Shown one piece after another: positions 1 through 64,000 of a stretch of DNA of 64,000 nucleotides. Source of the stretch: an uncultured Spirochaetaceae bacterium (GTDB lineage Bacteria > Spirochaetota > Spirochaetia > Sphaerochaetales > Sphaerochaetaceae); NCBI GenBank assembly GCA_944389145.1, contig CALXLH010000022.1, positions 1 through 64,000 on the forward strand. Direction: 5' to 3'. Every line of letters begins with the position of its first letter. The first letter of the stretch is position 1. The translations under genes were made by a program, and so were the position numbers. The notes beneath the pieces are model-generated. The model worked only from the letters and a program-made list of their open reading frames with translations, was not told where the DNA came from and searched no databases.

Positions 1-585
1 TCAGGAAGATAACTGACAACGTGAAATTCCTCGGCCACTCATTCTGGCGGAACAGCGAAGGGGGGATTGCCCTTGGCATCCATGAGAAGAGCATGGCTAA
101 GATGAAGAGCGCCCTGAAGGAGATAACTGCGAGGAAGACGAATCTAAGCTGGGAACAGCTGAAGATGACGCTCTCGCAGAAGATAACAGGATGGGTGAGT
201 TACTTCAGATATGCTAATGCGAGGAAGAGGCTACAGAAACTCGATAAATGGCTTAGACACCGTATTCGGTGCCTGATATTCAGAAGGTACTGGAGGCCAC
301 GCTCAAGATATGCATTTTTCACTAAGAACTGCAAAGTTCCACATGAGGATGCACTCAGGATTGCCAATTCAAGACAGGGGCTCTGGGCTTTTTCCGGATT
401 TCATCATGTAAGCAAGTGGGTTAGTAACAACCTGCTCCGTAGAGCAGGCTATACGTTTCTGTATGATGTGTACCAGAGGGTACACGCCGAGATTTAGGAA
501 CCGCCGTATACCGGACGGTACGTACGTTGCGGTGTGAGAGGACGGGATTCTGAGAGGTTAACTTCTCAGATACCTCCTACTCGAT
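1..585 (+). mobile_element. Group II intron, 3' part (intron-encoded protein end plus domains V/VI)
   Basis: The window opens inside a bacterial group II intron. The end of the intron-encoded protein is followed directly, from 498, by the compact RNA end of such introns. Domain V is a hairpin at about 498-536 with the typical GCCGTATAC / GTACGTACG pairing. Domain VI and a CCTCCTACTCGAT-like 3' boundary lie around 537-585. The exact splice site is inferred by analogy and could be off by a few bases. The 5' part lies outside the window, so intactness cannot be judged. Confidence 0.85.
3..497 (+). CDS. ltrA: Group II intron reverse transcriptase/maturase, C-terminal part
   Basis: This is the C-terminal end of an LtrA-type intron-encoded protein. 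It helps its own intron RNA fold and splice and, as a reverse transcriptase, drives retrohoming. The visible 164 codons cover the maturase (GIIM/X) domain, recognised from the segment with LSWEQLKMTLSQKITGWVSY and the basic stretch LDKWLRHRIRCLIFRRYW. The polymerase domain lies upstream of the window, and the frame is open to the left edge. No H-N-H endonuclease follows the maturase domain. The stop at 495-497 abuts intron domain V, which is the usual gene/RNA arrangement. Confidence 0.9.
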   Translation, partial: RKITDNVKFLGHSFWRNSEGGIALGIHEKSMAKMKSALKEITARKTNLSWEQLKMTLSQKITGWVSYFRYANARKRLQKLDKWLRHRIRCLIFRRYWRPRSRYAFFTKNCKVPHEDALRIANSRQGLWAFSGFHHVSKWVSNNLLRRAGYTFLYDVYQRVHAEI

Positions 586-615
586 CATCACAATGATGGC
601 TTAGAAGGGAATAGC

Positions 616-857
616 ATGATTACTGTGGATATTCAAGAAGCCAAGGATGATTTATCTTATTTAGTGAAGCTACTTGAGACAAAATAAGAAGACGTTGTTT
701 ATCTGACTCGGAATGGTTCTCCGATCGTACAGCTGACTTTGATACCTCGGGATATCCCTGGGAAGCGAATCGGGGTTGCTGAGGGAAGATTCAGGGTTCC
801 TGATGAGTTCGCACAATGGGGAAGTAGATTGAGGATATGCTTGGAGACGAGCCTTGA
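616..857 (+). pseudogene. Broken Phd/YefM-type antitoxin
   Basis: The reading starts MITVDIQEAKDDLSYLVKLL and continues after a TAA at 685-687 as EDVVYLTRNGSPIVQLTLIP and ...KRIGVAEGRFRVPDEFAQW. This is the normal course of a Phd/YefM antitoxin: an N-terminal DNA-binding fold followed by a toxin-binding tail. A second lesion near 820-828 shifts the frame, because the expected ending IEDMLGDEP-stop lies in another frame at 828-857. Two independent lesions make it non-functional as written. No toxin gene follows, so this is a decayed orphan. The group II intron ends about 30 bp upstream. Confidence 0.75.
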
Positions 858-917
858 GGGATAATAGTTCCTTTTCTCTTTTGATTGCTTATTGCGCTGT
901 GAGTATCATGTTTATCA

Positions 918-1038
918 ATTTCGTAGCGTAATAGCTGATTGATTTATGTTTCTTACTGTTGGATCTGGCTGGTATTTATCGTTTATTGCGCTACGAAATC
1001 GTATTTTCACTTGTTCGTAGCGAATTAAACGGTATAAT
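918..1038 (+). promoter_or_regulatory. Promoter with three TTCGTAGCG half-sites upstream of the ATPase gene
   Basis: ATTTCGTAGCGTAATA (918-933) and TATTGCGCTACGAAAT (984-999) form a 16-nt inverted repeat with one mismatch. A third copy, TTCGTAGCGAATT, at 1014-1026 lies inside the promoter TTGTTC (1011-1016), 16-bp spacer, TATAAT (1033-1038). A protein bound at the third site would cover the promoter, so this looks like a repressor operator. The ATPase itself or an unlinked regulator could bind it. Confidence 0.6.
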
Positions 1039-1044
1039 CAAGGC

Positions 1045-2478
1045 ATGGTCGGACGAAAGAAGGAAGCAGAAGAGCTGAATGAGCTGTATGCGAGCGATAG
1101 GGCTGAGTTCGTTGCGATATATGGCCGAAGACGTGTCGGAAAGACCTATCTGGTGGATCAGGCGTTTGAAGGGCGTATCACATTCCGTCATACGGGACTG
1201 TCTCCGATTGAGACGGGGATGTCTGGTACGGGCCTTCTTAAGGCCCAGCTGAAGGCGTTTCATCAATCGATGCTGAGACAGGGGATGGCGGTCGATCATT
1301 GTCCTGAGGATTGGATGGATGCCTTCTTCATGCTCTCGATGGCATTGCAGAAGATCGATGATGGCTCACGCCAGCTTGTCTTCCTGGATGAATTGCCGTG
1401 GATGGATACTCCGCGTTCATATTTCATCACTGCTCTTGAGAACTTCTGGAATGGCTGGGCCTGCCATCGGGCGAATTTCATGCTTATAGTGTGCGGAAGC
1501 GCCAATTCATGGATTCTCAATAAGCTTGTTAATAATCATGGTGGCTTATATGGTAGGCTTACCTATCAGATAAAGCTCTCTCCTTTCACCTTGGGAGAGT
1601 GTGAGCAGTACTACGAATCCAGGAACATTGACATGTCCCGCTATGATATAGCCCAGAGCTATATGATAATGGGCGGTATTCCGTACTACATGGGGTATAT
1701 GAAGCGGAAGGCAAGCATGGCCCAGAATATCGATGAGATATTCTTCTCGAAGGGGGCGCAGCTCAGGAATGAGTTTGATCATCTGTTTGCATCTGTCTTT
1801 GATAACCCCGACCGTGTTAAGGCTGTCGTTGTCTTCCTAAGCGGCAGGAGCGCTGGCTTTACCCGGGATGAGATCGCCAGCCATCTCGGAATCAGCAACG
1901 GCAGTACCCTCTCTGCGATACTGTCCGCATTGGTGGCAAGTGATTTCGTGATCAGGTATGTCCCGTTTGGATTCTCGAAGAGGAAGGCGCATTATAAGCT
2001 TATTGATCCGTTCTGCCTGTTCTATCTGAGATTCATTGAAGGCAGGGATTCCCTTGTGGAAGGATTCTGGCTTCAGAACCTGGCTTCCCAGTCTGTCATC
2101 ACATGGAGAGGACTGGCGTTTGAGAATGTCTGCTTCAATCATATTCCTCAGATCAAGAAGGCCCTTGGTATCAGCGGGGTGAGTACGACGGAATCCGCAT
2201 GGTCGAAGCGGGATGACGAAGGAACCCAGATAGATCTTCTTATAAGCCGGCAGGATAATGTCGTGAACATGTGTGAGATCAAGTTCTATAGCGATATATA
2301 TACCGTGGATGGTGATTATCATAGGGTAGTCATGCATCGTCAGGCATTGCTCGAGCCGTATCTTAAGAGGGGAATGGGAATACGGAGTACCCTGATTACC
2401 ACCTATGGACTGAAGCAGAATAAGTATAGCGGGGTATTTACCAACGTCGTGACGCTGGATGATCTCTTCTCATCCTGA
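1045..2478 (+). CDS. AAA-family ATPase with C-terminal DUF234/nuclease-like domain
   Basis: This is a 477-residue protein of the archaeal-type ATPase/DUF234 family; its cellular role is not established. The Walker A is GRRRVGKT at residues 27-34 and the Walker B is LVFLDELPW near 112-120. A winged-helix-like segment follows around 270-300 (FTRDEIASHLGIS). The C-terminus has a PD-(D/E)xK-like arrangement, with D in TQIDLL near 394 and ExK in MCEIKF near 411. The start follows a TATAAT box by 7 nt and has no proper Shine-Dalgarno, so the message is probably leaderless. A second member of the family lies at 31403-32782. The gene stands alone and is a typical accessory-genome one-gene cassette. 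Confidence 0.8.
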   Translation: MVGRKKEAEELNELYASDRAEFVAIYGRRRVGKTYLVDQAFEGRITFRHTGLSPIETGMSGTGLLKAQLKAFHQSMLRQGMAVDHCPEDWMDAFFMLSMALQKIDDGSRQLVFLDELPWMDTPRSYFITALENFWNGWACHRANFMLIVCGSANSWILNKLVNNHGGLYGRLTYQIKLSPFTLGECEQYYESRNIDMSRYDIAQSYMIMGGIPYYMGYMKRKASMAQNIDEIFFSKGAQLRNEFDHLFASVFDNPDRVKAVVVFLSGRSAGFTRDEIASHLGISNGSTLSAILSALVASDFVIRYVPFGFSKRKAHYKLIDPFCLFYLRFIEGRDSLVEGFWLQNLASQSVITWRGLAFENVCFNHIPQIKKALGISGVSTTESAWSKRDDEGTQIDLLISRQDNVVNMCEIKFYSDIYTVDGDYHRVVMHRQALLEPYLKRGMGIRSTLITTYGLKQNKYSGVFTNVVTLDDLFSS

Positions 2479-2618
2479 TCTGCCTTGCCTGCCATTTGGC
2501 CACGGTGTTGCAGTTTGTTGAATATATGCGTCTTTCGCTTGAGTAGCGTTATTTTCTATCTTATTCTATAGCAATGATATAGGTTTTTATGCTTGATAGC
2601 GGGGCCTCCTTTCTTTGT

Positions 2619-2647
2619 TTGACAGCAGGATAGCGTGCAGTTAGAAT
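2619..2647 (+). promoter_or_regulatory. Sigma-70 promoter of the nucleoside importer
   Basis: TTGACA at 2619-2624 and TAGAAT at 2642-2647 are separated by exactly 17 bp. The predicted start is near 2654, giving a short leader with the Shine-Dalgarno AAAGGAG before the ATG at 2679. It is one of the best consensus promoters in the window. Confidence 0.8.
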
Positions 2648-2678
2648 GGCGTTATAACATCCAGAAAGGAGAGTCCCA

Positions 2679-3737
2679 ATGAAGAAAATCATTGCTGTTC
2701 TGCTTATGATGGCTATTGCCTTCTCGGCGTTTGCTTCTGGCTCATCCGAGTCAGCCGGGGGCGGCCAGCTCATGCTTGGAATGGTCACCGATTCAGGAAC
2801 CATAGATGACCGCTCGTTCAACCAGGGAACATATGAGGGAGTGAAGATCGCCGCTGAGGAGCTTGGCCTCCAGTGTACCTATCTCAGGCCATCCGGAACC
2901 ACGACCACCGATTACCTCACCGCTATCTCCGATCTCTATGATAATGGCTACAGGTTCATCGCATGTCCTGGCTATCTCTTCGTGGAGGCTGTCTCGCAGG
3001 CTCAGGAGATGTATCCTGATCTCATGCTCATCATCATCGATGATGCGCTTGCTTCTGGTATCGGACCGAATACGGTCGCCATCACGTTCAAGGAGCAGGA
3101 GTCTGGATTCATGGCAGGACTTGCCACGGCTCTCAAGCTTCAGGATGGTGATGTAGGATTTGTCGGCGGACTCGAGATTCCTGCCGTGCAGAAGTTCAAC
3201 TGGGGATTCCAGCAGGGCGTCGCGTATGCTAACGAGCATTATGGCACGACGATCGGGATGGATAAGTCCAACTTCGTGTATCAGGGATCATTCGCGGATC
3301 TCGCGGGTGGCCAGCAGCTTGCCATGGCTATGTATGACAAGGGCGTTGACGCGATCTTCGCTGCCGCCGGCGGTACAGGCGTCGGTGTTATCAACGAGGC
3401 TAAGAACCGCCGTCTTGCCGGACAGAATGTCTGGGCCGTGGGCGTTGACGTAGACCAGTACTCTGTCGGTGATATGGGCAATGGCGAGTCCTGCATACTT
3501 ACCTCTGCCATGAAGGATGTCACTGGCGTTGCCTATGATCAGGCGATCGCAGCGGCCAATGGCACGTTCAAAGGCGGACAGCATCTTAGCCTCGGAGTTG
3601 CGGAGGACAGGGCAGGCATCCCGGCTTCCAACCCGAACCTCACCCCTGAGATCGAGGCCACTGTCGCAGAGGTCGCCCAGCTGATCAAGGACGGAACGAT
3701 AGTCGTCCAGGATACTGCAGACGGGCTTATCCCATAA
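2679..3737 (+). CDS. BMP-family nucleoside-binding protein of ABC importer
   Basis: This 352-residue periplasmic binding protein belongs to the BMP/PnrA (TmpC) family, which binds purine nucleosides for ABC import. The signal peptide (residues 1 to about 20) ends FSAFASG, followed by a SSES linker. There is no lipobox cysteine, so it is probably released by signal peptidase I and is not lipidated like treponemal PnrA. The family segment DRSFNQGTYEGVK lies near residue 46. The ATPase, two permeases and a purine nucleoside phosphorylase follow, which supports purine nucleoside as the substrate. A hairpin separates it from the transporter genes, as expected for a more abundant binding protein. 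Confidence 0.88.
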   Translation: MKKIIAVLLMMAIAFSAFASGSSESAGGGQLMLGMVTDSGTIDDRSFNQGTYEGVKIAAEELGLQCTYLRPSGTTTTDYLTAISDLYDNGYRFIACPGYLFVEAVSQAQEMYPDLMLIIIDDALASGIGPNTVAITFKEQESGFMAGLATALKLQDGDVGFVGGLEIPAVQKFNWGFQQGVAYANEHYGTTIGMDKSNFVYQGSFADLAGGQQLAMAMYDKGVDAIFAAAGGTGVGVINEAKNRRLAGQNVWAVGVDVDQYSVGDMGNGESCILTSAMKDVTGVAYDQAIAAANGTFKGGQHLSLGVAEDRAGIPASNPNLTPEIEATVAEVAQLIKDGTIVVQDTADGLIP

Positions 3738-3756
3738 CCGCATGGAATAGACATAC

Positions 3757-3784
3757 AGGCCGCCCGACGAAGGCGGCCTTATTG
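3757..3784 (+). terminator. Intercistronic hairpin after the binding-protein gene
   Basis: AGGCCGCC (3757-3764) pairs with GGCGGCCT (3772-3779) across a 7-nt loop, and TTATT follows. It lies between the binding-protein and ATPase genes. It is more likely a partial terminator or 3'-end stabiliser than a full stop, because the ATPase has no obvious promoter of its own. Confidence 0.65.
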
Positions 3785-3825
3785 CAGATGCACCACCGCG
3801 TGCCCTCAGATGGGAGAATCCATAT

Positions 3826-5343
3826 TTGAGTTACGTCATTGAAATGCTTGGAATCCGTAAGGAATTCCCCGGTATCGTGGCAAACGACGATATCACGCTG
3901 CAGGTCGAGGAGGGTGAGATCCACGCGATCCTCGGAGAGAACGGAGCTGGAAAGTCCACGCTCATGAGTATCCTCTTCGGTCTTTATCATGCAGATAAGG
4001 GCGTCATAAAGGTAAGGGGCAAGGAAGTCAGCATTAAGAGTCCGAACGACGCCTTCGATCTCGGCATAGGGATGGTGCATCAGCACTTCCAGCTCGTCCA
4101 TAACTTCACCGTTGCCGAGAACATCATAATGGGAAAGGAAGGAGGCTTCGTCTATGACATCAGGAAGGCCTCCAGGAAGATAAAGGAGATATCAGAGCGG
4201 TACGGCCTTTCTATCGAGCCCGATATGGTCATCGAGGATATCACGGTGGGGATGCAGCAGCGGGTGGAGATTCTCAAGATGCTCTACCGCGATGCCGATA
4301 TCCTCATATTCGATGAGCCTACGGCGGTGCTTACGCCTCAGGAGATCGATGAGCTGATGCAGATCATGCGCAATCTCGCCGCAGAGGGAAAGTCAATCAT
4401 CCTCATCACGCATAAGCTCGATGAGATCAAGGCGGTGGCTAAGCGCTGTACGATAATCAGGAGAGGACGCCTTATAGACGTGGTAGATGTTGCCTCCACA
4501 TCCGTTGAGGCGATGGCTGCGGCGATGGTCGGGCGTCCTGTGTCATTCAAGGTCGAGAAGTCTCCGTGCCACCCGGGAGCCCCGATCCTGGAGATCCGTC
4601 ACCTTTCCGTGATGAACAGCAAGAAGGTGCTTGGCGTAAAGGACTTCTCTCTTACCGTTCATTCCGGGGAGATCATCGGTATCGCGGGCGTCGATGGAAA
4701 CGGCCAGTCCGAGCTTATCGAGGCGATTACCGGACTCAGGAAGGCGGAGTCTGGCTCGATCATCTTCAATGGCAGGGATATAACGGCGCTATCGATCGAG
4801 GAGCGCAATGAGATGGGTCTCGGCCATATTCCCGAAGATAGGCAGAAAAGGGGCCTGATCCTCTCTGCCCCTCTTACCTCGAACATGGTGATAAAGGAGT
4901 TCCGCAAGGCTCCGTTCTCCTCTCATGGCATACTCGACTACTCATCTATCCGTGAGTACTCGGAGAAGATCGTCAGCAAGTTCGACGTACGCTCCGGAGA
5001 GGGTGTTGATTCCCTTGCTGGGAAGCTCTCTGGAGGAAACCAGCAGAAAGCGATCATCGGACGTGAGATAACCGCCGATCCGGACCTCCTTATAGCGGTA
5101 CAGCCGACGCGCGGCCTTGATGTAGGCGCTATCGAGTTCATCCATAGGCAGCTTGTTGAGGAACGGGAGCGCGGCAAGGCTGTCCTCCTCGTCTCATTCG
5201 AGCTTGATGAGATATTCAACCTCTCTGATAAGATCGCGGTCATATCTGGAGGAGAGCTTATTGATATCGTTGATGCTTCCTCTACCGATGAGCATGCCGT
5301 TGGTCTGATGATGGCAGGAATAAGGAAGGGAGGAGAGAACTGA
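3826..5343 (+). CDS. Nucleoside ABC importer, duplicated ATP-binding subunit
   Basis: This 505-residue protein carries two ABC cassettes in tandem, as in sugar/nucleoside importers of the RbsA/YufO/RnsB type. The first Walker A is GENGAGKST near residue 40. The second cassette begins near residue 255 with GVDGNGQSE at its degenerate Walker A and has the signature LSGGNQQKA. It energises import through the two permeases that follow. The start is TTG at 3826, chosen because GGGAG lies 7-8 nt upstream and the N-terminus (MSYVIEMLGIRKEFPGIVAN) then matches the family. The stop overlaps the next start by one base (TGATG). Confidence 0.9.
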   Translation: MSYVIEMLGIRKEFPGIVANDDITLQVEEGEIHAILGENGAGKSTLMSILFGLYHADKGVIKVRGKEVSIKSPNDAFDLGIGMVHQHFQLVHNFTVAENIIMGKEGGFVYDIRKASRKIKEISERYGLSIEPDMVIEDITVGMQQRVEILKMLYRDADILIFDEPTAVLTPQEIDELMQIMRNLAAEGKSIILITHKLDEIKAVAKRCTIIRRGRLIDVVDVASTSVEAMAAAMVGRPVSFKVEKSPCHPGAPILEIRHLSVMNSKKVLGVKDFSLTVHSGEIIGIAGVDGNGQSELIEAITGLRKAESGSIIFNGRDITALSIEERNEMGLGHIPEDRQKRGLILSAPLTSNMVIKEFRKAPFSSHGILDYSSIREYSEKIVSKFDVRSGEGVDSLAGKLSGGNQQKAIIGREITADPDLLIAVQPTRGLDVGAIEFIHRQLVEERERGKAVLLVSFELDEIFNLSDKIAVISGGELIDIVDASSTDEHAVGLMMAGIRKGGEN

Positions 5344-6566
5344 TGGGAAGGGAACGAATGAAGATACAGCGTCCTCTCGAAGCGAGGAAGGCCTCTCCTC
5401 TGGTTGTATCGCTATCAGCGGTGTTTCTGGGAATCGTGGCAGGATGCGTATTCATCCTCTGCATAGGCAAGAATCCGTTCGTAGGATTCGAGCGCATACT
5501 TTTCGGTGCGCTCTCGAATGTCCGGAGAATCGGAAACACGCTGGGAATGTCAACGCAGCTCATACTCATAGGGCTATCGGTGGCATTCGCGTTCAAGACA
5601 GGGCTCTTCAATATCGGAGCATCGGGGCAGATGCTGATGGGTGGCATCACAGGTTCGATCCTGGCCTACTATCTTCCATTGGACATGCCTCGCGTGATCT
5701 ATCTTCCGATCATCATCGTTGCCTCGATGGCAGCAGGCGCCGTATGGGGCTTCATATCGGGATTCCTGAAGGCGAAGTTCAATGTTCATGAGGTCGTTTC
5801 CACGATCATGCTTAACTGGACGGCATACTGGATCGTATATGACTTCATACCGCGCTTCATCATCGATCCTACGATCTCTGTGAAGTCAAAGCCTATCGAC
5901 ACGGTACATACGCTCAGGGCAGATTGGCTTACCGACCTTACGCAGTTCTCGACGCTCAACTATGGCTTCATCCTTGCCATCATCATGTGCGTCGTGGTCT
6001 GGTTCATACTGCAGAAGACCACGCTCGGCTTCAATCTCAAGGCCGTAGGATCAAACCGCTTCTGCGCGGAGTACGCAGGGATAAAGGTCAACCGTTCGAT
6101 CATGATCTCCATGGCCATCGCAGGAGCCCTTGCCAGCCTTGCCGGCCTTACGTATTACTGCGGATATTCCAATATCATGGAGATGGGAAAGATGCCGAAC
6201 GAGGGCTTTGATGGGATTGCCGTTGCGCTTCTCGGCAATTGCTCGCCTGTAGGCATATTCTTCTCAGCGATCTTCTTCGGTATCCTCAAGATGGGGCGAG
6301 GATCCCTCGCGGCTACGGGCATTCCCACAGAGATCGCCGATACGATCATCGCTACCATAATCTATTTCACCGCGACCAACGTCATACTCGCCAGCTTCTG
6401 GAACAATATCTTCAAGTCACGATTCGAGCGCTCTGAGGAGGCTGCCCGCCTGGCTATGGCGAAGCATGGTGATGATACGCCGATCGCGTCGCTTTCCAGG
6501 AAGAGGTTCAAGGAGTATGCCAAGGAAGGACGGGCGTACCTGAAGGAAGGGAAGGAGGTGAGGTAA
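5343..6566 (+). CDS. Nucleoside ABC importer permease 1
   Basis: This 407-residue inner-membrane permease is of the BPD_transp_2 family (YufP/RnsC type). A cytoplasmic N-terminus of about 20 residues precedes multiple hydrophobic helices. The segment FNIGASGQMLMGG near residue 85 is typical of nucleoside importer permeases. The C-terminal ~60 residues are polar and charged. The gene is translationally coupled to the ATPase (TGATG) and followed without a gap by the second permease, so the two should form a heterodimeric channel. Confidence 0.88.
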   Translation: MGRERMKIQRPLEARKASPLVVSLSAVFLGIVAGCVFILCIGKNPFVGFERILFGALSNVRRIGNTLGMSTQLILIGLSVAFAFKTGLFNIGASGQMLMGGITGSILAYYLPLDMPRVIYLPIIIVASMAAGAVWGFISGFLKAKFNVHEVVSTIMLNWTAYWIVYDFIPRFIIDPTISVKSKPIDTVHTLRADWLTDLTQFSTLNYGFILAIIMCVVVWFILQKTTLGFNLKAVGSNRFCAEYAGIKVNRSIMISMAIAGALASLAGLTYYCGYSNIMEMGKMPNEGFDGIAVALLGNCSPVGIFFSAIFFGILKMGRGSLAATGIPTEIADTIIATIIYFTATNVILASFWNNIFKSRFERSEEAARLAMAKHGDDTPIASLSRKRFKEYAKEGRAYLKEGKEVR

Positions 6567-7520
6567 ATGGGTTTCTGGAGTGTCATAACAAGCATAATAC
6601 CATCGGCTATAGCCTATACGATCCCTATCCTCATGGGTGCGCTGGGAGGCCTTTACTCCGAGCGTTCAGGCGTTACGAACCTCTGCATCGAGGGCCTGAT
6701 GCTCTTCGGAGTCTTCTCCGCAGCCGCTACGATCGTCAAGCTTCAGGCAATCCCTGGCTTCAGCTTCGTCCTTGCGATAGTCATAGGGATACTCGTGGCG
6801 ATGGCTGCCTCCGCGCTGCTCTCGCTGCTGCACGCCTTCGCTGCTATCAATCTGAAGGCCAATCAGGTGATATCTGGAACGGCGATCAACATGCTGTCCA
6901 CGGCTGTGACCCTATTCCTCGCGCAGACGATCACGGGAAGCGGCAACATAACGATCGTCAGAGGTATCATCAGGCAGAACGTGCCTGTGCTATCGAAGAT
7001 ACCGGTGATCGGACCGCTCTTCTTCACCAGTACCTACTGGACTACCTGGATCTGCCTCCTCATATGGGGCCTATCCTGGTTCCTCCTCTACAAGACATCA
7101 TTCGGACTGCGCCTTCGCGCATGCGGAGAGCATCCGTCCGCTGTCGCGTCTGCTGGTGTCAATGTACGCAAGATGAGGTATATCGGCGTGATAGCCTCCG
7201 GCCTTCTCTCTGGTATCGGAGGAGCGTGCATACTCGTTACCTACGCCGGTGAGTACAACGCAGGAAGCGGTATCAACGGACTGGGATTCCTTGCCATAGC
7301 TGCCTTGATCTTCGGGCAGTGGAAGCCTCTCGGAATCCTTGGTTCCACCTTCTTCTTCGGCCTATGCATGACGATTGCGAACATGGGAAAGGTCTTCCCG
7401 ATATTCCAGTCTATACCGACAGGATACCTCGGGATGTTCCCTTATATCGCGACATTGATCGCGCTTATCTTCTCCAGCAGGAAGAGCGCTGCTCCTCTTG
7501 CCTCCGGAGAACCGTTCTAA
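6567..7520 (+). CDS. Nucleoside ABC importer permease 2
   Basis: This 317-residue BPD_transp_2 permease is the partner of the previous one (YufQ/RnsD type). It is shorter and begins directly with hydrophobic helices. The family segment GGLYSERSGVTNLCIEGLML lies near residues 28-47. An AAGGAG overlapping its stop serves as the ribosome-binding site of the phosphorylase gene, so importer and catabolic enzyme belong to one operon. Confidence 0.88.
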   Translation: MGFWSVITSIIPSAIAYTIPILMGALGGLYSERSGVTNLCIEGLMLFGVFSAAATIVKLQAIPGFSFVLAIVIGILVAMAASALLSLLHAFAAINLKANQVISGTAINMLSTAVTLFLAQTITGSGNITIVRGIIRQNVPVLSKIPVIGPLFFTSTYWTTWICLLIWGLSWFLLYKTSFGLRLRACGEHPSAVASAGVNVRKMRYIGVIASGLLSGIGGACILVTYAGEYNAGSGINGLGFLAIAALIFGQWKPLGILGSTFFFGLCMTIANMGKVFPIFQSIPTGYLGMFPYIATLIALIFSSRKSAAPLASGEPF

Positions 7521-7533
7521 GGAGATTGTGAAA

Positions 7534-8358
7534 ATGAATCTGATGGAAAGCCTGGATGAATCCAAGAAGTATATCGAGTCGAGGCTCGATGGCAGAAAGC
7601 CGGAGATCGGCCTCGTGCTAGGCTCCGGCCTGGGAGACATGGCTGAAACGATAGGGGATCCGGTGGTCATTGATTATCATGAGATACCGCATTTCCCGGT
7701 ATCGACCGTCCCCGGTCATAAGGGCAGGCTCGTTATCGGAGAGCTTGAGGGAAGGACAGTACTCTGCATGCAGGGGCGCTTCCATTACTACGAGGGCTAT
7801 TCGATGGATGAGGTCGTGTATCCTGTGCGGGTGATGAAGATGCTTGGTATCAGCAACCTCTTCCTCACCAATGCCGCGGGGTGCGTGAATGAATCATGGA
7901 AGCCGGGAGATCTGATGCTTATCTCCGACCATATAAAGATCGTGGCGGAGAATCCTCTGAGAGGGCGCAATCCAGATGAGCTTGGAGAGCGTTTCTTCGA
8001 TATGACGAACGCCTATGACAAGGGGCTTCTGGCCCTGGCGGAGAAGGCCGCTATCAAGAAGGGGATACCTGTACGCAAGGGTGTGTACATGCTTTTCACG
8101 GGGCCTTCGTTCGAGACCCCGGCAGAGGTCAGGTTCGCACGCCTGGCAGGCGCTGATGCCGTAGGAATGTCTACCGTGCCTGAGGCTATTGCCGCGTCGC
8201 ATATGAGGATGAGGACGCTTGGCATAAGCTGCCTTACGAACATGGCTGCCGGCATCCTTGACCAGCCCCTTAACCATGAGGAAGTGCTTGAGACCGGGGA
8301 GAGGGTCAAGACGACGTTCTCAGCACTCGTGCGTGAGATCATAAGGACCTGGAACTGA
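7534..8358 (+). CDS. Purine nucleoside phosphorylase
   Basis: This 274-residue enzyme belongs to the trimeric PNP/MTAP family and splits purine nucleosides with phosphate into free base and ribose-1-phosphate. Recognisable parts are the phosphate-binding LGSGLG (about residue 28), GHKGRLVIG, QGRFHYYEGY and the purine-site region VGMSTVPEAIAA near residue 210. The ATG at 7534 is chosen over an upstream TTG at 7498 because AAGGAG at 7519-7524 is well spaced. As last gene of the importer operon it would process the imported nucleosides. Confidence 0.92.
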   Translation: MNLMESLDESKKYIESRLDGRKPEIGLVLGSGLGDMAETIGDPVVIDYHEIPHFPVSTVPGHKGRLVIGELEGRTVLCMQGRFHYYEGYSMDEVVYPVRVMKMLGISNLFLTNAAGCVNESWKPGDLMLISDHIKIVAENPLRGRNPDELGERFFDMTNAYDKGLLALAEKAAIKKGIPVRKGVYMLFTGPSFETPAEVRFARLAGADAVGMSTVPEAIAASHMRMRTLGISCLTNMAAGILDQPLNHEEVLETGERVKTTFSALVREIIRTWN

Positions 8359-8363
8359 TCGGC

Positions 8364-8398
8364 AGGGCCATCTCTGAGCGAGGTGGCCCTTCTGCTTC
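8364..8398 (+). terminator. Terminator of the nucleoside operon
   Basis: AGGGCCA (8364-8370) pairs with TGGCCCT (8384-8390). An inner CTC/GAG extends the stem, and a pyrimidine-rich TCTGCTTCCTT follows. The T-run is imperfect. Confidence 0.55.
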
Positions 8399-8724
8399 CT
8401 TGCCGCTTATCAGCAGGAAGCCATCTGGACGGCATTCATTCCGGAAATGGCCAGAACGAGCTAGGACCCCTTGCTTCTGAGGGAAGGGGTATGCGCCAAT
8501 GTGGCTCCGATGCGGTCGCGGAGCAGCTTCAGTCTGATATTCATTGATTAGGTAATTGGCGGAATACTTTAATAATGATGTGCATTAATTAAGCAAACTC
8601 CAGAATCCTTTAATAAGGACAGTCGTTAATAAAGTAAAACGCCTTTTGCTTTATTAACAGATTCCCTTATTAATGAAAACAGCCTATTCTCTTTATTAAG
8701 AAATCGTATTAAAGGAAGCATTTT
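8391..8724 (+). promoter_or_regulatory. AT-rich Fic control region with TTTATTAA-type operator repeats
   Basis: The region before the Fic gene is packed with variants of CTTTAATAA and TTTATTAA in both orientations. The clearest site is GTTAATAAAG at 8625-8634 against CTTTATTAAC at 8649-8658, perfect 10-bp arms around AAAACGCCTTTT. Further copies lie near 8668, 8694 and 8707. Many Fic proteins of this build have a C-terminal winged helix, so autoregulation is the simplest reading. Positions 8391-8560 show nothing else I recognise. Confidence 0.55.
8585..8657 (+). repeat. 73-bp direct repeat, copy 1 (left of Fic gene)
   Basis: The 73 bp beginning TTAATTAAGCAA and ending TTATTAA recur at 9939-10011 with 5 substitutions and no gaps. 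Copy 1 contains the main operator palindrome of the Fic gene. The two copies bracket the gene 1.35 kb apart in the same orientation. Confidence 0.85.
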
Positions 8725-9867
8725 ATGTTGATCATAGAGAAATTCAAGTCAGGAACATATCGCAACCAGGGGGATTTCAAGTCCTTTGTTCCCTTTCCCA
8801 TCAATGACACTTGGACTTGGAGCTCCCCCGATATCAATTCACTTTTATCAAATGCCGATCAGGAACTTGGTGCGCTTGGTGGATTGTCTGAATTCATTAC
8901 AGATATTGAGCTGTATATCAGGATGCATATCAGGGTAGAGGCCAATAAGTCGAATCGTATTGAAGGAACCAATACTACTGTCCTTGAGGATATGATGCCT
9001 ACGGAAGAACTCAATCCAGAGAAGCGTGATGATGTTACAGAGGTCGAGAATTATATTGCGGCCATGGAATATGGGATAAAACGGATAATGAATGACGGAT
9101 TTCCATTCTCCAGTAGGTTGCTGAGAGAGCTTCATAGTATATTGTTGCGAGGGGTCCGTGGAGAACATAAGACTCCGGGGGAATTCCGTACGTCACAGAA
9201 TTTCATCGGTGGCAGTAAGCCATCGGATGCCGCCTATGTTCCTCCTGCAGCCATAGATCTCTATGATCTTATGAATGACTTTGATAAGTTCATGAATCGT
9301 AATGATGATCTACCAGTGCTTATAAGGCTTGCGATAATGCATTATCAATTCGAGACCATACACCCATTCCTTGATGGAAATGGCCGGATTGGACGATTAA
9401 TGATACCGTTGTACCTGCTTTCCTCGGGAAAGTTACACAAACCATGTTTCTATATAAGCGATTACTTCGAAAGCCACCGATCTGAATATTATGATGCACT
9501 TCAGGCCGCAAGACGAGACAATGATATGCATAGATGGATATGTTTTTTCCTAAGAGCCTCGATCGAGACAGCAGGAAGAGCTAAGCTCATATTCCATGAT
9601 GTGCTCTCTGTCGTTTCTGAATACAATGAGTATATTGCGAGCAAGAAATCCTCTCCTCTTGCATTTGGTGCGATAATCAAGGAGATGTATTCTCAGCCTG
9701 TATCTACTGTCGGCAGGCTTTCTCAGGCTACGGGACTTTCCATTCCGACAATCAATAATGCTGTAAATACGATGTGCTCAGATTCAATATTAAGGGAGAT
9801 CACAGGAGGCCGGAGGAACAGGATTTTCGAGCTTACGAAGTACATAGAGGCTTTTACTAAGTCATAA
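8725..9867 (+). CDS. Fic-domain protein (probable AMPylase) with built-in inhibitory helix
   Basis: This 380-residue protein has a Fic_N region, a Fic core and a C-terminal winged helix. The catalytic motif HPFLDGNGRIGR starts at H213. The N-terminal inhibitory helix has the class II motif S-N-R-I-E-G at residues 76-81, whose Glu normally blocks the ATP gamma-phosphate site. The C-terminal ~80 residues (VSTVGRLSQATGLSIPTINN) look like a DNA-binding winged helix. Such proteins transfer AMP to hydroxyl side chains of target proteins; the target here is unknown. The gene is flanked by 73-bp direct repeats and preceded by operator-like palindromes, suggesting an autoregulated, mobile cassette. 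Confidence 0.9.
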   Translation: MLIIEKFKSGTYRNQGDFKSFVPFPINDTWTWSSPDINSLLSNADQELGALGGLSEFITDIELYIRMHIRVEANKSNRIEGTNTTVLEDMMPTEELNPEKRDDVTEVENYIAAMEYGIKRIMNDGFPFSSRLLRELHSILLRGVRGEHKTPGEFRTSQNFIGGSKPSDAAYVPPAAIDLYDLMNDFDKFMNRNDDLPVLIRLAIMHYQFETIHPFLDGNGRIGRLMIPLYLLSSGKLHKPCFYISDYFESHRSEYYDALQAARRDNDMHRWICFFLRASIETAGRAKLIFHDVLSVVSEYNEYIASKKSSPLAFGAIIKEMYSQPVSTVGRLSQATGLSIPTINNAVNTMCSDSILREITGGRRNRIFELTKYIEAFTKS

Positions 9868-9938
9868 ATGCAGGGGAAGCCATAAGGATATCCGATTGGA
9901 TTTCGTGTTACTTGCTTGACTCTTATTATGAATGTTCG

Positions 9939-10011
9939 TTAATTAAGCAAGCACCAGAATCCTTTAATAAGGACAGTCGTTAATAAAGCAAAACGCCTTT
10001 GGCCTTATTAA
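9939..10011 (+). repeat. 73-bp direct repeat, copy 2 (right of Fic gene)
   Basis: This copy matches 8585-8657 except for 5 substitutions; weaker similarity extends about 20 bp to its left. No Fic-like reading frame follows. It is either the far end of an inserted cassette or the remains of the control region of a lost second gene. The rest of the 309-bp gap (9868-10176) shows only a possible -10 (TATACT, 10161-10166) for the next gene. Confidence 0.85.
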
Positions 10012-10176
10012 TGGTGCCGATAAGTCAGGTTCATCGCCTATGCCATGTTCGCAGGAATCGTTCCAGCTACCTGGTCCCACCCCAGCCTGCCAAGCCATAC
10101 CGCCAGGGGATGGCAAGGCGTTTAGGAAAGGCCACCTTTTCACCCTGCCGCATATTCATCTATACTCAGGCTGGCC

Positions 10177-10878
10177 ATGAAGATTCTCTGCATCTCCGAT
10201 ACGACGGATACATTGATCTACTCGTCGATTGCCCCTGATCTGTACAGGGATGTCGATTTCGTGATATCCGCGGGAGATCTTCCGCTCCGTTACTATGATT
10301 ATATCCAGACGATGCTCCGCAAGGATGTCTATTACGTCTATGGAAATCATAATCTTGAGGACTTTGGACGGATGATGAAGGGCTATGCCCGGAATGATCA
10401 GTTCCCGACAGGCTTTTCGCATGGAGGCAGGCATATCACGGAGATGCCTCAGTTCGGAGGATTCATCATGGATGGGCGCTGCGTATATGACAAGACCCAT
10501 GACCTGATCATCATGGGACTCGGCGGTTCGATGCTCTATAACAATGGAGATAGCCAGTATACGGAGAAGCAGATGCAGCGCCGTATCACGAAGCTTGTTC
10601 CGCGGCTGATGTTCAACAAGCGTAAGTACGGCCGCGCTCTGGATATCCTGATTACGCACGCTCCTCCCCGGGGGATGGGGGATGGCGAGGATCTCTGTCA
10701 TAAGGGTTTCGAGTGCTTTCTCTCCTTCATGGAGAGATATAAGCCGAAGTACCTGCTGCACGGCCACGTCCATCTTGAGGATATGAATGCGCCGCGCGTC
10801 TCAGAGTTCATGGATACGAAGGTCATCAATATCTACAAGAACTACATCCTTGAGGATGAGTCTCTTGGAGCGAGGTAG
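10177..10878 (+). CDS. Calcineurin-like metallophosphoesterase
   Basis: This 233-residue cytoplasmic protein has the calcineurin-like fold. Metal-binding blocks are recognisable in order: CISDTTD (residues 5-11), SAGDLP near 31-36, YGNHN near 55-59, ITHAPP near 157-162 and LHGHVH near 189-194. The first block has Thr-Thr-Asp where classical enzymes have D-x-H. From memory, similar spirochaetal proteins also lack that His, so this looks like a subfamily trait. The substrate is unknown. The next gene starts 2 bp after the stop, so the two are probably co-transcribed. Confidence 0.82.
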   Translation: MKILCISDTTDTLIYSSIAPDLYRDVDFVISAGDLPLRYYDYIQTMLRKDVYYVYGNHNLEDFGRMMKGYARNDQFPTGFSHGGRHITEMPQFGGFIMDGRCVYDKTHDLIIMGLGGSMLYNNGDSQYTEKQMQRRITKLVPRLMFNKRKYGRALDILITHAPPRGMGDGEDLCHKGFECFLSFMERYKPKYLLHGHVHLEDMNAPRVSEFMDTKVINIYKNYILEDESLGAR

Positions 10879-10880
10879 CT

Positions 10881-11783
10881 ATGGATAGCACTGCGATGGA
10901 CGACTTTACCAAGGCCAAGGCCAAGGCGCAGTTCCAGGGCCTCTTCTCAGCCCTGCATTGGAAGAACAACAACCTCCTCTCGCTTTATGAGGTGACATCG
11001 ATCATCAAGCCCAAGTCAGAGACGTATCTCGGCATGAGGACGATCCCGGTGAGCCGCATCATCGGCTCTGAGGGACGCTATCATGATTTCTCCTCTGCCT
11101 TTTACCCGAAGCGAGAGCTGCTTCGTTCCCGCTGGGTCAGCGTAGACAGTGCCATCATAAACGATGTCGTCCTTCCTCCTATTTCCGTCTATAGCCTCGG
11201 AGGCTATTACTTCGTCCGTGACGGCAATCACAGGGTATCAGTGGCTAAGGCCAAGGGCATGGAGTTCATCGATGCCGAGGTCGTAGAGCTGGACTCCGAG
11301 ATACCGCTCCATCCCGGAGTCTCCATGAAGGAGCTAAGGGCCAAGGTCGTTGAGTACGAGCGTAACAGCTTCATATCACAGTACAAGCCATCATATCTTC
11401 CCATGGGCGATATCGTGTTCACGACTCCTGGATCATATGCTGAGATGGTAAATCATATCCTCGTGCACAAGTACTATATAAACCAGGCCATTGACCATGA
11501 GATCTCCTTCGAGGAGGCGGCAAGGAGCTGGTATGAGAACGTCTACTCTCCGATCGTGCATGAGATCAGGAAGGAGCATCTTCTTTCCGCATTCCCCGGA
11601 CAGAGCGAAGGTGATATGTACATGTGGCTTGTCAGGAAGTGGGATGAGATGAAGAAGCAGGAAGGACAGGGACTGAGCGCAGCGGAGGCCGTGAAGCGTG
11701 CCTCAAGCGCGGCGGGCAAGAACTGGCATGCCCGCCTCCGGAGATACATAGGATACTATCTGTCTAAGATATCAAAAGGCTAG
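10881..11783 (+). CDS. ParB/sulfiredoxin-fold-like protein
   Basis: This 300-residue cytoplasmic protein has no certain function. Residues ~85-125 contain IISVYSLGG-like strands and RDGNHRVSVAKAKG, the DGNHR signature of ParB/Srx-like nucleotide-binding domains. The C-terminal half is helical (EISFEEAARSWYENVYSPIV) and ends in a basic tail. It follows the metallophosphoesterase by 2 bp with GAGG before its ATG, implying a shared operon and perhaps a shared nucleotide- or phosphate-related job. The 3' end overlaps the convergent flavodoxin-like gene by 12 bp. Confidence 0.6.
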   Translation: MDSTAMDDFTKAKAKAQFQGLFSALHWKNNNLLSLYEVTSIIKPKSETYLGMRTIPVSRIIGSEGRYHDFSSAFYPKRELLRSRWVSVDSAIINDVVLPPISVYSLGGYYFVRDGNHRVSVAKAKGMEFIDAEVVELDSEIPLHPGVSMKELRAKVVEYERNSFISQYKPSYLPMGDIVFTTPGSYAEMVNHILVHKYYINQAIDHEISFEEAARSWYENVYSPIVHEIRKEHLLSAFPGQSEGDMYMWLVRKWDEMKKQEGQGLSAAEAVKRASSAAGKNWHARLRRYIGYYLSKISKG

Positions 11784-12311
11784 GATCGCCGTTCCGAGAT
11801 GCTCTGCGATGAAGTCTATGTCATCGGTTGGCCTGTTCGGCATCAGCTCTCCTTCCTTATGCACATAGATGGAGTAGGGAATATTAACCAGCCCCATCAT
11901 GCCTGCCCATGTGTAGAGTCCGTGTGCGGCCTTCAGTCCATCATCTATCGATACGGAGGAAGAGGCGAAGGCGTAGAAGAGCTTTCCTTCGATCGAACGC
12001 GACTTGTATAGCGGTGCCGTCGAGTCGATGAATGCCTTCATCTCCGCACTTGGCATCCCGAAGCGCGATGGGGTTCCCAGTATGATGGCATCGGCCTTCT
12101 CCAGCGTATGGCTGCTTGCCTCAGGGAGCGAGGTGATCTCCTCGTAGTACTCATTGACCTCCGTCCTCTCGTTTGCCTCTATATGGAGATCCGGGTCTGC
12201 CACGCGGTACAGCCGCGCATCTATCCCCAGTGCCTGCAGCGTCTCGGTGAATGTCTCGGCTATCAGATAGAGATTGCCGGAAATCGAATGGATTATTATG
12301 TTGGCTCTCAT
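11772..12311 (-). CDS. Flavodoxin/WrbA-like FMN protein
   Basis: This 179-residue protein has a flavodoxin-like fold. The N-terminal strand and phosphate loop (IIIHSISGNLYLIAE) and a later AIILGTPSRFGMPSAEMKAF match the FMN-binding loops of WrbA/flavodoxin-type NAD(P)H:quinone oxidoreductases. Its electron donor and acceptor are unknown. A strong Shine-Dalgarno (AAAGGAGG) precedes its ATG. It lies 30 bp downstream of an ABC ATPase gene on the same strand, so the two are likely co-transcribed. Confidence 0.7.
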   Translation of the reverse strand: MRANIIIHSISGNLYLIAETFTETLQALGIDARLYRVADPDLHIEANERTEVNEYYEEITSLPEASSHTLEKADAIILGTPSRFGMPSAEMKAFIDSTAPLYKSRSIEGKLFYAFASSSVSIDDGLKAAHGLYTWAGMMGLVNIPYSIYVHKEGELMPNRPTDDIDFIAEHLGTAILAF

Positions 12312-12341
12312 AGCGCCTCCTTTACTGATTATAAGGGATAA

Positions 12342-13118
12342 TCAGCAGAAAGCGGTGTATATTCCATCGGAAAAGGCTACATGTACCTTCCTGTCGAACA
12401 ATCTGGAAAGCATAGGTTCCGTAAGGCACTCTTCCTTCGTTCCGTCCTCGACGATCTTCCCGTTCTTCATAAGGATGATCCTCGTGATGCCTGGAAGTAT
12501 CTCTGATAGCTCATGGGTGACCATCACGACAGTGCGCCTGTCTGTGGCATAGTCGGATATCGTATTCCTCAGGTCGGCACGGGAGGGAAAGTCCAGCCCT
12601 GTGGAGGCTTCATCCAGCAGGAGGATATCCGGAGATGTCACGGCCGCACGGGCAAGGAGGACTCGCCGCTTCTCTCCGGTGGAGAGCGTGTTCATCGTGC
12701 GTTCCCTCTTCTCATACATGCCTGTCTTCCTGAGCTCATCGTCGGCCTTCTCCCAGTCTTCCGGGGCGACTGCGTGGTGGAAGTCGAAGCCAAGGGATGC
12801 ATGGAGACCCGATGCCACGATCTCCCGGGCGGTGTATGATGAGGTATAGAAGATATCCTCAGCCGGAGATACGAGGCTCACGCGCTTCTTCAGGTCCTGT
12901 ATTATCCACCTCTCCTCTCCAAGGATCTCTGATCTGTACTCATCAAGAGCCAGGGGATAGATGCGGCGTGCGATGACGCCTAGGAGCGTGGATTTGCCTG
13001 CTCCGTTGGGGCCGATTATCGCGATGTGCTCACCCATCCTGGCACTTATCGAGACAGAGGTGAGTATGTTCTTTCCATCACGCCTTACCGTGGCGTTCTC
13101 AATGCGGAATGCGTCCAT
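12342..13118 (-). CDS. ABC transporter ATP-binding protein (cytosolic, ModF/YlmA-like)
   Basis: This 258-residue single ABC cassette has Walker A GPNGAGKST near residue 38, signature LSTGEKRR and Walker B DILLLDEAS. The insertion ERWIIQDLKKRVSLVSPAEDI resembles the YlmA/ModF group of stand-alone ATPases. No permease lies nearby, so it is either orphaned or serves a distant transporter. The ATG at 13118 is preferred because the cassette begins right after it; a TTG 30 bp upstream with AAAGGA close by is an alternative. Transcription diverges from the gene at 13191. Confidence 0.78.
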   Translation of the reverse strand: MDAFRIENATVRRDGKNILTSVSISARMGEHIAIIGPNGAGKSTLLGVIARRIYPLALDEYRSEILGEERWIIQDLKKRVSLVSPAEDIFYTSSYTAREIVASGLHASLGFDFHHAVAPEDWEKADDELRKTGMYEKRERTMNTLSTGEKRRVLLARAAVTSPDILLLDEASTGLDFPSRADLRNTISDYATDRRTVVMVTHELSEILPGITRIILMKNGKIVEDGTKEECLTEPMLSRLFDRKVHVAFSDGIYTAFC

Positions 13119-13154
13119 TTGGAAAAGAGTGTATTCCAAAGATTCCTTTGTGTC

Positions 13155-13183
13155 TTGTTGATGGCGCCATGACGCTGTAGAAT
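13155..13183 (+). promoter_or_regulatory. Promoter of the 13191 gene, leaderless layout
   Basis: TTGTTG (13155-13160), a 17-bp spacer and TAGAAT (13178-13183) place the predicted transcription start at 13190-13191, that is on the ATG itself. No Shine-Dalgarno precedes that ATG. Confidence 0.65.
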
Positions 13184-13190
13184 TCCAGCC

Positions 13191-14423
13191 ATGAGCAGGA
13201 AAGACGACGATTATCATCTCATATTCGGAGAGGATGGTCCGGCTGATGATTTCGACCGCGACGTCTTCAGGAGGCTTGTCATGGAAGGCGGTCATGATGA
13301 GAAGATCGCCGATCTCTTTGCCTCGATTCTCTCTAAGGATTGCGATGGAGCTGAAAAGTGCCTCGAGGATGCGGTCCGCGATGGGATCATCGATACCGAG
13401 GACCTGATATATCCATTCGCCCAGGCCATCATATTCCAGTCCAGAGGAATGGAAGCATTGGAGAAAGGGGAGGCGGATGCCGGTAAGGAATATCTCAGGA
13501 AGGCCAGGGACTGCTTCCGCCTGACAGAGGAACGTGGATTCCCTTCTCCGGTCGTCCAGAAGGCCGTGCATGATATAAACACCTTCCTTGGGGAAGATGA
13601 TGACGAGGAAGAGGAGGATGGCTTCGATCCGCTCTCCATTGACTATATGGGCTTCCGCAAGGAATTTCCCAAGGGCGGGGAATTCGAGGCTGTCCTTCGC
13701 CTTGAGTCCGAGGATTTCTCCATCGATACGCTTAAGGAAGACTATCTGGAGAACTGGGATGGAAGGATCAGGTCACGAAAGCTCAAGGAGAATAGCTGGC
13801 GTCTCAATGCGGACGGTGTCTCGGTAAAGGTCGTATTCCAGAAGTGCATCGAGATTCCATCGCGCTATGATCAGAGGATCGTCGGTGGAGATGATGAGGA
13901 TCTGGAGTATCTATTCAATCCATCAGTTGCCCGTGTCACGATAACTGCCGAGGTCGGAGATGAGACATCGTATGAGCGTTCCGTTGCCTTCACGAAGGTG
14001 CTTGGTGCCATCCTCTCATCCTGCGGAGGGGTATCGATAGACATACAGGGCGTGCTTCGCGACCCTGATGATGTCTTTGATATCATCATGCGCCATGACG
14101 ATGATGAGTGGCTCTGCTCTGCGGTGACATCTGGCTTCATCGTCGATGGGACGCCTGCCATGGGAGCGCTTTCGATCAGATCCTGCGGACTTGCAGCCTT
14201 CGGATTCCCGGAGATACTGGTGAAGAAGGTGTCGCCCGATGATATGATGGATGCGGCAATGGTCATGCTTGATCTGCAGCGCTATATCTTCACGTTCGGC
14301 ATGGGAGAGCCTGCAGAGGGCCGCTATAGGACATCCGAAGGCTCCTGGTTCAGCATCAAGCGCCGGAAGAAGGGCGGCGAGCATCTTCTTGAGGTCATCC
14401 TGCATGGCAGGGAAGAGGAGTAG
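13191..14423 (+). CDS. Uncharacterised acidic protein upstream of hydE
   Basis: I do not recognise this 410-residue protein. It has no signal peptide or membrane helix. The first half is helical and acidic, with a run of Asp/Glu (about residues 139-146, DDDEEEED). The second half appears alpha/beta and resembles a pair of uncharacterised domains. It is followed after 3 bp by the TM1266-like gene and then hydE, an arrangement suggesting one operon and perhaps a link to hydrogenase maturation; that link is inference. The promoter places transcription start on the ATG. Confidence 0.6.
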   Translation: MSRKDDDYHLIFGEDGPADDFDRDVFRRLVMEGGHDEKIADLFASILSKDCDGAEKCLEDAVRDGIIDTEDLIYPFAQAIIFQSRGMEALEKGEADAGKEYLRKARDCFRLTEERGFPSPVVQKAVHDINTFLGEDDDEEEEDGFDPLSIDYMGFRKEFPKGGEFEAVLRLESEDFSIDTLKEDYLENWDGRIRSRKLKENSWRLNADGVSVKVVFQKCIEIPSRYDQRIVGGDDEDLEYLFNPSVARVTITAEVGDETSYERSVAFTKVLGAILSSCGGVSIDIQGVLRDPDDVFDIIMRHDDDEWLCSAVTSGFIVDGTPAMGALSIRSCGLAAFGFPEILVKKVSPDDMMDAAMVMLDLQRYIFTFGMGEPAEGRYRTSEGSWFSIKRRKKGGEHLLEVILHGREEE

Positions 14424-14426
14424 GAA

Positions 14427-14681
14427 ATGGAAGGCGAAGAGACAAGGATAGCTGTCATAGGGATCATCGTCGAGGATAAGGAGAAGGCCGAGGCGGTCAA
14501 TGCGATCCTCCATCAGTACAGCCCCTATATAATCGGAAGGATGGGGCTGCCGTACCATAAGAGGAACATGAGCATCATCAGCGTCGTGGTCGATGCGGAT
14601 GCCGATACGATATCAGCGCTCTCAGGCAAGCTGGGGAGGCTTCCAGGCGTCAGCAGCCAGGCCCTCTACACAAAGGCCTGA
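14427..14681 (+). CDS. TM1266-family putative iron-only hydrogenase system regulator
   Basis: This is an 84-residue ACT/NikR-C-like small protein. Its course RIAVIGIIVEDKEKAEAVN ... GRMGLPY ... ISVVVDADADTISALSGKLG ... VSSQALY matches the TM1266 family, usually encoded beside [FeFe]-hydrogenase genes. Its function is unproven; a regulatory or ligand-sensing role is assumed from the fold. The stop and the hydE start share one base (TGATG), so translation is coupled. Confidence 0.8.
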   Translation: MEGEETRIAVIGIIVEDKEKAEAVNAILHQYSPYIIGRMGLPYHKRNMSIISVVVDADADTISALSGKLGRLPGVSSQALYTKA

Positions 14682-15712
14682 TGGGTGTAATAGAGAGGCT
14701 TGCGGCAGGCGAGAGGCTTTCGCTTGGAGAATGGCGGTCCCTCATAGCGGATGAGGAGACCTATCCTTCATCCAGGCTGGGAGAGCTTGCCGTGTCGGTC
14801 CGTGATTCCATCTATGGCCGCCGCGTCTTCATCCGCGGCCTTGTCGAATTCACATCCTACTGCCGCAATGACTGCTACTACTGCGGGATAAGGCGGAGCA
14901 ACGGCAAGGCAGCGCGCTATCGCATGACGCCGGAATCCATCCTTGAGACCTGCGTCCGTGGCTATGCCTGCGGCTTCCGTACCTTCGTCCTTCAGGGCGG
15001 AGAGGACCTGTTCTGGTCCGATGATATCCTTGTGCCTCTTATCAGGAACATAAAGGAGTCCTGCCCGGGCGCGGCAGTGACGCTCAGCCTCGGGGAGCGG
15101 AGCGATGAGAGCTATGGGAGGCTGCGGGATGCCGGCGCAGACAGGTATCTCCTTCGCCATGAGACGGCTGACAGCGCTCACTATGGCCGCCTGCATCCCT
15201 CCTCGATGTCGCTGGATGGCAGGAAGCGGTGCCTGTGGACGCTCAAGCGCCTCGGCTATCAGACTGGGGCTGGCATGATGATCGGCTCGCCTTACTCATC
15301 CGTCGACACCCTTGCCGCGGATATGGCCTTCCTGCAGGAGCTGTCTCCTGAGATGGTAGGCATGGGACCGTTCATACCGCATCACGATACCCCGTTCAGG
15401 AATGAGAAGAGGGGGAGCGTGGCGCTTACGCTCCGCATGATATCCCTGGTGCGGCTGGCCCTTCCTCACGCCCTCATTCCCGCGACGACGGCGCTTGCCA
15501 CCGCGAGTGATGATGGGCATATCCAGGGCTTCAATGCCGGAGCGAACGTCGTGATGCCGAACATCACGCCGCAGCAGGAGCGTGAGAAGTACTCCCTCTA
15601 TGATGGAAAGAAGATCAGCGGAGAGGAGGATGGCAGCGATCTCAGCGTCATCTTCGATAGCTTCAGGAAGGCCGGTTATGAAGCCTCTATGGAGCGGGGT
15701 GATTACCTCTAG
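14681..15712 (+). CDS. hydE: [FeFe]-hydrogenase maturase HydE (radical SAM)
   Basis: This 343-residue radical SAM enzyme is needed to build the diiron subcluster of the [FeFe]-hydrogenase H-cluster. The CX3CX2C iron-sulfur motif is C61-RND-C65-YY-C68. Further family landmarks are FVLQGGEDLFW and the C-terminal NVVMPNITP near residue 290. The length fits the family (about 340-350). It is coupled to the TM1266-like gene, while its partners hydG and hydF lie 17 kb away. No hydrogenase structural gene is in the window. Confidence 0.92.
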   Translation: MGVIERLAAGERLSLGEWRSLIADEETYPSSRLGELAVSVRDSIYGRRVFIRGLVEFTSYCRNDCYYCGIRRSNGKAARYRMTPESILETCVRGYACGFRTFVLQGGEDLFWSDDILVPLIRNIKESCPGAAVTLSLGERSDESYGRLRDAGADRYLLRHETADSAHYGRLHPSSMSLDGRKRCLWTLKRLGYQTGAGMMIGSPYSSVDTLAADMAFLQELSPEMVGMGPFIPHHDTPFRNEKRGSVALTLRMISLVRLALPHALIPATTALATASDDGHIQGFNAGANVVMPNITPQQEREKYSLYDGKKISGEEDGSDLSVIFDSFRKAGYEASMERGDYL

Positions 15713-15765
15713 CCGATTCACAGCCTGCCGCGCTTTTGCTATCCTTGCGGAAAGGAGTATCGCTT

Positions 15766-16506
15766 ATGGTTAGAGTCGCGATCTGCGATGATCAGCAAGA
15801 GTATCTTGCAGGCGTTCATGACGCTGTCTCCTCCTATTTTTCGAGGAGGCCTGAATTCTCCGTACGGATCTCTGACTTTTCCTCTCCGACACGCTTCCTG
15901 GAAGAGCTTGGACGTTCATCCGGCTGGGATATCGTGGTGCTGGACATATGCCTGCCGGGAATGCTTGGCACCGATGTGGCGAGGGAGATACGTCGCCGCC
16001 ATGACAGGACCGAGATCATCTTCATCTCCATCTCGCGCGATTACGCTATCGATGCCTTCTCCCTCAAGGCTGTGCATTATGTGGTAAAGCCATTTGCACA
16101 GGCCCAGCTTGATGAGGCGCTGGATAGGGCGATGGCCTCGTTCGAGGAGAAGAACATCAGGAGGCTGCTGATCAATATCGGGAACGGAGAGGTGCAGAGC
16201 GTCTCCATCGATAAGATCCTCTACATAGAGAGCCAGGGATACCGTAGGGTTGTCCATACGGCAGAGGGACTGTATGAGGAGGTGAAGGACACCCTTTCCC
16301 GTATGCAGGAGGAGCTTGATTCCATCTCCCTAGGCCAGTTCATCCAGCCTTACAGGGGGTACATCGTCAACCTTGATGCTGTGCGAACCGTTGCTTCTGA
16401 TAGGATCTTCCTCAATAATGGTGAGTTCATCCTGATAAAGCGGGGAGACTTCCGCCGCATACGCAGCCTGCTCTTTGCCTGGTCGTTCGGCAACGGCCGC
16501 CATTGA
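15766..16506 (+). CDS. LytTR-family response regulator
   Basis: This 246-residue regulator has an N-terminal receiver domain (acidic pair D8-D9, phospho-acceptor D60 in VVLDICLPG, Lys in VVKPF near 105) and a C-terminal LytTR DNA-binding domain from about 135 (ILYIESQGYRRVVHTAEG, then QPYRGYIVNLDAV). The ATG at 15766 has AAAGGAG 8 nt upstream. A promoter TTCACA-17-TATCCT lies at 15717-15745. No sensor kinase is adjacent, so it is an orphan. The next transcription unit is the fimbrial locus, which makes it a candidate regulator of that locus (inference from position only). Confidence 0.88.
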   Translation: MVRVAICDDQQEYLAGVHDAVSSYFSRRPEFSVRISDFSSPTRFLEELGRSSGWDIVVLDICLPGMLGTDVAREIRRRHDRTEIIFISISRDYAIDAFSLKAVHYVVKPFAQAQLDEALDRAMASFEEKNIRRLLINIGNGEVQSVSIDKILYIESQGYRRVVHTAEGLYEEVKDTLSRMQEELDSISLGQFIQPYRGYIVNLDAVRTVASDRIFLNNGEFILIKRGDFRRIRSLLFAWSFGNGRH

Positions 16507-16831
16507 GCTGGAAGCGCAGCCTTTCCGCTCCATTATTCATCGGGTCATATGTAGGCTTCATCGGAAGCAATCTTAGATATATTGCTATCTGGCTTCTGAG
16601 GATATCGGAAATCCTGCCATCGGCAGACTCCCTGAAAAATTAATTTACGTAATCGAACTTTCTATCAAAGACGTTATTATATAAGAAAATATCTAATCCA
16701 AATGATGATTTTTCGCTCTTTATGCCATCGTTTGTCTGGTTTGAGATATTGAGAAATTTTTCCACAAAACAGCGATATTCTGGAACAATTTGTATAATTT
16801 CTTACAGACCAAGTATTTTCTTGCTGCGATA
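16507..16831. other. AT-rich non-coding stretch upstream of the fimbrial locus
   Basis: There is no convincing reading frame on either strand. The segment 16640-16830 is strikingly AT-rich against its surroundings, with runs such as TTATTATATAAG and AAATTTTTCC. It could bind a nucleoid protein or the neighbouring LytTR regulator, but I find no clear pair of LytTR-type direct repeats. Confidence 0.5.
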
Positions 16832-16860
16832 TTGACAACGGCAAGAACCTGTTATATAAA
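16832..16860 (+). promoter_or_regulatory. Strong sigma-70 promoter (distal) upstream of fimbrial locus
   Basis: TTGACA (16832-16837), 17 bp, TATAAA (16855-16860), predicted start about 16867. It would give either a ~200-nt leader running into the fimbrial operon or a separate short RNA. Confidence 0.65.
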
Positions 16861-16866
16861 CCACCT

Positions 16867-16960
16867 AGCTAGGAGAAAGGCTGATCTTCCCTGATTTACG
16901 GGTAGGTGCTTATTTCTCCTCCCTCCGCTGGGACCTCGTGCGTTTCTGTTCCAGCTCGGC
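16867..16960 (+). ncRNA. Possible structured leader RNA of the fimbrial locus
   Basis: Downstream of the distal promoter, AGGAGAAA (16871-16878) can pair with TTTCTCCT (16913-16920). GCTGGGAC (16927-16934) can pair with GTTCCAGC (16948-16955, one G-U). No T-run follows, so these are not classical terminators. I recognise no known riboswitch. Confidence 0.3.
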
Positions 16961-16971
16961 TATGAATGAGG

Positions 16972-16983
16972 CTGACATGTCAG
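16972..16983. promoter_or_regulatory. Palindromic operator candidate CTGACATGTCAG
   Basis: This perfect 12-bp palindrome ends 2 bp before the -35 box of the G-tract promoter. The position suits an activator site, or a repressor. The binding protein is unknown. Confidence 0.5.
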
Positions 16984-16985
16984 AA

Positions 16986-17013
16986 TTGACGTGGGGGGGG
17001 GTAAACCTAACAT
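16986..17013 (+). promoter_or_regulatory. Putative phase-variable promoter with G9 tract in spacer
   Basis: TTGACG (16986-16991) and TAACAT (17008-17013) are separated by 16 bp that contain nine consecutive G (16993-17001). Gain of one G would give the ideal 17-bp spacer. A homopolymer in the -35/-10 gap is the classic device for slipped-strand phase variation. The leader to the chaperone ATG would be about 50 nt. The -10 match is only moderate, so the exact elements are inferred. Confidence 0.6.
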
Positions 17014-17068
17014 AGACAGCTTCTATCCCGGCTTGGACGACTCCGTCGTTCAAAGGGGGTATTTTATA

Positions 17069-17803
17069 ATGATGAGGGCAAGGAAGGCCTTGGCCATCGC
17101 TTTGTGCATGGCTTTGGCTATCGCTGGGCTGTCAGCTTATCAGCTTTCGCCGCTTAACGTTACCTATGACCCTACCGGAGCCGGTAGTGCCAAGGTCTAT
17201 ACGATCGTGAACGACTCTGACTCTCCGATAGCCATCGAGGTCCGGGCGGAACAGAGGATCGTCGATATCGACGGCAACGAGGCGAATCAGGACGGATCCG
17301 CATACTTCTCCATACAGCCTAGCCGCATGATCATACGTCCGGATTCCACTCAGCTCGTAAGGGTTCAGTACCGAGGCCCGAGCACGGTGACCCGTGAGCT
17401 TTCCTTCCGTATCATCAGCGAGCAGATCCCGATGCCGACAGGCGCGCAGTCAGATGAGGGCGGCCAGATGATATCATTCCTCTTCGTCTATTCGACAAGC
17501 GCGTACGTACGCCCCTCCCGCGTTGTGGAGAGGGTTGAAGGAGACGCATCCGTCAATGAGGAGGGGAAGCTTGAGGTGGTCCTCTCCAATACGGGAAGCG
17601 TCCATCAGATGCTCAATTCCCTTGCTGTCACCGTCAATGGGGATGATGGCTCCTCCTATACCCTTTCAGGAGAGGAGCTGCAGCCGCTTGCCGGACAGAA
17701 TCTCCTCACTGATTCCAGGCTAAGGACGATCCTCGGGCTGCCTGATGCGCTCAGCGGCGCATCTGCGTTCTCGGTAGATCTTGCATACGATTTCGAATAT
17801 TGA
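17069..17803 (+). CDS. PapD-like periplasmic pilus chaperone
   Basis: This 244-residue chaperone-usher pathway chaperone holds unfolded pilus subunits in the periplasm by lending them a beta-strand. The signal peptide (MMRARKALAIALCMALAIAG) ends LSA. The N-terminal Ig-like domain shows LSPLNVTYDPTG, KVYTIVNDSDSPIAIEVRAE, FSIQPSRMIIRPDSTQLVRV, QYRGP and RELSFRIISEQIP, the order seen in archaic (CsuC-like) chaperones. A second domain follows from about residue 160. The ATG at 17069 has AAAGGGGG 10 nt upstream; the frame is open further upstream, but that would translate the G tract. It is the first gene of the fimbrial operon. Confidence 0.85.
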   Translation: MMRARKALAIALCMALAIAGLSAYQLSPLNVTYDPTGAGSAKVYTIVNDSDSPIAIEVRAEQRIVDIDGNEANQDGSAYFSIQPSRMIIRPDSTQLVRVQYRGPSTVTRELSFRIISEQIPMPTGAQSDEGGQMISFLFVYSTSAYVRPSRVVERVEGDASVNEEGKLEVVLSNTGSVHQMLNSLAVTVNGDDGSSYTLSGEELQPLAGQNLLTDSRLRTILGLPDALSGASAFSVDLAYDFEY

Positions 17804-17821
17804 GCTGCTCAGGCGCAGACT

Positions 17822-20800
17822 ATGGGACGGTTGGGTGTGATAGCGGTTGCAGTGTGGGTATCTGTGGTGGCAGTCATGGTGCTTGCACTGCTGCCTGGCA
17901 TGGGAAGCAGGATTCTCCATGTCATGATGCCGCATGCCTCAATAGCCATCCTGGTCCTTGCGCTTATGACGATGATGCTCCTCTGCAGCTGGAGCAGCGC
18001 TGAGATAGTACCCCCAGGGACGGAGGTCGTGATTTCATCTGCAGATGACACGGCCTCCTCCCATTACATATATGATAGCACCGTTAGCGGAAGCTATCCA
18101 CAAGGCAGGGCAGGGACGGACGCAGAAAGCATCCTTCTTCCGATCGAGTTCTCCGATTTCCCGCCTCTCGTTCCATCCAGGGCACCGGAGGATTTCATCC
18201 GCTTCCTTTCGATCAGGGAGCGCATGAGAAGTGTGGCAAGGATGATTGATTTCATGGATTCCACGGAGCTTCCCCCAGAGATAGAGGACATCCTCCTTCC
18301 GATAGAGTTCTCCGACAGTCCTCCGCTAGTGCCAAGGACTCTGTCAGATATGCATGAGGCGATAGTGCTTCCTGCTGGTCAGATATATCCGGCTATGCCA
18401 GAATCCATGCAGGATGAGGAACCTGTTACCGAGAGTCAATTTGAGGTTCCGTCATATCTTATTTCTGGAAATGGCTCTGAAACAGCAATCGTGCCTGATC
18501 CTATCATTGCTGTAGATGAAGCTTCCGAACTGTCTGTTCCCGCTCAGGAGGAGGGCTCTGGCGGCTTAGATTCCATCGATGATCTCTTAGCGGGCCTGAC
18601 TGAGGAGGAGCGTGCATTCTGGTCTGCCTTCTATATTGCAGGCGAGGATGAGATAGTGCTTGCTGATGGCTTGTACTATATGGATCTGTATATCAATGAT
18701 TCATTTACCGGTACCGTCGGCGTAACGATTCTCAACGGAGAGCCAAGCCTAGACAGAGGAGACCTTGCCGGTTATCTACGTGATACGATTACCGATGAGG
18801 CCTTTGACAGGATATTTACCTATTCAAGCGATGCGATTGCCTTGAGCTATCTTGATAGCATCGGTATCCGTACCTCGTTCAACAGCGAGAGTTATGAGGT
18901 CAGGATCTTCTTCATGCCAGAGGATATGCCTATACAGATTCTCAGCCTGACAGGCGGAATGAGTGCAGGACGACGTCGCTCAAGGCCTATCGCGAATGGG
19001 ATTAATCTGGAACCTGCCGTATTTGCTGTCGAGTCAACATACAATCTCACGGGACGTGTTCCGAACTTCCGGAATGACCGCTGGCTGAATAACATGACAT
19101 TCACGTTTTCGTCATCGAATCATGCCAGGCTCTATGATCTCCATCTGGATTTCAATTACTACATGAATTTCGGAGTCGGTAGATTCCTGTTCAATTTCGG
19201 TTCATACAGATTCTATTATGATTTTCCTGATGAGATGATCAGGCTTTCCTTCGGCAATGTGTCATCAGATCTTCTTAGCCCTGATGGAACGTCCGTGGGC
19301 GTAGAGTTCGAGAAGAGCTATGCATATGCTCCTTCTGGGTATATAAGGCCAAGCCATTATGAACAGCTTATCGTCATCGAGAAGCCTTCGGAGGTCGAGA
19401 TTTTCAACGAAGGCCGTTCCATATTCCATCGTACGCTTGATGTAGGAACATACAGGCTTCGCGATTTCATTCTCTATTCAGGTGCGAACAGGATCACTAT
19501 CAGGGTGACACCTCTTGATGGTTCCCTTGTTCAGGAAATTGATATGGATTTGCTGTACTCTGGCTCGCTTCTGGCTCCTCATGAGGTATATTATGGAGCG
19601 TCCCTTGTCACGGGCCGCAGGGTAGTGAATTCTTCTTCGCAGAAGGACAAGGGCAAGCTGCGCCTTCCTATCTGGGGAGGAAGGAGCCTTGAGTATGACC
19701 TAAGGGATTGGACGCTTTCCTCGTTCGTCAGGGCTGGCCTTACTCCTACGCTTACTCTCGATACCACTGTCGCGATTCAGAATAATCCTACGGATCTGGC
19801 TTCATTCCGTCCTAATGCCAGGATGGCCGCTGAGCTTATACACGCGAGCTTCCTTGGTACTACCAGATACCTCTTTAATGTCTCTGAGCGTACCGATGAG
19901 AACGGCACATGGCAGATGCCAGGCTTCTATGCGAGCATTGGCCATCAGATTTCGACGGATTGGCAAAGCCTGAGCTCTGTGACGATCACAGGCAGCTATT
20001 ATTCTCCAAGAGAGCTGGGAATCGATGGCCGCCATCGCTTCTCTCTCAGCGGAGGACTCTCTGGCCGGGTCGGGATAATGAGCTGGAGCGTGAATGCCTC
20101 AGGTTCGATTTACTCTGATATCATCAAGGAGAGTGCCTGGTATCTTTCCTCATCCCTTAGCTTCTCCCTTTCCCGGAATGTATGGCTTACCGCTTCCGGA
20201 ACCATGCAGGGAGACTTCAGCTCCGCGCCTCAGTTCAGCGGAAGGATCTCCGCATCAATCAGGTTCGGACGCACGAATACGAGCATGACGCTCAGCGATA
20301 CCACGTCGTATGCTACGTTCAGGTATTCTGATAACAGGCATTCATTCACGATCGGGGCAGATACGGGCAGATTCGATGATTTCAATCGGTATGGCTTCGA
20401 TGCTGATTACGCATATTCTGGTGATTATATCAACGCCTCGCTTGGACTGGATGCCGGTTCATCGTTCAATACCATCGGAGCTGACTTCCGTCTTAGCACG
20501 GCGAGCGTGTTTGCTGACGGCCTGATGGCATTCAATTCCCATGTTCCTGTGAACTATCTGCTTATCAGCCAGAAGGGAGCGCTGAAGGATAATCATATAT
20601 CGATCGGTTCTCCGGGCAGCAGCGTTGCTGACAGGATGGATTCATTCCTGGGCGTCTCTCTTTATGAAGGGCTTTCCGCTGGAGGTTATGATGACAGCTT
20701 CATCGTCTACAGCGAGGGTGAGAATGCCTTTGCCCCTCTGGTGATGTACCCGGTGAATATCCCTTCATCCTCAAGGCGCGGGTATGTGCTTCGGCTCGAT

Positions 20801-21205
20801 GCTCCGAATACCTATCCTGCCTCCGGAGTCGTTACGTTGCCGGATGGGAATCTGTGGCTCAATGGCTCTTCTCCGATCTATTCGATAACGATCGAGGATG
20901 ATGAGGTGAGGACCGAACCTACCGATGAATATCTCTTCACCGATAGCGATGGGCGTTTCGTTACCCAGACACTTGAGCCTGGAACATATGGCTTTGATGT
21001 CATGTATGACGGCGACTGGATACTTATGATGTTCACGATACAGGATCTTGCAGACAGTATCGGATGCATACAGCTTGTGAATCAGGGCAGCTCATCCATG
21101 GATCTCAGGCTCCCTGAGGTCTATTCCTCATCGATCATGTTCACTTTTGATCAGGCAATATCTTCTGATGCCTTCTTTGATCTGCTCTATGGAGGTGCTG
21201 CATGA
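17822..21205 (+). CDS. Chaperone-usher outer-membrane usher, large variant
   Basis: This is a usher-like protein of up to 1127 residues, which would secrete and order the pilus subunits across the outer membrane. A usher-type N-terminal domain lies near 285-380 (YYMDLYINDSFTGTVGV; YEVRIFFMPEDMP). A plug/barrel stretch with VEIFNEGRSIFHRTLDVGTY and RLRDFILYSGANRITIRV lies near 520-570. A long Tyr/Ser-rich barrel follows, with a C-terminal domain (TDSDGRFVTQTLEPGTYGF). It is longer than usual because of a ~230-residue N-terminal extension in which ILLPIEFSD-F/S-PPLVP occurs twice (about 100-114 and 159-173). Start choice is uncertain: 17822 is nearest the chaperone stop, but 17924 would give a clean signal peptide ending CSWSSA. 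Confidence 0.75.
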   Translation: MGRLGVIAVAVWVSVVAVMVLALLPGMGSRILHVMMPHASIAILVLALMTMMLLCSWSSAEIVPPGTEVVISSADDTASSHYIYDSTVSGSYPQGRAGTDAESILLPIEFSDFPPLVPSRAPEDFIRFLSIRERMRSVARMIDFMDSTELPPEIEDILLPIEFSDSPPLVPRTLSDMHEAIVLPAGQIYPAMPESMQDEEPVTESQFEVPSYLISGNGSETAIVPDPIIAVDEASELSVPAQEEGSGGLDSIDDLLAGLTEEERAFWSAFYIAGEDEIVLADGLYYMDLYINDSFTGTVGVTILNGEPSLDRGDLAGYLRDTITDEAFDRIFTYSSDAIALSYLDSIGIRTSFNSESYEVRIFFMPEDMPIQILSLTGGMSAGRRRSRPIANGINLEPAVFAVESTYNLTGRVPNFRNDRWLNNMTFTFSSSNHARLYDLHLDFNYYMNFGVGRFLFNFGSYRFYYDFPDEMIRLSFGNVSSDLLSPDGTSVGVEFEKSYAYAPSGYIRPSHYEQLIVIEKPSEVEIFNEGRSIFHRTLDVGTYRLRDFILYSGANRITIRVTPLDGSLVQEIDMDLLYSGSLLAPHEVYYGASLVTGRRVVNSSSQKDKGKLRLPIWGGRSLEYDLRDWTLSSFVRAGLTPTLTLDTTVAIQNNPTDLASFRPNARMAAELIHASFLGTTRYLFNVSERTDENGTWQMPGFYASIGHQISTDWQSLSSVTITGSYYSPRELGIDGRHRFSLSGGLSGRVGIMSWSVNASGSIYSDIIKESAWYLSSSLSFSLSRNVWLTASGTMQGDFSSAPQFSGRISASIRFGRTNTSMTLSDTTSYATFRYSDNRHSFTIGADTGRFDDFNRYGFDADYAYSGDYINASLGLDAGSSFNTIGADFRLSTASVFADGLMAFNSHVPVNYLLISQKGALKDNHISIGSPGSSVADRMDSFLGVSLYEGLSAGGYDDSFIVYSEGENAFAPLVMYPVNIPSSSRRGYVLRLDAPNTYPASGVVTLPDGNLWLNGSSPIYSITIEDDEVRTEPTDEYLFTDSDGRFVTQTLEPGTYGFDVMYDGDWILMMFTIQDLADSIGCIQLVNQGSSSMDLRLPEVYSSSIMFTFDQAISSDAFFDLLYGGAA

Positions 21206-21951
21206 TAAGGAAGCTAGGTACTTTCGTCTCGCTCTTGCTGATATCTGCCATTGCTCTCTGCGGAAGCAGCGTGTTTCCCGAGGGAATGGACGAGAATGCC
21301 TCCAATGTCCTCAATATAAAGGCATACAAGATAGGAGATGTCGATGGCGTGAGCGTCGTGATAACAGACGCTCTCTCTGAGTCTCTTGATACCGTGGACC
21401 TTGGCGAGAAGGAAAGCATCGATGAGATTGTCGTCGATAACTACATCGATTCGCTTTTAGGAGATACTTCAACATCAATCATGGATGAGGCGTTTGCTGA
21501 GCATATCGTGTTCTCTTACAGGGTCATCGGGAATGAGACGGGCAATTATTCGCTGTCTCTTGATTTCTCTGCCCTTACCCTTGCCAATGGTACCGATATC
21601 ATCGCGACGAGCTATGATCTGGGTAATCTCTCTTATTCCTTTCCCGAGTATACGTCCAGTACGTATACGGAGACAGGGAACAGCACTGAGATCAAGGATT
21701 CCTCCTCGATTGCGAATGTGGATACAGCCAAAGCGCCAGGGAAGCTTTCCTCATACTGGAAGGTAGTTAGCCCGAGCGGCTCAGAGACGACAGTGAGCGG
21801 AGGCCAGAGGATACCCACCCATGTGTGGGTCCATAGGGGTGCTATAGCGATGACGGTGAATAGCACAGAATATCTTTCGACAGGTGACGATGCTCCTGGC
21901 ATCGGAGAATACAGGGCGACGGTACGCGTCATCCTGACGGATGGGAACTGA
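21202..21951 (+). CDS. Secreted fimbrial subunit candidate 1
   Basis: This 249-residue secreted protein has a signal peptide (RKLGTFVSLLLISAIALCGSS). It is rich in Ser/Thr/Ile/Val as expected for an all-beta pilin. It ends GEYRATVRVILTDGN, matching the shared C-terminal strand pattern of this cluster (aromatic, then alternating hydrophobics). Its start overlaps the usher stop (ATGA), so it is translationally coupled to the usher. Its larger size and first position suggest a specialised subunit such as adaptor or terminator; that is inference. Confidence 0.6.
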   Translation: MIRKLGTFVSLLLISAIALCGSSVFPEGMDENASNVLNIKAYKIGDVDGVSVVITDALSESLDTVDLGEKESIDEIVVDNYIDSLLGDTSTSIMDEAFAEHIVFSYRVIGNETGNYSLSLDFSALTLANGTDIIATSYDLGNLSYSFPEYTSSTYTETGNSTEIKDSSSIANVDTAKAPGKLSSYWKVVSPSGSETTVSGGQRIPTHVWVHRGAIAMTVNSTEYLSTGDDAPGIGEYRATVRVILTDGN

Positions 21952-21955
21952 TGAT

Positions 21956-22573
21956 ATGAAGAAGGCTGCAACGATCCTCATCCTTATATTCCTTGCCCTA
22001 GGAGGGATATCTTCGGCTCCGATAGAGGTGGCGCATGATTCCTTCACGATCCAGGCTGGATATGGTGCTGTGCAGGAGGTCTCATTCCACGAGATTCCTG
22101 CCCAGTCATATTCGTATATCGCGGGGATGCCATTCAACATCGAGGAGCAGTTCGTCCAGTATGGGCAGACGGAGAACGGCAGGCAGATCGCAACCATAGA
22201 TATGCTCTCTAATCAGCCGATGAAGCTGATCTTCAACGGTGAGCAGATGATGCATGAGAGTGAAGAATCCACGCCTCTTGATTACATCATTACGATTGAA
22301 TACGAGGAGGGCAGGTTCAGCAATAACAGCATCGTCGAAGGAGATTCAAAGACATTCACGTTCGACAGCCGTACAAGCGATGCCGAGCTGATACTCGGAG
22401 AGGATGCTGACGCAAATACATTCATCGGCTCAGTGGATGGCCTCGTGTACTTCATGTTCACCCGTAAGTCCTCCAGCGTGATAGCAGGAGCAGATGATTC
22501 GACGCTTCCTCCTGGAAATTATGGAGCGCGTGTCTGGGTGACGATTGAACCTCTTGAAGGAGGTACTGTATGA
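21956..22573 (+). CDS. Secreted fimbrial subunit candidate 2
   Basis: This 205-residue secreted protein has signal peptide KKAATILILIFLALGGISSA. The mature part is beta-rich, with YIITIEYEEGRF and a C-terminal GNYGARVWVTIEPLE that fits the cluster's terminal-strand pattern. The ATG at 21956 is used because it begins the signal peptide; an in-frame ATG five codons upstream overlaps the previous gene. It overlaps the next gene by 4 bp. Confidence 0.6.
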   Translation: MKKAATILILIFLALGGISSAPIEVAHDSFTIQAGYGAVQEVSFHEIPAQSYSYIAGMPFNIEEQFVQYGQTENGRQIATIDMLSNQPMKLIFNGEQMMHESEESTPLDYIITIEYEEGRFSNNSIVEGDSKTFTFDSRTSDAELILGEDADANTFIGSVDGLVYFMFTRKSSSVIAGADDSTLPPGNYGARVWVTIEPLEGGTV

Positions 22574-23922
22574 GAAGGGTATTCTCAATTATTGCGTTGC
22601 TTATCAGCTGTATATCAAGCATCACTGCCGCATACGTAGGCGTCAATCCTAGCGTCGGTGGCTTCAACATTGACATGGCAAGCTGGGATTATCAGGGAGG
22701 CACTAATTGGAGTGGAGCGGAGGTTTCCGGCGCAGGCTCTGCCAATAGTTATTCCTATGAGCAGATGGTAGGCATAGGTGGTGTTTATGAGATGGAAGTT
22801 CCTCTCGATCAAACATTTACTGGGCGTGATTATATATGGAGTCAGGCGGATAGTAATAACAAGATGACAATCTCTGCATCTTGTCCTAATGGATTCTATT
22901 TCGTGTCCGCTTCTAATCCATCAGCGCGGCGTCCATTCAATCTTGTCATTGTCCTCAAGACCCACCATCAGGAGAATCCTGGATTAGTGAAGAGTTCAGC
23001 CAATGGAGGTAGTGCCATTATCACTCTGGGACAGGGAGGCGCCATAAATTCAAAGGAAATTGGATATTGGGATTATAACCTCGTGAGTTCAAGACCAGAA
23101 AATTTTACAACAACTCTTGTGTGGGAGGATTCGGATAGAAGTTTTCGCTACCAGTATATGTGGTTCGATGTCATCCTTGAACTTCCGATTGATGATATAA
23201 CCAATACTGGTCTGCTTACTGCCGATGGCAGGGTCTACAATCTCGTTGAGGCGGATGATTACAGTGCTATCGTGACGCTGAGCATTGATTGGAATGGACA
23301 GCATACGGAAGTTACCATTCCGATGTCTGGACATTATTCAATCAATGATGGTCGGCAGAGCATGGCAAGCCTTGTGGTAAGGCCGCGTGCGGCTGCTTCC
23401 AACCTCGATATAAAGAACATGGCAGGGGATCCCCAGACTGTTGCTGATATAGACTTTATGTCAGAGGTATATTCTGTGGATTATGAGAGATACCGTAATG
23501 GGATCAGTAATCCTACGGCTCCTTCTGGTAGCTACAGGATTTTCCTGTCGGCTTCTAACGATCCGAACGATTCAAACTCCACGTTCCTGCTGGAGCATTC
23601 CTCTCGCAGTCCATTGGATGCTCCTTCGCCGTATAACACTATTGAGTATACTGCTACGCTCAGCGGATACGATGGGCCTCTTTCTGATTCGAACAGGCGT
23701 TATCTTACTGAGACGTTCTATGGTAATGAGGCGATATCAGGGACGAATGTTCCCGGTGTGCTGGTTGAGAGCGACAGCCATTCAGATACCGGCGCTGATA
23801 TCCAATACGCGCAGTTCACGGGAAGCATTGATGTGACTATCAGCGAGCCTGATACGCCGATCATGCAGCAGGGGAGATATGTCGATGAGATATACATCCA
23901 TGTCGTTTCGACAGGGGGATAA
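22570..23922 (+). CDS. Large secreted subunit, possible tip adhesin
   Basis: This 450-residue secreted protein has signal peptide RRVFSIIALLISCISSITA. It is about twice the size of the other subunits and begins its mature part with a Gly/Ser/Trp/Tyr-rich segment (SWDYQGGTNWSG). It ends GRYVDEIYIHVVSTGG, the cluster's C-terminal strand pattern. A two-domain layout of binding domain plus pilin domain would make it the tip adhesin, as with other chaperone-usher tips. The receptor is unknown. It is translationally coupled (ATGA) to the preceding gene and is the last of the first subunit block. Confidence 0.55.
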   Translation: MRRVFSIIALLISCISSITAAYVGVNPSVGGFNIDMASWDYQGGTNWSGAEVSGAGSANSYSYEQMVGIGGVYEMEVPLDQTFTGRDYIWSQADSNNKMTISASCPNGFYFVSASNPSARRPFNLVIVLKTHHQENPGLVKSSANGGSAIITLGQGGAINSKEIGYWDYNLVSSRPENFTTTLVWEDSDRSFRYQYMWFDVILELPIDDITNTGLLTADGRVYNLVEADDYSAIVTLSIDWNGQHTEVTIPMSGHYSINDGRQSMASLVVRPRAAASNLDIKNMAGDPQTVADIDFMSEVYSVDYERYRNGISNPTAPSGSYRIFLSASNDPNDSNSTFLLEHSSRSPLDAPSPYNTIEYTATLSGYDGPLSDSNRRYLTETFYGNEAISGTNVPGVLVESDSHSDTGADIQYAQFTGSIDVTISEPDTPIMQQGRYVDEIYIHVVSTGG

Positions 23923-24053
23923 GGAAGGGAATTGGCCTTGGTGATGCGAGTCAGTCAGGGAAGAGATAGAGGGTTCGGTGCCGTTGCCGGATATCGTGTC
24001 CTTAGGAGGATACAACGGGTGGGAAATATATATCGATCTATAAGGAGGACGAT

Positions 24054-24656
24054 ATGAAGAAGATTCTTATATTGATGGTTGCCATGATGGTGATCGGAGG
24101 GATGGTGTTCGCAACAGAGCCACCAGTAGGAACCGGAAAGGATACGGGAACAGATGCAGAGGCTACTCTTGTTGCAAAGCTTGATCTGAAAAATGCTGAT
24201 AATGATTTGATTGAAGTCGGATTCTCTGCTGATGCTGTTTCTGGTGATAACGTATCAACAGTGGCAAGCCCTTCTACATCGCTGGACATGGATACCGACA
24301 TTAATGGTGAGAAGACGCATAGTCAGGATGTTTATGCCTACTGGATTATCCGTTCATCTTCTAATCTTGATGTAAAGCTTTCTCTTACAGATGGCCTGAC
24401 TGGGTTGGATGATGAGGCAACAATCAGTGTTGCCTGGAATGCGGCTCTTTCGGACTATGCCGGAGAGGCTGGAAAGGAAGAAACCGTATCTATTGCAAAT
24501 GGTTCCAACGGCGTGATTGCTGATCATAATGGAGCAACTGATTATGCTAGTACGGGAAGTGTTAAGCTTGCTCTTACTACGGATGGTTTTAGCGCATTGA
24601 CAACGGCTGGTACCCTTTATGGTACTGTAACCCTTAATGTCGTTGCGGGTAATTAA
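24054..24656 (+). CDS. Probable major fimbrial subunit
   Basis: This 200-residue secreted protein has signal peptide KKILILMVAMMVIGGMVFA followed by TEPPVGTGKDTGTDAEATLV, a flexible polar segment that could act as donor strand. It ends GTLYGTVTLNVVAGN. Three features point to the major pilin: a strong Shine-Dalgarno (AAGGAGG), separation from the previous gene by 131 bp, and an intercistronic hairpin right after the stop. Codons are visibly U-ending (GCT, GTT, GGT, GAT) compared with the upstream genes. The role is inferred. Confidence 0.6.
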   Translation: MKKILILMVAMMVIGGMVFATEPPVGTGKDTGTDAEATLVAKLDLKNADNDLIEVGFSADAVSGDNVSTVASPSTSLDMDTDINGEKTHSQDVYAYWIIRSSSNLDVKLSLTDGLTGLDDEATISVAWNAALSDYAGEAGKEETVSIANGSNGVIADHNGATDYASTGSVKLALTTDGFSALTTAGTLYGTVTLNVVAGN

Positions 24657-24668
24657 AAATCTTTTTGT

Positions 24669-24689
24669 CCTGCCTCTTTATGAGGCAGG
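24669..24689 (+). terminator. Hairpin after the probable major pilin gene
   Basis: CCTGCCTC, loop TTTAT, GAGGCAGG is a perfect 8-bp stem 12 bp after the stop. No T-run follows, so it probably protects or partly terminates the upstream message, raising the major subunit over the following minor ones. Confidence 0.6.
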
Positions 24690-24705
24690 GCATCGTTGAG
24701 AGAAG

Positions 24706-25305
24706 ATGAAGAAGCTTGTTTTGTCATTGATATTCCTTATGATGCTCTCTGATGCGTTCGGGGTTAATCCTTTTGTCTTTGATTCTTCGCAGACAGAAGA
24801 GGGTTTCCCGGAGGAGGGGGGTATCGCTGATTATCCTGTATATTGGGATCTTTCGAATGTAGCGGGGCTCGTGTCTTCGGGAGAGGCTTATTTCAATATC
24901 GATGCGCAGGATAAGGATGAGGAAGGTAATCTCGTACTGTCTCCATCGACTGTCAGCTTCGAGGGTGGAACGTATTATGTTGGTTCCGGTACTGTTGAGG
25001 CTGCTTGGAATATCAATGCGTACAAGGCAAGCGTGATGCTTACCGTGAGTGATATGATGACCGGTGATGATACAGCCCAGACACCGTTGCTCTGGTATGT
25101 CTCATCCAGTGATTCGGCAGGGCAGTCCTTTACTATCGGAAGCGGTGATTCCGGGGTATCTGCGGTCATCTATACCCATGATCCTGAGAAAGGCTATCAT
25201 CAGGAGGGAAGCCGTGAGATACGCATCATGACAGAGGATTACTTCAATAAGCCCCGTGCTGAGTTCTCAGGTACGCTGACGCTGGAGGTCAAGGATCTGG
25301 CATGA
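24706..25305 (+). CDS. Secreted fimbrial subunit candidate 3
   Basis: This 199-residue secreted protein has signal peptide KKLVLSLIFLMMLSDAFG. It contains ISVAW-like alternation in VEAAWNINAYKASVMLTVSD, similar to the AYWIIRSSSNLDVKLSLTD segment of the major subunit, so the two look homologous. It ends AEFSGTLTLEVKDLA. It overlaps the next gene by 4 bp, beginning a chain of coupled subunit genes. Confidence 0.6.
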   Translation: MKKLVLSLIFLMMLSDAFGVNPFVFDSSQTEEGFPEEGGIADYPVYWDLSNVAGLVSSGEAYFNIDAQDKDEEGNLVLSPSTVSFEGGTYYVGSGTVEAAWNINAYKASVMLTVSDMMTGDDTAQTPLLWYVSSSDSAGQSFTIGSGDSGVSAVIYTHDPEKGYHQEGSREIRIMTEDYFNKPRAEFSGTLTLEVKDLA

Positions 25306-25844
25306 AGAAGATACTGGCTCTTATCATTATCATTACAATATCTATCCCTCTCTTCGCCGCGCTTGAAGGGGAAACTTCCGCAACGGTAAACCTTGCGCTT
25401 GACCCTAGTGCATCATCCCGCTTTGAGATGGGATTCTCAGGAGGAGAGGTTAATACCATGTATGATTCTCCTTCAGGTATAGAGGGGAACAGGATCGAGC
25501 TTCAGACTTCGCTCAGCGATGATGGTACCACCATAAATGGATTGAGCGAGGTTGCCTGGGTATACTGGAAATACATCTCCGTAAGCAGCGTCGATATTTC
25601 ATTGACTATCGAGGATGCTCTCCAGGGGGGCGGTGATACGATACCGCTGACTGTTTCGATAAAGGATGGGACCGACTCCATAACAAGCGGAGATGACAGG
25701 TCTTTGCTTATAGGGAGTACCGCTACGAATACGCTGCCATCTGTAGGAAGCAGGAATCTCAGGATCGAGGCATCTGTTCCTGTGGATGATTTCCATGCAG
25801 TTGAATATAGTACGAGACTTATCCTTACCATGAAGGTGTCATGA
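25302..25844 (+). CDS. Secreted fimbrial subunit candidate 4
   Basis: This 180-residue secreted protein has signal peptide KKILALIIIITISIPLFA. The mature region keeps the family course: ETSATVNLALDP, then EVAWVYWKYISVSSVDISLT and a final VEYSTRLILTMKVS strand. The VYWKY/SLT segment aligns by eye with the same region in the 24054 and 24706 products. Coupled to both neighbours by ATGA-type overlaps. Confidence 0.6.
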   Translation: MKKILALIIIITISIPLFAALEGETSATVNLALDPSASSRFEMGFSGGEVNTMYDSPSGIEGNRIELQTSLSDDGTTINGLSEVAWVYWKYISVSSVDISLTIEDALQGGGDTIPLTVSIKDGTDSITSGDDRSLLIGSTATNTLPSVGSRNLRIEASVPVDDFHAVEYSTRLILTMKVS

Positions 25845-26395
25845 TGAGAAAAGCATATCTTATTATCCTTATGATATTCCTTGTCCTTCCATTATCGGCT
25901 GAGGATGATATATCGACGATGGTTGTCTATGACGCGCCTTCGACGCGTGTGGAGTTCACGGTAGGATTGACTCATAATATCGGTTTCTCCTCAAGGGATT
26001 TCAGCGGTAGCACGATAAAGCCATCCGAGGAATATGAGATCACAGGAGATACTATTGCCTTTGATAATATCAGCGAAGACTTCATGAGCTATACCACGGA
26101 TATCTTCTATTTCTATCTGCAGGTATTCACTACCGAACCTGTGAAGGCGGTGATAGGATCGCATCCTGCATTATCTTCAACCGGTGCTTCTTCCGTCCAT
26201 TATACGAATCTTGGTTATTCAGGATATTCTGGAAGTGCCATGACCACCGAGGCTGTGCTGGTTGATGAGACGGATGTTGATACTACCGTTCCCCGGTCAT
26301 ATTTCCGGGCATTGCAGTTCTCTGTACCGGTTGATGCCGTGACGAATAACACTTATTCATCATCGCTTATGGTGACTGTCTCATCGATAAACTGA
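25841..26395 (+). CDS. Secreted fimbrial subunit candidate 5
   Basis: This 184-residue secreted protein has signal peptide RKAYLIILMIFLVLPLSA. The middle segment TDIFYFYLQVFTTEPVKAVI corresponds to the tyrosine-rich strand of its neighbours. The C-terminus NTYSSSLMVTVSSIN fits the common strand. Its start overlaps the previous stop; the next gene begins 9 bp after its own stop. Confidence 0.6.
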   Translation: MMRKAYLIILMIFLVLPLSAEDDISTMVVYDAPSTRVEFTVGLTHNIGFSSRDFSGSTIKPSEEYEITGDTIAFDNISEDFMSYTTDIFYFYLQVFTTEPVKAVIGSHPALSSTGASSVHYTNLGYSGYSGSAMTTEAVLVDETDVDTTVPRSYFRALQFSVPVDAVTNNTYSSSLMVTVSSIN

Positions 26396-26404
26396 GGAGT
26401 ATTC

Positions 26405-27031
26405 ATGAAAAGTATGTTCAAGCGTTTCCTGGTCCTGCTCTCAATGTCTATCCTCCTTATCGGAAGTGTTGCGGCTGATGATACCGTTTACCCGCAGTTC
26501 GATATCGTGCTGAATAAGGTTGGAGAGACAGATTATTATTTCTCGGACTTCGGCCATGAGACACGTAACCCTAGGATAGTGATAACGGATCAGAATAAGA
26601 CCGCACCATATACTTATGATTTCTCGTTCGTCTGGTCGATATACACTAACTCCAAGATATCCCTAATCATGAATTTCTATGCGACTGAAGCAGATGTTTC
26701 AGATGGATATGGATTCATGCTTCGGCATACGGAGAATAACTCTATCGGAATAAATTATGATGTCAAATATAATAATAGCAGTAGTATTCCGGTAGATGGC
26801 ATTTTGGCTACCTATTCTGAAGCTCCAGAGGGGCAGGGCGTGGGAATGTTGTTATCAAACAGACAGATTCCCTTGCTGCAGAATGTGCAGGTTACCCCAT
26901 TGGCAGGTAACAGCGGACATGTTGATCTTACGGTCTCCATTGATCCCGCAAGGCACGCTGAGAATCACGAGTCATTCACTACGGGGCAGTATACAGGATA
27001 TATAGAAGTGCAGATCCTTACAGGGAATTAG
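26405..27031 (+). CDS. Secreted fimbrial subunit candidate 6
   Basis: This 208-residue secreted protein has signal peptide KRFLVLLSMSILLIGSVAA. The mature part has YDFSFVWSIYTNSKISLIMN, again the cluster's internal strand, and ends GQYTGYIEVQILTGN. It is the last intact subunit gene on this strand. The same GQY-x-G-x-I ending recurs in the remnant at 27473-27703. Confidence 0.6.
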   Translation: MKSMFKRFLVLLSMSILLIGSVAADDTVYPQFDIVLNKVGETDYYFSDFGHETRNPRIVITDQNKTAPYTYDFSFVWSIYTNSKISLIMNFYATEADVSDGYGFMLRHTENNSIGINYDVKYNNSSSIPVDGILATYSEAPEGQGVGMLLSNRQIPLLQNVQVTPLAGNSGHVDLTVSIDPARHAENHESFTTGQYTGYIEVQILTGN

Positions 27032-27051
27032 GCAGGGCCTGTCTTTCTTGG

Positions 27052-27432
27052 TTATTTCCGCATGGTGAGATAGCTGGTACTGCTGGTGTTGCTCACCTGA
27101 ACCTCCACGTATGATCCAAGGTTCTGGAATACAAGGTATGAGGTTCCGCTGAAATCGAGGTAGAGTATGTAGCGGTCGGAATCTGTTTCTGCCCAGCCTC
27201 CGTTCTGATAGGCCATGCTCATCAGATTTATCTCTTCGTATTCCCATTCCGTCCTTGTTATCGTGATATCCTCTCCTGATATCTCGCATTCACCTATCTG
27301 AAGGTTATCTTCGTCTAGCAGTCTCCAATTTCCTTCGAGCCAGCTTGGAGGTGGTGTAATGATGAACATGCTGCAGCATATAACGCTTAACAGCATGAGT
27401 AATGTCGTCATGGCATTGATCGTTTTTCTCAT
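27052..27432 (-). CDS. Small secreted or lipoprotein-like protein, unknown
   Basis: This 126-residue protein begins with a hydrophobic segment (NAMTTLLMLLSVICCSMFII); the double cysteine could serve as a lipidation site, but the lipobox is poor. The mature part, WLEGNWRLLDEDNLQIGECE then DRYILYLDFSG, has the look of a small lipocalin-like or beta-barrel domain. It is inverted relative to the fimbrial genes and separates the last intact subunit from a subunit remnant, so it probably arrived by rearrangement. Confidence 0.5.
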   Translation of the reverse strand: MRKTINAMTTLLMLLSVICCSMFIITPPPSWLEGNWRLLDEDNLQIGECEISGEDITITRTEWEYEEINLMSMAYQNGGWAETDSDRYILYLDFSGTSYLVFQNLGSYVEVQVSNTSSTSYLTMRK

Positions 27433-27472
27433 GGCTGGATTATAGCATCCTGATCAGCTTAAGGCTTGGCTT

Positions 27473-27703
27473 ATGCGTAGGTATAGCGGATATTATCTTA
27501 CCTCCTCTGGTGATCTGACTCTTGATGCCAAGGCAGCTCTAGATCAGGCTTCCAGGACCATTACGTTTACCAAGAACGCCGGGGTGACCGTTCCTAATCC
27601 TATCGATGTTGATATCGTCTTCGATCTGGACCTGTATAAGGCAGGGGCGTTCGTGACAGGCCAATATAGCGGCCAGATCATAATGACGCTGGAGTTTGAC
27701 TGA
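27473..27703 (+). pseudogene. 5'-truncated fimbrial subunit remnant
   Basis: The frame gives 76 residues with no signal peptide or ribosome-binding site. It reads like the C-terminal part of a subunit: SSGDLTLDAKAALDQ, VDIVFDLDLYKAG and a final GQYSGQIIMTLEFD, closest to the end of the 26405 product. An in-frame stop lies just upstream. I read it as the 3' end of a ninth subunit gene whose 5' end was lost when the inverted gene at 27052-27432 came in. Confidence 0.55.
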
Positions 27704-27706
27704 CGG

Positions 27707-29362
27707 TTATTTCTCCACTAGCCTGTATGTCGCCATCTTCCCTTTCCCTTCAAGCCTTAGGATGCCTTTCTGGGTAAGCTTGCGGAGGAGCCTGTATGCC
27801 CTGTCTCCTTTTACATGCAGCAGCGCCATCGCATCTTCTCTCTTTATCATTCCATCTTGCTGTCTTGCCAGCTCGATCAGTAGCTCCTCGGATCTGATTG
27901 TCTCTATGTCTGCCTGATGTATGTATCCTGTCGGGTTCCCCTGTTTCCAATATGTCTCTGCGCTTAGGATGTATTCCCTTCCGGAGGCTGATCCTAGGCC
28001 TTCTATCAGGCCGGATTCCACCAGTCTTTCAAGGCTGGCCTTGAGGCGCGTCCTGCTTATATGCGTAGCTTCCTCAATGTCCTTAAGGCTCAGCCTCCTG
28101 TTAGTGCGGAGCGCTGAGAGGATCAGCAGGGAATTAGTCGGGAACGTCCTTCCTGTCTTGTTTTCCTCATCAAGGAGCATCTTCATGAATGGCAGGTCAG
28201 GCTCTGCCCTCTGTATGAAGAGCCTTACATTCCGCGGTGTTGACTCCGAATAGTCTGGCAATGGCCGACCATATATCATCGAGCCTTCGAATATGCGATC
28301 GATTCCTCTTCCGGTTCTCTCCGCAAGTCCTATCCGCTTGAACGCATCCGCAAGGGCTGGGTTGCGCCCGTGCGGCTCAACGGTAAGAAGGTTGTCAAGA
28401 GTGACCCCTTCAATGAAGCCCCCAGGGCTGTTTATCGTAAGGCCATCATCGTCTATGACGATGCGTACCATCTGCAGTATAGAGTAGTCCCTATGGCAGA
28501 AGGCATTGACGAGCCCTTCCCTAAGTGAGATCTCAGAGAATTCCGGAATGGGGATCCTGATTAGGCCATATTCTGTTTCCTTCTCGGGGTTCCAGGCCTT
28601 AATGTGGTTTTCGAGTATCTCGAATGTGGCAAGAAGAGGCTTGGAGAATTGTTCGTTCACCCGTATCTGCGTCCCTTGGAGTACCTGGAAGCTGGTCCTT
28701 GCTGTGGGTATCAGGCTGGAGAGCCTGTCCTCTTTTCCTATCAGCAGCATCCCAGTTATCGTTGGATAGGTTATTCCTTCTATCGTTCTTGTGAACTGAA
28801 GAGCCTTATCAAGATCCTCATCGCTCAATTCAAGCAGCTGATTCTCTCCTTTTCGCAGCCTGATGATGTTTCTGAGGCGGTTCCTTTCATTTGGGTCAAA
28901 GTCATCTGGTGTCGCATCTGGGAGTATGCTTGCTGAGAAATCCAGAGAACCGAGGTCGGAGAGCCTAGAGTTGATCTCAAAGGGATACATGGGGATGTTC
29001 TCCGGAGCGCCATCTATCTTAAGACGTCTCTTGAGGATCTTTCCTTCTGAGGAGGCAACGATCACCTTGCTCATCGGTATGTCTATCTTCAGGATATCAT
29101 GTCCATCTTCATGTATGATCTCAGCTTGCGTGTATATTGATGGAACCGTCCTGTTTGCAATCAATGCACAGACTCCTTCTGGATCTGCATGCTTCTTATT
29201 GACTCCGGTTATGGTACCGTCATCTTCTACCCCAAGGAAGAGCGAGCCTCCCTTGGAATTCGCTATCCCCACGACTGCATCTATCAATTCGGTATCGTTA
29301 AGACCGGTCCTATCGCTCTTGAATTCGACCGTAAGGGTTTCCTTGCTTGGGGTTATCCTCAT
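27707..29362 (-). CDS. AlbA_2 (Schlafen-like)/ATPase winged-helix regulator
   Basis: This 551-residue protein has an N-terminal AlbA_2/Schlafen-like domain (ETLTVEFKSDRT, then ANSKGGSLFLGVEDDG near residue 38). A GHKL-type ATP-binding region follows near 290-340 (LREGLVNAFCHRDY, INSPGGF, GRNPALADAFKRIGLAERTGRG). Two winged helices sit at the C-terminus. Family members are annotated as ATP-dependent transcription regulators, often in accessory DNA. The start at 29362 is 7 nt after AAGGAG; an ATG two codons earlier is too close. Its promoter region carries TTAACACGCG operators, one overlapping the Shine-Dalgarno side, which suggests autoregulation. Confidence 0.8.
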   Translation of the reverse strand: MRITPSKETLTVEFKSDRTGLNDTELIDAVVGIANSKGGSLFLGVEDDGTITGVNKKHADPEGVCALIANRTVPSIYTQAEIIHEDGHDILKIDIPMSKVIVASSEGKILKRRLKIDGAPENIPMYPFEINSRLSDLGSLDFSASILPDATPDDFDPNERNRLRNIIRLRKGENQLLELSDEDLDKALQFTRTIEGITYPTITGMLLIGKEDRLSSLIPTARTSFQVLQGTQIRVNEQFSKPLLATFEILENHIKAWNPEKETEYGLIRIPIPEFSEISLREGLVNAFCHRDYSILQMVRIVIDDDGLTINSPGGFIEGVTLDNLLTVEPHGRNPALADAFKRIGLAERTGRGIDRIFEGSMIYGRPLPDYSESTPRNVRLFIQRAEPDLPFMKMLLDEENKTGRTFPTNSLLILSALRTNRRLSLKDIEEATHISRTRLKASLERLVESGLIEGLGSASGREYILSAETYWKQGNPTGYIHQADIETIRSEELLIELARQQDGMIKREDAMALLHVKGDRAYRLLRKLTQKGILRLEGKGKMATYRLVEK

Positions 29363-29373
29363 TTTCATGCTCC

Positions 29374-29525
29374 TTAACACGGAGGTTAACACGCGCGTGC
29401 ATTAGATTCAATATTTTTTAACACGCGCGCGTGTTAAAAACGCGTGTTAAGAAAGGTGTTTGCATCGTAATTATTTGTAAAATCTGTAGATATTCTAACG
29501 CATTATTAATGCATTTTAACACGCG
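29374..29525 (-). promoter_or_regulatory. TTAACACGCG operator array
   Basis: The perfect 20-bp palindrome TTAACACGCGCGCGTGTTAA lies at 29418-29437. Further half-sites are CGCGTGTTAA (29441-29450), TTAACACGCGCGTGC (29386-29400), TTAACAC (29374-29380, touching the ribosome-binding site) and TTAACACGCG (29516-29525). The clustering over the start of the Schlafen-like gene indicates a repressor site. Confidence 0.65.
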
Positions 29526-29564
29526 CTTCCTTGAATCAAGGTCGAGAAGATGTGCTTTCGATCG

Positions 29565-29617
29565 TTGCTGAATATGATTTCTCTGAATTTGTTTTCTCTG
29601 AAATCAGATTTAGAAAG
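29565..29617 (+). repeat. Degenerate copy of the 31340 promoter/operator
   Basis: These 53 bp align without gaps to 31340-31392 with about 11 substitutions. They keep TTGCTGAAT, TTTCTCTGAAT and CTGAAATC but lose the TATAAT box (TTTGTT here). No ATPase gene follows. It is probably the ghost of an earlier copy of the cassette on the other side of higBA. The remainder of this ~380-bp gap holds the operator array to its left and the higBA promoter to its right. Confidence 0.55.
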
Positions 29618-29663
29618 ATGGATTGGGAGCAAGGATATTGATTTTGGTATCCAAAGATACCGC

Positions 29664-29715
29664 TTGACAAGATCTTGTCTGCTCGGGGTATTATAAATTA
29701 CCTATCGGGTAATTT
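29664..29715 (+). promoter_or_regulatory. higBA promoter and HigA operator
   Basis: TTGACA (29664-29669) and TATTAT (29689-29694) are 19 bp apart. Just downstream, AAATTACC (29695-29702) and GGTAATTT (29708-29715) form a perfect inverted repeat with a 5-bp centre, overlapping the expected transcription start. This is the usual place for antitoxin autorepression. Confidence 0.65.
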
Positions 29716-29742
29716 GATGATTCGATATCTCAGGGGCGTCAG

Positions 29743-30111
29743 GTGGAGATTCTATTCGCATCTAACAAGATAGAGCGGTTATGCACTGATATGAAGGCCG
29801 CGAGGAAGTTCTTTGGGGGAGAGGAGGTATTGGTTCGAGGGCTGTTCTCTAGGATAAATGCCCTGCGTAGTGCGGATACGATAAAGGATATCATCGTGCA
29901 GCCACCCTTCAGGTTCCATAAGCTGCATAACTGGAAAGATGGGACTGGAGGGTATTTCGCGATAGATGTTAAGACGCGGAGGGATCCCTGGAGGATAATA
30001 CTGCAGCCCCTGGATCAGGAAAGGCAGCCATTCGTACCTTGTAATATAGATGAGATCGCAATGATCGTGAGAATCGTGGAGATAGAGGAGGTAAGCAAGC
30101 ATTATGAGTGA
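29743..30111 (+). CDS. HigB/RelE-type toxin
   Basis: This 122-residue protein is of the RelE/ParE superfamily, HigB subgroup: ribosome-dependent mRNA interferases that stop translation. Seen in it are an N-terminal strand (MEILFASNKIERL), the segment DIIVQPPFRFHKLH and the C-terminal EIAMIVRIVEIEEVSKHYE. The GTG start has CAGGGG 6 nt upstream. It is slightly longer than typical HigB (about 90-110). It overlaps the antitoxin gene by 8 bp in toxin-first order, as in other hig loci. Confidence 0.75.
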   Translation: MEILFASNKIERLCTDMKAARKFFGGEEVLVRGLFSRINALRSADTIKDIIVQPPFRFHKLHNWKDGTGGYFAIDVKTRRDPWRIILQPLDQERQPFVPCNIDEIAMIVRIVEIEEVSKHYE

Positions 30112-31183
30112 TTATATCGAATACAATGGCAAGATAGCCTTCCATCCCGGGTATTACATCAATGAGTGCATAGAAGCAAGCGGGCTTACGCAGAATGACT
30201 TTGCAAAGCGGCTTGGTACCACGCCTAAGAATCTCAGTATATTGGTGCGAGGAAACCAGGATCTTTCCTATGATATGGCGATGAAGCTCTCACGGATGCT
30301 TGGCACGAGCATTGAGTACTGGCTGAACCTTCAGAGCGCATATGATGCGCTTCTGGCTGAATTCGATTCAGAGAAGGAATTGGAGAAGGAGAGACGTGTA
30401 TTCGGCTTCCTTGATTACAAGTATTTCCGTACTAATTTCAGCCTGCCTGATCTGCCAAGAAGGAAGGATGAGCAGATCGCCCAGGTCAGGAGGTTCCTGG
30501 GAGTCGCCTCGCTCTCCGTACTGTCTCATAGGGATATGGCCGTGAGCTTCAGGAGTTCTAGCGGGGACATGGCGGAGGGAAGCATAATCAAGGCCAACGT
30601 GATGGTCCAGATCGCAGCTAATATCGCATTGAGGAAGGAGGCTCCTTCATACGACAGGGAAAGGTTCCGGAAGGCGATAGGGTATGCCTTGACCCAGACT
30701 ACCGCTCATGATTCCTTCTATCCAAGGCTTTGCGACGCCTTCCTTGAGGCCGGTGTCATCTTCGTTGTTCTTCCTAATATTCCGGGATCAAGGACGAATG
30801 GTGCAACCAAGAAGATCGGTAACCACATAATGCTGATGGTCAATGACCGGAGGAGCAATTCTGATACGTTCTGGTTCACGCTCTTTCATGAGATAGGACA
30901 TATCATCAATGGGGATTATGGTATTTCCTTTGAGGATGAATCCGGAGATATGGAGGCTGCTGCCGATAGCTTCGCGCAGGATGCGCTTATCCCTCCGGAG
31001 GAGTATCGCCAGTTCAGGGAGGGAGATCGGTTCGACCTACAAGCGATAAAGTCGTTTGCGGCAAGTATCGGACGCGATCCTTCCATCGTGCTTGGACGGC
31101 TTCAGAATGATGGGATCATTGGATTTGATGATTGGTCGATGAATTCCTTAAGGCATAGATATAGGATACGTATGGCATATTAA
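30104..31183 (+). CDS. HigA-like antitoxin fused to ImmA/IrrE-type metallopeptidase
   Basis: This 359-residue protein has an XRE/HigA helix-turn-helix (residues ~15-75: LTQNDFAKRLGTTPKNLSIL ... GTSIEYWLNLQ) and a C-terminal ImmA/IrrE (DUF955) domain with the zinc motif HEIGH (near residue 265) and a downstream acidic segment. It should neutralise the toxin and repress the operon. The peptidase domain may govern its own or the antitoxin's turnover, which is an inference from the family. Its 3' end contributes the first copy of the 21-bp direct repeat flanking the ATPase cassette. Confidence 0.82.
   Translation: MSDYIEYNGKIAFHPGYYINECIEASGLTQNDFAKRLGTTPKNLSILVRGNQDLSYDMAMKLSRMLGTSIEYWLNLQSAYDALLAEFDSEKELEKERRVFGFLDYKYFRTNFSLPDLPRRKDEQIAQVRRFLGVASLSVLSHRDMAVSFRSSSGDMAEGSIIKANVMVQIAANIALRKEAPSYDRERFRKAIGYALTQTTAHDSFYPRLCDAFLEAGVIFVVLPNIPGSRTNGATKKIGNHIMLMVNDRRSNSDTFWFTLFHEIGHIINGDYGISFEDESGDMEAAADSFAQDALIPPEEYRQFREGDRFDLQAIKSFAASIGRDPSIVLGRLQNDGIIGFDDWSMNSLRHRYRIRMAY
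31162..31182 (+). repeat. 21-bp direct repeat, left copy (3' end of higA-like gene)
   Basis: A sequence containing GGATACGTATGGCATATTA, with two more matching bases on its left, is identical at 32789-32809. The left copy forms the last codons of the antitoxin gene. The repeats enclose the ATPase gene and its promoter (about 1.6 kb). Confidence 0.85.
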
Positions 31184-31339
31184 GCCGGTTTTTCCTGGGC
31201 CAGACGATGTGTTGGCTTTCCCTATTCTTGTCTACATTGCCTGTTTTCTATATGAAGGAGCAACGGCTATTTCCTTTATGATCGCTTTCTGGCTTTTGAC
31301 AGCGCGCCTAGGCGTGATGTGGAACGTGGAATCAGGATA

Positions 31340-31392
31340 TTGCTGAATTCATTTTCTCTGAATATAATTATTCTGAAATCAAATTCAGAAAG
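31340..31392 (+). promoter_or_regulatory. Promoter and operator of the second DUF234-type ATPase
   Basis: TTGCTG (31340-31345), 17 bp, TATAAT (31363-31368). TCTGAAT and ATTCAGA-type half-sites surround the -10 (TTTCTCTGAAT, ATTCTGAAATC, AAATTCAGAAAG), as expected for a self-controlling cassette. Confidence 0.65.
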
Positions 31393-31402
31393 GAGTATCT
31401 GT

Positions 31403-32782
31403 ATGTTCATTGCGCGTACGAGAGAGATGGGCAAGGTGAGGGATTTCCTTGATTCCAAGGATAGTGCGATGCTCATATATGGAAGGCGGCGTGTTGGTAA
31501 GACCCGTCTCATAAAGGAGGCCCTTTCCTCCTTAGATTCTCCGGTTATCTTCTATCAATGCTCCTCAGAATCATACGAGATCAACCTTGCTGGATTCACT
31601 GATGAGCTACAGACATCATTGTCTCTGTCATTTCTTTCCTTCAGATCGTTCTATGATGCATTTTCCTTCCTTGTGTCACAAAGGAGGAAGATCATCGTTG
31701 TCATTGATGAGTACGGTGAATTCAAGAAGTCATATGGCCCTGCTGCCTCTGATTCGATGCTCCAGAAGATAATAGACAGCCTGAAGGGCACGGAGGTGAA
31801 GATCATAGTCTCTGGTTCGGCTGTCGCTATGATGCGAGAGCTTCTTGAGGAGCAGAATCCATTGTTCGACCGCTTTGGCTGCGTGATTAACCTACAGGAA
31901 TTTGATTATTATGATGCCTCCTTGTTCTTTCCTTCGCTCTCAAGCAGGGAGAAGGTAGCATATTACTCGATCTTCGGCGGCAGCCCTAATATGCTTGAGG
32001 CTATTGATGCATCCTTATCCCTTGAAGAGAACATAGAGCGGCTTCTTCTTTCTCCTGATGGTAGAGGACGGTCCTTCATTGAGCGATCGCTCCTGCAGGA
32101 GTATGGGAAGATCGGACCGGCTCTGAGCCTTTTCCAGACTATCGGCAATGGTAAGAGGACATATACTGAGATAAAGGATAGGCTGGATCCTCACAATACA
32201 GGGAATCTCTCTAAGCAGCTGGATAAGTTCATCGGCAACGAGGTCGTGAAGAAGGTCAGCCCGATCAACCATAAGGATGAGAAGAAGCGTACATTCTATA
32301 CGCTTAGCGAGAATCTCATGCGTTTCTATTTCACCTATGTGCATCCTAACCGTTCACAGATAGAGGTTGTCGGGGAGGAGGCGGTATTCAGGACAAGGGT
32401 CCTTCCTTCGCTGGATACGTTTATCAGCTATCGTTTCGAGGAGATAGTGCGTTCGTATTTCTCCCGTATGGCTCGCAAGGGTATGCTGCCGGGCATCATG
32501 GATATAGGGACATACTGGTACGATGACAGATTCTCTCGCCAGAATGGTGAGTTTGACTGCGTTCTTGAGTATGCAGACGGCTATGATGTGTATGAGGTGA
32601 AGTATCTCAGGAGGGCAATGAGTAAGGCAGAAATCGATGAGGAAGCCTCGAAGATCCGTGCGATCAGGGACTTCAAGCCTCGCCATATTGGCTTCGTATC
32701 CATTGATGGCTTTGATTCTCAGAGCCGCGGCTTTGACCTTCGGTCAGGGGATGATATCTTCTCTGAGGAGCTTGGGGACTGA
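31403..32782 (+). CDS. AAA-family ATPase with C-terminal DUF234/nuclease-like domain (second copy of family)
   Basis: This 459-residue paralogue of the 1045-2478 product has Walker A GRRRVGKT at the same residues (27-34) and Walker B KIIVVIDEYGEF near 100-111. A winged-helix segment lies near 250-290 (NGKRTYTEIKDRLD) and a C-terminal nuclease-like D...ExK in GEFDCVLEYADGYDVYEVKY. The ATG at 31403 has AAAGGAG 8 nt upstream, unlike its leaderless paralogue. The proteins are clearly divergent in sequence. It sits between 21-bp direct repeats, with no transposase. Role unknown; stress or defence roles have been guessed for such ATPases. Confidence 0.8.
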   Translation: MFIARTREMGKVRDFLDSKDSAMLIYGRRRVGKTRLIKEALSSLDSPVIFYQCSSESYEINLAGFTDELQTSLSLSFLSFRSFYDAFSFLVSQRRKIIVVIDEYGEFKKSYGPAASDSMLQKIIDSLKGTEVKIIVSGSAVAMMRELLEEQNPLFDRFGCVINLQEFDYYDASLFFPSLSSREKVAYYSIFGGSPNMLEAIDASLSLEENIERLLLSPDGRGRSFIERSLLQEYGKIGPALSLFQTIGNGKRTYTEIKDRLDPHNTGNLSKQLDKFIGNEVVKKVSPINHKDEKKRTFYTLSENLMRFYFTYVHPNRSQIEVVGEEAVFRTRVLPSLDTFISYRFEEIVRSYFSRMARKGMLPGIMDIGTYWYDDRFSRQNGEFDCVLEYADGYDVYEVKYLRRAMSKAEIDEEASKIRAIRDFKPRHIGFVSIDGFDSQSRGFDLRSGDDIFSEELGD

Positions 32783-32788
32783 TTAGGT

Positions 32789-32809
32789 TAGGATACGTAT
32801 GGCATATTA
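32789..32809 (+). repeat. 21-bp direct repeat, right copy
   Basis: Identical to 31162-31182. It begins 6 bp after the ATPase stop and contains the duplicated last codons of the upstream antitoxin gene outside any reading frame. Confidence 0.85.
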
Positions 32810-32961
32810 GCTTCCCATGGAAGCATATTGGGAAATGGTGCGTTGCCTTGCCTGTTCGGCCTGTTTCCTGATACTATCTTCCCATCCGAGCCTAGGAGGA
32901 CCGAAGCGAGGATTCGACTTTATGACTGACGGGGAAGACCATCTGACCCGGAGGAGGCTAT

Positions 32962-34374
32962 GTGTACGATCCGAGATCAATGATAGCGGATGATTTCATC
33001 AATCATGATGAGATCATGGAGACGCTTCGCTATGCGTCTGAGAACAAGGGCAACAGGGCCCTTATAGAGAGCATCATAGAGAAGGCAAGGCTGAGGAAGG
33101 GGCTTTCCCATAGGGATGCCTCCGTGCTTCTTGAGTGTGATATCCCTGAGCTTAATGAGGAGATATTTGAGCTTGCCAATGAGATCAAGCAGGACTTCTA
33201 TGGCAACCGCATCGTGATGTTCGCTCCTCTCTATCTCTCAAACTACTGCGTCAACGGCTGCGTGTACTGCCCATATCATTCGAAGAACAAGCATATCCCG
33301 CGCAAGAAGCTGACGCAGGAGGAGATCGTCAGGGAGGTCACGGCCTTGCAGGATATGGGCCATAAGCGTCTTGCGCTCGAGACAGGCGAGGATCCAGTGA
33401 ACTGTCCGATAGATTACGTATTGGAGTCTATCCGGACGATCTATTCGATCAAGCACAAGAACGGCGCGATCAGAAGGGTGAATGTAAATATCGCGGCGAC
33501 GACAGTGGAGAACTATCGTAAGCTCAAGGAAGCCGGCATCGGCACATACATCCTCTTCCAGGAGACCTATCACAAGGAGAGCTATCTGCGTCTCCATCCT
33601 ACAGGGCCGAAGCATGATTACAACTACCATACGGAGGCGATGGACAGGGCCATGGAAGGCGGCATCGATGATGTGGGATGCGGAGTCCTCTTCGGGCTTG
33701 AGCTGTACCGCTATGAGTTCGCCGGGCTATTGATGCATGCTGAGCATCTGGAAGCGGTGCATGGGGTAGGTCCTCATACGATCTCCGTTCCTCGTATCAG
33801 GCGAGCCGATGATATCGATCCGTCTGCATTCGATAATGGAATAGATGATGATACATTCGCCAAGATCGTGGCCTGCATCCGTATCGCCGTGCCTTATACA
33901 GGCATGATCGTCTCCACCCGTGAATCGAAAGCCGTAAGGGAGAGGGTCCTTCATCTCGGCATCTCCCAGATCTCAGGAGGCTCCCGTACAAGCGTCGGAG
34001 GCTATGCCGAGGAGGAAGAGGAGGATTCTTCTCAGTTCGAGGTCTCTGATAACCGTACCCTAGATGAGGTCGTGAAATGGCTTATGGAGCTTGGTTATAC
34101 GCCATCATTCTGTACGGCATGCTATCGTGAAGGACGTACCGGCGATAGGTTCATGTCGCTCTGCAAGGCCGGACAGATACAGAACTGCTGCCTTCCCAAT
34201 GCCCTGATGACGGTTAAGGAGTACCTTATAGACTATGCCTCTCCTGAGACGAAGGCCGTAGGGGATGCCCTGATAGCCCAGGAAGCGGAGACGATTCCCA
34301 ATGAGAAGGTAAGGTCGATCGTACGTGAGCGCCTCTCTCTTATCGAGAACGGCGAAAGGGACTTCAGGTTTTGA
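32962..34374 (+). CDS. hydG: [FeFe]-hydrogenase maturase HydG (radical SAM tyrosine lyase)
   Basis: This 470-residue enzyme splits tyrosine to supply CO and CN ligands for the H-cluster. The CX3CX2C motif is C96-VNG-C100-VY-C103. The C-terminal auxiliary-cluster cysteines lie in FCTACYREGRTG and the following SLCKAGQ region (near residues 385-410). The GTG start at 32962 is chosen from the GAGGAGG Shine-Dalgarno 5 nt upstream and from the family N-terminus (DFINHDEIMETL). Length fits the family. Its stop overlaps the hydF start by 4 bp (TTGA). Confidence 0.93.
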   Translation: MYDPRSMIADDFINHDEIMETLRYASENKGNRALIESIIEKARLRKGLSHRDASVLLECDIPELNEEIFELANEIKQDFYGNRIVMFAPLYLSNYCVNGCVYCPYHSKNKHIPRKKLTQEEIVREVTALQDMGHKRLALETGEDPVNCPIDYVLESIRTIYSIKHKNGAIRRVNVNIAATTVENYRKLKEAGIGTYILFQETYHKESYLRLHPTGPKHDYNYHTEAMDRAMEGGIDDVGCGVLFGLELYRYEFAGLLMHAEHLEAVHGVGPHTISVPRIRRADDIDPSAFDNGIDDDTFAKIVACIRIAVPYTGMIVSTRESKAVRERVLHLGISQISGGSRTSVGGYAEEEEEDSSQFEVSDNRTLDEVVKWLMELGYTPSFCTACYREGRTGDRFMSLCKAGQIQNCCLPNALMTVKEYLIDYASPETKAVGDALIAQEAETIPNEKVRSIVRERLSLIENGERDFRF

Positions 34375-35573
34375 ACAGCACGCCATCAAGCAACAGGAAG
34401 CATATAGGCATATTTGGCAGCCGGAACGCGGGAAAATCCACTCTGATGAATGCGATTATCGGGCAGGATCTTTCTGTGGTCTCTCCGGTGAAGGGAACGA
34501 CTACCGATACTGTAAGCAAGGCGATGGAAATTCTTCCGGCCGGACCGGTCGTCCTGATGGATGCGCCCGGATATGATGATGAGGGAGAGCTTGGAGAGCT
34601 GAGGGTAGGCAAGTGCCTGAAGACACTGGACCGTGCGGATCTGGCCCTGCTGGTAATAGATGGGACCTTGCCTCCTTCTGATGTGGATATCGGATTCATA
34701 AGCCGCATGCGCGAGAAGCGCATCCCGTTCATCATCGTCACCAGCAAGAGTGATGCAGAGCCCTCATACCGATATGGCTCCATGCTCCCGGGTGATGTGC
34801 GATGCATCTCCGTCAGTGCCAGGACAGGAGAGGGGATAAAGGAGCTGAAGGATCTTATCGCAGCATCTCTGCCTGCTTCTGAGGAGATTCCGATCATCCG
34901 GGATATCCTCAGGGAGGATGGCATCGCCATGCTTGTCATACCTATCGACAAGGCCGCTCCCAAGGGGCGTCTCATCCTTCCTCAGCAGCAGACGATAAGG
35001 GATATCCTTGATGGGCGTGGGCGCGTGATGGTCGTCTCTCCGGGACAGGTCGCTTCCTCGATCTCCCAGGTACGCCCTGATATCGTGGTGACGGACAGCC
35101 AGGCATTCGAAGCCGTGGCCGCATCCGTTCCTGATGATATACCTCTGACCTCGTTCTCGATCCTCTTCGCCAGGCATAAGGGAAACCTTGAGGATGCTGT
35201 GCGGGGAGCTGCATCGATACGGAAGCTGAAGGATGGCGACAGGGTGCTGATATCTGAGGGCTGCACGCATCATCGCCAGTGCGGGGACATAGGGTCGGAG
35301 AAGATACCCAGGATGCTCCGCAAGGTTACCGGCAAGGATCTCAATCTTGAGTTTTCTTCCGGTCAAGGCTTTCCTGAGGACCTCTCCCGGTTCTCTCTCG
35401 TGATACATTGCGGCGGATGCATGCTCACTGAGCGGGATATGCAGCTGCGATATGCCAAGGCAGTAAGCAAGGGGGTCCCGATCACCAATTACGGTATCTT
35501 CCTGGCCTATGGGAACGGAATACTCAGGCGCAGCCTCTCGGTATTCCCGGAGTATCAGAGGATGCTGGACTAA
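34371..35573 (+). CDS. hydF: [FeFe]-hydrogenase maturation GTPase HydF
   Basis: This 400-residue scaffold GTPase receives the diiron precursor and delivers it to apo-hydrogenase. The P-loop is GSRNAGKS (16-23), with VVLMDAPGYDDEG as the G3 region. The dimerisation domain and C-terminal cluster domain carry the signature Cys-x-His (EGCTHH near residue 297) and HCGGC near 345. The TTG start overlaps the hydG stop, so translation is coupled. Together with hydE at 14681 the maturation set is complete, although split. Confidence 0.93.
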   Translation: MNSTPSSNRKHIGIFGSRNAGKSTLMNAIIGQDLSVVSPVKGTTTDTVSKAMEILPAGPVVLMDAPGYDDEGELGELRVGKCLKTLDRADLALLVIDGTLPPSDVDIGFISRMREKRIPFIIVTSKSDAEPSYRYGSMLPGDVRCISVSARTGEGIKELKDLIAASLPASEEIPIIRDILREDGIAMLVIPIDKAAPKGRLILPQQQTIRDILDGRGRVMVVSPGQVASSISQVRPDIVVTDSQAFEAVAASVPDDIPLTSFSILFARHKGNLEDAVRGAASIRKLKDGDRVLISEGCTHHRQCGDIGSEKIPRMLRKVTGKDLNLEFSSGQGFPEDLSRFSLVIHCGGCMLTERDMQLRYAKAVSKGVPITNYGIFLAYGNGILRRSLSVFPEYQRMLD

Positions 35574-35610
35574 AATATTACTATTTTGTTAAAAGCGCAT
35601 GTGTTTTCAT

Positions 35611-35739
35611 TTGCTTTCTGTCTTTACCTGTGAGACAATCATTGCTGTCGGAAGGCTGATTGATCTTGCAGGTTCCGGCACTCTCATAAGCGAAATGGGA
35701 ACAAGGAGGTTGCCGCTGGATATCGCCAGCGGTCTTTTT
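35611..35739 (+). ncRNA. Candidate small RNA with promoter and terminator
   Basis: TTGCTT (35611-35616), 17 bp and GACAAT (35634-35639) predict a start near 35646. A clean intrinsic terminator follows: CCGCTGG (35713-35719) with CCAGCGG (35726-35732), then TCTTTTT. The ~95-nt product can fold a GTTCC/GGAAC hairpin (35672-35702) and exposes AAGGAGGT just before the terminator. No convincing reading frame or known riboswitch. The rest of the gap to 35947 shows a second AT-rich promoter (TTGATT-16-TAAAAT, 35898-35925) for the next gene. Confidence 0.4.
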
Positions 35740-35947
35740 CTGCCTTTTTCCCTCGCTTCCCAGCATACGTCTCCTGTTTATATCCCCATGGCCAATGTAG
35801 GAGAAATGTCATTTATCAAAGTCTAGGAACGAAGCCTCAGGTTTGATTCCTCCGGTAAATCACAGGAAAGTGATCCTTGATCCTGATTGCTGATTTATTG
35901 ATTTTTATTTAAATTATCATAAAATATAATATATAAGGAGAATTTTG

Positions 35948-36229
35948 ATGGCTCAGGCAACATACAGTATCAGGATGGATAGCGACCTTAAGAAGGATTT
36001 TGATTTTGTCTGTGAGAATTTTGGCATGTCATCTACTACCGCAATAAATGTCTTTGCTAAGGCTGTCGTAAGGGAACGGCGAATTCCATTTGAAATAAAG
36101 GCTGATAACAGAGGAACAGAGGCCTTTAGGGCATTACGCGCTACTGCAAAGGCCAATGGCATACAGGACATGAGCCTTGATGAGATAAATGATGAGATAA
36201 GACGTACTCGTGAAGGGATTGATGAGTGA
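35948..36229 (+). CDS. RelB/DinJ-type antitoxin
   Basis: This 93-residue ribbon-helix-helix antitoxin begins ATYSIRMDSDLKKDFDFVCE and continues GMSSTTAINVFAKAVVRERR, the RelB/DinJ DNA-binding fold. The C-terminal tail binds the toxin. AAGGAG lies 7 nt before the ATG. It overlaps the PIN-domain gene by 4 bp (GTGA). Pairing RelB-type antitoxin with a PIN toxin, not RelE, is a mixed combination. Confidence 0.82.
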   Translation: MAQATYSIRMDSDLKKDFDFVCENFGMSSTTAINVFAKAVVRERRIPFEIKADNRGTEAFRALRATAKANGIQDMSLDEINDEIRRTREGIDE

Positions 36230-36663
36230 CCAGGAAAATCGTAATCGATACAAACATTCTTGTATCTGCCCTTCTCTCAAGCCATGAGGATGCTGCAACT
36301 GTCAAAGTATTGAGCTTCATGCTGGAGGGGTATGTCGTGCCGATCATATCGGAGACGATATTTCAGGAATATGGAGATGTTCTCAGACGGAGAAGATTTG
36401 GTTTTCACGAAGAAGTCATATCCATCCTTCTCGATGAAATCTACAGGAAAGCTCTTATCATCAAGCCTGTACCTATCGGGATAGAGCTTCCTGATAATAA
36501 GGACCGTCCATTCCTTGAAGCAATGCTGATGATTGACGATGCCTTGCTTATAACAGGGAATCTGAAGCATTTTCCGATTCATGAACGCATAATGACAGCT
36601 AGGCAATTCGTAGATTCATTAAAGAATGGATTTGAATTTATCGATTGCCATCAGGATTCATAG
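36226..36663 (+). CDS. PIN-domain toxin
   Basis: This 145-residue PIN-domain ribonuclease begins RKIVIDTNILVSALLSS with the first catalytic Asp. The later acidic residues are in ISETIFQEYGDVLRR, PDNKDRPFLEAMLMIDDALLITGN. It belongs to the group annotated as a putative PIN-family TA toxin component. GTG start overlapping the antitoxin stop. Expected to cut RNA when freed from the antitoxin. Confidence 0.82.
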   Translation: MTRKIVIDTNILVSALLSSHEDAATVKVLSFMLEGYVVPIISETIFQEYGDVLRRRRFGFHEEVISILLDEIYRKALIIKPVPIGIELPDNKDRPFLEAMLMIDDALLITGNLKHFPIHERIMTARQFVDSLKNGFEFIDCHQDS

Positions 36664-36666
36664 ATA

Positions 36667-36695
36667 GCGGAGCCTTGTTCGGACTCCGCTTCTTC
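36667..36695 (+). terminator. Terminator of the RelB/PIN operon
   Basis: GCGGAG (36667-36672) pairs with CTCCGC (36684-36689), with inner pairing, followed by TTCTTCCTT. It lies between convergent genes and may serve both strands. Confidence 0.6.
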
Positions 36696-36698
36696 CTT

Positions 36699-37658
36699 CT
36701 ATCTCGAAACTACGTTTATGGGATTGCCTTTAAGGAATGATGAGAGGTTCTCCTCTGCCTTAGCCATCAGGCGTTCCCGTGTCTCCCTTGCCGCCCATGC
36801 GATATGAGGGGTTATCATGCAGGAGGGGCAGGAGATCAGGGGCGAGCCGTGGAGCGGAGGCTCTTCCGCAAGCACGTCCACGCCGGCTCCTGAGAGCCTT
36901 CCTTCATTGAGCGCTTCTGCAAGCGCTTCCTCGTCTATGAGGCCACCGCGTGCCGTGTTGATGAGTATCGCTGATGGCTTCATAAGCGCGATGCGCTCCT
37001 TGCTTATCATCCTTGCCGTTTCCTCTGTCTGGGGAACATGGAGGGTGATGTAGTCTGATGTCGAGAGAAGCTCCTCCAGGGAGAGGGGGATAAAGCCCTT
37101 TTCTTCCGCATCCTTCTTCCTGCTCCTTGAATGATAGGCTACCTCCATGCCGAATGCTGATGCGATCTCCGCCACCCGCATCCCTATATGGCCCATGCCG
37201 ATTATTCCGATGCGCTTGCCATAGATCTCCATCAGGGGATATGCGGAGAATGAGAAGAGCCCGGAATCCTTCCACGCGCCTTTCCTTACCATCTGGGAAT
37301 GCTCAACTACGCGATGCGTGAATGCTAGGATATGCGCGAACACGGACTCTGCGACGCCTTCCGTACTGTATTCAGGGACATTCGTGACTGTGATGCCCAG
37401 CTCCCTCGCTGCCGTGATATCTATTATATTGTAGCCGGTAGCGGTGATGCCTATGTATCTGAGCTTCGGCAGTGCTTCCATCGTCGCCCTGTCGAATGGG
37501 ACCTTGTTGGTTATCACGATCTCCGCATCCCGGCAGCGCTCCAGGATATCCTCCCTGTCCGTCGTTGGGTATACGGTGGTCTTTCCAAGAAGGCTGAAGC
37601 CTTCCCAGGAGAGATCGCCGGGGTTGAGCACCTGCCCGTCCAGTATCTTGATGTTCAT
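36699..37658 (-). CDS. D-isomer-specific 2-hydroxyacid dehydrogenase (glycerate dehydrogenase-like)
   Basis: This 319-residue NAD(P)-dependent enzyme is of the D-2-hydroxyacid dehydrogenase family, nearest in look to hydroxypyruvate/glycerate dehydrogenases. The nucleotide-binding motif is GIIGMGHIGM near residue 150. The catalytic Arg lies in INTARGGLIDEEAL, the Glu in GVDVLAEEPP and the His in ITPHIAW near 285. The exact substrate cannot be read from sequence. AAGGAACC precedes its ATG. It lies downstream of pgi on the same strand, separated by a hairpin. Confidence 0.85.
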   Translation of the reverse strand: MNIKILDGQVLNPGDLSWEGFSLLGKTTVYPTTDREDILERCRDAEIVITNKVPFDRATMEALPKLRYIGITATGYNIIDITAARELGITVTNVPEYSTEGVAESVFAHILAFTHRVVEHSQMVRKGAWKDSGLFSFSAYPLMEIYGKRIGIIGMGHIGMRVAEIASAFGMEVAYHSRSRKKDAEEKGFIPLSLEELLSTSDYITLHVPQTEETARMISKERIALMKPSAILINTARGGLIDEEALAEALNEGRLSGAGVDVLAEEPPLHGSPLISCPSCMITPHIAWAARETRERLMAKAEENLSSFLKGNPINVVSR

Positions 37659-37676
37659 CTTGGTTCCTTATGCGAA

Positions 37677-37699
37677 GGCTGCCACGCCCGGTGGCAGCC
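37677..37699 (-). terminator. Hairpin between pgi and the dehydrogenase gene
   Basis: GGCTGCCAC and GTGGCAGCC form a perfect 9-bp stem with a 5-nt loop. On the minus strand no T-run follows, so this is probably an intercistronic stabiliser or weak terminator. Confidence 0.5.
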
Positions 37700-37707
37700 T
37701 CCTGATA

Positions 37708-39288
37708 TCAGATCAGCAGATCGGCGTAAGCCTTCAGCAGCTCATCTCCCTCGCAGCCGGCAAGTACCTTCTTTGCCAGTACCTTGCCCAGCTGTACGCC
37801 TTCCTGGTCGAATGAGTTGAGATTCCATACGAAGCCCTGGAACATCACCTTGTTCTCATAGTGCGCGAGCAGGGCGCCAAGCGCCTTCGGCGTGAGCTTG
37901 TCTCCGTAGATCAGGGAGGAGGGCCTGTTTCCGTCGAACTCCTTGTTGGTGTTCTCGTCATCCTTGCCACGTGCGAATGCCGCGATCTGCGCGGCGAGGT
38001 TGGCGTTGAGCTTCGACTGGCTAGTAGAACCTGCTGTCTCGATGTCCTTGCCATACTGGCAATGCCTGAAGCCGATGAATTGCAGCGGTACGATATCGGT
38101 ACCCTGATGCAGGAGCTGGTAGAACGAATGCTGGCCGTTCGTGCCCGGCTCTCCGAAGATCACGGGGCCGGTTGGATAGGATACCTTCTCTCCGAATCTG
38201 TTGACGTGCTTGCCGTTTGATTCCATATCGAGCTGCTGGAGGTGGGCAGGGAAGCGGGAGAGTGCCTGTGAGTATGGCAGTATAGCTGTCGATGGATATC
38301 CCATGATGTTCCTGAGATAGAAGCCGATCATGGCATCCATCAGCGCTCCGTTCTTCCTTATGTCGCATTCCGTGGCCTTCACGTCTTCCTCATGCGCCCC
38401 TTCCAGAAGCGCGCGGAAGGTGTCGAATCCGAAAGCGAGAGATAGGACGACGCCTCCAACTGCGGATGTTGAGGAATAGCGGCCTCCGATATAGTCGTCC
38501 ATGAAGAACGCAGCGAGCATCGATTCATCCTTCGCCAGAGGACTGGTCTTGGATGTCACAGCAACCATGTGCTTCGAAGGAACGAGCCCTTCGACAGGCG
38601 CCTTCTTAAGCGTCTCGAGCACGAGATCGCGGTTTGTCAGCGTCTCCTGCGTGGTACCGCTCTTCGATACCAGTATGAAGAGGGTAGTCTCGAAATCCAG
38701 CCTTTCGATCACTGCTGCTGCGTCGTCCGGATCCACGTTCGAGATGAACTCGGCGTTCAGCGTCTTCACTCCCTCTCCATCAGCCCAGCCCTTGAGCGCG
38801 AGATAGAGAGCCCTCGGTCCTAGGTCAGAGCCGCCGATCCCTATCTGGCAGACTGTCTTGAACGGCTTTCCGGTAGATCCCTTGATCTCTCCGCTCCTGA
38901 CCTTCTCGGAGAATTCCCTGATGCTATCGAGGACAGAGGCATAGAATGCGCCTTTCTCCTCTCCGTCCTTCTCTATCTTCACTCCCAGCACGTTGCCGCG
39001 CGTGAGATGATGAAGGACCAGCCGCTTCTCTCCGGTGTTCATCATCTCTCCGGAAAGCAGTGCCTTGTATTTATCGATCAGGCCTTCTTCATCCGCAAGC
39101 GCCTGAAGACCATCGACGATCTCGTCCGATACCGGCATTGCGGCCCAGTTGTATCTCAGGCCACCGCCTAGCGCTATGTCTGCAGAGCGTACGCGGTCTG
39201 TGGTCAGGAGGTCCTTTACCGAACTCCTCTTCATATCCTGGAGGGCCTTGTAGCCCTTCGTGGCATCCAGATTGACATATTCGATCAT
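37708..39288 (-). CDS. pgi: Glucose-6-phosphate isomerase
   Basis: This 526-residue phosphoglucose isomerase (fructose-6-P/glucose-6-P interconversion) has the typical course VCQIGIGGSDLGPRALYLAL, FILVSKSGTTQETLTN, FMDDYIGGRYSSTSAVGG, FGEPGTNGQHSFYQLLHQGT and the C-terminal FDQEGVQLGKVLAKK. The ATG at 39288 is chosen because AAAGGAG lies 6 nt upstream; an earlier in-frame ATG has none. The upstream argR gene ends 14 bp before it on the same strand, so argR and pgi are probably co-transcribed. Confidence 0.95.
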   Translation of the reverse strand: MIEYVNLDATKGYKALQDMKRSSVKDLLTTDRVRSADIALGGGLRYNWAAMPVSDEIVDGLQALADEEGLIDKYKALLSGEMMNTGEKRLVLHHLTRGNVLGVKIEKDGEEKGAFYASVLDSIREFSEKVRSGEIKGSTGKPFKTVCQIGIGGSDLGPRALYLALKGWADGEGVKTLNAEFISNVDPDDAAAVIERLDFETTLFILVSKSGTTQETLTNRDLVLETLKKAPVEGLVPSKHMVAVTSKTSPLAKDESMLAAFFMDDYIGGRYSSTSAVGGVVLSLAFGFDTFRALLEGAHEEDVKATECDIRKNGALMDAMIGFYLRNIMGYPSTAILPYSQALSRFPAHLQQLDMESNGKHVNRFGEKVSYPTGPVIFGEPGTNGQHSFYQLLHQGTDIVPLQFIGFRHCQYGKDIETAGSTSQSKLNANLAAQIAAFARGKDDENTNKEFDGNRPSSLIYGDKLTPKALGALLAHYENKVMFQGFVWNLNSFDQEGVQLGKVLAKKVLAGCEGDELLKAYADLLI

Positions 39289-39302
39289 TTCTGACTCCTT
39301 TC

Positions 39303-39788
39303 TCATACAGGTGCTGATGGATCGCTGACTTCGGGAATGCGTGAGTTGAAGCTTTCCAGAAGATCCTCCTTGGTCATGCCTTCCCGGAGGATTACGAAGA
39401 TCGTATCATCGCCTGCCACTGTTCCGAGTATCTCGGGAAGCGCCAGCACATCAAGGGCAAAGCCCACGCTGTTGGCATGTCCCGGACGCGTCTTGATTAC
39501 TCCGAAGTTTCCTGAGAACTCGATTGAGATTATACCTCTCCTGACATCCTGTATGTAGCTCTTTTCCGATTCGCTTACCAGATCGCTCTCTGGGAGCGTA
39601 TAGTAGTAGCCTGACCATCCATCGGAAATCTTGCCGACCTTCAGCATCTTCAGATCGCGGGAAAGCGTGGCCTGCGTGACGTTGTATCCTTCCTTCTTCA
39701 GCAGTTCCAGCAGCGTATCCTGATTGTCTATCCTGTTGTTCTTTATCAGTTCCTTGACGACTGAGAGGCGGTTGTGACGTTCTTTCAT
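39303..39788 (-). CDS. argR: Arginine repressor ArgR/AhrC
   Basis: This 161-residue repressor has an N-terminal winged helix (RLSVVKELIKNNRIDNQDTL, then NVTQATLSRDLKML) and a C-terminal hexamerisation and arginine-binding domain (GHANSVGFALD, GTVAGDDTIFVI). The start ATG at 39788 follows CAGGAGA. Candidate ARG boxes cover its transcription start, so autorepression is likely. No arginine-metabolism gene lies in the window; instead pgi follows directly, which is unusual company. Confidence 0.92.
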   Translation of the reverse strand: MKERHNRLSVVKELIKNNRIDNQDTLLELLKKEGYNVTQATLSRDLKMLKVGKISDGWSGYYYTLPESDLVSESEKSYIQDVRRGIISIEFSGNFGVIKTRPGHANSVGFALDVLALPEILGTVAGDDTIFVILREGMTKEDLLESFNSRIPEVSDPSAPV

Positions 39789-39800
39789 TGCTTCTCCTGA

Positions 39801-39854
39801 TGCATACTTATGCAATCAATATGCAATTCTACATTCTAGCGCATCGCATTGCAA
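39801..39854 (-). promoter_or_regulatory. argR promoter with ARG-box-like TGCAT repeats
   Basis: Reading the minus strand, TTGCAA (39854-39849), 17 bp, TAGAAT (39831-39826) form the promoter. Downstream lie ATTGCATATTGATTGCAT and TTGCATAAGTATGCAT (39801-39827), repeated TGCAT half-sites of the ARG-box type over the transcription start. Confidence 0.65.
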
Positions 39855-39862
39855 CCATGTCT

Positions 39863-39891
39863 TTGTTATGGCTTTAGGCATGTGCTATCCT
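39863..39891 (+). promoter_or_regulatory. Promoter of the lemA operon
   Basis: TTGTTA (39863-39868), 17 bp, TATCCT (39886-39891), with an extended -10 TGC just before it. It diverges from argR. Confidence 0.65.
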
Positions 39892-39907
39892 TTATCCGGA
39901 GGCCATG

Positions 39908-40459
39908 ATGGTTATTCTTATTGTCATATTGGTCATAGTCGTCGCCCTCATCATCTGGGCGATCAGCGTATATAACTCACTCGTCATGCTGCGCAACAAG
40001 GCCGATGAGGCCGAGGCAGGGATCGATGCCCATCTTCAGCAGCGCTACGATCTTGTTCCGAATCTCGTGGAGACGGTCAAGGGCTATGCGAAGCATGAGA
40101 GCGCCACGCTTGAGAATGTGATACAGGCGAGGAATACCGCTCTTTCTGCAAAGGGGACGAAGGAGAGCGCGGCTGCCGAGGATGCTCTTACCGGGGCTCT
40201 CAAGAGCATATTCGCCCTTGCCGAGAGCTATCCGGACCTGAAGGCCAACCAGGGGTTTTCCGAGCTGCAGAGGCAGCTTCAGGCAATCGAGGATGATATC
40301 CTCTCGTCGAGGAAGTACTACAATGCCGTCGCACGTGCCTTCAACGATAAGATCATGGTCTTCCCGGCCTCGATCATCGCATCAGCCTTCCATTTCGTGA
40401 AGCGTGATTACATCGATGTGGACGATGCGGCCAGGGAGAGGGTAGAGGTCAGGTTCTGA
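39908..40459 (+). CDS. lemA: LemA family protein
   Basis: This 183-residue LemA-type membrane protein has an N-terminal transmembrane helix (VILIVILVIVVALIIWAISV) and a helical bundle with the family signature VYNSLVMLRNKADEAEAGID and YDLVPNLVETVKGYA. Function is unknown in bacteria. ATG 39908 is 5 nt from GGAGG; the overlapping ATG at 39905 is too close. It is coupled by TGATG to the DUF2207 gene, the common genomic partner of LemA. Confidence 0.9.
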   Translation: MVILIVILVIVVALIIWAISVYNSLVMLRNKADEAEAGIDAHLQQRYDLVPNLVETVKGYAKHESATLENVIQARNTALSAKGTKESAAAEDALTGALKSIFALAESYPDLKANQGFSELQRQLQAIEDDILSSRKYYNAVARAFNDKIMVFPASIIASAFHFVKRDYIDVDDAARERVEVRF

Positions 40460-42285
40460 TGAGACGGATTCTGATTCCCGTCATCCTTTCGTTCCTGCTG
40501 CTGCCGCTTTCCGCCGAAAGCTTCGTGATGGATCGCTACAGCGTCTCTGTCGCTGTTGACAGCGCGAGGGTGATGCACTTCGAAGAGCAGATGGATCTCG
40601 ATTTCCTCTATCCATCGCATGGGATCATCAGGGATATCCAATGCTACTTTCCAGGCTATGATGGCTTTCCTGCGACACGGGCGGAAGTCAGCGATATAAG
40701 AGCCAGCGAGGCTGAGGAAGTCAGGTCGGACGGGCGGTTCGTCTCCATAGTCCTTGGTGATTCCGGGAGACTCATCACGGGGCCTTATTCATTTGCCATC
40801 TCCTATGACTTCGATATGGGGAAGGATTATTACGATGATTATGATGAGGTATATATCAACATAGTCTCGGCCAATGGGTGGAATACATATATCGGCATGG
40901 TAGAGTTCTCCATAACGCTTCCTTTCCCAGTCTCCTCTGACAGGGTATGGGTGACGTATGGGCAGTATGGCTCTGTCACGCGGCTTCCGTTCGCGCTCTC
41001 GGAAGATAGCCTTACCGTATCTGGTTCCGCCTCTTCGCTGAGTCCTGGCGAGGCGGTCACTGTACGCATAGAGATGGAAGAAGGCTACTTCATCGATGCA
41101 TCAGATCCCTATGCCATGGCGCGGCTTGCCTTTATGGCAGGGCTTATCCTTACGGCAGCGTTGATCATCGTGGCTTTGATCCTGTTCTTCCGCTTCGGCC
41201 GTGAGAACCTTGTCATCGCTCCGGTGGAGTTCGATCCGCCGGAGGGCCTGACTCCTATGGATCTTGCCTTCGTGCTGAATGGAAGCGTAGGGGATGATGC
41301 TGTAGGCGCCATGCTTTTCTATTGGGCCGATAAGGGCTTTATAGAGATAGAGGAGGATGAGAGGGGACGCTTCACGTTCAGGAAGCTACAGGAACCTATG
41401 GAAATGGATGAGAGGGAGGCTATCCTCTTCCGTTCATTCTTCACCGAGGACATCGTGGATACATTGATGCTGCGCATATCCGGTTTTCCCGAGAAGCTCC
41501 GCAGGCATGTCCTGCCAGCCATTGCTGCCTTTTTCTCTGGTCCCCATGAGCTTTATGATGGGAAGGGCAGCAAGGCCCGTAAGGCAGTCATAGCACTTAC
41601 CGTGATCCATGCTCTCATCCATGTGGCTGTCGCAGCTGTCATCTGCGGCCTTAATTCCCTGCCTGTGGCGGCTGTCATCGCCTTCATGGCGTTCATGGCT
41701 TCCCGCGCGCTCTCGGCACGCAAGGCCCCGGCACCTGCCATGCTGTTCATGGCATTCTTCTTCACGGTCCTTGGCCTTTCCTACAGTTCATTCCTCTCCT
41801 CGGCGGTACCGTCTGCCATCGCGGTAGCAGAGGTGCTTTCGTTCCTTGTCCCGCTTTTCCTTCTTTCCGTCATGACGCCGCGCATGATCAGGCGCAGTGG
41901 ATATGGAATGCATATCTATTCGAAGACCCTTGGCTTCAGGGAGTATATCGATAAGGTCGAGAAAGACAGGATTGCCATGCTTAGCGAAGCTGATCCGCGT
42001 TATTTCTACCACATCCTTTCATATGCGATGGTCTTTGGCCTTGCGGATAGATGGTGTTCGAAGTTCAGCGGCATCACGGTTGCTGATGTATCGTGGTACA
42101 GGCCATATGGTGGCATAGGTGACCTGATGGCATATTCATACTTCTCCAGGCGGTGGAGGAGCATCTATCGCCATGATGTGATGCCCCCGCGCTCCTCTGG
42201 TGGGCATGGAGGCCGTCCTACATTCTCAGGATCCTCCGGTCATGCCGGCGGAGGGTTCTCCGGAGGGGGAGGCCGTTCCTGGTGA
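40459..42285 (+). CDS. DUF2207 membrane protein
   Basis: This 608-residue membrane protein has a signal peptide (ILIPVILSFLLLPLSAES) and an extracytoplasmic beta-domain (residues ~20-225: VMDRYSVSVAVDSARVMHFE ... SLSPGEAVTVRIEM). A transmembrane helix lies near 230, with a cytoplasmic winged-helix-like part, more helices at about 370-470 and a Gly/Ser-rich tail ending HAGGGFSGGGGRSW. This is the DUF2207 (COG4907) architecture. It is encoded with LemA; the pair presumably acts together in the envelope, function unknown. Confidence 0.85.
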   Translation: MRRILIPVILSFLLLPLSAESFVMDRYSVSVAVDSARVMHFEEQMDLDFLYPSHGIIRDIQCYFPGYDGFPATRAEVSDIRASEAEEVRSDGRFVSIVLGDSGRLITGPYSFAISYDFDMGKDYYDDYDEVYINIVSANGWNTYIGMVEFSITLPFPVSSDRVWVTYGQYGSVTRLPFALSEDSLTVSGSASSLSPGEAVTVRIEMEEGYFIDASDPYAMARLAFMAGLILTAALIIVALILFFRFGRENLVIAPVEFDPPEGLTPMDLAFVLNGSVGDDAVGAMLFYWADKGFIEIEEDERGRFTFRKLQEPMEMDEREAILFRSFFTEDIVDTLMLRISGFPEKLRRHVLPAIAAFFSGPHELYDGKGSKARKAVIALTVIHALIHVAVAAVICGLNSLPVAAVIAFMAFMASRALSARKAPAPAMLFMAFFFTVLGLSYSSFLSSAVPSAIAVAEVLSFLVPLFLLSVMTPRMIRRSGYGMHIYSKTLGFREYIDKVEKDRIAMLSEADPRYFYHILSYAMVFGLADRWCSKFSGITVADVSWYRPYGGIGDLMAYSYFSRRWRSIYRHDVMPPRSSGGHGGRPTFSGSSGHAGGGFSGGGGRSW

Positions 42286-42884
42286 GTGACGCCCTTTCGA
42301 TCCTGATCTCTGCCTGCTATATGGCTGTGGCAATAATGCTATGCCTGCTGCTTGACCGTGTATTCTCAGTTCCTCGCGAGATCGTGAGGAAAGTCCTTCA
42401 TCTGCTCTCATCTCTCTGGGTAATCATGATGGCCTATGGCTTCGATAGCGCGGCGGCAAGGGCCCTGGGGCCTTTGCTCTTCACCATCATCAATGCGGTA
42501 TATGCATATCGGAAGGAAGGACGTCTGGATAGCGGGCTTGTCACGTTCCCGATATCGCTATTCATCATCTCATTGCTGTTCAGCCATGGGTATGTGAGTA
42601 CCGATACCGCGATTTCCTCTATGCTTGTACTGGGCTTCGGAGACGGGGCTGCCGCAGTGGCAGGATACTTCCTCCGGAAGACAGGAAAGAGCATCGAAGG
42701 CTCTCTGTCGATGTTCCTGGTCTCTGTGGCCGTGCTTCTTCTGTTCTCCTCCCTGACCCTTCCATGGTGCATCGTCGTATCCATTGCCTCAGCTGTGGCA
42801 GAGCGCATCACCCCATCTGGTCTCGATAACCTGACCGTGCCTCTCACTTGCGCCTTGCTGATGGAGGTCATATGCATTCTCTGA
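42282..42884 (+). CDS. Dolichol/phytol kinase-like membrane protein (VTE5/SEC59 type)
   Basis: This 200-residue integral membrane protein is of the polyprenol/phytol kinase and CDP-alcohol-related family. Family features are EIVRKVLHLLSSLWVIM near residue 33, GLVTFPISLFII, LGFGDGAAAVAGYFLRK near 115, and SIASAVAERITPSGLDNL with VPLTCALL at the end. The GTG start overlaps the DUF2207 stop (GTGA). It likely phosphorylates an isoprenoid alcohol; the precise substrate is unknown. Confidence 0.75.
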   Translation: MSDALSILISACYMAVAIMLCLLLDRVFSVPREIVRKVLHLLSSLWVIMMAYGFDSAAARALGPLLFTIINAVYAYRKEGRLDSGLVTFPISLFIISLLFSHGYVSTDTAISSMLVLGFGDGAAAVAGYFLRKTGKSIEGSLSMFLVSVAVLLLFSSLTLPWCIVVSIASAVAERITPSGLDNLTVPLTCALLMEVICIL

Positions 42885-43666
42885 CTTCGATGCTTGATGG
42901 CCTTTTCTTCCCGCTAGGCATTGGAGCCAAGGTAGCGATAATCGCTGCTGTCCTTGTCGGCATTGCCCTCATTGCGCGCTATCGCAGGCTACTTGATCCT
43001 GCGGGGATCGCAGCGGCTGCAATCATCGGCTTCATCGTGTTCTTCATAGGCGGGGTATCTGGATTCGTGATATTCCTTTTCTTCTTCCTCTCTTCCTCCG
43101 CTGTTACGAAGATATGCAGAGGCAGGGGGAAGGGCCGGCCTCGTACGGCATCCCAGGTTGTTGCCAATGGGCTTCCTGCGGCGATTGCGCTGCTTTCGTA
43201 TGCAGCCTTCTCTTATCCGAGATGTGCGCTGCTGGCGTTTGCCGCCGCTGTTGCCGAGGCCTCTGCGGATACCTGGGCAGGTGAGATAGGACAGCTGTCG
43301 CACAAGGACCCTGTTTCGATAGTAACCTTCACGCGAGTTCCCAAGGGGATATCAGGCGGGGTGACGGTGCTGGGCCTATCAGCTTCGGTGCTTTCTGCGA
43401 TGCTTATAGCCGTTCTTTATATCGGGACGTTCGGCGGTAGCCTTTCCGATGCGGCTATAATTGCCTCCTCAGGATTCCTCGGAGCCCTTCTTGATTCATT
43501 CCTCGGGGCTACCATACAGGTCAAGTACCGTGATAAGGATGGTGCGCTTACCGAGGAGGATACAGGCAATAGGGTGCGAGGTATTCCGTTCATAGACAAT
43601 GATGCGGTGAATCTGATTTCAGGGCTGTTCTCCCTTTCACTGGGAGCGGCCTTGTCACTGCTCTGA
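42872..43666 (+). CDS. DUF92 (VTE6/TMEM19-type) membrane protein
   Basis: This 264-residue multi-pass protein of the DUF92 family has the family marks ASADTWAGEIGQLS (near residue 135), TFTRVPKGISGGVTVLG, SSGFLGALLDSFLGATIQ and a final FIDNDAVNLIS. Plant VTE6 is a phytyl-phosphate kinase acting after VTE5. The coupling here of a VTE5-like and a VTE6-like gene suggests two-step phosphorylation of an isoprenoid alcohol. The ATG at 42872 is used because GGAGG lies 4 nt before it. Confidence 0.78.
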   Translation: MHSLTSMLDGLFFPLGIGAKVAIIAAVLVGIALIARYRRLLDPAGIAAAAIIGFIVFFIGGVSGFVIFLFFFLSSSAVTKICRGRGKGRPRTASQVVANGLPAAIALLSYAAFSYPRCALLAFAAAVAEASADTWAGEIGQLSHKDPVSIVTFTRVPKGISGGVTVLGLSASVLSAMLIAVLYIGTFGGSLSDAAIIASSGFLGALLDSFLGATIQVKYRDKDGALTEEDTGNRVRGIPFIDNDAVNLISGLFSLSLGAALSLL

Positions 43667-43694
43667 TGAAAAAGGCACCGGATCATCCGGTGCC
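43667..43694 (-). terminator. cstA terminator
   Basis: GGCACCGG, loop ATCAT, CCGGTGCC (43674-43694) is a perfect 8-bp stem. On the minus strand TTTTTCATC follows it, so it terminates cstA. Confidence 0.8.
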
Positions 43695-43716
43695 GATTGC
43701 TGGATCAGGTTGATGC

Positions 43717-45408
43717 TCAGGCCTTCTCTGCCTTCTTCGTTATAAGTTCCTTCACAGACGTATAGACGATCGTTATCGCCAGGATCATCAGCAGCACTGC
43801 TACGATGAGCTGCAGCCCTTCGACCATGAACACTCCGGTTCCGGCAACGAATGACTTCACCAGTGCGATGAATCTCTGGATCAGGGCTGAGAATGTCACG
43901 ATCAGCATGATTACGAACGGCGGAACGAGCGTTCTCATCTCCCTTCCCGTGACCTTGAGGAATACGCAGAGCGTTATGAGCACGAGCGCGCTCAGAAGCT
44001 GGTTCGCGCTTCCGAAGAGCGGCCAGATGTTCGAGTAGCCGACCTGTGTGAGAAGATAGCCGAACGCAAGCGTGATGAGCGTGGAGATGTAGGTATTGCA
44101 GAGTACCTTCCTCCATGGTGCGGCGTTCTTCATGTCATCGACGCTGAAGAGTTCCTGGAAGGACATGCGTCCGATACGTGCAACTGAATCGAGGGTCGTG
44201 AATGCCAGTGCCGATACGCACATCGTCATGAAGCTCTGGGCTACGAAGACGGGGATGCCGAACATCTCAAGGAAGCCTGCGACTCCTGAGGAGAAGATCT
44301 GGAAAGGCGTTCCCACAGCCGGTGTGCCATCAGCAGTAGCCGCTGCTCCGGCTACGCAGAGCGCGATGACCGCAAGCACGCTCTCGAGGATCATGGCGCC
44401 GTATCCTACCTTGAGCATGTCCTTCTCGTTGGAGATCGTCTTTGAGGAGGTGCCTGATGAGACGAGGCTGTGGAAGCCTGAGACTGCACCGCATGCGACT
44501 GTGACGAAGAGGATCGGGAAGAGCGTTCCGAGCTGCGGGTTGTTAAAGCCGGTGAAAGGCTGGAGGTTCATCGCTGGATGAGCGAAGAGAAGCCCGAGGG
44601 CTGCTCCGAGGATCATGCCTACGAACATGAACGTGGACATGTAATCCCTGGGCTGCATCAGGAGCCACATCGGAAGCACTGCCGCGACGAAGATGAAGCC
44701 GAAAGCGAAGAATACCCAGGCATCCTTTCCCCACATGATGGGCAGGTTCATTCCGCATACGAATGAGAGGATGGTGAATACCAGTCCAAGCACGACTTCC
44801 TTCCACCCCGTGAGCTTTGCCTTGTGCTGTATCAGTCCTACGACGACTGCAAAGATGATGAAGAAGATCGAGATGCTTCCTGCCGCTCCATTGACTGTCG
44901 CGTTAGGCGATAGCTCCCTGACTCCATCTGTGACGATATAGGCATCGAAGGTGCCTGCGACCATGTCTGCGAATGCGGCCATCACTATCAGGGTGAAGAG
45001 CCAGCAGAATCCGAGGAAGAGCTTGCGCCCTGTCTTGCCGATATACTTCTCGATCAGGAGTCCCATGGACTTTCCATCGTTCTTGACGCTGGCATACAGC
45101 GCGCCGAAATCCGTGACGGCACCGAAGAAGATGCCTCCGATCACTATCCATAGGAATACGGGAACCCAGCCGAAGACTGCGGCCTGGATGGCTCCGGTTA
45201 CGGGGCCTGCTCCCGCTATTGATGAGAACTGGTGGGCGAATACCGTCCATCCATCGGTCGGGACGTAGTCCTGGCCATCATTGTGGACGACTGCAGGCGT
45301 CTTCGCCTTCGGGTCGATTCCCCACTTCTTCGCAAGCCAGCGCCCGTAGAGGATATAGGCTGCTACGAGACATACCACTGCGATCAAAACTATGACAAGC
45401 GTATTCAT
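43717..45408 (-). CDS. cstA: CstA-family transporter (peptide/pyruvate)
   Basis: This 563-residue integral membrane protein of the carbon starvation CstA family has about 16 hydrophobic segments. The family signature region is HQFSSIAGAGPVTGAIQAAVFGW near residue 60 (residues 59-81), followed by GAVTDFGALYASVKNDGKSMG and SGTSSKTISNEKDMLKVGYG. CstA proteins import peptides or pyruvate depending on the subgroup; I cannot decide here. It is a single-gene unit with its own terminator, divergent from guaA. It is shorter than E. coli CstA (701 residues) and so fits the short bacterial type. Confidence 0.9.
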   Translation of the reverse strand: MNTLVIVLIAVVCLVAAYILYGRWLAKKWGIDPKAKTPAVVHNDGQDYVPTDGWTVFAHQFSSIAGAGPVTGAIQAAVFGWVPVFLWIVIGGIFFGAVTDFGALYASVKNDGKSMGLLIEKYIGKTGRKLFLGFCWLFTLIVMAAFADMVAGTFDAYIVTDGVRELSPNATVNGAAGSISIFFIIFAVVVGLIQHKAKLTGWKEVVLGLVFTILSFVCGMNLPIMWGKDAWVFFAFGFIFVAAVLPMWLLMQPRDYMSTFMFVGMILGAALGLLFAHPAMNLQPFTGFNNPQLGTLFPILFVTVACGAVSGFHSLVSSGTSSKTISNEKDMLKVGYGAMILESVLAVIALCVAGAAATADGTPAVGTPFQIFSSGVAGFLEMFGIPVFVAQSFMTMCVSALAFTTLDSVARIGRMSFQELFSVDDMKNAAPWRKVLCNTYISTLITLAFGYLLTQVGYSNIWPLFGSANQLLSALVLITLCVFLKVTGREMRTLVPPFVIMLIVTFSALIQRFIALVKSFVAGTGVFMVEGLQLIVAVLLMILAITIVYTSVKELITKKAEKA

Positions 45409-45508
45409 GATTCATGAAGTTACTTCTTTTTTTTATTAACATAAAGTGTTTTGAGAGGTCGAATTGAAAAGAAGATATAATTTTTCCTGTCATGCCGCTT
45501 ACTCATGT

Positions 45509-45546
45509 ATTCCCATCTTATCCAAACATGGGAATCGATGTACAAT
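45509..45546 (+). promoter_or_regulatory. guaA promoter overlapped by an inverted repeat
   Basis: ATTCCCAT (45509-45516) and ATGGGAAT (45528-45535) form perfect 8-bp arms with an 11-nt centre. They cover the -35 region of a promoter TTATCC (45518-45523), 17 bp, TACAAT (45541-45546). Placement suggests a repressor operator. I see no purine riboswitch core. Confidence 0.55.
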
Positions 45547-45577
45547 GGCTATTGTAGACCATCGAAAGGAGCATTCT

Positions 45578-46564
45578 ATGGATTTTGACAAGAACGTACG
45601 TCCCTCTGATATGGAGCGCATTACTACGCCGTCTCTCGCAAAGGCCTTCATAGATAAGGAGGTTGAGAACGTAAGGAAGCAGGTAGGAGATGGCAAGGTC
45701 CTTCTTGCTCTTTCCGGTGGAGTCGATTCATCCGTTGTTGCCGCGTTGCTTATAAAGGCTATAGGGAAGAGGCTCGTCTGCGTGCATGTTAATCATGGCC
45801 TTCTGCGCAAGGGGGAGCCGGAGCAGGTGATACAGGTATTCCGCAATGAGATGGATGCCAATCTCATCTATGTGGATGCGGTCGACCGTTTCCTGGATAA
45901 GCTTGCAGGGGTTGCGGATCCTGAGCAGAAGAGGAAGATCATCGGAGCGGAGTTCATCAGGGTATTCGAGGAGGAGGCGAGGAAGCTCGATGGAATAGGC
46001 TTCCTTGCACAGGGCACCATCTATCCTGATATCCTCGAGAGCAACGGTGTCAAGGCGCATCATAATGTAGGCGGGCTTCCTGAGGATCTCAGGTTCGAGC
46101 TTGTCGAGCCGCTGAAGTTCCTTTATAAGGACGAGGTGAGGGTAGTAGGAAAGGCCCTCGGCCTGCCTGATGGCATGGTCTATCGCCAGCCGTTCCCGGG
46201 ACCGGGACTTGGCGTGAGGTGCCTTGGAGCAATCACGCGCGATAGGCTTGAGTGCGTGCGTGAGTCCGATGCGATACTTCGCGATGAGTTCGCGAAGAAT
46301 GGCCTCGAGGGAAAGGTATGGCAGTACTTCACCATCGTTCCTGACTTCCGATCTACGGGGATAAGGGATGGTAAGAGATCCTTCGAGTATCCTGTGATAA
46401 TCAGGGCCGTCAATACCAAGGATGCAATGACTGCTACCGTCGAGGATATTCCGTTCAGCCTCCTGAGCCATATAACGGAGAGGATACTCTCTGAGGTCAA
46501 GGGCGTTAACAGGGTGTGCTATGATATGACGCCGAAACCGGTGGGAACGATTGAGTGGGAGTGA
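45578..46564 (+). CDS. guaA: GMP synthase, ATP-pyrophosphatase subunit only
   Basis: This 328-residue protein covers the synthetase part of GuaA: PP-loop LALSGGVDSSVVAALL (about 42-57), FLAQGTIYPDILES, FPGPGLGVRCLG and the C-terminal dimerisation domain ending RVCYDMTPKPVGTIEWE. The ~200-residue glutamine amidotransferase domain of typical bacterial GuaA is absent. The start is clear (ATG 45578 with AAAGGAG), so this is not a truncation at the start codon. It makes GMP from XMP; ammonia must come free or from a separate amidotransferase, as in the archaeal two-subunit enzyme. No such gene is adjacent. Confidence 0.9.
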   Translation: MDFDKNVRPSDMERITTPSLAKAFIDKEVENVRKQVGDGKVLLALSGGVDSSVVAALLIKAIGKRLVCVHVNHGLLRKGEPEQVIQVFRNEMDANLIYVDAVDRFLDKLAGVADPEQKRKIIGAEFIRVFEEEARKLDGIGFLAQGTIYPDILESNGVKAHHNVGGLPEDLRFELVEPLKFLYKDEVRVVGKALGLPDGMVYRQPFPGPGLGVRCLGAITRDRLECVRESDAILRDEFAKNGLEGKVWQYFTIVPDFRSTGIRDGKRSFEYPVIIRAVNTKDAMTATVEDIPFSLLSHITERILSEVKGVNRVCYDMTPKPVGTIEWE

Positions 46565-46625
46565 GAGGTGGGGGTAATATGCTCCCACAAGAATCATCTC
46601 ATAATTTATTTCATTATAACAAATC

Positions 46626-46653
46626 AGCCTTGCCGAAATGACAAGGCTTTAAT
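46626..46653 (+). terminator. guaA terminator
   Basis: AGCCTTG (46626-46632) pairs with CAAGGCT (46642-46648), followed by TTAATT. Confidence 0.7.
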
Positions 46654-46966
46654 TATGAATAAGCGACACTTGACGAGGATTTGATGAGGAGTCAGGTTGG
46701 CAGGAGCATGGCGTGAAAGGCTATGAATGCATTCTCTCTGCCGACTGTTCTATCAACAACGAGTTTGTTCTGTTAGAGAATGGATAAATGGGTTGGATAC
46801 ATAGCTGAAGACAAGCTTACTGATTCATACGGACAGAAAAGAGTGTTACAGGAATTATGTATCATTCTTTCATGTTATTCACAATGGAAAGGCTGGAGTT
46901 TTCAGCCTCTAAACAGTACAAGAAATGCAGGTGCATGTTTTGCTTGTGTTCTCTTAGTGAATATGT
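46654..46966. other. AT-rich gap before the TetR island
   Basis: I see no supported gene. A 62-codon frame at 46780-46968 has no ribosome-binding site and no recognisable protein. Base composition drops to AT-rich here and stays so to about 50.5 kb. Confidence 0.5.
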
Positions 46967-47004
46967 AAAAATAAAGACGAAATTCAAGTTTTGTTTTTAT
47001 TTTG
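46967..47004 (+). promoter_or_regulatory. TetR operator, copy upstream of its own gene
   Basis: AAAAATAAAGAC (46967-46978), 14 bp, GTTTTTATTTTG (46993-47004). The arms and 14-bp spacing match the perfect inverted repeat at 47701-47738. It ends within the ribosome-binding region of the TetR gene. Confidence 0.7.
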
Positions 47005-47015
47005 AGAGGAGATGT

Positions 47016-47651
47016 ATGCCGAAAGTAGCTTATTCCGATGAAGATAGGGAACGCATCAGAGCAGAACTTGTTGCAGTGGGACTTGAACTGATGTCGAAGC
47101 AAGGCATACGGCATACAACTGTTGAGCAGATATATAAGAAGGTTGGTATTTCAAGGACATTTTTCTATTCCTTCTTCTCGACAAAGGAAGAGCTGGTACT
47201 TGAAACGCTGTATCTGCAACAGCCTAAAGTCATTGAATATTCCCATAAGCTGATGACCGATCCTGCTATGAGCTGGCGTGCAGCTGCAAAGAAATTCCTC
47301 CATGATTGCTGCTATGGCGAAAAGACTGGTATTGCTGTCATGACAATCGAAGAACAGCAGCTTATTTTCAAACATTTATCAAAAGAGAATTATCAGGTCT
47401 TCCGCCAGAAGCAGAGATTGCTTTTCGGGAAAATCCTGGAAAGCTTCGGAATAAAGGCAGATACAGAACGGATCAATCTGTTTACAAACTTAAGTCTGTC
47501 TGTGATGGTTATGCGCAGAGCGCTCCCTGATACTCTTCCTTTGCTGGTTCCTGAAGCAGCTGATGAAACCGTTGATTTCCAGCTTGATGCTATTGTCGAT
47601 ATCCTGGAGAAACTGAAAAGGATGGATCAGGTTTCAGATAGTGGAAATTAG
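47016..47651 (+). CDS. TetR/AcrR-family regulator of the immunity-like operon
   Basis: This 211-residue regulator has the TetR helix-turn-helix at residues ~10-55 (LMSKQGIRHTTVEQIYKKVG, ISRTFFYSFFSTKEELV) and a helical ligand-binding domain. The ATG at 47016 follows AGAGGAG. Near-identical 38-bp operators precede this gene and the operon at 47770, so it most likely represses both. Its ligand is unknown. Confidence 0.85.
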   Translation: MPKVAYSDEDRERIRAELVAVGLELMSKQGIRHTTVEQIYKKVGISRTFFYSFFSTKEELVLETLYLQQPKVIEYSHKLMTDPAMSWRAAAKKFLHDCCYGEKTGIAVMTIEEQQLIFKHLSKENYQVFRQKQRLLFGKILESFGIKADTERINLFTNLSLSVMVMRRALPDTLPLLVPEAADETVDFQLDAIVDILEKLKRMDQVSDSGN

Positions 47652-47700
47652 CTGAATCCGTCTGGTTATCGTGTGGTATCTCGGGCGGCTTCTTTTTAAT

Positions 47701-47738
47701 CAAAATAAAGACAAATCATGCAATTAGTCTTTATTTTG
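47701..47738 (+). promoter_or_regulatory. TetR operator, perfect 12-14-12 inverted repeat
   Basis: CAAAATAAAGAC (47701-47712), 14 bp, GTCTTTATTTTG (47727-47738) are exact reverse complements. TATAAA follows at 47740, so the site overlaps the promoter of the downstream operon. Confidence 0.75.
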
Positions 47739-47769
47739 GCTATAAAAGCACAACAGAGGAGGGTGTGGG

Positions 47770-48627
47770 ATGGAAGTATTTGATACGTTCTTGAGCAAGT
47801 TTCCGCCGGAGAGTGGGCTACAGAAACCTTCTGGTGGAATAATGGAGCAATTCAAAGGAAAGCTACCGACAGCTCTTCTTGACCTTTGGAGGGAATATGG
47901 CTTCGGAAACTATGGACAGGGATTGCTGAAGATCATAAATCCCGCTGATTATGCCGATACCACCTCGCTTTGGATAGGCAAAATAGAAAATTGCTATCCA
48001 ATCCTGATGTCTGGATTCGGAGTGCTTTTTGTTTACAGAAAGTTATCTGATACAACCGATGATATATGCCTGCTTGATATTCATCATCGCAAATCTGGAA
48101 GCTTTTCTATCGGATTTTCTGATTTCTTTTCGGACATTGTTCCATCAGATAGCTTTGCAAAGCAATTCCTTCTGGTGGATTTATTTCAGGAAGCATCTGT
48201 AAAATTCGGGGCCCCGGCAGCCAATGAGATATTTTTCTTTGCTCCGGCATTGGTGCTTGGAGGACGAGAATCCATGGAATATGTCAGAAAAGGAGATGCG
48301 ATTGTTCATCAGCATCTGCTTTATGAAATGGGGTCAGCAGATGATGCCTGGTCAGAAGCCTATGAGGCGAACCCTCATGCATTTGGATTGGATGAGGGTG
48401 GAGTGCTGATCAGCTTCACGCTTACGGAAACTGTCGATACTATCCTTCCTATATCCCCGGAAAAAGAATACGAAATCGAAGGAGAGACCATCTCAAAGTG
48501 GTTGCTGGTATTTTTCAGTCTGACAGAAGATGAGAATCTTTGCGTCCTTGAATACCACAGAGCATTGCAGCTACTGCAGCCCTATGTCATGGAAACAAGA
48601 GATAGCCATATATTGATCCGCGGCTAA
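47770..48627 (+). CDS. GAD-like/DUF1851 (T6SS immunity Tdi1-like) protein
   Basis: This 285-residue cytoplasmic protein has, in its N-terminal ~150 residues, the GAD-like/DUF1851 layout of SMI1/KNR4-related immunity proteins: FPPESGLQKPSGGIMEQFKG, LPTALLDLWREYGFGNYGQG, then GFGVLFVYRKLSD. The second half (ALVLGGRESMEYVRKGDAIV) resembles the same superfamily's C-terminal extension. Relatives neutralise secreted toxins; no toxin gene is visible here. First gene of the TetR-controlled operon, with AGAGGAGGG before its ATG. Confidence 0.65.
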   Translation: MEVFDTFLSKFPPESGLQKPSGGIMEQFKGKLPTALLDLWREYGFGNYGQGLLKIINPADYADTTSLWIGKIENCYPILMSGFGVLFVYRKLSDTTDDICLLDIHHRKSGSFSIGFSDFFSDIVPSDSFAKQFLLVDLFQEASVKFGAPAANEIFFFAPALVLGGRESMEYVRKGDAIVHQHLLYEMGSADDAWSEAYEANPHAFGLDEGGVLISFTLTETVDTILPISPEKEYEIEGETISKWLLVFFSLTEDENLCVLEYHRALQLLQPYVMETRDSHILIRG

Positions 48628-48681
48628 GCCTAGCGGAAATGAAATCTATTTTATCGAAAGAAATATAAGGAGGCAGAAGTT

Positions 48682-49167
48682 TTGGGTTTATTCAGTAAAT
48701 TGTTCAAAGAGCCGGAAATCGACTTGGAAAAAAGCAATGCAAATGCAAGAAAGATACGCGCACTGTTCAACCATGTTGTGGAGGACGGGGATAACTATAG
48801 GCTTATTTTCGGTTATACCGAGGATGTTAGCCGTTTCGATTATGGATTCGTTCATGGAAGCAAGACGAAAATCGGTAATCTGATTGTCGGCTGGGACGAG
48901 GCAGGTCTGGCAATTGCGGTTGTCCCTACCGTGCCTGATCTTTCTGGGTGCGGCGATCCGATTTATTACCGCCGTTCCGGAATCCAGAAAGCCTACCGTA
49001 ATAAATATCCCACAGATGCATTTATCATCTACCCGGACAAGAATGGGTATATAGCTATCAATGCCTATGATTGGCTGGATGATGAAAAACTGTATGTCTA
49101 TATTTCGCAGAAAGAGGAACTGGTGGCTTTCACAGACTTCTTTATCAATAGATTTGCAACAAAGTGA
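48682..49167 (+). CDS. Uncharacterised 161-residue protein
   Basis: I do not recognise the family. The product is cytoplasmic and alpha/beta, with an N-terminal amphipathic MGLFSKLFKEPEIDL. Its central segment FGYTEDVSRFDYGFVHGSKT and the following YYRRSGIQKAYRNKYPTDAF could belong to a small immunity-like fold. The start is TTG at 48682 with AAGGAGG 7 nt upstream. It stays within the TetR-controlled operon. Confidence 0.55.
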   Translation: MGLFSKLFKEPEIDLEKSNANARKIRALFNHVVEDGDNYRLIFGYTEDVSRFDYGFVHGSKTKIGNLIVGWDEAGLAIAVVPTVPDLSGCGDPIYYRRSGIQKAYRNKYPTDAFIIYPDKNGYIAINAYDWLDDEKLYVYISQKEELVAFTDFFINRFATK

Positions 49168-49181
49168 GGTAGAAGCCTTTT

Positions 49182-49352
49182 ATGGAAATGGGCGTGTTCC
49201 TGCTGGTCCTTGTGGCTGTATTCATATGGGGCAATCTTTGGTTCCATCTCGTGGAATCAATATTAGGATTTGTCAGAAGAATACTCACACACCACAAGAA
49301 GCCCACAGTATGGCATGCGTTTCCGGAAAATGAGGAGACAGAAGATGATTGA
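49182..49352 (+). CDS. Small single-span membrane protein
   Basis: This 56-codon frame begins MEMGVFLLVLVAVFIWGNLW, one clear transmembrane helix, followed by a basic region (VRRILTHHKKP) and an acidic tail (ENEETEDD). Start and stop fill the gap between two operon genes, and its end overlaps the DUF1266 gene start by 8 bp. Function unknown. Confidence 0.5.
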   Translation: MEMGVFLLVLVAVFIWGNLWFHLVESILGFVRRILTHHKKPTVWHAFPENEETEDD

Positions 49353-50496
49353 TATTGATGCAATAAGGAAAAGGACAGAAGAGCTGAGGAAGAAGTGCTT
49401 CGAGAAAAGTGAAGAGCTTGTTGATGAACTTGAAGTCTCGAGCTCTGAAGAAGCTCCTTCTGACGCGGAAACAGAGAGGGATTCCAATGCCTCTGATGAA
49501 CGGCAGGTTGAAATCCTTGGTCAGGTGTTCTCTCATGATGATATGGCACAGATGACTGCCAATGAAGAGCTTCTGAAAAAGATGATAGATGAGAAGGTGG
49601 CAGAAGCTTCCGCTACATCGGCAGAGAACATACTAGGACAGCTTCTCGGAGAGGATATAGGTGTTCTGGCAGCCGCTTTGGAGATGCTGGATACTGAAGA
49701 CCCTGATGAAGATGTCTCAGAGTTCAATCCCGAATTGGAAGAGGCTCTTTTTGCTTCACTGGAAGAAACAATGGCCCGGATTGCATCTCTTCCTGAGCCG
49801 GAGCCTGTCTGTTACCAAGATGGAGATGAAAGGTGGAAGCGATTCGGTATCCTTCTCTCTGGGATTGTTTCGAAGATGAATGATCATGATCTGAGCGGAA
49901 TGGATGTAGAAGAGCATATTCCGGTCATGGAACAGCAAGTCGTTTCGATTGTCCGTCGCTCATGGGGCATAAACGGACGCAGCGAACTTCTTGATATGAT
50001 CCGCTATTTAGCTCAGGAGGGCTATATCATGCGCTATCAGATCTATAAGGAGGCAGATGCTCCTGAAAGCCTGATGGACGAGACCATGGATGAAGATGAG
50101 CGTGAATCCATCAGAAGGGCATGGAGGTTTGTTCAGCGATATAAGAATCGCTATGCCCCGGAGTTCATGTCTGGCTGGGATATTGGACGAGCGTCGATGT
50201 TGACTCGTTGGGGATGTTATCTAGGCTGGATTACCGAGAATGAGGCAATCGGAATCCTATGGGATCTTTCGCAAAGTGCAGCTGAAAAGCTTGATGGCTG
50301 GCGTGAATTTGCCGAGTCTTATCTCTTTGGTGGGCTTATGTGGAAATTGCTATGTGGTGATGGTTCTGCTGAAAGCTACCTTGGTTACATTGCCAATGCT
50401 GCAACCGATCTCCTGATAGGAAAACAAGAAGACGGCAGCGGGCAATGGCGTGATTGCCCTTGGCCGGCAAAAAGGAAGGCGGGGTTTATAATATAA
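49345..50496 (+). CDS. DUF1266-domain protein
   Basis: This 383-residue protein has an N-terminal coiled-coil-like, acidic region (residues 1-120, IRKRTEELRKKCFEKSEELV) and a C-terminal DUF1266 domain. In that domain MSGWDIGRASMLTRWGCYLG, then WITENEAIGILWDL and LFGGLMWKLLCG are the family marks. DUF1266 proteins appear near polymorphic toxin and immunity loci, function unproven. The ATG at 49345 has GAGGAGA 6 nt upstream. Last gene of the TetR operon. Confidence 0.7.
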   Translation: MIDIDAIRKRTEELRKKCFEKSEELVDELEVSSSEEAPSDAETERDSNASDERQVEILGQVFSHDDMAQMTANEELLKKMIDEKVAEASATSAENILGQLLGEDIGVLAAALEMLDTEDPDEDVSEFNPELEEALFASLEETMARIASLPEPEPVCYQDGDERWKRFGILLSGIVSKMNDHDLSGMDVEEHIPVMEQQVVSIVRRSWGINGRSELLDMIRYLAQEGYIMRYQIYKEADAPESLMDETMDEDERESIRRAWRFVQRYKNRYAPEFMSGWDIGRASMLTRWGCYLGWITENEAIGILWDLSQSAAEKLDGWREFAESYLFGGLMWKLLCGDGSAESYLGYIANAATDLLIGKQEDGSGQWRDCPWPAKRKAGFII

Positions 50497-50752
50497 CCTG
50501 AAAATCGACTTGCGATAGTGCATTCCTTTATGAATGGCATTTGCTGGATTTATGGTATCTATCATCTGGGTTGGAGATTTCCAGGATAGGAATGTATTGC
50601 CAAGATGATAGAACCAGCCAGTGGAACGCTCGCTGTCAGTAGAACCACTGTGGGCAATATGATTGCCGCAATGTTTCCTTTGCATGTATCTGCATTCATG
50701 TTTCGGCTTTGTTAAGTATCTGTTAGAAATTTACTGAATTTTACTAAAGTAT

Positions 50753-50781
50753 TTGACGTCCATCCATAGTCCGTGTCTAAT
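50753..50781 (+). promoter_or_regulatory. Promoter of the LacI-family regulator, leaderless layout
   Basis: TTGACG (50753-50758), 17 bp, TCTAAT (50776-50781). The predicted start falls on the ATG at 50788. Two TTTACT repeats just upstream could be part of an operator. Confidence 0.6.
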
Positions 50782-50787
50782 AAGGCT

Positions 50788-51720
50788 ATGGCTGGAGTGA
50801 AGGATATTGCCAGAAGCTGTGGAGTGAGTGCCGCAACGGTATCGAGGGTGCTTAATGCGGATCCGACGCTATCCGTAACGGAATCTGTCAGGACAGCTAT
50901 CGAGGCCGAAGCTGAGAAGATTGGGTATAAGACACCAAGGCAACGGCGCGCTGCAATGCTTTCCGTCATGCTCGTGCTTTCCCCTCTGGACAAGCCTGGA
51001 TTCGAGGAAAGGCTTCTTGATTATCTTGCTCCCATGGCCAGGGCGGCTGGCATAAGCCTCACGCTTTCTGCTGCGGGGAACCTTGATGGGATCATCGCAG
51101 TAGGGGAGTTCTCCCAGGAAGAGATTGATTACTTTCATAAGCAGACCGCGAATCTCCTCCTGATAAACAATCTCGGCTCTGATTACACCTACGACTCTAT
51201 CATGGTTGATTATCCAAATGCAGAGCGGCAGGTCCTTGATTACTTCCTTTCCGCCTCGATCAGCCGCATCGGTTATATCGGAGGCATATTCAACCGCAGG
51301 ACAGCGGTTATCGGAAGAAGGAGAGCCGCAGAGTTCAAGGTGCTTCTTGAACGGGAGAACCTCTACAGGGAGGAATGGTTCAGACTCGGGAAGATGGACG
51401 AGGAATCAGGCTATGCCCTTGCACAGGAGATGCCAGAGCTCCCTAGAGGAATACTCGTCTCTGACCCAGAGACAGGAAGAGGTGTTTTGAGGGCGCTTGA
51501 GGAGAAGGGCGTTGATTCCGTGGTGATTATCTACAACAACTTCTTCCCGCTGGAAGAAAGGTGCAGGGGAATAGAGCTGCGGATCTTCACTCCTGATCTT
51601 TGGAGCACTGCGCTGAAGATGATCAAGGAAAGAGCAAGAGGCGAGAGGGAGCAGGGACTCTGCGTCTTCTCTCCTGCACGTCTTTTGATAAACGATGCTT
51701 CATCAAAGCAAGGAGAGTAA
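50788..51720 (+). CDS. LacI-family transcription regulator
   Basis: This 310-residue repressor has an N-terminal helix-turn-helix and hinge (MAGVKDIARSCGVSAATVSRVLN) and a periplasmic-binding-protein-like sensor domain. The ATG at 50788 is preferred over the GTG at 50773 because the promoter -10 overlaps the latter's first codons. The gene lies 3 bp before the phnD-like gene and shares its direction, so it heads the transport operon and probably controls it. A LacI regulator, not a Pho-type one, suggests that an organic ligand is the inducer. Confidence 0.85.
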   Translation: MAGVKDIARSCGVSAATVSRVLNADPTLSVTESVRTAIEAEAEKIGYKTPRQRRAAMLSVMLVLSPLDKPGFEERLLDYLAPMARAAGISLTLSAAGNLDGIIAVGEFSQEEIDYFHKQTANLLLINNLGSDYTYDSIMVDYPNAERQVLDYFLSASISRIGYIGGIFNRRTAVIGRRRAAEFKVLLERENLYREEWFRLGKMDEESGYALAQEMPELPRGILVSDPETGRGVLRALEEKGVDSVVIIYNNFFPLEERCRGIELRIFTPDLWSTALKMIKERARGEREQGLCVFSPARLLINDASSKQGE

Positions 51721-51723
51721 TGT

Positions 51724-52767
51724 ATGAGAAAGGCTTTATTGGTCTTTGCTGTGGCGCTTATGTCGCTCAGCCTGTTTGCGCAGGGCCGTGGAGAGGCCTC
51801 TGTGTCTGAATCCGGAAACACTGTGATCGAGGATCTCAACATCATGTATGTTCCTTCCCGTGAGCCAAGTGAGATCATCATGGTCACGGAACCTCTTAAG
51901 GATCTCCTGAAGAGCGAGCTTTCCTCGCTTGGATATGACGTTGAGAATATCAATATCTCGGTAGGAACGAACTATGAAGCCGTAGGCATTGCGCTTTCCG
52001 CCGGAACTGCTGATATCGCGGTGGGAATGCCTGCGAATACATACATCCTCTATGAGGATGGATGCGATGTCATCCTGACAGCGACACGCGATGGCCTCTC
52101 TGTCGATAGCGATGATCCAAGGGACTGGAACAACAACGAGCCTATCACGGCAAGCCAGAATCAGGCGGTTGGATACAGGGCTCTCATAATCGCAGGCCCC
52201 TCGGATAAAGGAAAGGAGCTCGCCGCAAAGGTGAATGCAGGGGAAGCTCTTACATGGGATGATCTCGATTCCGCGAACTGGGCAGTCATGAGTTCCACGA
52301 GTTCCGCAGGATACGTGTATCCGACGATCTGGCTTATGAACAACTACGATGGCAAGACGATCGGAGATCTGCAGCATACCGTACAGGTAGACTCATATCC
52401 GTCGGCATTTGCACGCCTTGCTTCGGGACAGGTCGATCTCCTTTGCACCTTCGCGGATGCCAGAAGGGATTATGAGGAAGACTGGACAACGACGTTCGGA
52501 CGCTCCGCGGATATCTGGACAGAGACCGATCTTGTCGGAGTCACTCCGATGATCTACAACGATACGGTCTGTGTATCGAAGACCAGTGATACGATCACGC
52601 CGGAATTCGTAGAAGCGCTCAAGACGGCATTCATGAACCTCAATAAGACAGAGGAAGGCCGGAATGTCATCGCGATCTACAGCCATACAGGATATCTTCC
52701 AGCGACATCCTCGGACTATGATAATGAGAGGGTCGCTCAGGAGATCATGAGAAACACTGGCGTGTGA
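51724..52767 (+). CDS. phnD: PhnD-type phosphonate/phosphite-binding protein
   Basis: This 347-residue periplasmic binding protein of the PhnD family has a signal peptide ending SLSLFAQG followed by a polar linker. LNIMYVPSREPSEIIMVTEP opens the mature domain. The family pattern continues with NYEAVGIALSAGTADIAVGM and VDSYPSAFARLASGQVDLLC. It captures a phosphonate or related phosphorylated compound for the ABC permeases that follow. AGGAGA precedes its ATG. A strong hairpin after the stop separates it from phnC. Confidence 0.85.
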   Translation: MRKALLVFAVALMSLSLFAQGRGEASVSESGNTVIEDLNIMYVPSREPSEIIMVTEPLKDLLKSELSSLGYDVENINISVGTNYEAVGIALSAGTADIAVGMPANTYILYEDGCDVILTATRDGLSVDSDDPRDWNNNEPITASQNQAVGYRALIIAGPSDKGKELAAKVNAGEALTWDDLDSANWAVMSSTSSAGYVYPTIWLMNNYDGKTIGDLQHTVQVDSYPSAFARLASGQVDLLCTFADARRDYEEDWTTTFGRSADIWTETDLVGVTPMIYNDTVCVSKTSDTITPEFVEALKTAFMNLNKTEEGRNVIAIYSHTGYLPATSSDYDNERVAQEIMRNTGV

Positions 52768-52771
52768 TATC

Positions 52772-52791
52772 GAGAGGGGGCAACCCCTCTC
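52772..52791 (+). terminator. Intercistronic hairpin after phnD
   Basis: GAGAGGGGGCAACCCCTCTC is a perfect 8-bp stem with a GCAA tetraloop, 5 bp after the stop. No T-run follows. It probably stabilises the binding-protein message. Confidence 0.65.
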
Positions 52792-52807
52792 ATATTGGTA
52801 TTTATTT

Positions 52808-53560
52808 ATGATTACTTTCAGCAATGTAACTAAGGTTTATCCAAATGGGACGGTGGGCCTCAAGGATGTGGATCTCTCTATCGCTGATGGGGAGTTCGTT
52901 GCTGTCATAGGCCTTTCTGGTGCTGGCAAGTCCACGTTGATCAGGGCAATCAACAGGATGCATCCGATCTCTTCCGGCACTCTGACCGTCAATGGCACGG
53001 ATGTGATGAAGCTCTCCGGAAAGGGACTGAGACGCCTGAGGCGAGGCATCGGGATGATCTTCCAGTCCTTCAACCTCGTCACGAGAACGACGGTAATACG
53101 CAATGTGCTGACTGCATTCGTGCCGGATCTGCCTCTCTGGAGACGTATCCTGGGTATATTCCCGAGGAGCGCGAAGCTTAAGGCCCTGGAAGCCCTGGAT
53201 AAGGTCGGCATACTAGAGAAGGCATATTCGCGGGTGGATCAGCTCTCTGGAGGGCAGCAGCAGAGAGTCGCCCTTGCCAGGACACTGGCACAGAATCCCT
53301 CGATCATATTGGCAGATGAGCCTGTCGCGGCCCTTGATCCGGTGACTGCGAAGGCCGTGATGGATGATTTCAGGAATATCAACAGGAACATGGGGATAAC
53401 GGTTATCATCAACATACATCATGTCGAGCTTGCCCTGGAGTATTGCGACAGGGTCATCGGCGTCCGTTCAGGAGAGATCGTCTTCGACGGGCCAGCGTCC
53501 CTCGTTGATGAATCCGTGCTGGCTTCAATCTATGGAGATGCGAGCTATGAAGCTATATGA
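52808..53560 (+). CDS. phnC: PhnC-type ABC ATPase
   Basis: This 250-residue ATPase has Walker A GLSGAGKST near residue 35, Q-loop FQSFNLVTRTTV, signature LSGGQQQRVALAR and Walker B IILADEPVAALDP, matching PhnC. It lacks a good Shine-Dalgarno, so its translation may be weak. Its 3' end overlaps the first permease by 14 bp. Confidence 0.88.
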   Translation: MITFSNVTKVYPNGTVGLKDVDLSIADGEFVAVIGLSGAGKSTLIRAINRMHPISSGTLTVNGTDVMKLSGKGLRRLRRGIGMIFQSFNLVTRTTVIRNVLTAFVPDLPLWRRILGIFPRSAKLKALEALDKVGILEKAYSRVDQLSGGQQQRVALARTLAQNPSIILADEPVAALDPVTAKAVMDDFRNINRNMGITVIINIHHVELALEYCDRVIGVRSGEIVFDGPASLVDESVLASIYGDASYEAI

Positions 53561-54368
53561 CCTTATCCTTCCTCCTAGATCCTATACCCTCGATAACGGC
53601 AAGGTCGTCGTTGAGAAACGCTCAAGGGTTCCACTTGTCATCCTCCTGCTAGTGCTTGCAACGGTCATCTCCGGGGAGATCACGGGCTTCAGACTATCGA
53701 CGCTCTTAAAGCGGATTGACTACTTCTTTGTCATGCTCTTCGATATGTTCCCTCCAGACATCGCATATATGTCACAGGTATGGACTCCGCTTTGGGATAC
53801 GATAAAGATGAGCCTGCTGGGATCTGCGATCGGAGCGCTTTTATGCATTCCCTTTGCTGTTATCTCAAGTGAGAATCTCATCAGGCATAAGGCCGTGACG
53901 GCATTCTTCAAGTTCTTCTTCTCCGTTGTCAGGACGCTTCCAACGCTTGTCGTCGCCTTGATAGCCACCTATGTCTTCGGCCTTGGCACGCTTGCGGGAA
54001 CAGTTGCCATCGCGGTATTCACATTCGCCTACTGCGGCAAGATCCTTTATGAGCAGATCGAGACCGTGGATATGGGCTCGCACGAAGCCTTAGAGGCGCT
54101 TGGTATGGGAAAGCTGAGCTCAATACGCTATGCAGTCTGGCCTCAGGTGCTTCCTTCGTTCCTGTCGACGGTGCTTTTCTGCTTTGAAGGCAACGTGCGC
54201 TATGCATCGATCCTTGGCTATGTTGGTGCTGGAGGTCTCGGGCTGATCCTTAATGAGAAGATAGGCTGGAGAGAGTATCCACGTGTCGGCATGATCCTGA
54301 TAGCCCTCTTCGTGGCAGTCGTCGCAATCGAGTCCCTGAGCTCGTTCTTAAGAAGCAAGCTTACGTAG
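53547..54368 (+). CDS. phnE: PhnE-type permease 1
   Basis: This 273-residue inner-membrane permease is of the phosphonate importer type. The EAA loop lies near residue 180 (GSHEALEALGMGKLSSIRYAVWPQ) and the family end GYVGAGGLGLILNEKIGW follows. The ATG at 53547 lies inside the phnC end with GGAG 9 nt upstream. It has a ~25-residue cytoplasmic N-terminus before the first helix. Confidence 0.87.
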   Translation: MKLYDLILPPRSYTLDNGKVVVEKRSRVPLVILLLVLATVISGEITGFRLSTLLKRIDYFFVMLFDMFPPDIAYMSQVWTPLWDTIKMSLLGSAIGALLCIPFAVISSENLIRHKAVTAFFKFFFSVVRTLPTLVVALIATYVFGLGTLAGTVAIAVFTFAYCGKILYEQIETVDMGSHEALEALGMGKLSSIRYAVWPQVLPSFLSTVLFCFEGNVRYASILGYVGAGGLGLILNEKIGWREYPRVGMILIALFVAVVAIESLSSFLRSKLT

Positions 54369-54377
54369 GAGGGGTAG

Positions 54378-55196
54378 ATGGCTGAGATCAGACTTACACC
54401 CGCAGAGATGCTCTCGAAAGAGCCGAAACGCTGGATAGCGACGCTCATCGTCGCCCTTATTACCGTCATTCTCCTCTCTTGGTCTGGAAGCGCGCTTGAA
54501 TCTAATTCGACAGGAGGTTCCGGGCTTGCCGTTGCCAAGGGCATCATCCTTGGTATTCTCCATCCAACGACGTCGATCCTATTCACGCTTCAGACGAATG
54601 GCGTTCCCTATCTGCTGCTTGAGACGATGTGCATAGCATTCCTGGGAACACTCGTAGGTGCTGTCATTTCCATCCCGTTTGCGTTCCTAGGTGCAGGGAA
54701 TATCGTGCCAAGGCCTGTTGCCCTGGTCTTCCGTGTCTTCGTAATGGCCATACGGACGATTCCATCTTTTGTATATGGCCTGATGTTCATCATGGTCACC
54801 GGCCCTGGTGCATTCGCGGGCCTTCTGACGATGTCGGTCTGTTCGATAGGGATGCTTTCAAAGATGTTCATCGAAACGATCGAGGATCTGGATAAGGGCA
54901 TACTGGAGTCTCTTTCCGCAGCAGGCTGCAATACATTCGATAAGATCCGCTACGGCATCATCCCACAGCTGATGCCATCATTCGCATCGACGTTGATCTA
55001 CCGTTTCGATATGAATCTTCGTGACGCGACGGTCCTGGGTATCGTAGGAGCCGGTGGTATTGGAGCACCTCTCATCTTTGCCATGAACTCGTACAGATGG
55101 AATGACGTCGGGGCTATACTCCTTGGACTTGTCATCCTTGTGCTCATCGTGGAATGGTTCTCCTCAAGGCTGAGGAATGCCTTGATGAGGGGCTAA
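54378..55196 (+). CDS. phnE: PhnE-type permease 2
   Basis: This 272-residue second permease is homologous to the first. The EAA loop is LDKGILESLSAAGCNTFDKI and the following end reads GIVGAGGIGAPLIFAM. Two different permeases imply a heterodimeric channel, as in several phosphonate/phosphite importers. It begins 9 bp after permease 1 and ends 1 bp before the nucleotidase start. Confidence 0.87.
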   Translation: MAEIRLTPAEMLSKEPKRWIATLIVALITVILLSWSGSALESNSTGGSGLAVAKGIILGILHPTTSILFTLQTNGVPYLLLETMCIAFLGTLVGAVISIPFAFLGAGNIVPRPVALVFRVFVMAIRTIPSFVYGLMFIMVTGPGAFAGLLTMSVCSIGMLSKMFIETIEDLDKGILESLSAAGCNTFDKIRYGIIPQLMPSFASTLIYRFDMNLRDATVLGIVGAGGIGAPLIFAMNSYRWNDVGAILLGLVILVLIVEWFSSRLRNALMRG

Positions 55197-55197
55197 C

Positions 55198-56682
55198 ATG
55201 GCAGAGATCTTCTTCACCAGCGACACGCATTCGTATGTCTTTCCTACCGATTATATCTCAGAAGGGAAGAAGGATATGGGGTATATCGCGGCGGCATCGC
55301 GGTTTACGGATGGAGCGATCATCGTGGATGGTGGCGATGTCCTGCAAGGCTCTCCTCTCATCCGCTACGAGCTTGAGAATGGAATACGTCCCTTTACCGC
55401 GGCGGAGGCATTCAATAGGGCCGGGCTTTCTATCTATACACCGGGCAATCATGACTTCAATTTCGGCTATGAGACGCTCAAGGATCTTCTTACCTCCCTC
55501 AATGCGGATATCGTCGCGGCAAACCTAGTAGATGAGAGGGGTGAGCTTGGGGTAAGGAAGTTTGTCATAAAGGATACGCCCGATGGTCTGAGGATTCTCT
55601 TTGTCGGTGTCATCACGGACTATGTGAACGTATGGGAGAAGAAGGAGAACCTAGAAGGCCTGAGGATCACCGATTCGGTGCTTGCGGCAAAGGAGGCCTT
55701 GGAGGAAGGCAGGAAGGCATCTCCTGATTTCACGATCTGCATCTATCATGGCGGTTTTGATGATGAGGAAGGAGGGATAAGGGAGAACAGGGGAGCGGAG
55801 CTTGCGGATCTTGGCTTCGATGTCCTTCTTACAGCGCATCAGCATGCCGTCATAGAGCCACGGCATATCGGGACAGCCCTTACGCTGCAGGCCGGGGCGA
55901 AAGCGATGCACGTCGCACGTCTGGTATTGAATCACGACAGGAGCATCGACGCGGAGATATTGGCAACCGATGCCTCTCTTCCGATACGAAGATGCTTCCA
56001 GACAATGGATGAAGGGATTGAGGAGAGGCTTCTGCGCTCTCTTAAGGAACCTATAGGCAGGATCGATGGTATCCTACAGGACAGTTCGAAGCTCGCGAGT
56101 GCGGTTCATGGTTCTTCCCTTGCGGATTTCTTCGGTGATATCCAGCTTGGTTTCTCGGGAGCTGATGTCTCTGCGGTATCCCTTTTCAATGATCCTGTGT
56201 CTCTTGGTCCCGTGGTTACGTTAGGCAGCCTTCTTGCAGCCTATCCGTTTGCGAATACGCTTCTGAAGCTGCGGCTCACAGGAGCGATGCTGAAAGCCGC
56301 GATGGAGCGGAGCGCATCCTACTTCGATGAAGAAGGTGGCAGGGTGAGGATCAGCGATAGGTTCACGATTCCCAAGGAGGAACACTACAACTACGATTTC
56401 TATCGTGGTGTTTCCTATGCTTTTGATATCAGGAAACCTCTTGGTCAGAGAGTCGTCCGGCTGATGCTTGGCGATACCGACTTATTGAAGAACCCTGATA
56501 AGGAACTGACGATCGTCCTCAATAGCTATAGGGCAACAGGTACAGGCGGGTATGGAGTATACAGGAATGCCGAAGTCATTGAGCGCTATAGCCAGGATGT
56601 GCAGGATCTCCTTATCGGTTACTTTAAGAAGGAAAGGGATGTCAAGGTTCCGGAAAGGACGGATTTCCTGCTTATTCTCTGA
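55198..56682 (+). CDS. 5'-nucleotidase/metallophosphatase family, cytoplasmic
   Basis: This 494-residue protein has the UshA/CpdB two-domain build. The metallophosphatase part shows FTSDTHSYVF (D-x-H), VDGGDVLQG, TPGNHDFNFG, ICIYHGG and LTAHQHA. The C-terminal 5_nucleotid_C domain runs from about residue 300 (GSSLADFFGDIQLGFSGAD; SYRATGTGGYG). Most relatives are exported, but this one starts MAEIFFTSD without any signal peptide, so it should act in the cytoplasm. Its coupling to the Phn-type importer suggests that it removes phosphate from an imported phosphorylated compound such as a nucleotide-like one. Confidence 0.82.
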   Translation: MAEIFFTSDTHSYVFPTDYISEGKKDMGYIAAASRFTDGAIIVDGGDVLQGSPLIRYELENGIRPFTAAEAFNRAGLSIYTPGNHDFNFGYETLKDLLTSLNADIVAANLVDERGELGVRKFVIKDTPDGLRILFVGVITDYVNVWEKKENLEGLRITDSVLAAKEALEEGRKASPDFTICIYHGGFDDEEGGIRENRGAELADLGFDVLLTAHQHAVIEPRHIGTALTLQAGAKAMHVARLVLNHDRSIDAEILATDASLPIRRCFQTMDEGIEERLLRSLKEPIGRIDGILQDSSKLASAVHGSSLADFFGDIQLGFSGADVSAVSLFNDPVSLGPVVTLGSLLAAYPFANTLLKLRLTGAMLKAAMERSASYFDEEGGRVRISDRFTIPKEEHYNYDFYRGVSYAFDIRKPLGQRVVRLMLGDTDLLKNPDKELTIVLNSYRATGTGGYGVYRNAEVIERYSQDVQDLLIGYFKKERDVKVPERTDFLLIL

Positions 56683-56830
56683 CAGATCGATCGGATATGA
56701 AAGCAGGGGATTTGCCTTGTGGATTCTGTGAGGATATCACGATATTCTCTCCTTTCCTGCTTGAATGCCTCTGGCGATTGGGTATAGATATCAACATTGT
56801 TGGATTTTGCTTGCAACAGGAGTGTAGAAG

Positions 56831-57646
56831 ATGAAGAGATTTCTGAATGTTCTTGTATTGGTATCTATCTTCCTTATGGTTTCCTCCGCAGCCTTTGCTT
56901 CGGGATCTGCGGAGAATGGCACCGTCCTTGCTGACGTCCTGGAAAGAGGAAGGCTCATCGTTGGAACTGAGGCTCAGTATGCGCCATATGAGTTCAGGGA
57001 TCTGGACAATAACATCGTTGGCTGCGATATATTCATCGCCGAGCAGATCGCTGATGAGCTTGGCGTCGATCTTGAGATCGTAGACATGGCCTTCGATGGG
57101 ATCATCCCTGCTATACAGTCCGGCCAGGTGGATATCGGTATCGCTGCATTCACATCCACGCCGGAAAGGGAAGAGGTCGTTGATTTCTCTGATGTCTACG
57201 AGGCGAGCCAGCAGTATCTTATAGTGGCAGCAGGGAACGAGGATGTGTATACGACACCGGAGTCCCTTGCGGGTCTCAAGGTCGGTGCCCAGAGAGGATC
57301 GATCCAGTCAGGTCTTGTCCGGGACGTTATCCCAGAGGCAGAGCTTTTCGAGCTTGCGAAGTACCCGGAGCTGGCCATTGAGGTACAGAACGGCAATATC
57401 GCGGGCTTCGTGGTGGAGGCTGCCGTTGGAGAGTCGATGGTTTCCTCCAGCGATGGGAAACTTGCCGTGGCGAATATCACGTTCGGGGACCAGCTAGCCA
57501 CTATCGGGAAGCAGGCGGTCGTGCAGAAGAACAATCCTGACTTTCTTGCAGAGGTGAATAAGGTCATCGACAGGATTGTCGCGGATGGCTCATATAAGAA
57601 GGCGTATGATGAGGCCGTTGCGCTTCAGCAGGAACTTGGATTCTGA
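56831..57646 (+). CDS. Amino-acid ABC importer binding protein (orphan)
   Basis: This 271-residue family 3 solute-binding protein has a signal peptide ending SSAAFASG and the family motif GTEAQYAPYEFRD (about 45-57) then VGCDIFIAEQIADELGVDLE. It binds a polar or other amino acid. Permease and ATPase genes are missing on both sides, so it must use a transporter encoded elsewhere or act as a second receptor. ACAGGAG precedes the ATG, and an intrinsic terminator follows. Confidence 0.87.
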   Translation: MKRFLNVLVLVSIFLMVSSAAFASGSAENGTVLADVLERGRLIVGTEAQYAPYEFRDLDNNIVGCDIFIAEQIADELGVDLEIVDMAFDGIIPAIQSGQVDIGIAAFTSTPEREEVVDFSDVYEASQQYLIVAAGNEDVYTTPESLAGLKVGAQRGSIQSGLVRDVIPEAELFELAKYPELAIEVQNGNIAGFVVEAAVGESMVSSSDGKLAVANITFGDQLATIGKQAVVQKNNPDFLAEVNKVIDRIVADGSYKKAYDEAVALQQELGF

Positions 57647-57678
57647 TAACCGATAGCCTAGCAACGCCGTGACTGAGT

Positions 57679-57729
57679 AGGCCCTCACGCTCCTTCCTTG
57701 TAGAAGCGTATGCGTGGAGGCCTTTCCTT
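57679..57729 (+). terminator. Terminator of the amino-acid-binding protein gene
   Basis: AGGCCCTCACGC (57679-57690) pairs imperfectly with GCGTGGAGGCCT (57712-57723), then TTCCTTT. Confidence 0.6.
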
Positions 57730-57833
57730 TATATAAAGCTTGCTAGATTATGGAAAATAGGGCTTCTCATGGAATGAGATGGACTACGGCTGTCTGACTT
57801 TGCTGACAGGACAGCCGGTTTCTGTTCAGAGTC

Positions 57834-58802
57834 TCACACCAATACTTCTTGCTCCTTGCGCGGAGGCCTGACGATAAAGTCATTCATCTTCCTGTAATGC
57901 TCATACTCCTCCGTTATCGTATCCTTGATAGGGGCGAATATCTCATCGTGATGATACGCGATTTCCCTCATATGCCTGAATTTTCCCTGTACTGTCAGGC
58001 GATCTCCGTTATCCTCAGGCCATTCATATCTGATTTTCCCGTCCGGCATCGTGATATATCCCTTGCGCCCGCATATGGCACACTCGACATAATCCCTGCC
58101 TGGCTTTGCTATCAGAAGGCTGTTATGGCATCCAGGACAGGCCTCTTCTTCTGGCGTTTCTCCAAGATACCTCTTCGTTCAGTCGATTTCTGGGTGTTTG
58201 ACGGCATAGGCAAGGTTCTGTCCCAGATACCTGGCCCTCTGCACGTAATCCTTTCTTGTAAGGGCCTCTCCGGGGTCAGCTACGGCCGTTACATTCATGT
58301 GATCTATGATATTGATTTGAGCGGAGAACGTGACCGTATATAGCGTCGGAAGTCCGAGGGCGGTCCAGTTTTCCGTAAGTGCTCCTCCGACCGAGATAAG
58401 TGCTCCAGGGCGGTACTGTGTTCTTCCCTTCATCCATTCAGGCGCTCCATATAGCTCGTTTCCGGCTACATCTGTCTTTGGTCCGAAGATCCGGTCCCGG
58501 AAGTCCGATACGGCACCGGCCGGAGCCAAGGCCCATACTGGAGATCCCAGGAGGAAGCCATCGCACTCCAGGAACTTCTCTGCCAGCCAGGCTCCATCAT
58601 CATTGAGTATGCAGCCTGCCGGTCCCTTTGTCATGCATGGCATGTTCGAACATGCCTTGCATGGACGCAGATCGCATGAATTCAGACGGATCAGCTCTAC
58701 CTCGCAGCCCATCTTCCTGGCTTCTTCCAGCGCTATCTTGATATAAGTCTCTGTATTCCCATTTGCCTTGCCGGCCGAGAATGCTACGATCTTCCTTGGC
58801 AT
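57834..58802 (-). pseudogene. Flavodoxin-family reductase with C-terminal zinc ribbon, interrupted by in-frame UGA
   Basis: The minus-strand frame from 58802 gives a flavodoxin-like NADPH-dependent FMN reductase (KIVAFSAGKANGNTETYIKI, RPCKACSNMPC, LGSPVWALAPAGAVSDFRDR). It meets a single TGA at 58181-58179. The same frame then continues uninterrupted to 57834 with a zinc-ribbon tail: CPGC ... VECAICGRKGYI. Without that codon the product would be 322 residues, the form I know for this family. As it stands the first 207 residues could still fold as the flavin domain. Nonsense mutation, recent strain variant or sequencing error are the options; selenocysteine looks unlikely. Confidence 0.7.
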
Positions 58803-58868
58803 ATGGTGTTCCTCCTGTGTCCATCGGTTCCGAGCCTGGTATCGGGTCTGTGCCTCTTTGCAGGATCA

Positions 58869-58923
58869 TTGCCGACCTGATAAGTAGAGACTATAATCAG
58901 ACAAGATACTCGGACATATGTCC
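58869..58923 (+). promoter_or_regulatory. Promoter and palindromic operator of the Crp/Fnr gene
   Basis: TTGCCG (58869-58874), 17 bp, TATAAT (58892-58897), predicted start near 58904. The perfect palindrome GGACATATGTCC (58912-58923) lies just downstream, well placed for autorepression. The divergent flavodoxin-type gene starts 67 bp away. Confidence 0.65.
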
Positions 58924-58930
58924 TGTTCGG

Positions 58931-59584
58931 ATGGAAGCAGTGGAAAGATCATATGACCATGCGCTTGTTGATCATTATCTCAGCAGGAGTGGGTATGGAC
59001 CGGCCCTAAGGGATTTTCAGGAACGCATGTGGATCGCATATTATAGCAAGGGGGAGTTCGTTTCATCGCCTTTGCAGCGGGAGCCATTGTTCCAGGTTGT
59101 CGTCCAGGGATCGCTGAATATCTACTGTATACGGGATGATGGTACGTTACATTCCATCTCATGCGGACAGGACGATTATCCGATAGGGGAGATGGAGCTT
59201 TTCTCCAGCGCGATCGGCAACGTCTATGCTGAGGCTGAGAGTGATCTGATATGCCTTGCCCTGTCGATTGAGGAGAATAGGGAAGTGCTGCTGCAGAACA
59301 GCAGCTTCCTTTGCCTGATCTGCGAATCACTAACACGGAAGATGCAATCCCTTACGACGATTGCCGCGTCTCCGGCAGACCTTAGGCAACGTGTTCTGAC
59401 ATATATGAGATACATGTGCGTAGATGGCGAGGTCAGGGGACTGCAGCAGGCTGCCTTCCGTCTGAATTGCAGTCCGCGCCAGCTGCAGAGGATATTCAAT
59501 CAGTATGAAGCGGAGGGAAATGTGGTTAAGATCGGAAAGGGGGATTATCGCCTTACGTCATATTCCCAGATCCCGCTTCTATGA
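58931..59584 (+). CDS. Crp/Fnr-family regulator
   Basis: This 217-residue regulator has an N-terminal cyclic-nucleotide-binding-like domain (residues ~15-120, FQVVVQGSLNIYCIRDDG, then IGEMELFSS) and a C-terminal helix-turn-helix (LQQAAFRLNCSPRQLQRIFN). No iron-sulfur cysteine set like that of Fnr is evident. The ATG at 58931 comes after promoter and operator; the open frame upstream would overlap them. It may control the divergent flavodoxin-type gene. Confidence 0.82.
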   Translation: MEAVERSYDHALVDHYLSRSGYGPALRDFQERMWIAYYSKGEFVSSPLQREPLFQVVVQGSLNIYCIRDDGTLHSISCGQDDYPIGEMELFSSAIGNVYAEAESDLICLALSIEENREVLLQNSSFLCLICESLTRKMQSLTTIAASPADLRQRVLTYMRYMCVDGEVRGLQQAAFRLNCSPRQLQRIFNQYEAEGNVVKIGKGDYRLTSYSQIPLL

Positions 59585-59763
59585 TGAATGATATTTTAGC
59601 CGCATGCTATGTTGTCATAGATCAGGAATATTCGATGCTCTTTGCATGGGATAGGCTTCGGTATGGAAAAGCATCAGTATAGCCGGTGGTATCTAAGCTG
59701 ATTCTTATATCTCTAGTATTGTGAATCCTATGAGATAGGAAGTGGATTCGATTCTTTGAAAAT

Positions 59764-59786
59764 GAGGGCGGTTCTGGTCCGCCCTC
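59764..59786 (-). terminator. Terminator for the GLUG lipoprotein gene
   Basis: GAGGGCGG (59764-59771) pairs with CCGCCCTC (59779-59786). On the minus strand ATTTTC follows and on the plus strand TTTCC, so it may act in both directions. The 178 bp between it and the Crp/Fnr gene show nothing else. Confidence 0.6.
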
Positions 59787-59807
59787 TTTCCGTGCCCATG
59801 TTTCGAT

Positions 59808-61631
59808 TCAGGGAGTAATATCGATATACACGAACGATATCTTTCCTTCGGTATCTATAGAAGAGACATCTATCGTCGGGTTGGAACCATCTCCCTGCAT
59901 TGCTCCGAATAGGCCATTGCAGGCAGGCTCGGAGATATCCTTTGCGAACGGATAGCTGATTACTATGCCATCGAGAGCGAATGAGCCATCCAGGGTTATC
60001 GTATCAGATGACATGATGAAACCTGCCAATGCGCCGGCTCTCGCATACGGTTCGCCTCCTTCTTCGAGATGGTCTGCAACGCCAAGGGCGACATCCGTAA
60101 TCGTATTCCCTCCTTCGAAGATGACTTTATTGACTAATCCTACGAGGCCGCCAACGGGTGTCAGATATCCGGTAATGCTCAATCCTGCGACAGAGCAATC
60201 GGATATGACATTCTCGTTCTGGGAATATAAGGCTCCGACAAGCCCTCCGAAATAGCTGTAAGAGGGACCATAGTCCACTATATCGACAGGCATCCTGATG
60301 TAGCTTCCATCATCCACATCCACATGGCAGTCGGTCATCGTTATCTGCGTAGCACCGTTCTCATTCCTTCCCAGAATTCCTCCGATAGAGAACTTGCCGT
60401 TCATCCTCAGCGTTCCGGTAACGTGTAGATTATCAAATACCACGGGAGCATATGAGCCCGTAGATGCCTTTGGCAGATGACCTGCGAATACGCCTGCGAA
60501 GCCGTCAGCCGATATCTCTGCATTATGTATCGTAAGATTTCTTATGGAAGCTCCCGATTCTATGTTGCCGAAGAGCCCCTTGTATGAATTATCCGTATTG
60601 ACCGTGTCCCCTCCGAATACCTGAGAACCTATAGAGAGATTTGATATCGTATTATTACCTCCATCGAAGGTTCCCTTGAAGCCTATCCACATATCATCTG
60701 CCTCGGAATATATCTCGGTGCCACCTGTTCCGATGTATATGCCACCGATAGGCGTCCAATCATGGCTCCCGAGGTCTATATCTGCGGCAAGCGTTATGGT
60801 ATCTCCCAGAAAGTCATCTGTTTTCTCATTGACGATTATCGCAAGACCCGCGAGCTCCTCTGCCGAATCGATCGTGAACTCCGTGGCATCAGGGCTGCTT
60901 TCATACCATGCTGTCGAGTATGACTCTCCATCCCATGCCGATTCCGTGATTATCTCATTCCCCTCAACAGTTGCAGAGATTGTGCTGCTTACCGTTATGG
61001 TATCCTCGGAAGCCGCTGCAGATACCGTTACCTCCAGCTTATCTGGGCCAGCGGTATATTTTACCGTTGCTTCGGCATTACCTTCTATCCCGCTTATATC
61101 GGAGACCGTATAGGTATTGGATCTATAGCCATTTGACTGTGTGATGATCATATCCGATCCGCTCTCTGCGGTATAGCTGGTTATGTCTGCTATCGTAACT
61201 GTATCGACTGATGTCGTGCAGTTGAACGTGAATACCATGGTTCCGCTTATAGATATGCCGCTGCCGATGACTCCTCGACCGCTATAGTCTGTAAGCGTCA
61301 CCGTAGCATATAGCTTCGATGCGGTCTCGCCTGCCTTTGGCATGATATCGAGAATCTGTGCCTGAGCCTCTTCTGCCGGTGCTGCGGTAGACCAGATGAC
61401 ATCGAGGTCCTCGACGTCCTCTTCGCTTAGTATATCCTGGACGAGTCCTGTGATGCTTAACACCCCGATGACTTCCTCATCGGTCAGCTTATCCGGATAT
61501 ACGATGACCGGAGCATCGGGCTCATCCTGTCCCGGATTGTCCTCATCCTGAGGCTTATTATCATTCGTACATGCGGCGAATACGAAGAGTATCAGCAAGA
61601 TACTCAGTATAGCGAGCAATTTCCTTTTCAT
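59808..61631 (-). CDS. GLUG-repeat surface lipoprotein
   Basis: This 607-residue lipoprotein has a signal sequence with lipobox FAAC (KRKLLAILSILLILFVFAAC) and a linker rich in Asp/Glu/Pro. An ~220-residue beta-rich region follows, then a GLUG/beta-helix part beginning near 260: FTIDSAEELAGLAIIV, DWTPIGG, FKGTFDGGNNTISNL and repeats of type GLFGxIxxGASIRNLTI. Such domains occur in surface adhesins and secreted peptidases. The ATG at 61631 is used because it starts the signal sequence. The promoter contains a G10 tract, which suggests phase-variable expression of an exposed protein. Confidence 0.75.
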   Translation of the reverse strand: MKRKLLAILSILLILFVFAACTNDNKPQDEDNPGQDEPDAPVIVYPDKLTDEEVIGVLSITGLVQDILSEEDVEDLDVIWSTAAPAEEAQAQILDIMPKAGETASKLYATVTLTDYSGRGVIGSGISISGTMVFTFNCTTSVDTVTIADITSYTAESGSDMIITQSNGYRSNTYTVSDISGIEGNAEATVKYTAGPDKLEVTVSAAASEDTITVSSTISATVEGNEIITESAWDGESYSTAWYESSPDATEFTIDSAEELAGLAIIVNEKTDDFLGDTITLAADIDLGSHDWTPIGGIYIGTGGTEIYSEADDMWIGFKGTFDGGNNTISNLSIGSQVFGGDTVNTDNSYKGLFGNIESGASIRNLTIHNAEISADGFAGVFAGHLPKASTGSYAPVVFDNLHVTGTLRMNGKFSIGGILGRNENGATQITMTDCHVDVDDGSYIRMPVDIVDYGPSYSYFGGLVGALYSQNENVISDCSVAGLSITGYLTPVGGLVGLVNKVIFEGGNTITDVALGVADHLEEGGEPYARAGALAGFIMSSDTITLDGSFALDGIVISYPFAKDISEPACNGLFGAMQGDGSNPTIDVSSIDTEGKISFVYIDITP

Positions 61632-61665
61632 CCTTAAACCCCCATAGTTCATGCTTGTGATAAGA

Positions 61666-61703
61666 ATCATACTCCCCCCCCCCTCCCCGTAAATATTTGT
61701 CAA
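61666..61703 (-). promoter_or_regulatory. Putative phase-variable promoter with G10 tract (minus strand)
   Basis: On the minus strand TTGACA (61703-61698) is followed by a spacer containing GGGG, A and ten G (61683-61674), then TATGAT (61671-61666). The TTGACA-TATGAT distance is 26 bp, too long for activity. TTTACG immediately before the G run gives a 16-bp spacer, one short of ideal. Either way transcription should depend on tract length. The leader to the ATG would be about 28 nt. Confidence 0.6.
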
Positions 61704-61884
61704 TCGTACGCACTCTTGATATCACTAGCAGCAAAGCCTTTTCCATTGTCTCTGCCTCATTGAGTTGCCTGCTGATAGTGCACGATAAGCCTTATATTGA
61801 TCATGATGAGCTATATTAGCCTTTCTGAGTCTGCCATATCAGTTATCCATGCATATTGTGCTGCCTGCGTGCTAGAATCCCCAT

Positions 61885-62424
61885 ATGGCAGATTTTACCA
61901 GGCAGGAGATAATAAAGGCCTTTCTGCGGCTCCTTGAGAATAAGAGCGCTGCGAGAATATCGGTGCGTGAGATCGCGGCTGAGTGCGGCATCAACCGCAA
62001 TACATTCTACTACCATTTCCGTGATATCCCGCAGCTTGTCGAGACGATCGTGGAAGAGGATGCGGAGAGGATAATAAAGGAGACTTCTGCCATGCACTCG
62101 CTGGAGGAGTGCCTGCGAAGGGCAATCGGCTTCGCCCTTCTTCATCGGAGTGCGGTGCTGAATATCTATGCATCCGAGCGAAGCACGTTCGAGCTTTCGC
62201 TCTGGCGTGTCTCTGAGCATGTGGTGCGGACATATATCTCCAGTAATTCAGATAGCGCTAGGAACCATAGGCAGGAAGCCATAGTCTATTATCTGAAATG
62301 CGTTCTCTTCGGACTTGTCTCCGGCTGGCTCGAAAGCGGCATGGATGATGATATCCTCAAGGAGCTGTCCGAGATATCAGAGCTGAAGCATGGTTCGCTA
62401 GCTGATCTGCTTGAAAGAATCTGA
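61885..62424 (+). CDS. TetR/AcrR-family regulator
   Basis: This 179-residue regulator has a TetR helix-turn-helix (residues ~5-50, IIKAFLRLLENKSAARISVR, IAAECGINRNTFYYHFRDIP) and a short C-terminal domain. An extended -10 (TGC-TAGAAT, 61870-61878) places the transcript start on the ATG, with no Shine-Dalgarno. Oleate hydratase follows in the same direction 111 bp later, so a fatty-acid-responsive role is plausible from position alone. Confidence 0.82.
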   Translation: MADFTRQEIIKAFLRLLENKSAARISVREIAAECGINRNTFYYHFRDIPQLVETIVEEDAERIIKETSAMHSLEECLRRAIGFALLHRSAVLNIYASERSTFELSLWRVSEHVVRTYISSNSDSARNHRQEAIVYYLKCVLFGLVSGWLESGMDDDILKELSEISELKHGSLADLLERI

Positions 62425-62535
62425 GCATCTTGCGTCATGTGCCTAAGAATCCGGCATATGCCCATTCCTGTCCATTTCATCTTCTCCTATGCCTTAGTAG
62501 CCTCTGGATAGATCAACTATCTGGAGGAAATGCAG

Positions 62536-64000
62536 ATGTATTATTCAAGCGGGAACTATGAAGCGTTCGCCCATCCTGTAAAGCCGGAAGGCATTGATGC
62601 AAAGAGCGCTCATATCGTCGGTACCGGACTGGCTGCGCTGACTGCGGCATGCTATCTCATCCGTGATGGCCAGATGAGCGGAAAGAACATCCACATATAC
62701 GAGAAGGATCCGATTCCCGGAGGAGCCTGTGATGGATGGGAGTATCCTGGGCTGGGGTATGTCATGCGTGGCGGACGTGAGATGGATAACCATTTCGAGG
62801 TCATGTGGGACCTCCTTGGATCTATCCCTTCGATTGAGAAAGATGGCGTGACCGTCCTCGATGAGTACTATTGGCTCAATAAGAGGGATCCCAACTTCTC
62901 GCTCTGCCGCGCGACGGTGAACAGGGGAGAGGATGCGCATACCGATGGGAAGTTCGGCCTTTCTGACAAGGCTGCGATGGAGATCATGAGGCTCTTCTTC
63001 ACTCCGGATGAGGAGCTGTATGACAAGAAGATCACGGAGTATTTCGATGATGAGGTCCTTTGTTCGAACTTCTGGCTCTACTGGAGGACGATGTTCGCCT
63101 TTGAGAACTGGCATAGCGCGCTTGAGATGAAGCTGTATATCAAGCGCTTCATCCACCATGTGGGAGGCCTCCCTGACTTCAGGGCCCTGCGCTTCACGAG
63201 ATACAATCAGTATGAATCTATGATACTTCCGATGATCTCCTATCTGGAGAAGCATGAGGCCGTATTCCATTACGATACGAAGGTCGTGGATGTCGAGTTC
63301 GACTGCCGGGGAGGACGGAAGCAGGCAACACGCCTCGAGATCCTTGAAGGAGAGGAGCGGAAGAGCCTCTTCCTTTCAGAGAATGACCTTCTCTTCATCA
63401 CGATAGGAGGATGTGTCGAGAATTCGACCATGGGAAGCCAGGATAGCATTGCCGCGTATGATCCTCAGCTGAGGGAAGGCGGCGGCTGGGATATGTGGAA
63501 GCGCATCGCGGCACAGGACCCTTCCTTCGGCCATCCGGAGAAGTTCTGCTCATCGCCTGAGGAGACAACCTGGATGAGCGCTACCGTCACGACGCTTGAT
63601 GATAGGATCATCCCGTATATAAAGGAAATCTGCAAGCGTGATCCGTTCAGCGGCGGTGTCGTGACAGGCGGGATCGTCACAGTGAAGGATTCTGGATGGC
63701 TTATGAGCTGGACCATCAATAGGCAGCCGCAATTCAGGACGCAGAAGCCTGGCGAGTGCGTCGTATGGGTGTATGGCCTCTTCCCTGATAAGGAAGGTGA
63801 TTTCATCCATAAGGCCATGCGGGAATGCACAGGAAAGGAAATCTGCATGGAATGGCTCTATCATATAGGCGTGCCTTGCGACCAGATTGAGATGCTGGCG
63901 ACGGAAAGTGCCAATACGGTTCCTGTCATGATGCCATATATAACTGCGTTCTTCATGCCGAGGAGCGCTGGGGACAGGCCGCTTGTCGTGCCTGAAGGAG
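62536..64000 (+). CDS. ohyA: Oleate hydratase (myosin-cross-reactive antigen family), cut by window end
   Basis: 488 codons are visible, of an expected 560-640. This FAD enzyme adds water to the cis-9 double bond of oleic acid and related fatty acids. Marks are the dinucleotide fold IVGTGLAALTAACYLIRDG near residue 27, EKDPIPGGACDGWEYPGLGY, the GGREMDNHFEVMWDLL region near 80-95 and FALEN-like FAFENWHSALEMKLY. The ATG at 62536 is 8 nt after GGAGG; an ATG at 62530 is too close. The enzyme probably detoxifies host or dietary unsaturated fatty acids, fitting a gut or oral habitat. Confidence 0.93.
   Translation, partial: MYYSSGNYEAFAHPVKPEGIDAKSAHIVGTGLAALTAACYLIRDGQMSGKNIHIYEKDPIPGGACDGWEYPGLGYVMRGGREMDNHFEVMWDLLGSIPSIEKDGVTVLDEYYWLNKRDPNFSLCRATVNRGEDAHTDGKFGLSDKAAMEIMRLFFTPDEELYDKKITEYFDDEVLCSNFWLYWRTMFAFENWHSALEMKLYIKRFIHHVGGLPDFRALRFTRYNQYESMILPMISYLEKHEAVFHYDTKVVDVEFDCRGGRKQATRLEILEGEERKSLFLSENDLLFITIGGCVENSTMGSQDSIAAYDPQLREGGGWDMWKRIAAQDPSFGHPEKFCSSPEETTWMSATVTTLDDRIIPYIKEICKRDPFSGGVVTGGIVTVKDSGWLMSWTINRQPQFRTQKPGECVVWVYGLFPDKEGDFIHKAMRECTGKEICMEWLYHIGVPCDQIEMLATESANTVPVMMPYITAFFMPRSAGDRPLVVPEG

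Follow-up and report, generated by a model that had tools for sequence, protein, structure and literature searches.

In the textbook view, ushers operate in the outer membrane and need no inner-membrane link, and known ushers begin with a cleaved signal peptide and carry no inner-membrane domain. TonB consists of an inner-membrane helix and, behind it, a periplasmic stalk rich in (Pro-Glu)n that reaches the outer membrane. Archaic chaperone-usher pili, such as Csu of Acinetobacter and CupE of Pseudomonas, occur in many phyla, and alternative pili (alpha, including CFA/I and ECP) have been described only from β- and γ-Proteobacteria (PMC9452303). In agreement with the original prediction, no chaperone-usher pilus of a spirochaete was described in the open-access literature searched. 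The locus analyzed here, part of a 64,000-nucleotide stretch of spirochaete DNA (the window), probably encodes a non-classical chaperone-usher pilus system with its usher anchored in the inner membrane. Its features are as follows:

15736..16506, + strand: LytTR-type response regulator, a possible local regulator, peripheral to the locus (NCBIfam response-regulator matches)
17069..17803, + strand: PapD-type periplasmic pilus chaperone, 244 aa, with signal peptide (PF00345)
17822..21205, + strand: usher with predicted N-terminal membrane anchor, 1127 aa (AlphaFold model compared with FimD/PapC)
17837..17992, + strand: two predicted inner-membrane helices, usher residues 6-57 (6-24 and 39-57; hydropathy)
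17993..18613, + strand: acidic, proline-rich periplasmic linker, usher residues 58-264 (model pLDDT <50 for 50-255)
18614..18946, + strand: usher N-terminal domain of the chaperone-binding type, about residues 265-375 (model alignment)
19022..20536, + strand: usher beta-barrel with plug region, about residues 401-905 (model strands)
20558..21160, + strand: usher C-terminal periplasmic domains, about residues 913-1113 (model strands)
21202..21951, + strand: subunit s1 (signal peptide, C-terminal motif, single same-position orthologue)
21941..22573, + strand: subunit s2, start at 21941 or 21956 (33-row alignment, model)
22570..23922, + strand: large subunit s3, 450 aa, probably a tip adhesin with two domains
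24054..24656, + strand: small subunit s4, possibly the major subunit (strong AAGGAGG ribosome site)
24706..25305, + strand: small subunit s5 (signal-peptide ORF)
25302..25844, + strand: small subunit s6 (signal-peptide ORF)
25841..26395, + strand: small subunit s7 (signal-peptide ORF)
26405..27031, + strand: small subunit s8 (GxYxGY ending)
about 27446..27703, + strand: remnant of a ninth subunit, its C-terminal part without signal peptide, ending GQYSGQIIMTLEFD (translation)

The chaperone-usher locus at 17069-27703 is complete, running from chaperone and usher through s1-s8 to the ninth-subunit remnant, and the gene coordinates agree with the eight intact signal-peptide subunits and one remnant counted originally. 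The junctions had been said to overlap mostly by ATGA, which overstated the case, as such overlaps were found at only four of eight (usher/s1, s2/s3, s5/s6 and s6/s7), that is, half. Intergenic gaps of 131 and 49 nt lie ahead of s4 and s5, respectively. Six other loci have homologues of the LytTR-type regulator upstream of their chaperone. As consensus scans for promoters and terminators performed at chance level, no promoter is claimed; no Rfam match was identified anywhere in the window.

The original proposal that this spirochaete has a chaperone-usher locus is borne out by a PF00345 match, a structural match of the usher and recurrence in many independent genomes. A search of the chaperone against the PapD family, suggested with that proposal, gave 32.4 bits for PF00345 (cut-off 23), and 20 of 20 same-genus orthologues matched the same profile at E<=0.01. 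In same-genus loci the chaperone is 56-79% identical. A fast first-pass PF00345 search of the own genome returned no match, and this was treated as a miss, the protein itself passing with hmmscan. The description of the chaperone as archaic and CsuC-like is not established. As in archaic systems, an arginine is kept at the position of CsuC Arg89 in D1, the anchor of the subunit carboxylate (PMC4654587): Arg114 aligns with it and is invariant in all 20 orthologues. However, the position aligned to the second CsuC anchor, Arg174 in D2, carries either Met, as in the window chaperone (M181), or Leu, with an invariant His nearby, and the nearest solved chaperone by sequence is the alternative EcpB (E 0.0017), followed by archaic CsuC. 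The alignment with CsuC covers Arg89 and Arg174 and ends before the third anchor residue, Tyr196 in D2.

For the usher, no match to PDB sequences was obtained with the window protein, and its profile retrieved only membrane or low-complexity proteins, so that a fold comparison was needed. In a Foldseek search of the PDB, the best 18 matches of the AlphaFold model were all FimD or PapC (E 1.5e-30 to 2e-14), with an alignment of about 900 columns at E 1.5e-30 and the next match at only 8e-06. FimD and PapC also occupied ranks 1-15 of a VIA comparison (Z 17.8-20.9), including 700 aligned residues with 3rfz_B, at 11-16% sequence identity. The outcome of the suggested profile search was mixed: PF00577 scored 14.5 bits in the window protein, below the Pfam cut-off, but it was found at E<=0.01 in 5 of 20 orthologues (best 7e-06), besides the model match to FimD/PapC. 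The modeled layout is that of the classical ushers, with residue 278 onward aligning to PapC/FimD residue 25 onward, a barrel matching the FimD and PapC translocation pores 3ohn, 3fip and 2vqi, and alignments with FimD extending to model residue 1092 (FimD 834); a DGxYYMDLYIN motif was noted by eye in the N-terminal domain. The model, which matches FimD and PapC much better than any other barrel, supports the assignment of the product of 17822-21205 as an usher with N-domain, plugged barrel and C-domains.

The C-termini of the divergent subunits follow a common pattern, well above chance. Of 185 subunit-like ORFs taken from the window together with same-genus loci, 84% have an aromatic-xxx-hydrophobic-x-hydrophobic motif near the end, as compared to 7% when C-termini are shuffled (no more than 11% in any of 200 shuffles) and 8% among control ORFs, with the consensus P/A-x-G-x-Y-[ST]-[GA]-x-[IVL]-x-[LVI]-x-[VLI]; small archaic subunits have a similar G-x-Y-...-hydrophobic C-terminal strand. 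The aromatic residue had been attributed to all nine ends in the window and is found in eight, s4 (GTLYGTVTL) having Leu instead. The motif suggests a shared strand that is predicted to be recognized by the chaperone. An alternating hydrophobic stretch was observed at 66% of mature N-termini versus 33% after shuffling. Orthologues of s1, one per locus in a conserved position, are 23-36% identical. The s2 model (pLDDT 85) has a pilin-like strand order beginning at residue 40, with residues about 20-38 outside the modeled fold, and aligns from residue 37 to the pilins CfaE, CfaB, CsuA/B, Caf1 and FimG. These VIA matches are modest (Z 5-8 to several pilins, intermixed with unrelated beta proteins), the alternative CfaE and CfaB ranking before CsuA/B among the solved chaperone-usher subunits matched, and Foldseek returned no match of the s2 model at E<=0.001. 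For s1-s8, no Pfam match to the SCPU (spore coat U) domain was found, which is weak evidence of absence for such divergent proteins. A large subunit of the s3 type (417-565 aa, pilin-type C-terminus) occurs once per locus, third after the usher, and the GxYxGY ending of s8 is similar to that of the last subunit in several other clusters.

Instead of a long rod, the many different subunits could build a coat on the cell surface, either short and capsule-like or polyadhesive, a possibility that we consider real though the less likely one. The many divergent subunits with no obvious single major one would fit such a coat, as would the polyadhesin function of thin flexible chaperone-usher fibres (PMC9452303). 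On the other hand, the large s3, always at the same place, resembles a tip adhesin, and s4 combines a strong ribosome site with a gap of its own, although both are still compatible with a coat.

Returning to the anchored-usher pilus, the helices at the start of the protein have to be considered. All full-length family ushers examined begin with 1-7 transmembrane helices, called by hydropathy only, and a long acidic, proline-rich linker. In the window usher, the AlphaFold model places the helices at residues 4-22 and 29-57. All 20 same-genus ushers (20/20) carry 2-7 hydrophobic helices by hydropathy, and among full-length ushers from the family's other genera, each of the 18 examined has at least one helix together with the linker. 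The genus linker averages 195 aa, with 25% D+E and 9% P as compared to 12% and 3% in the core. This N-terminal helix-linker module was a point missed in the original prediction. Four loci of other spirochaete families encode ushers of 787-956 aa without the module, three of which pass the Pfam Usher cut-off; a sub-threshold match to the TcfC E-set domain of alternative pili was noted in the signal-peptide ushers of L130 and L133 only.

It is conceivable, but we regard it as unlikely, that the pilus is an ordinary one, the N-terminal helices being an export signal only, the usher cut free and the linker a spacer. In the window usher, translation from an internal ATG (MMPHASIAILVLALMTMMLLCSWSSA) would make the last helix a plausible cleavable signal peptide with WSSA-E at its end, the linker evolves fast and is poorly conserved, and the ushers of most other family genera have a single helix. 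However, the helices number 3, 5 or 7 in most ushers of the genus, with K+R per residue of 0.263 in loops predicted inside versus 0.068 outside and codon-level constraint across the helix region (pN/pS 0.23-0.5 in close pairs). Judged by eye, the hydrophobic core of the single-helix ushers is long and an obvious cleavage site is missing, and at the related L048 contig, which has a very similar chaperone, several helices lead straight into the shared EIVPP junction. Ribosome-binding sites precede the long usher start in many orthologues. Positive-inside bias and codon constraint point, at the level of sequence, to a real inner-membrane anchor, which would remain uncleaved.

On balance, we lean towards the usher being one protein across both membranes, made of an inner-membrane domain, a TonB-like stalk and an outer-membrane usher. 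In this genus the pilus would then be rooted mechanically in the inner membrane, rather than depending for its hold on outer membrane and wall only. Such an anchor and stalk would be an addition to the archaic usher, and the anchor would also distinguish the family from alternative pili. The likeness to TonB is one of layout only; for instance, one family usher (L138) contains runs of PEPEPEP, but the spirochaete protein ends in a beta-barrel usher rather than the TonB C-terminal domain, and there is no evidence of energy coupling. The genus appears to lack flagella and peptidoglycan-making enzymes. A simple rule by which the multi-helix anchor follows peptidoglycan loss was not supported, as Mur ligases and a PBP transpeptidase are present in genus g29, where one of the ushers (L120) nevertheless has three helices, and wall-making relatives carry a one-helix anchor.

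In the proposed mechanism, subunits would be exported by Sec, capped by a strand lent by the chaperone, which would also grip their C-terminus, and handed by the chaperone to the usher N-terminal domain. The outer-membrane barrel would then link them through donor-strand exchange and extrude them. The tip would probably be occupied by the large s3, and the shaft would consist of the small divergent subunits. The usher would keep its N-terminal membrane domain of 1-7 helices and the roughly 200-residue acidic, proline-rich stalk crossing the periplasm, which would tie the assembly pore to the inner membrane. We infer that the pilus is made and displayed on the surface, that its subunits are joined by donor-strand exchange in this order, and that it serves adhesion.

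Loci in relatives were found by a chaperone profile scan of genome contigs, a single-protein usher scan of such contigs giving no match. Throughout Candidatus Ornithospirochaeta the cluster has the same order, namely chaperone, usher, s1, s2, large s3 and finally the small subunits, of which there are up to about 13, and loci with 8 to 16 different subunits and the chaperone and usher first differ from the archaic ones. Most genomes of the genus carry the cluster, as do many related genera, and related ushers were identified in most sampled genera of a GTDB family that is probably Sphaerochaetaceae. A phylum-level sample gave the chaperone in 15 of 296, fewer than expected from the class-level usher sample, probably owing to sampling and a different query, and no prevalence figure is drawn from this. 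Although Proteobacteria are the group best known for chaperone-usher pili, a contaminant or misbinned Proteobacterial fimbrial locus is refuted to near certainty because the locus recurs in many genomes, including named Spirochaetales and Ca. Ornithospirochaeta contigs, with gene families divergent from all solved Proteobacterial ones.

If true, a family-wide inner-membrane-anchored usher would be an unreported architecture in a secretion system that is among the most thoroughly studied, with a natural comparison between anchored ushers in one spirochaete family and unanchored ones in sister families. The view that spirochaete appendages are normally periplasmic flagella fails here, with flagellin in 0 of 139 sampled genomes of the family, and has to be replaced because the family is without detectable flagellin and widely keeps the pilus genes. 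Members of the same genus inhabit guts, that of the chicken among them, which makes the pilus a candidate colonization factor.

The stretch at 17069-27703, read in the original prediction as a complete chaperone-usher fimbrial locus, almost certainly encodes a chaperone-usher pathway, and its open reading frames (ORFs) lie at the positions originally assigned to them:

17069-17803, chaperone, a secreted protein of 244 residues
17822-21205, usher, 1127 residues
s1 to s8, eight ORFs whose N-termini resemble signal peptides, s8 ending at 27031
about 27446-27703, remnant of a ninth subunit, without a signal peptide

The genes had been described as mostly overlapping by ATGA; such overlaps exist, but only half of the junctions, four of eight, have them. 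On the reverse strand, a small ORF for a secreted or lipoprotein-like product (27052-27432), with weak homologues at two related loci (L085 and L032), separates s8 from the truncated ninth subunit and may be a trace of whatever disrupted the latter. Upstream of the locus, a LytTR-type response regulator (15736-16506), homologues of which precede the chaperone in six other loci, is a possible regulator of the pilus genes.

The PapD-like nature of the chaperone is borne out by a Pfam PapD_N match above the cut-off (32.4 bits versus 23), and the same model is matched at E<=0.01 by all 20 orthologues from the genus. The closest NCBIfam models are the fimbrial chaperones StbB and BcfB, both far under cut-off, and a profile comparison with solved structures identified EcpB (E 0.0017) and CsuC (E 0.007). 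In CsuC the subunit carboxylate is bound by Arg89 (PMC4654587), with which Arg114, invariant in 20 of 20 orthologues, aligns in the profile alignment; the position of CsuC Arg174, however, is occupied by Met or Leu, with the nearby His179 being invariant instead. On this evidence the chaperone looks non-classical, but the archaic, CsuC-like class suggested for it is not assignable.

For the usher-like protein, the sequence alone stays under the Pfam usher cut-off (14.5 bits versus 27.1), whereas an AlphaFold model that drew on 20 orthologues is confident in its core and resembles FimD/PapC. FimD and PapC account for the top 18 Foldseek matches of this model in the PDB (E 1.5e-30 to 2e-14), ahead of a porin as the first non-usher match (E 8e-06), and a second look with VIA-align gave only FimD or PapC at ranks 1-15 (Z 17.8-20.9), with up to 715 residues aligned from the N-domain through the C-domains. 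The usher family is linked by sequence as well, since three of four examined signal-peptide ushers from other spirochaete families, which were retrieved with the profile of the window-type usher, pass the Pfam Usher cut-off (33.8, 52.1 and 60.3 bits).

The C-terminal pattern said to be shared by the subunits recurs in 84% of the 185 subunit-like ORFs taken from the window together with loci of the same genus, as compared with 7% (maximum 11%, 200 shuffles) after shuffling each C-terminus and 8% in control ORFs. The consensus is P/A-x-G-x-Y-[ST]-[GA]-x-[IVL]-x-[LVI]-x-[VLI], and Tyr is the aromatic residue in 97% of the pattern-matching ORFs. Gene order in same-genus loci is chaperone, usher, s1, s2, s3 (417-565 residues) and then small subunits, with a total of 8 to 16 subunit-like ORFs per complete-looking cluster; s1, s2 and s3 each have a single orthologue (about 23-36% identity), and the small subunits are divergent. 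Judging by its position, size and C-terminus, s3 would be a two-domain tip adhesin. The mature N-terminus contains an alternating hydrophobic stretch, of the kind that a donor strand would need, in 66% of subunits versus 33% after shuffling. The s2 model (pLDDT 85) aligns with CfaE, CfaB, CsuA/B, Caf1, FimG and others from residue 37 (Z 5 to 8), and about residues 20-36 fall outside the modelled fold. These pilin alignments, leaving the N-terminus out, agree with the proposed incomplete Ig-like fold, but unrelated beta proteins score nearly as high as pilins, and Foldseek returned no match for the s2 model at E<=0.001; incomplete Ig folds are thus supported by the modelling but not settled. 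The product is probably a long pilus on the cell surface, less likely a coat or some other kind of fibre. One related locus (L045, genome G024) encodes two chaperones, which share 56% and 44% identity with that of the window, and its subunits are split around both genes.

Roughly the first 260 usher residues do not resemble a normal signal peptide. Among 20 same-genus ushers, two hydrophobic helices were counted in three, three in eight, five in seven and seven in two, followed by a linker averaging 195 residues with 25% Asp+Glu and 9% Pro, versus 12% and 3% in the usher core. Lys+Arg are enriched in predicted cytoplasmic loops (0.263 per residue versus 0.068 in predicted periplasmic loops), which places the linker on the periplasmic side. 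Codon comparison of the closest informative pairs gave a pN/pS of 0.23 to 0.5 for the helix region, arguing that it is translated and constrained, and a ribosome-binding site is visible directly before the long usher start in many orthologues. The window usher could instead start at an internal start codon and carry an ordinary signal peptide; as it is readable in this way when taken alone, the case for an anchor rests on the family. All 18 full-length ushers examined from other family genera have N-terminal helices and a similar linker, mostly with one helix (three at loci L120 and L122), and by eye the single-helix ushers have no clear cleavage site. One of these 18 ushers (L138) contains TonB-like Pro-Glu runs. 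On a related contig (L048) whose chaperone is 84% identical, several usher helices lead into the shared EIVPP junction. Ushers at four loci of other spirochaete families (787-956 residues) are without the helix-linker module. Permanent anchoring of the usher in the inner membrane appears fairly likely. The ushers of L116-L119, L124 and L129 have a recurrent Cys immediately after their single helix (e.g. WTCFHQP, KTCAGR, RTCFIHP), possibly a lipid or disulphide site, and one other-family usher (L131:6706-9576) has a different extra N-terminal region ahead of its usher domain.

Named contigs with the chaperone belong to Candidatus Ornithospirochaeta or to Spirochaetales and Spirochaetaceae metagenome genomes, and the usher profile has matches in 94 of the 395 class genomes sampled, most of them from the window's own family, which is probably Sphaerochaetaceae. 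Genome G137 carries two separate loci, L120 and L121; the usher has three helices in the one that is near the window's type and a single helix in the other. The premise that spirochaete appendages are normally periplasmic flagella fails for this family: flagellin was detected in none of its 139 sampled genomes, versus 44 of 60 sampled across the class, and a pilus here would therefore be no addition to such flagella. Omp85 was found in 23 of 24 genomes from the genus, consistent with cells that have an outer membrane. According to PMC9452303, chaperone-usher pili of the archaic class span a wide range of phyla, so that a spirochaete pathway belongs to a known type. Word searches of the open-access literature found no report of chaperone-usher pili in spirochaetes or Sphaerochaeta, or of an usher with an inner-membrane anchor, a silence that is a weak sign of novelty.

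The PBP transpeptidase domain (PF00905) was found in none of 36 genus genomes (that of the window and 35 relatives). The Mur ligase domain (Mur_ligase_M) mostly has one match per genome in the genus, versus 4-6 in wall-making relatives, and in the genome of the window that match is FolC (283.8 bits versus 162.7). The genus may thus be without peptidoglycan; several other family genera resemble it in these wall-gene absences. Despite the missing Mur ligases and PBP transpeptidase, the genus retains a divergent protein of FtsW/RodA type (SEDS; G000:C23:58933-59970 in the window's genome, locus L137), scoring about 105-130 bits versus 260-310 in wall-making relatives. If the genus is indeed without peptidoglycan, an inner-membrane tether would be mechanically sensible for a pilus, but the anchor predates that loss, as relatives with a full Mur ligase set have it too.
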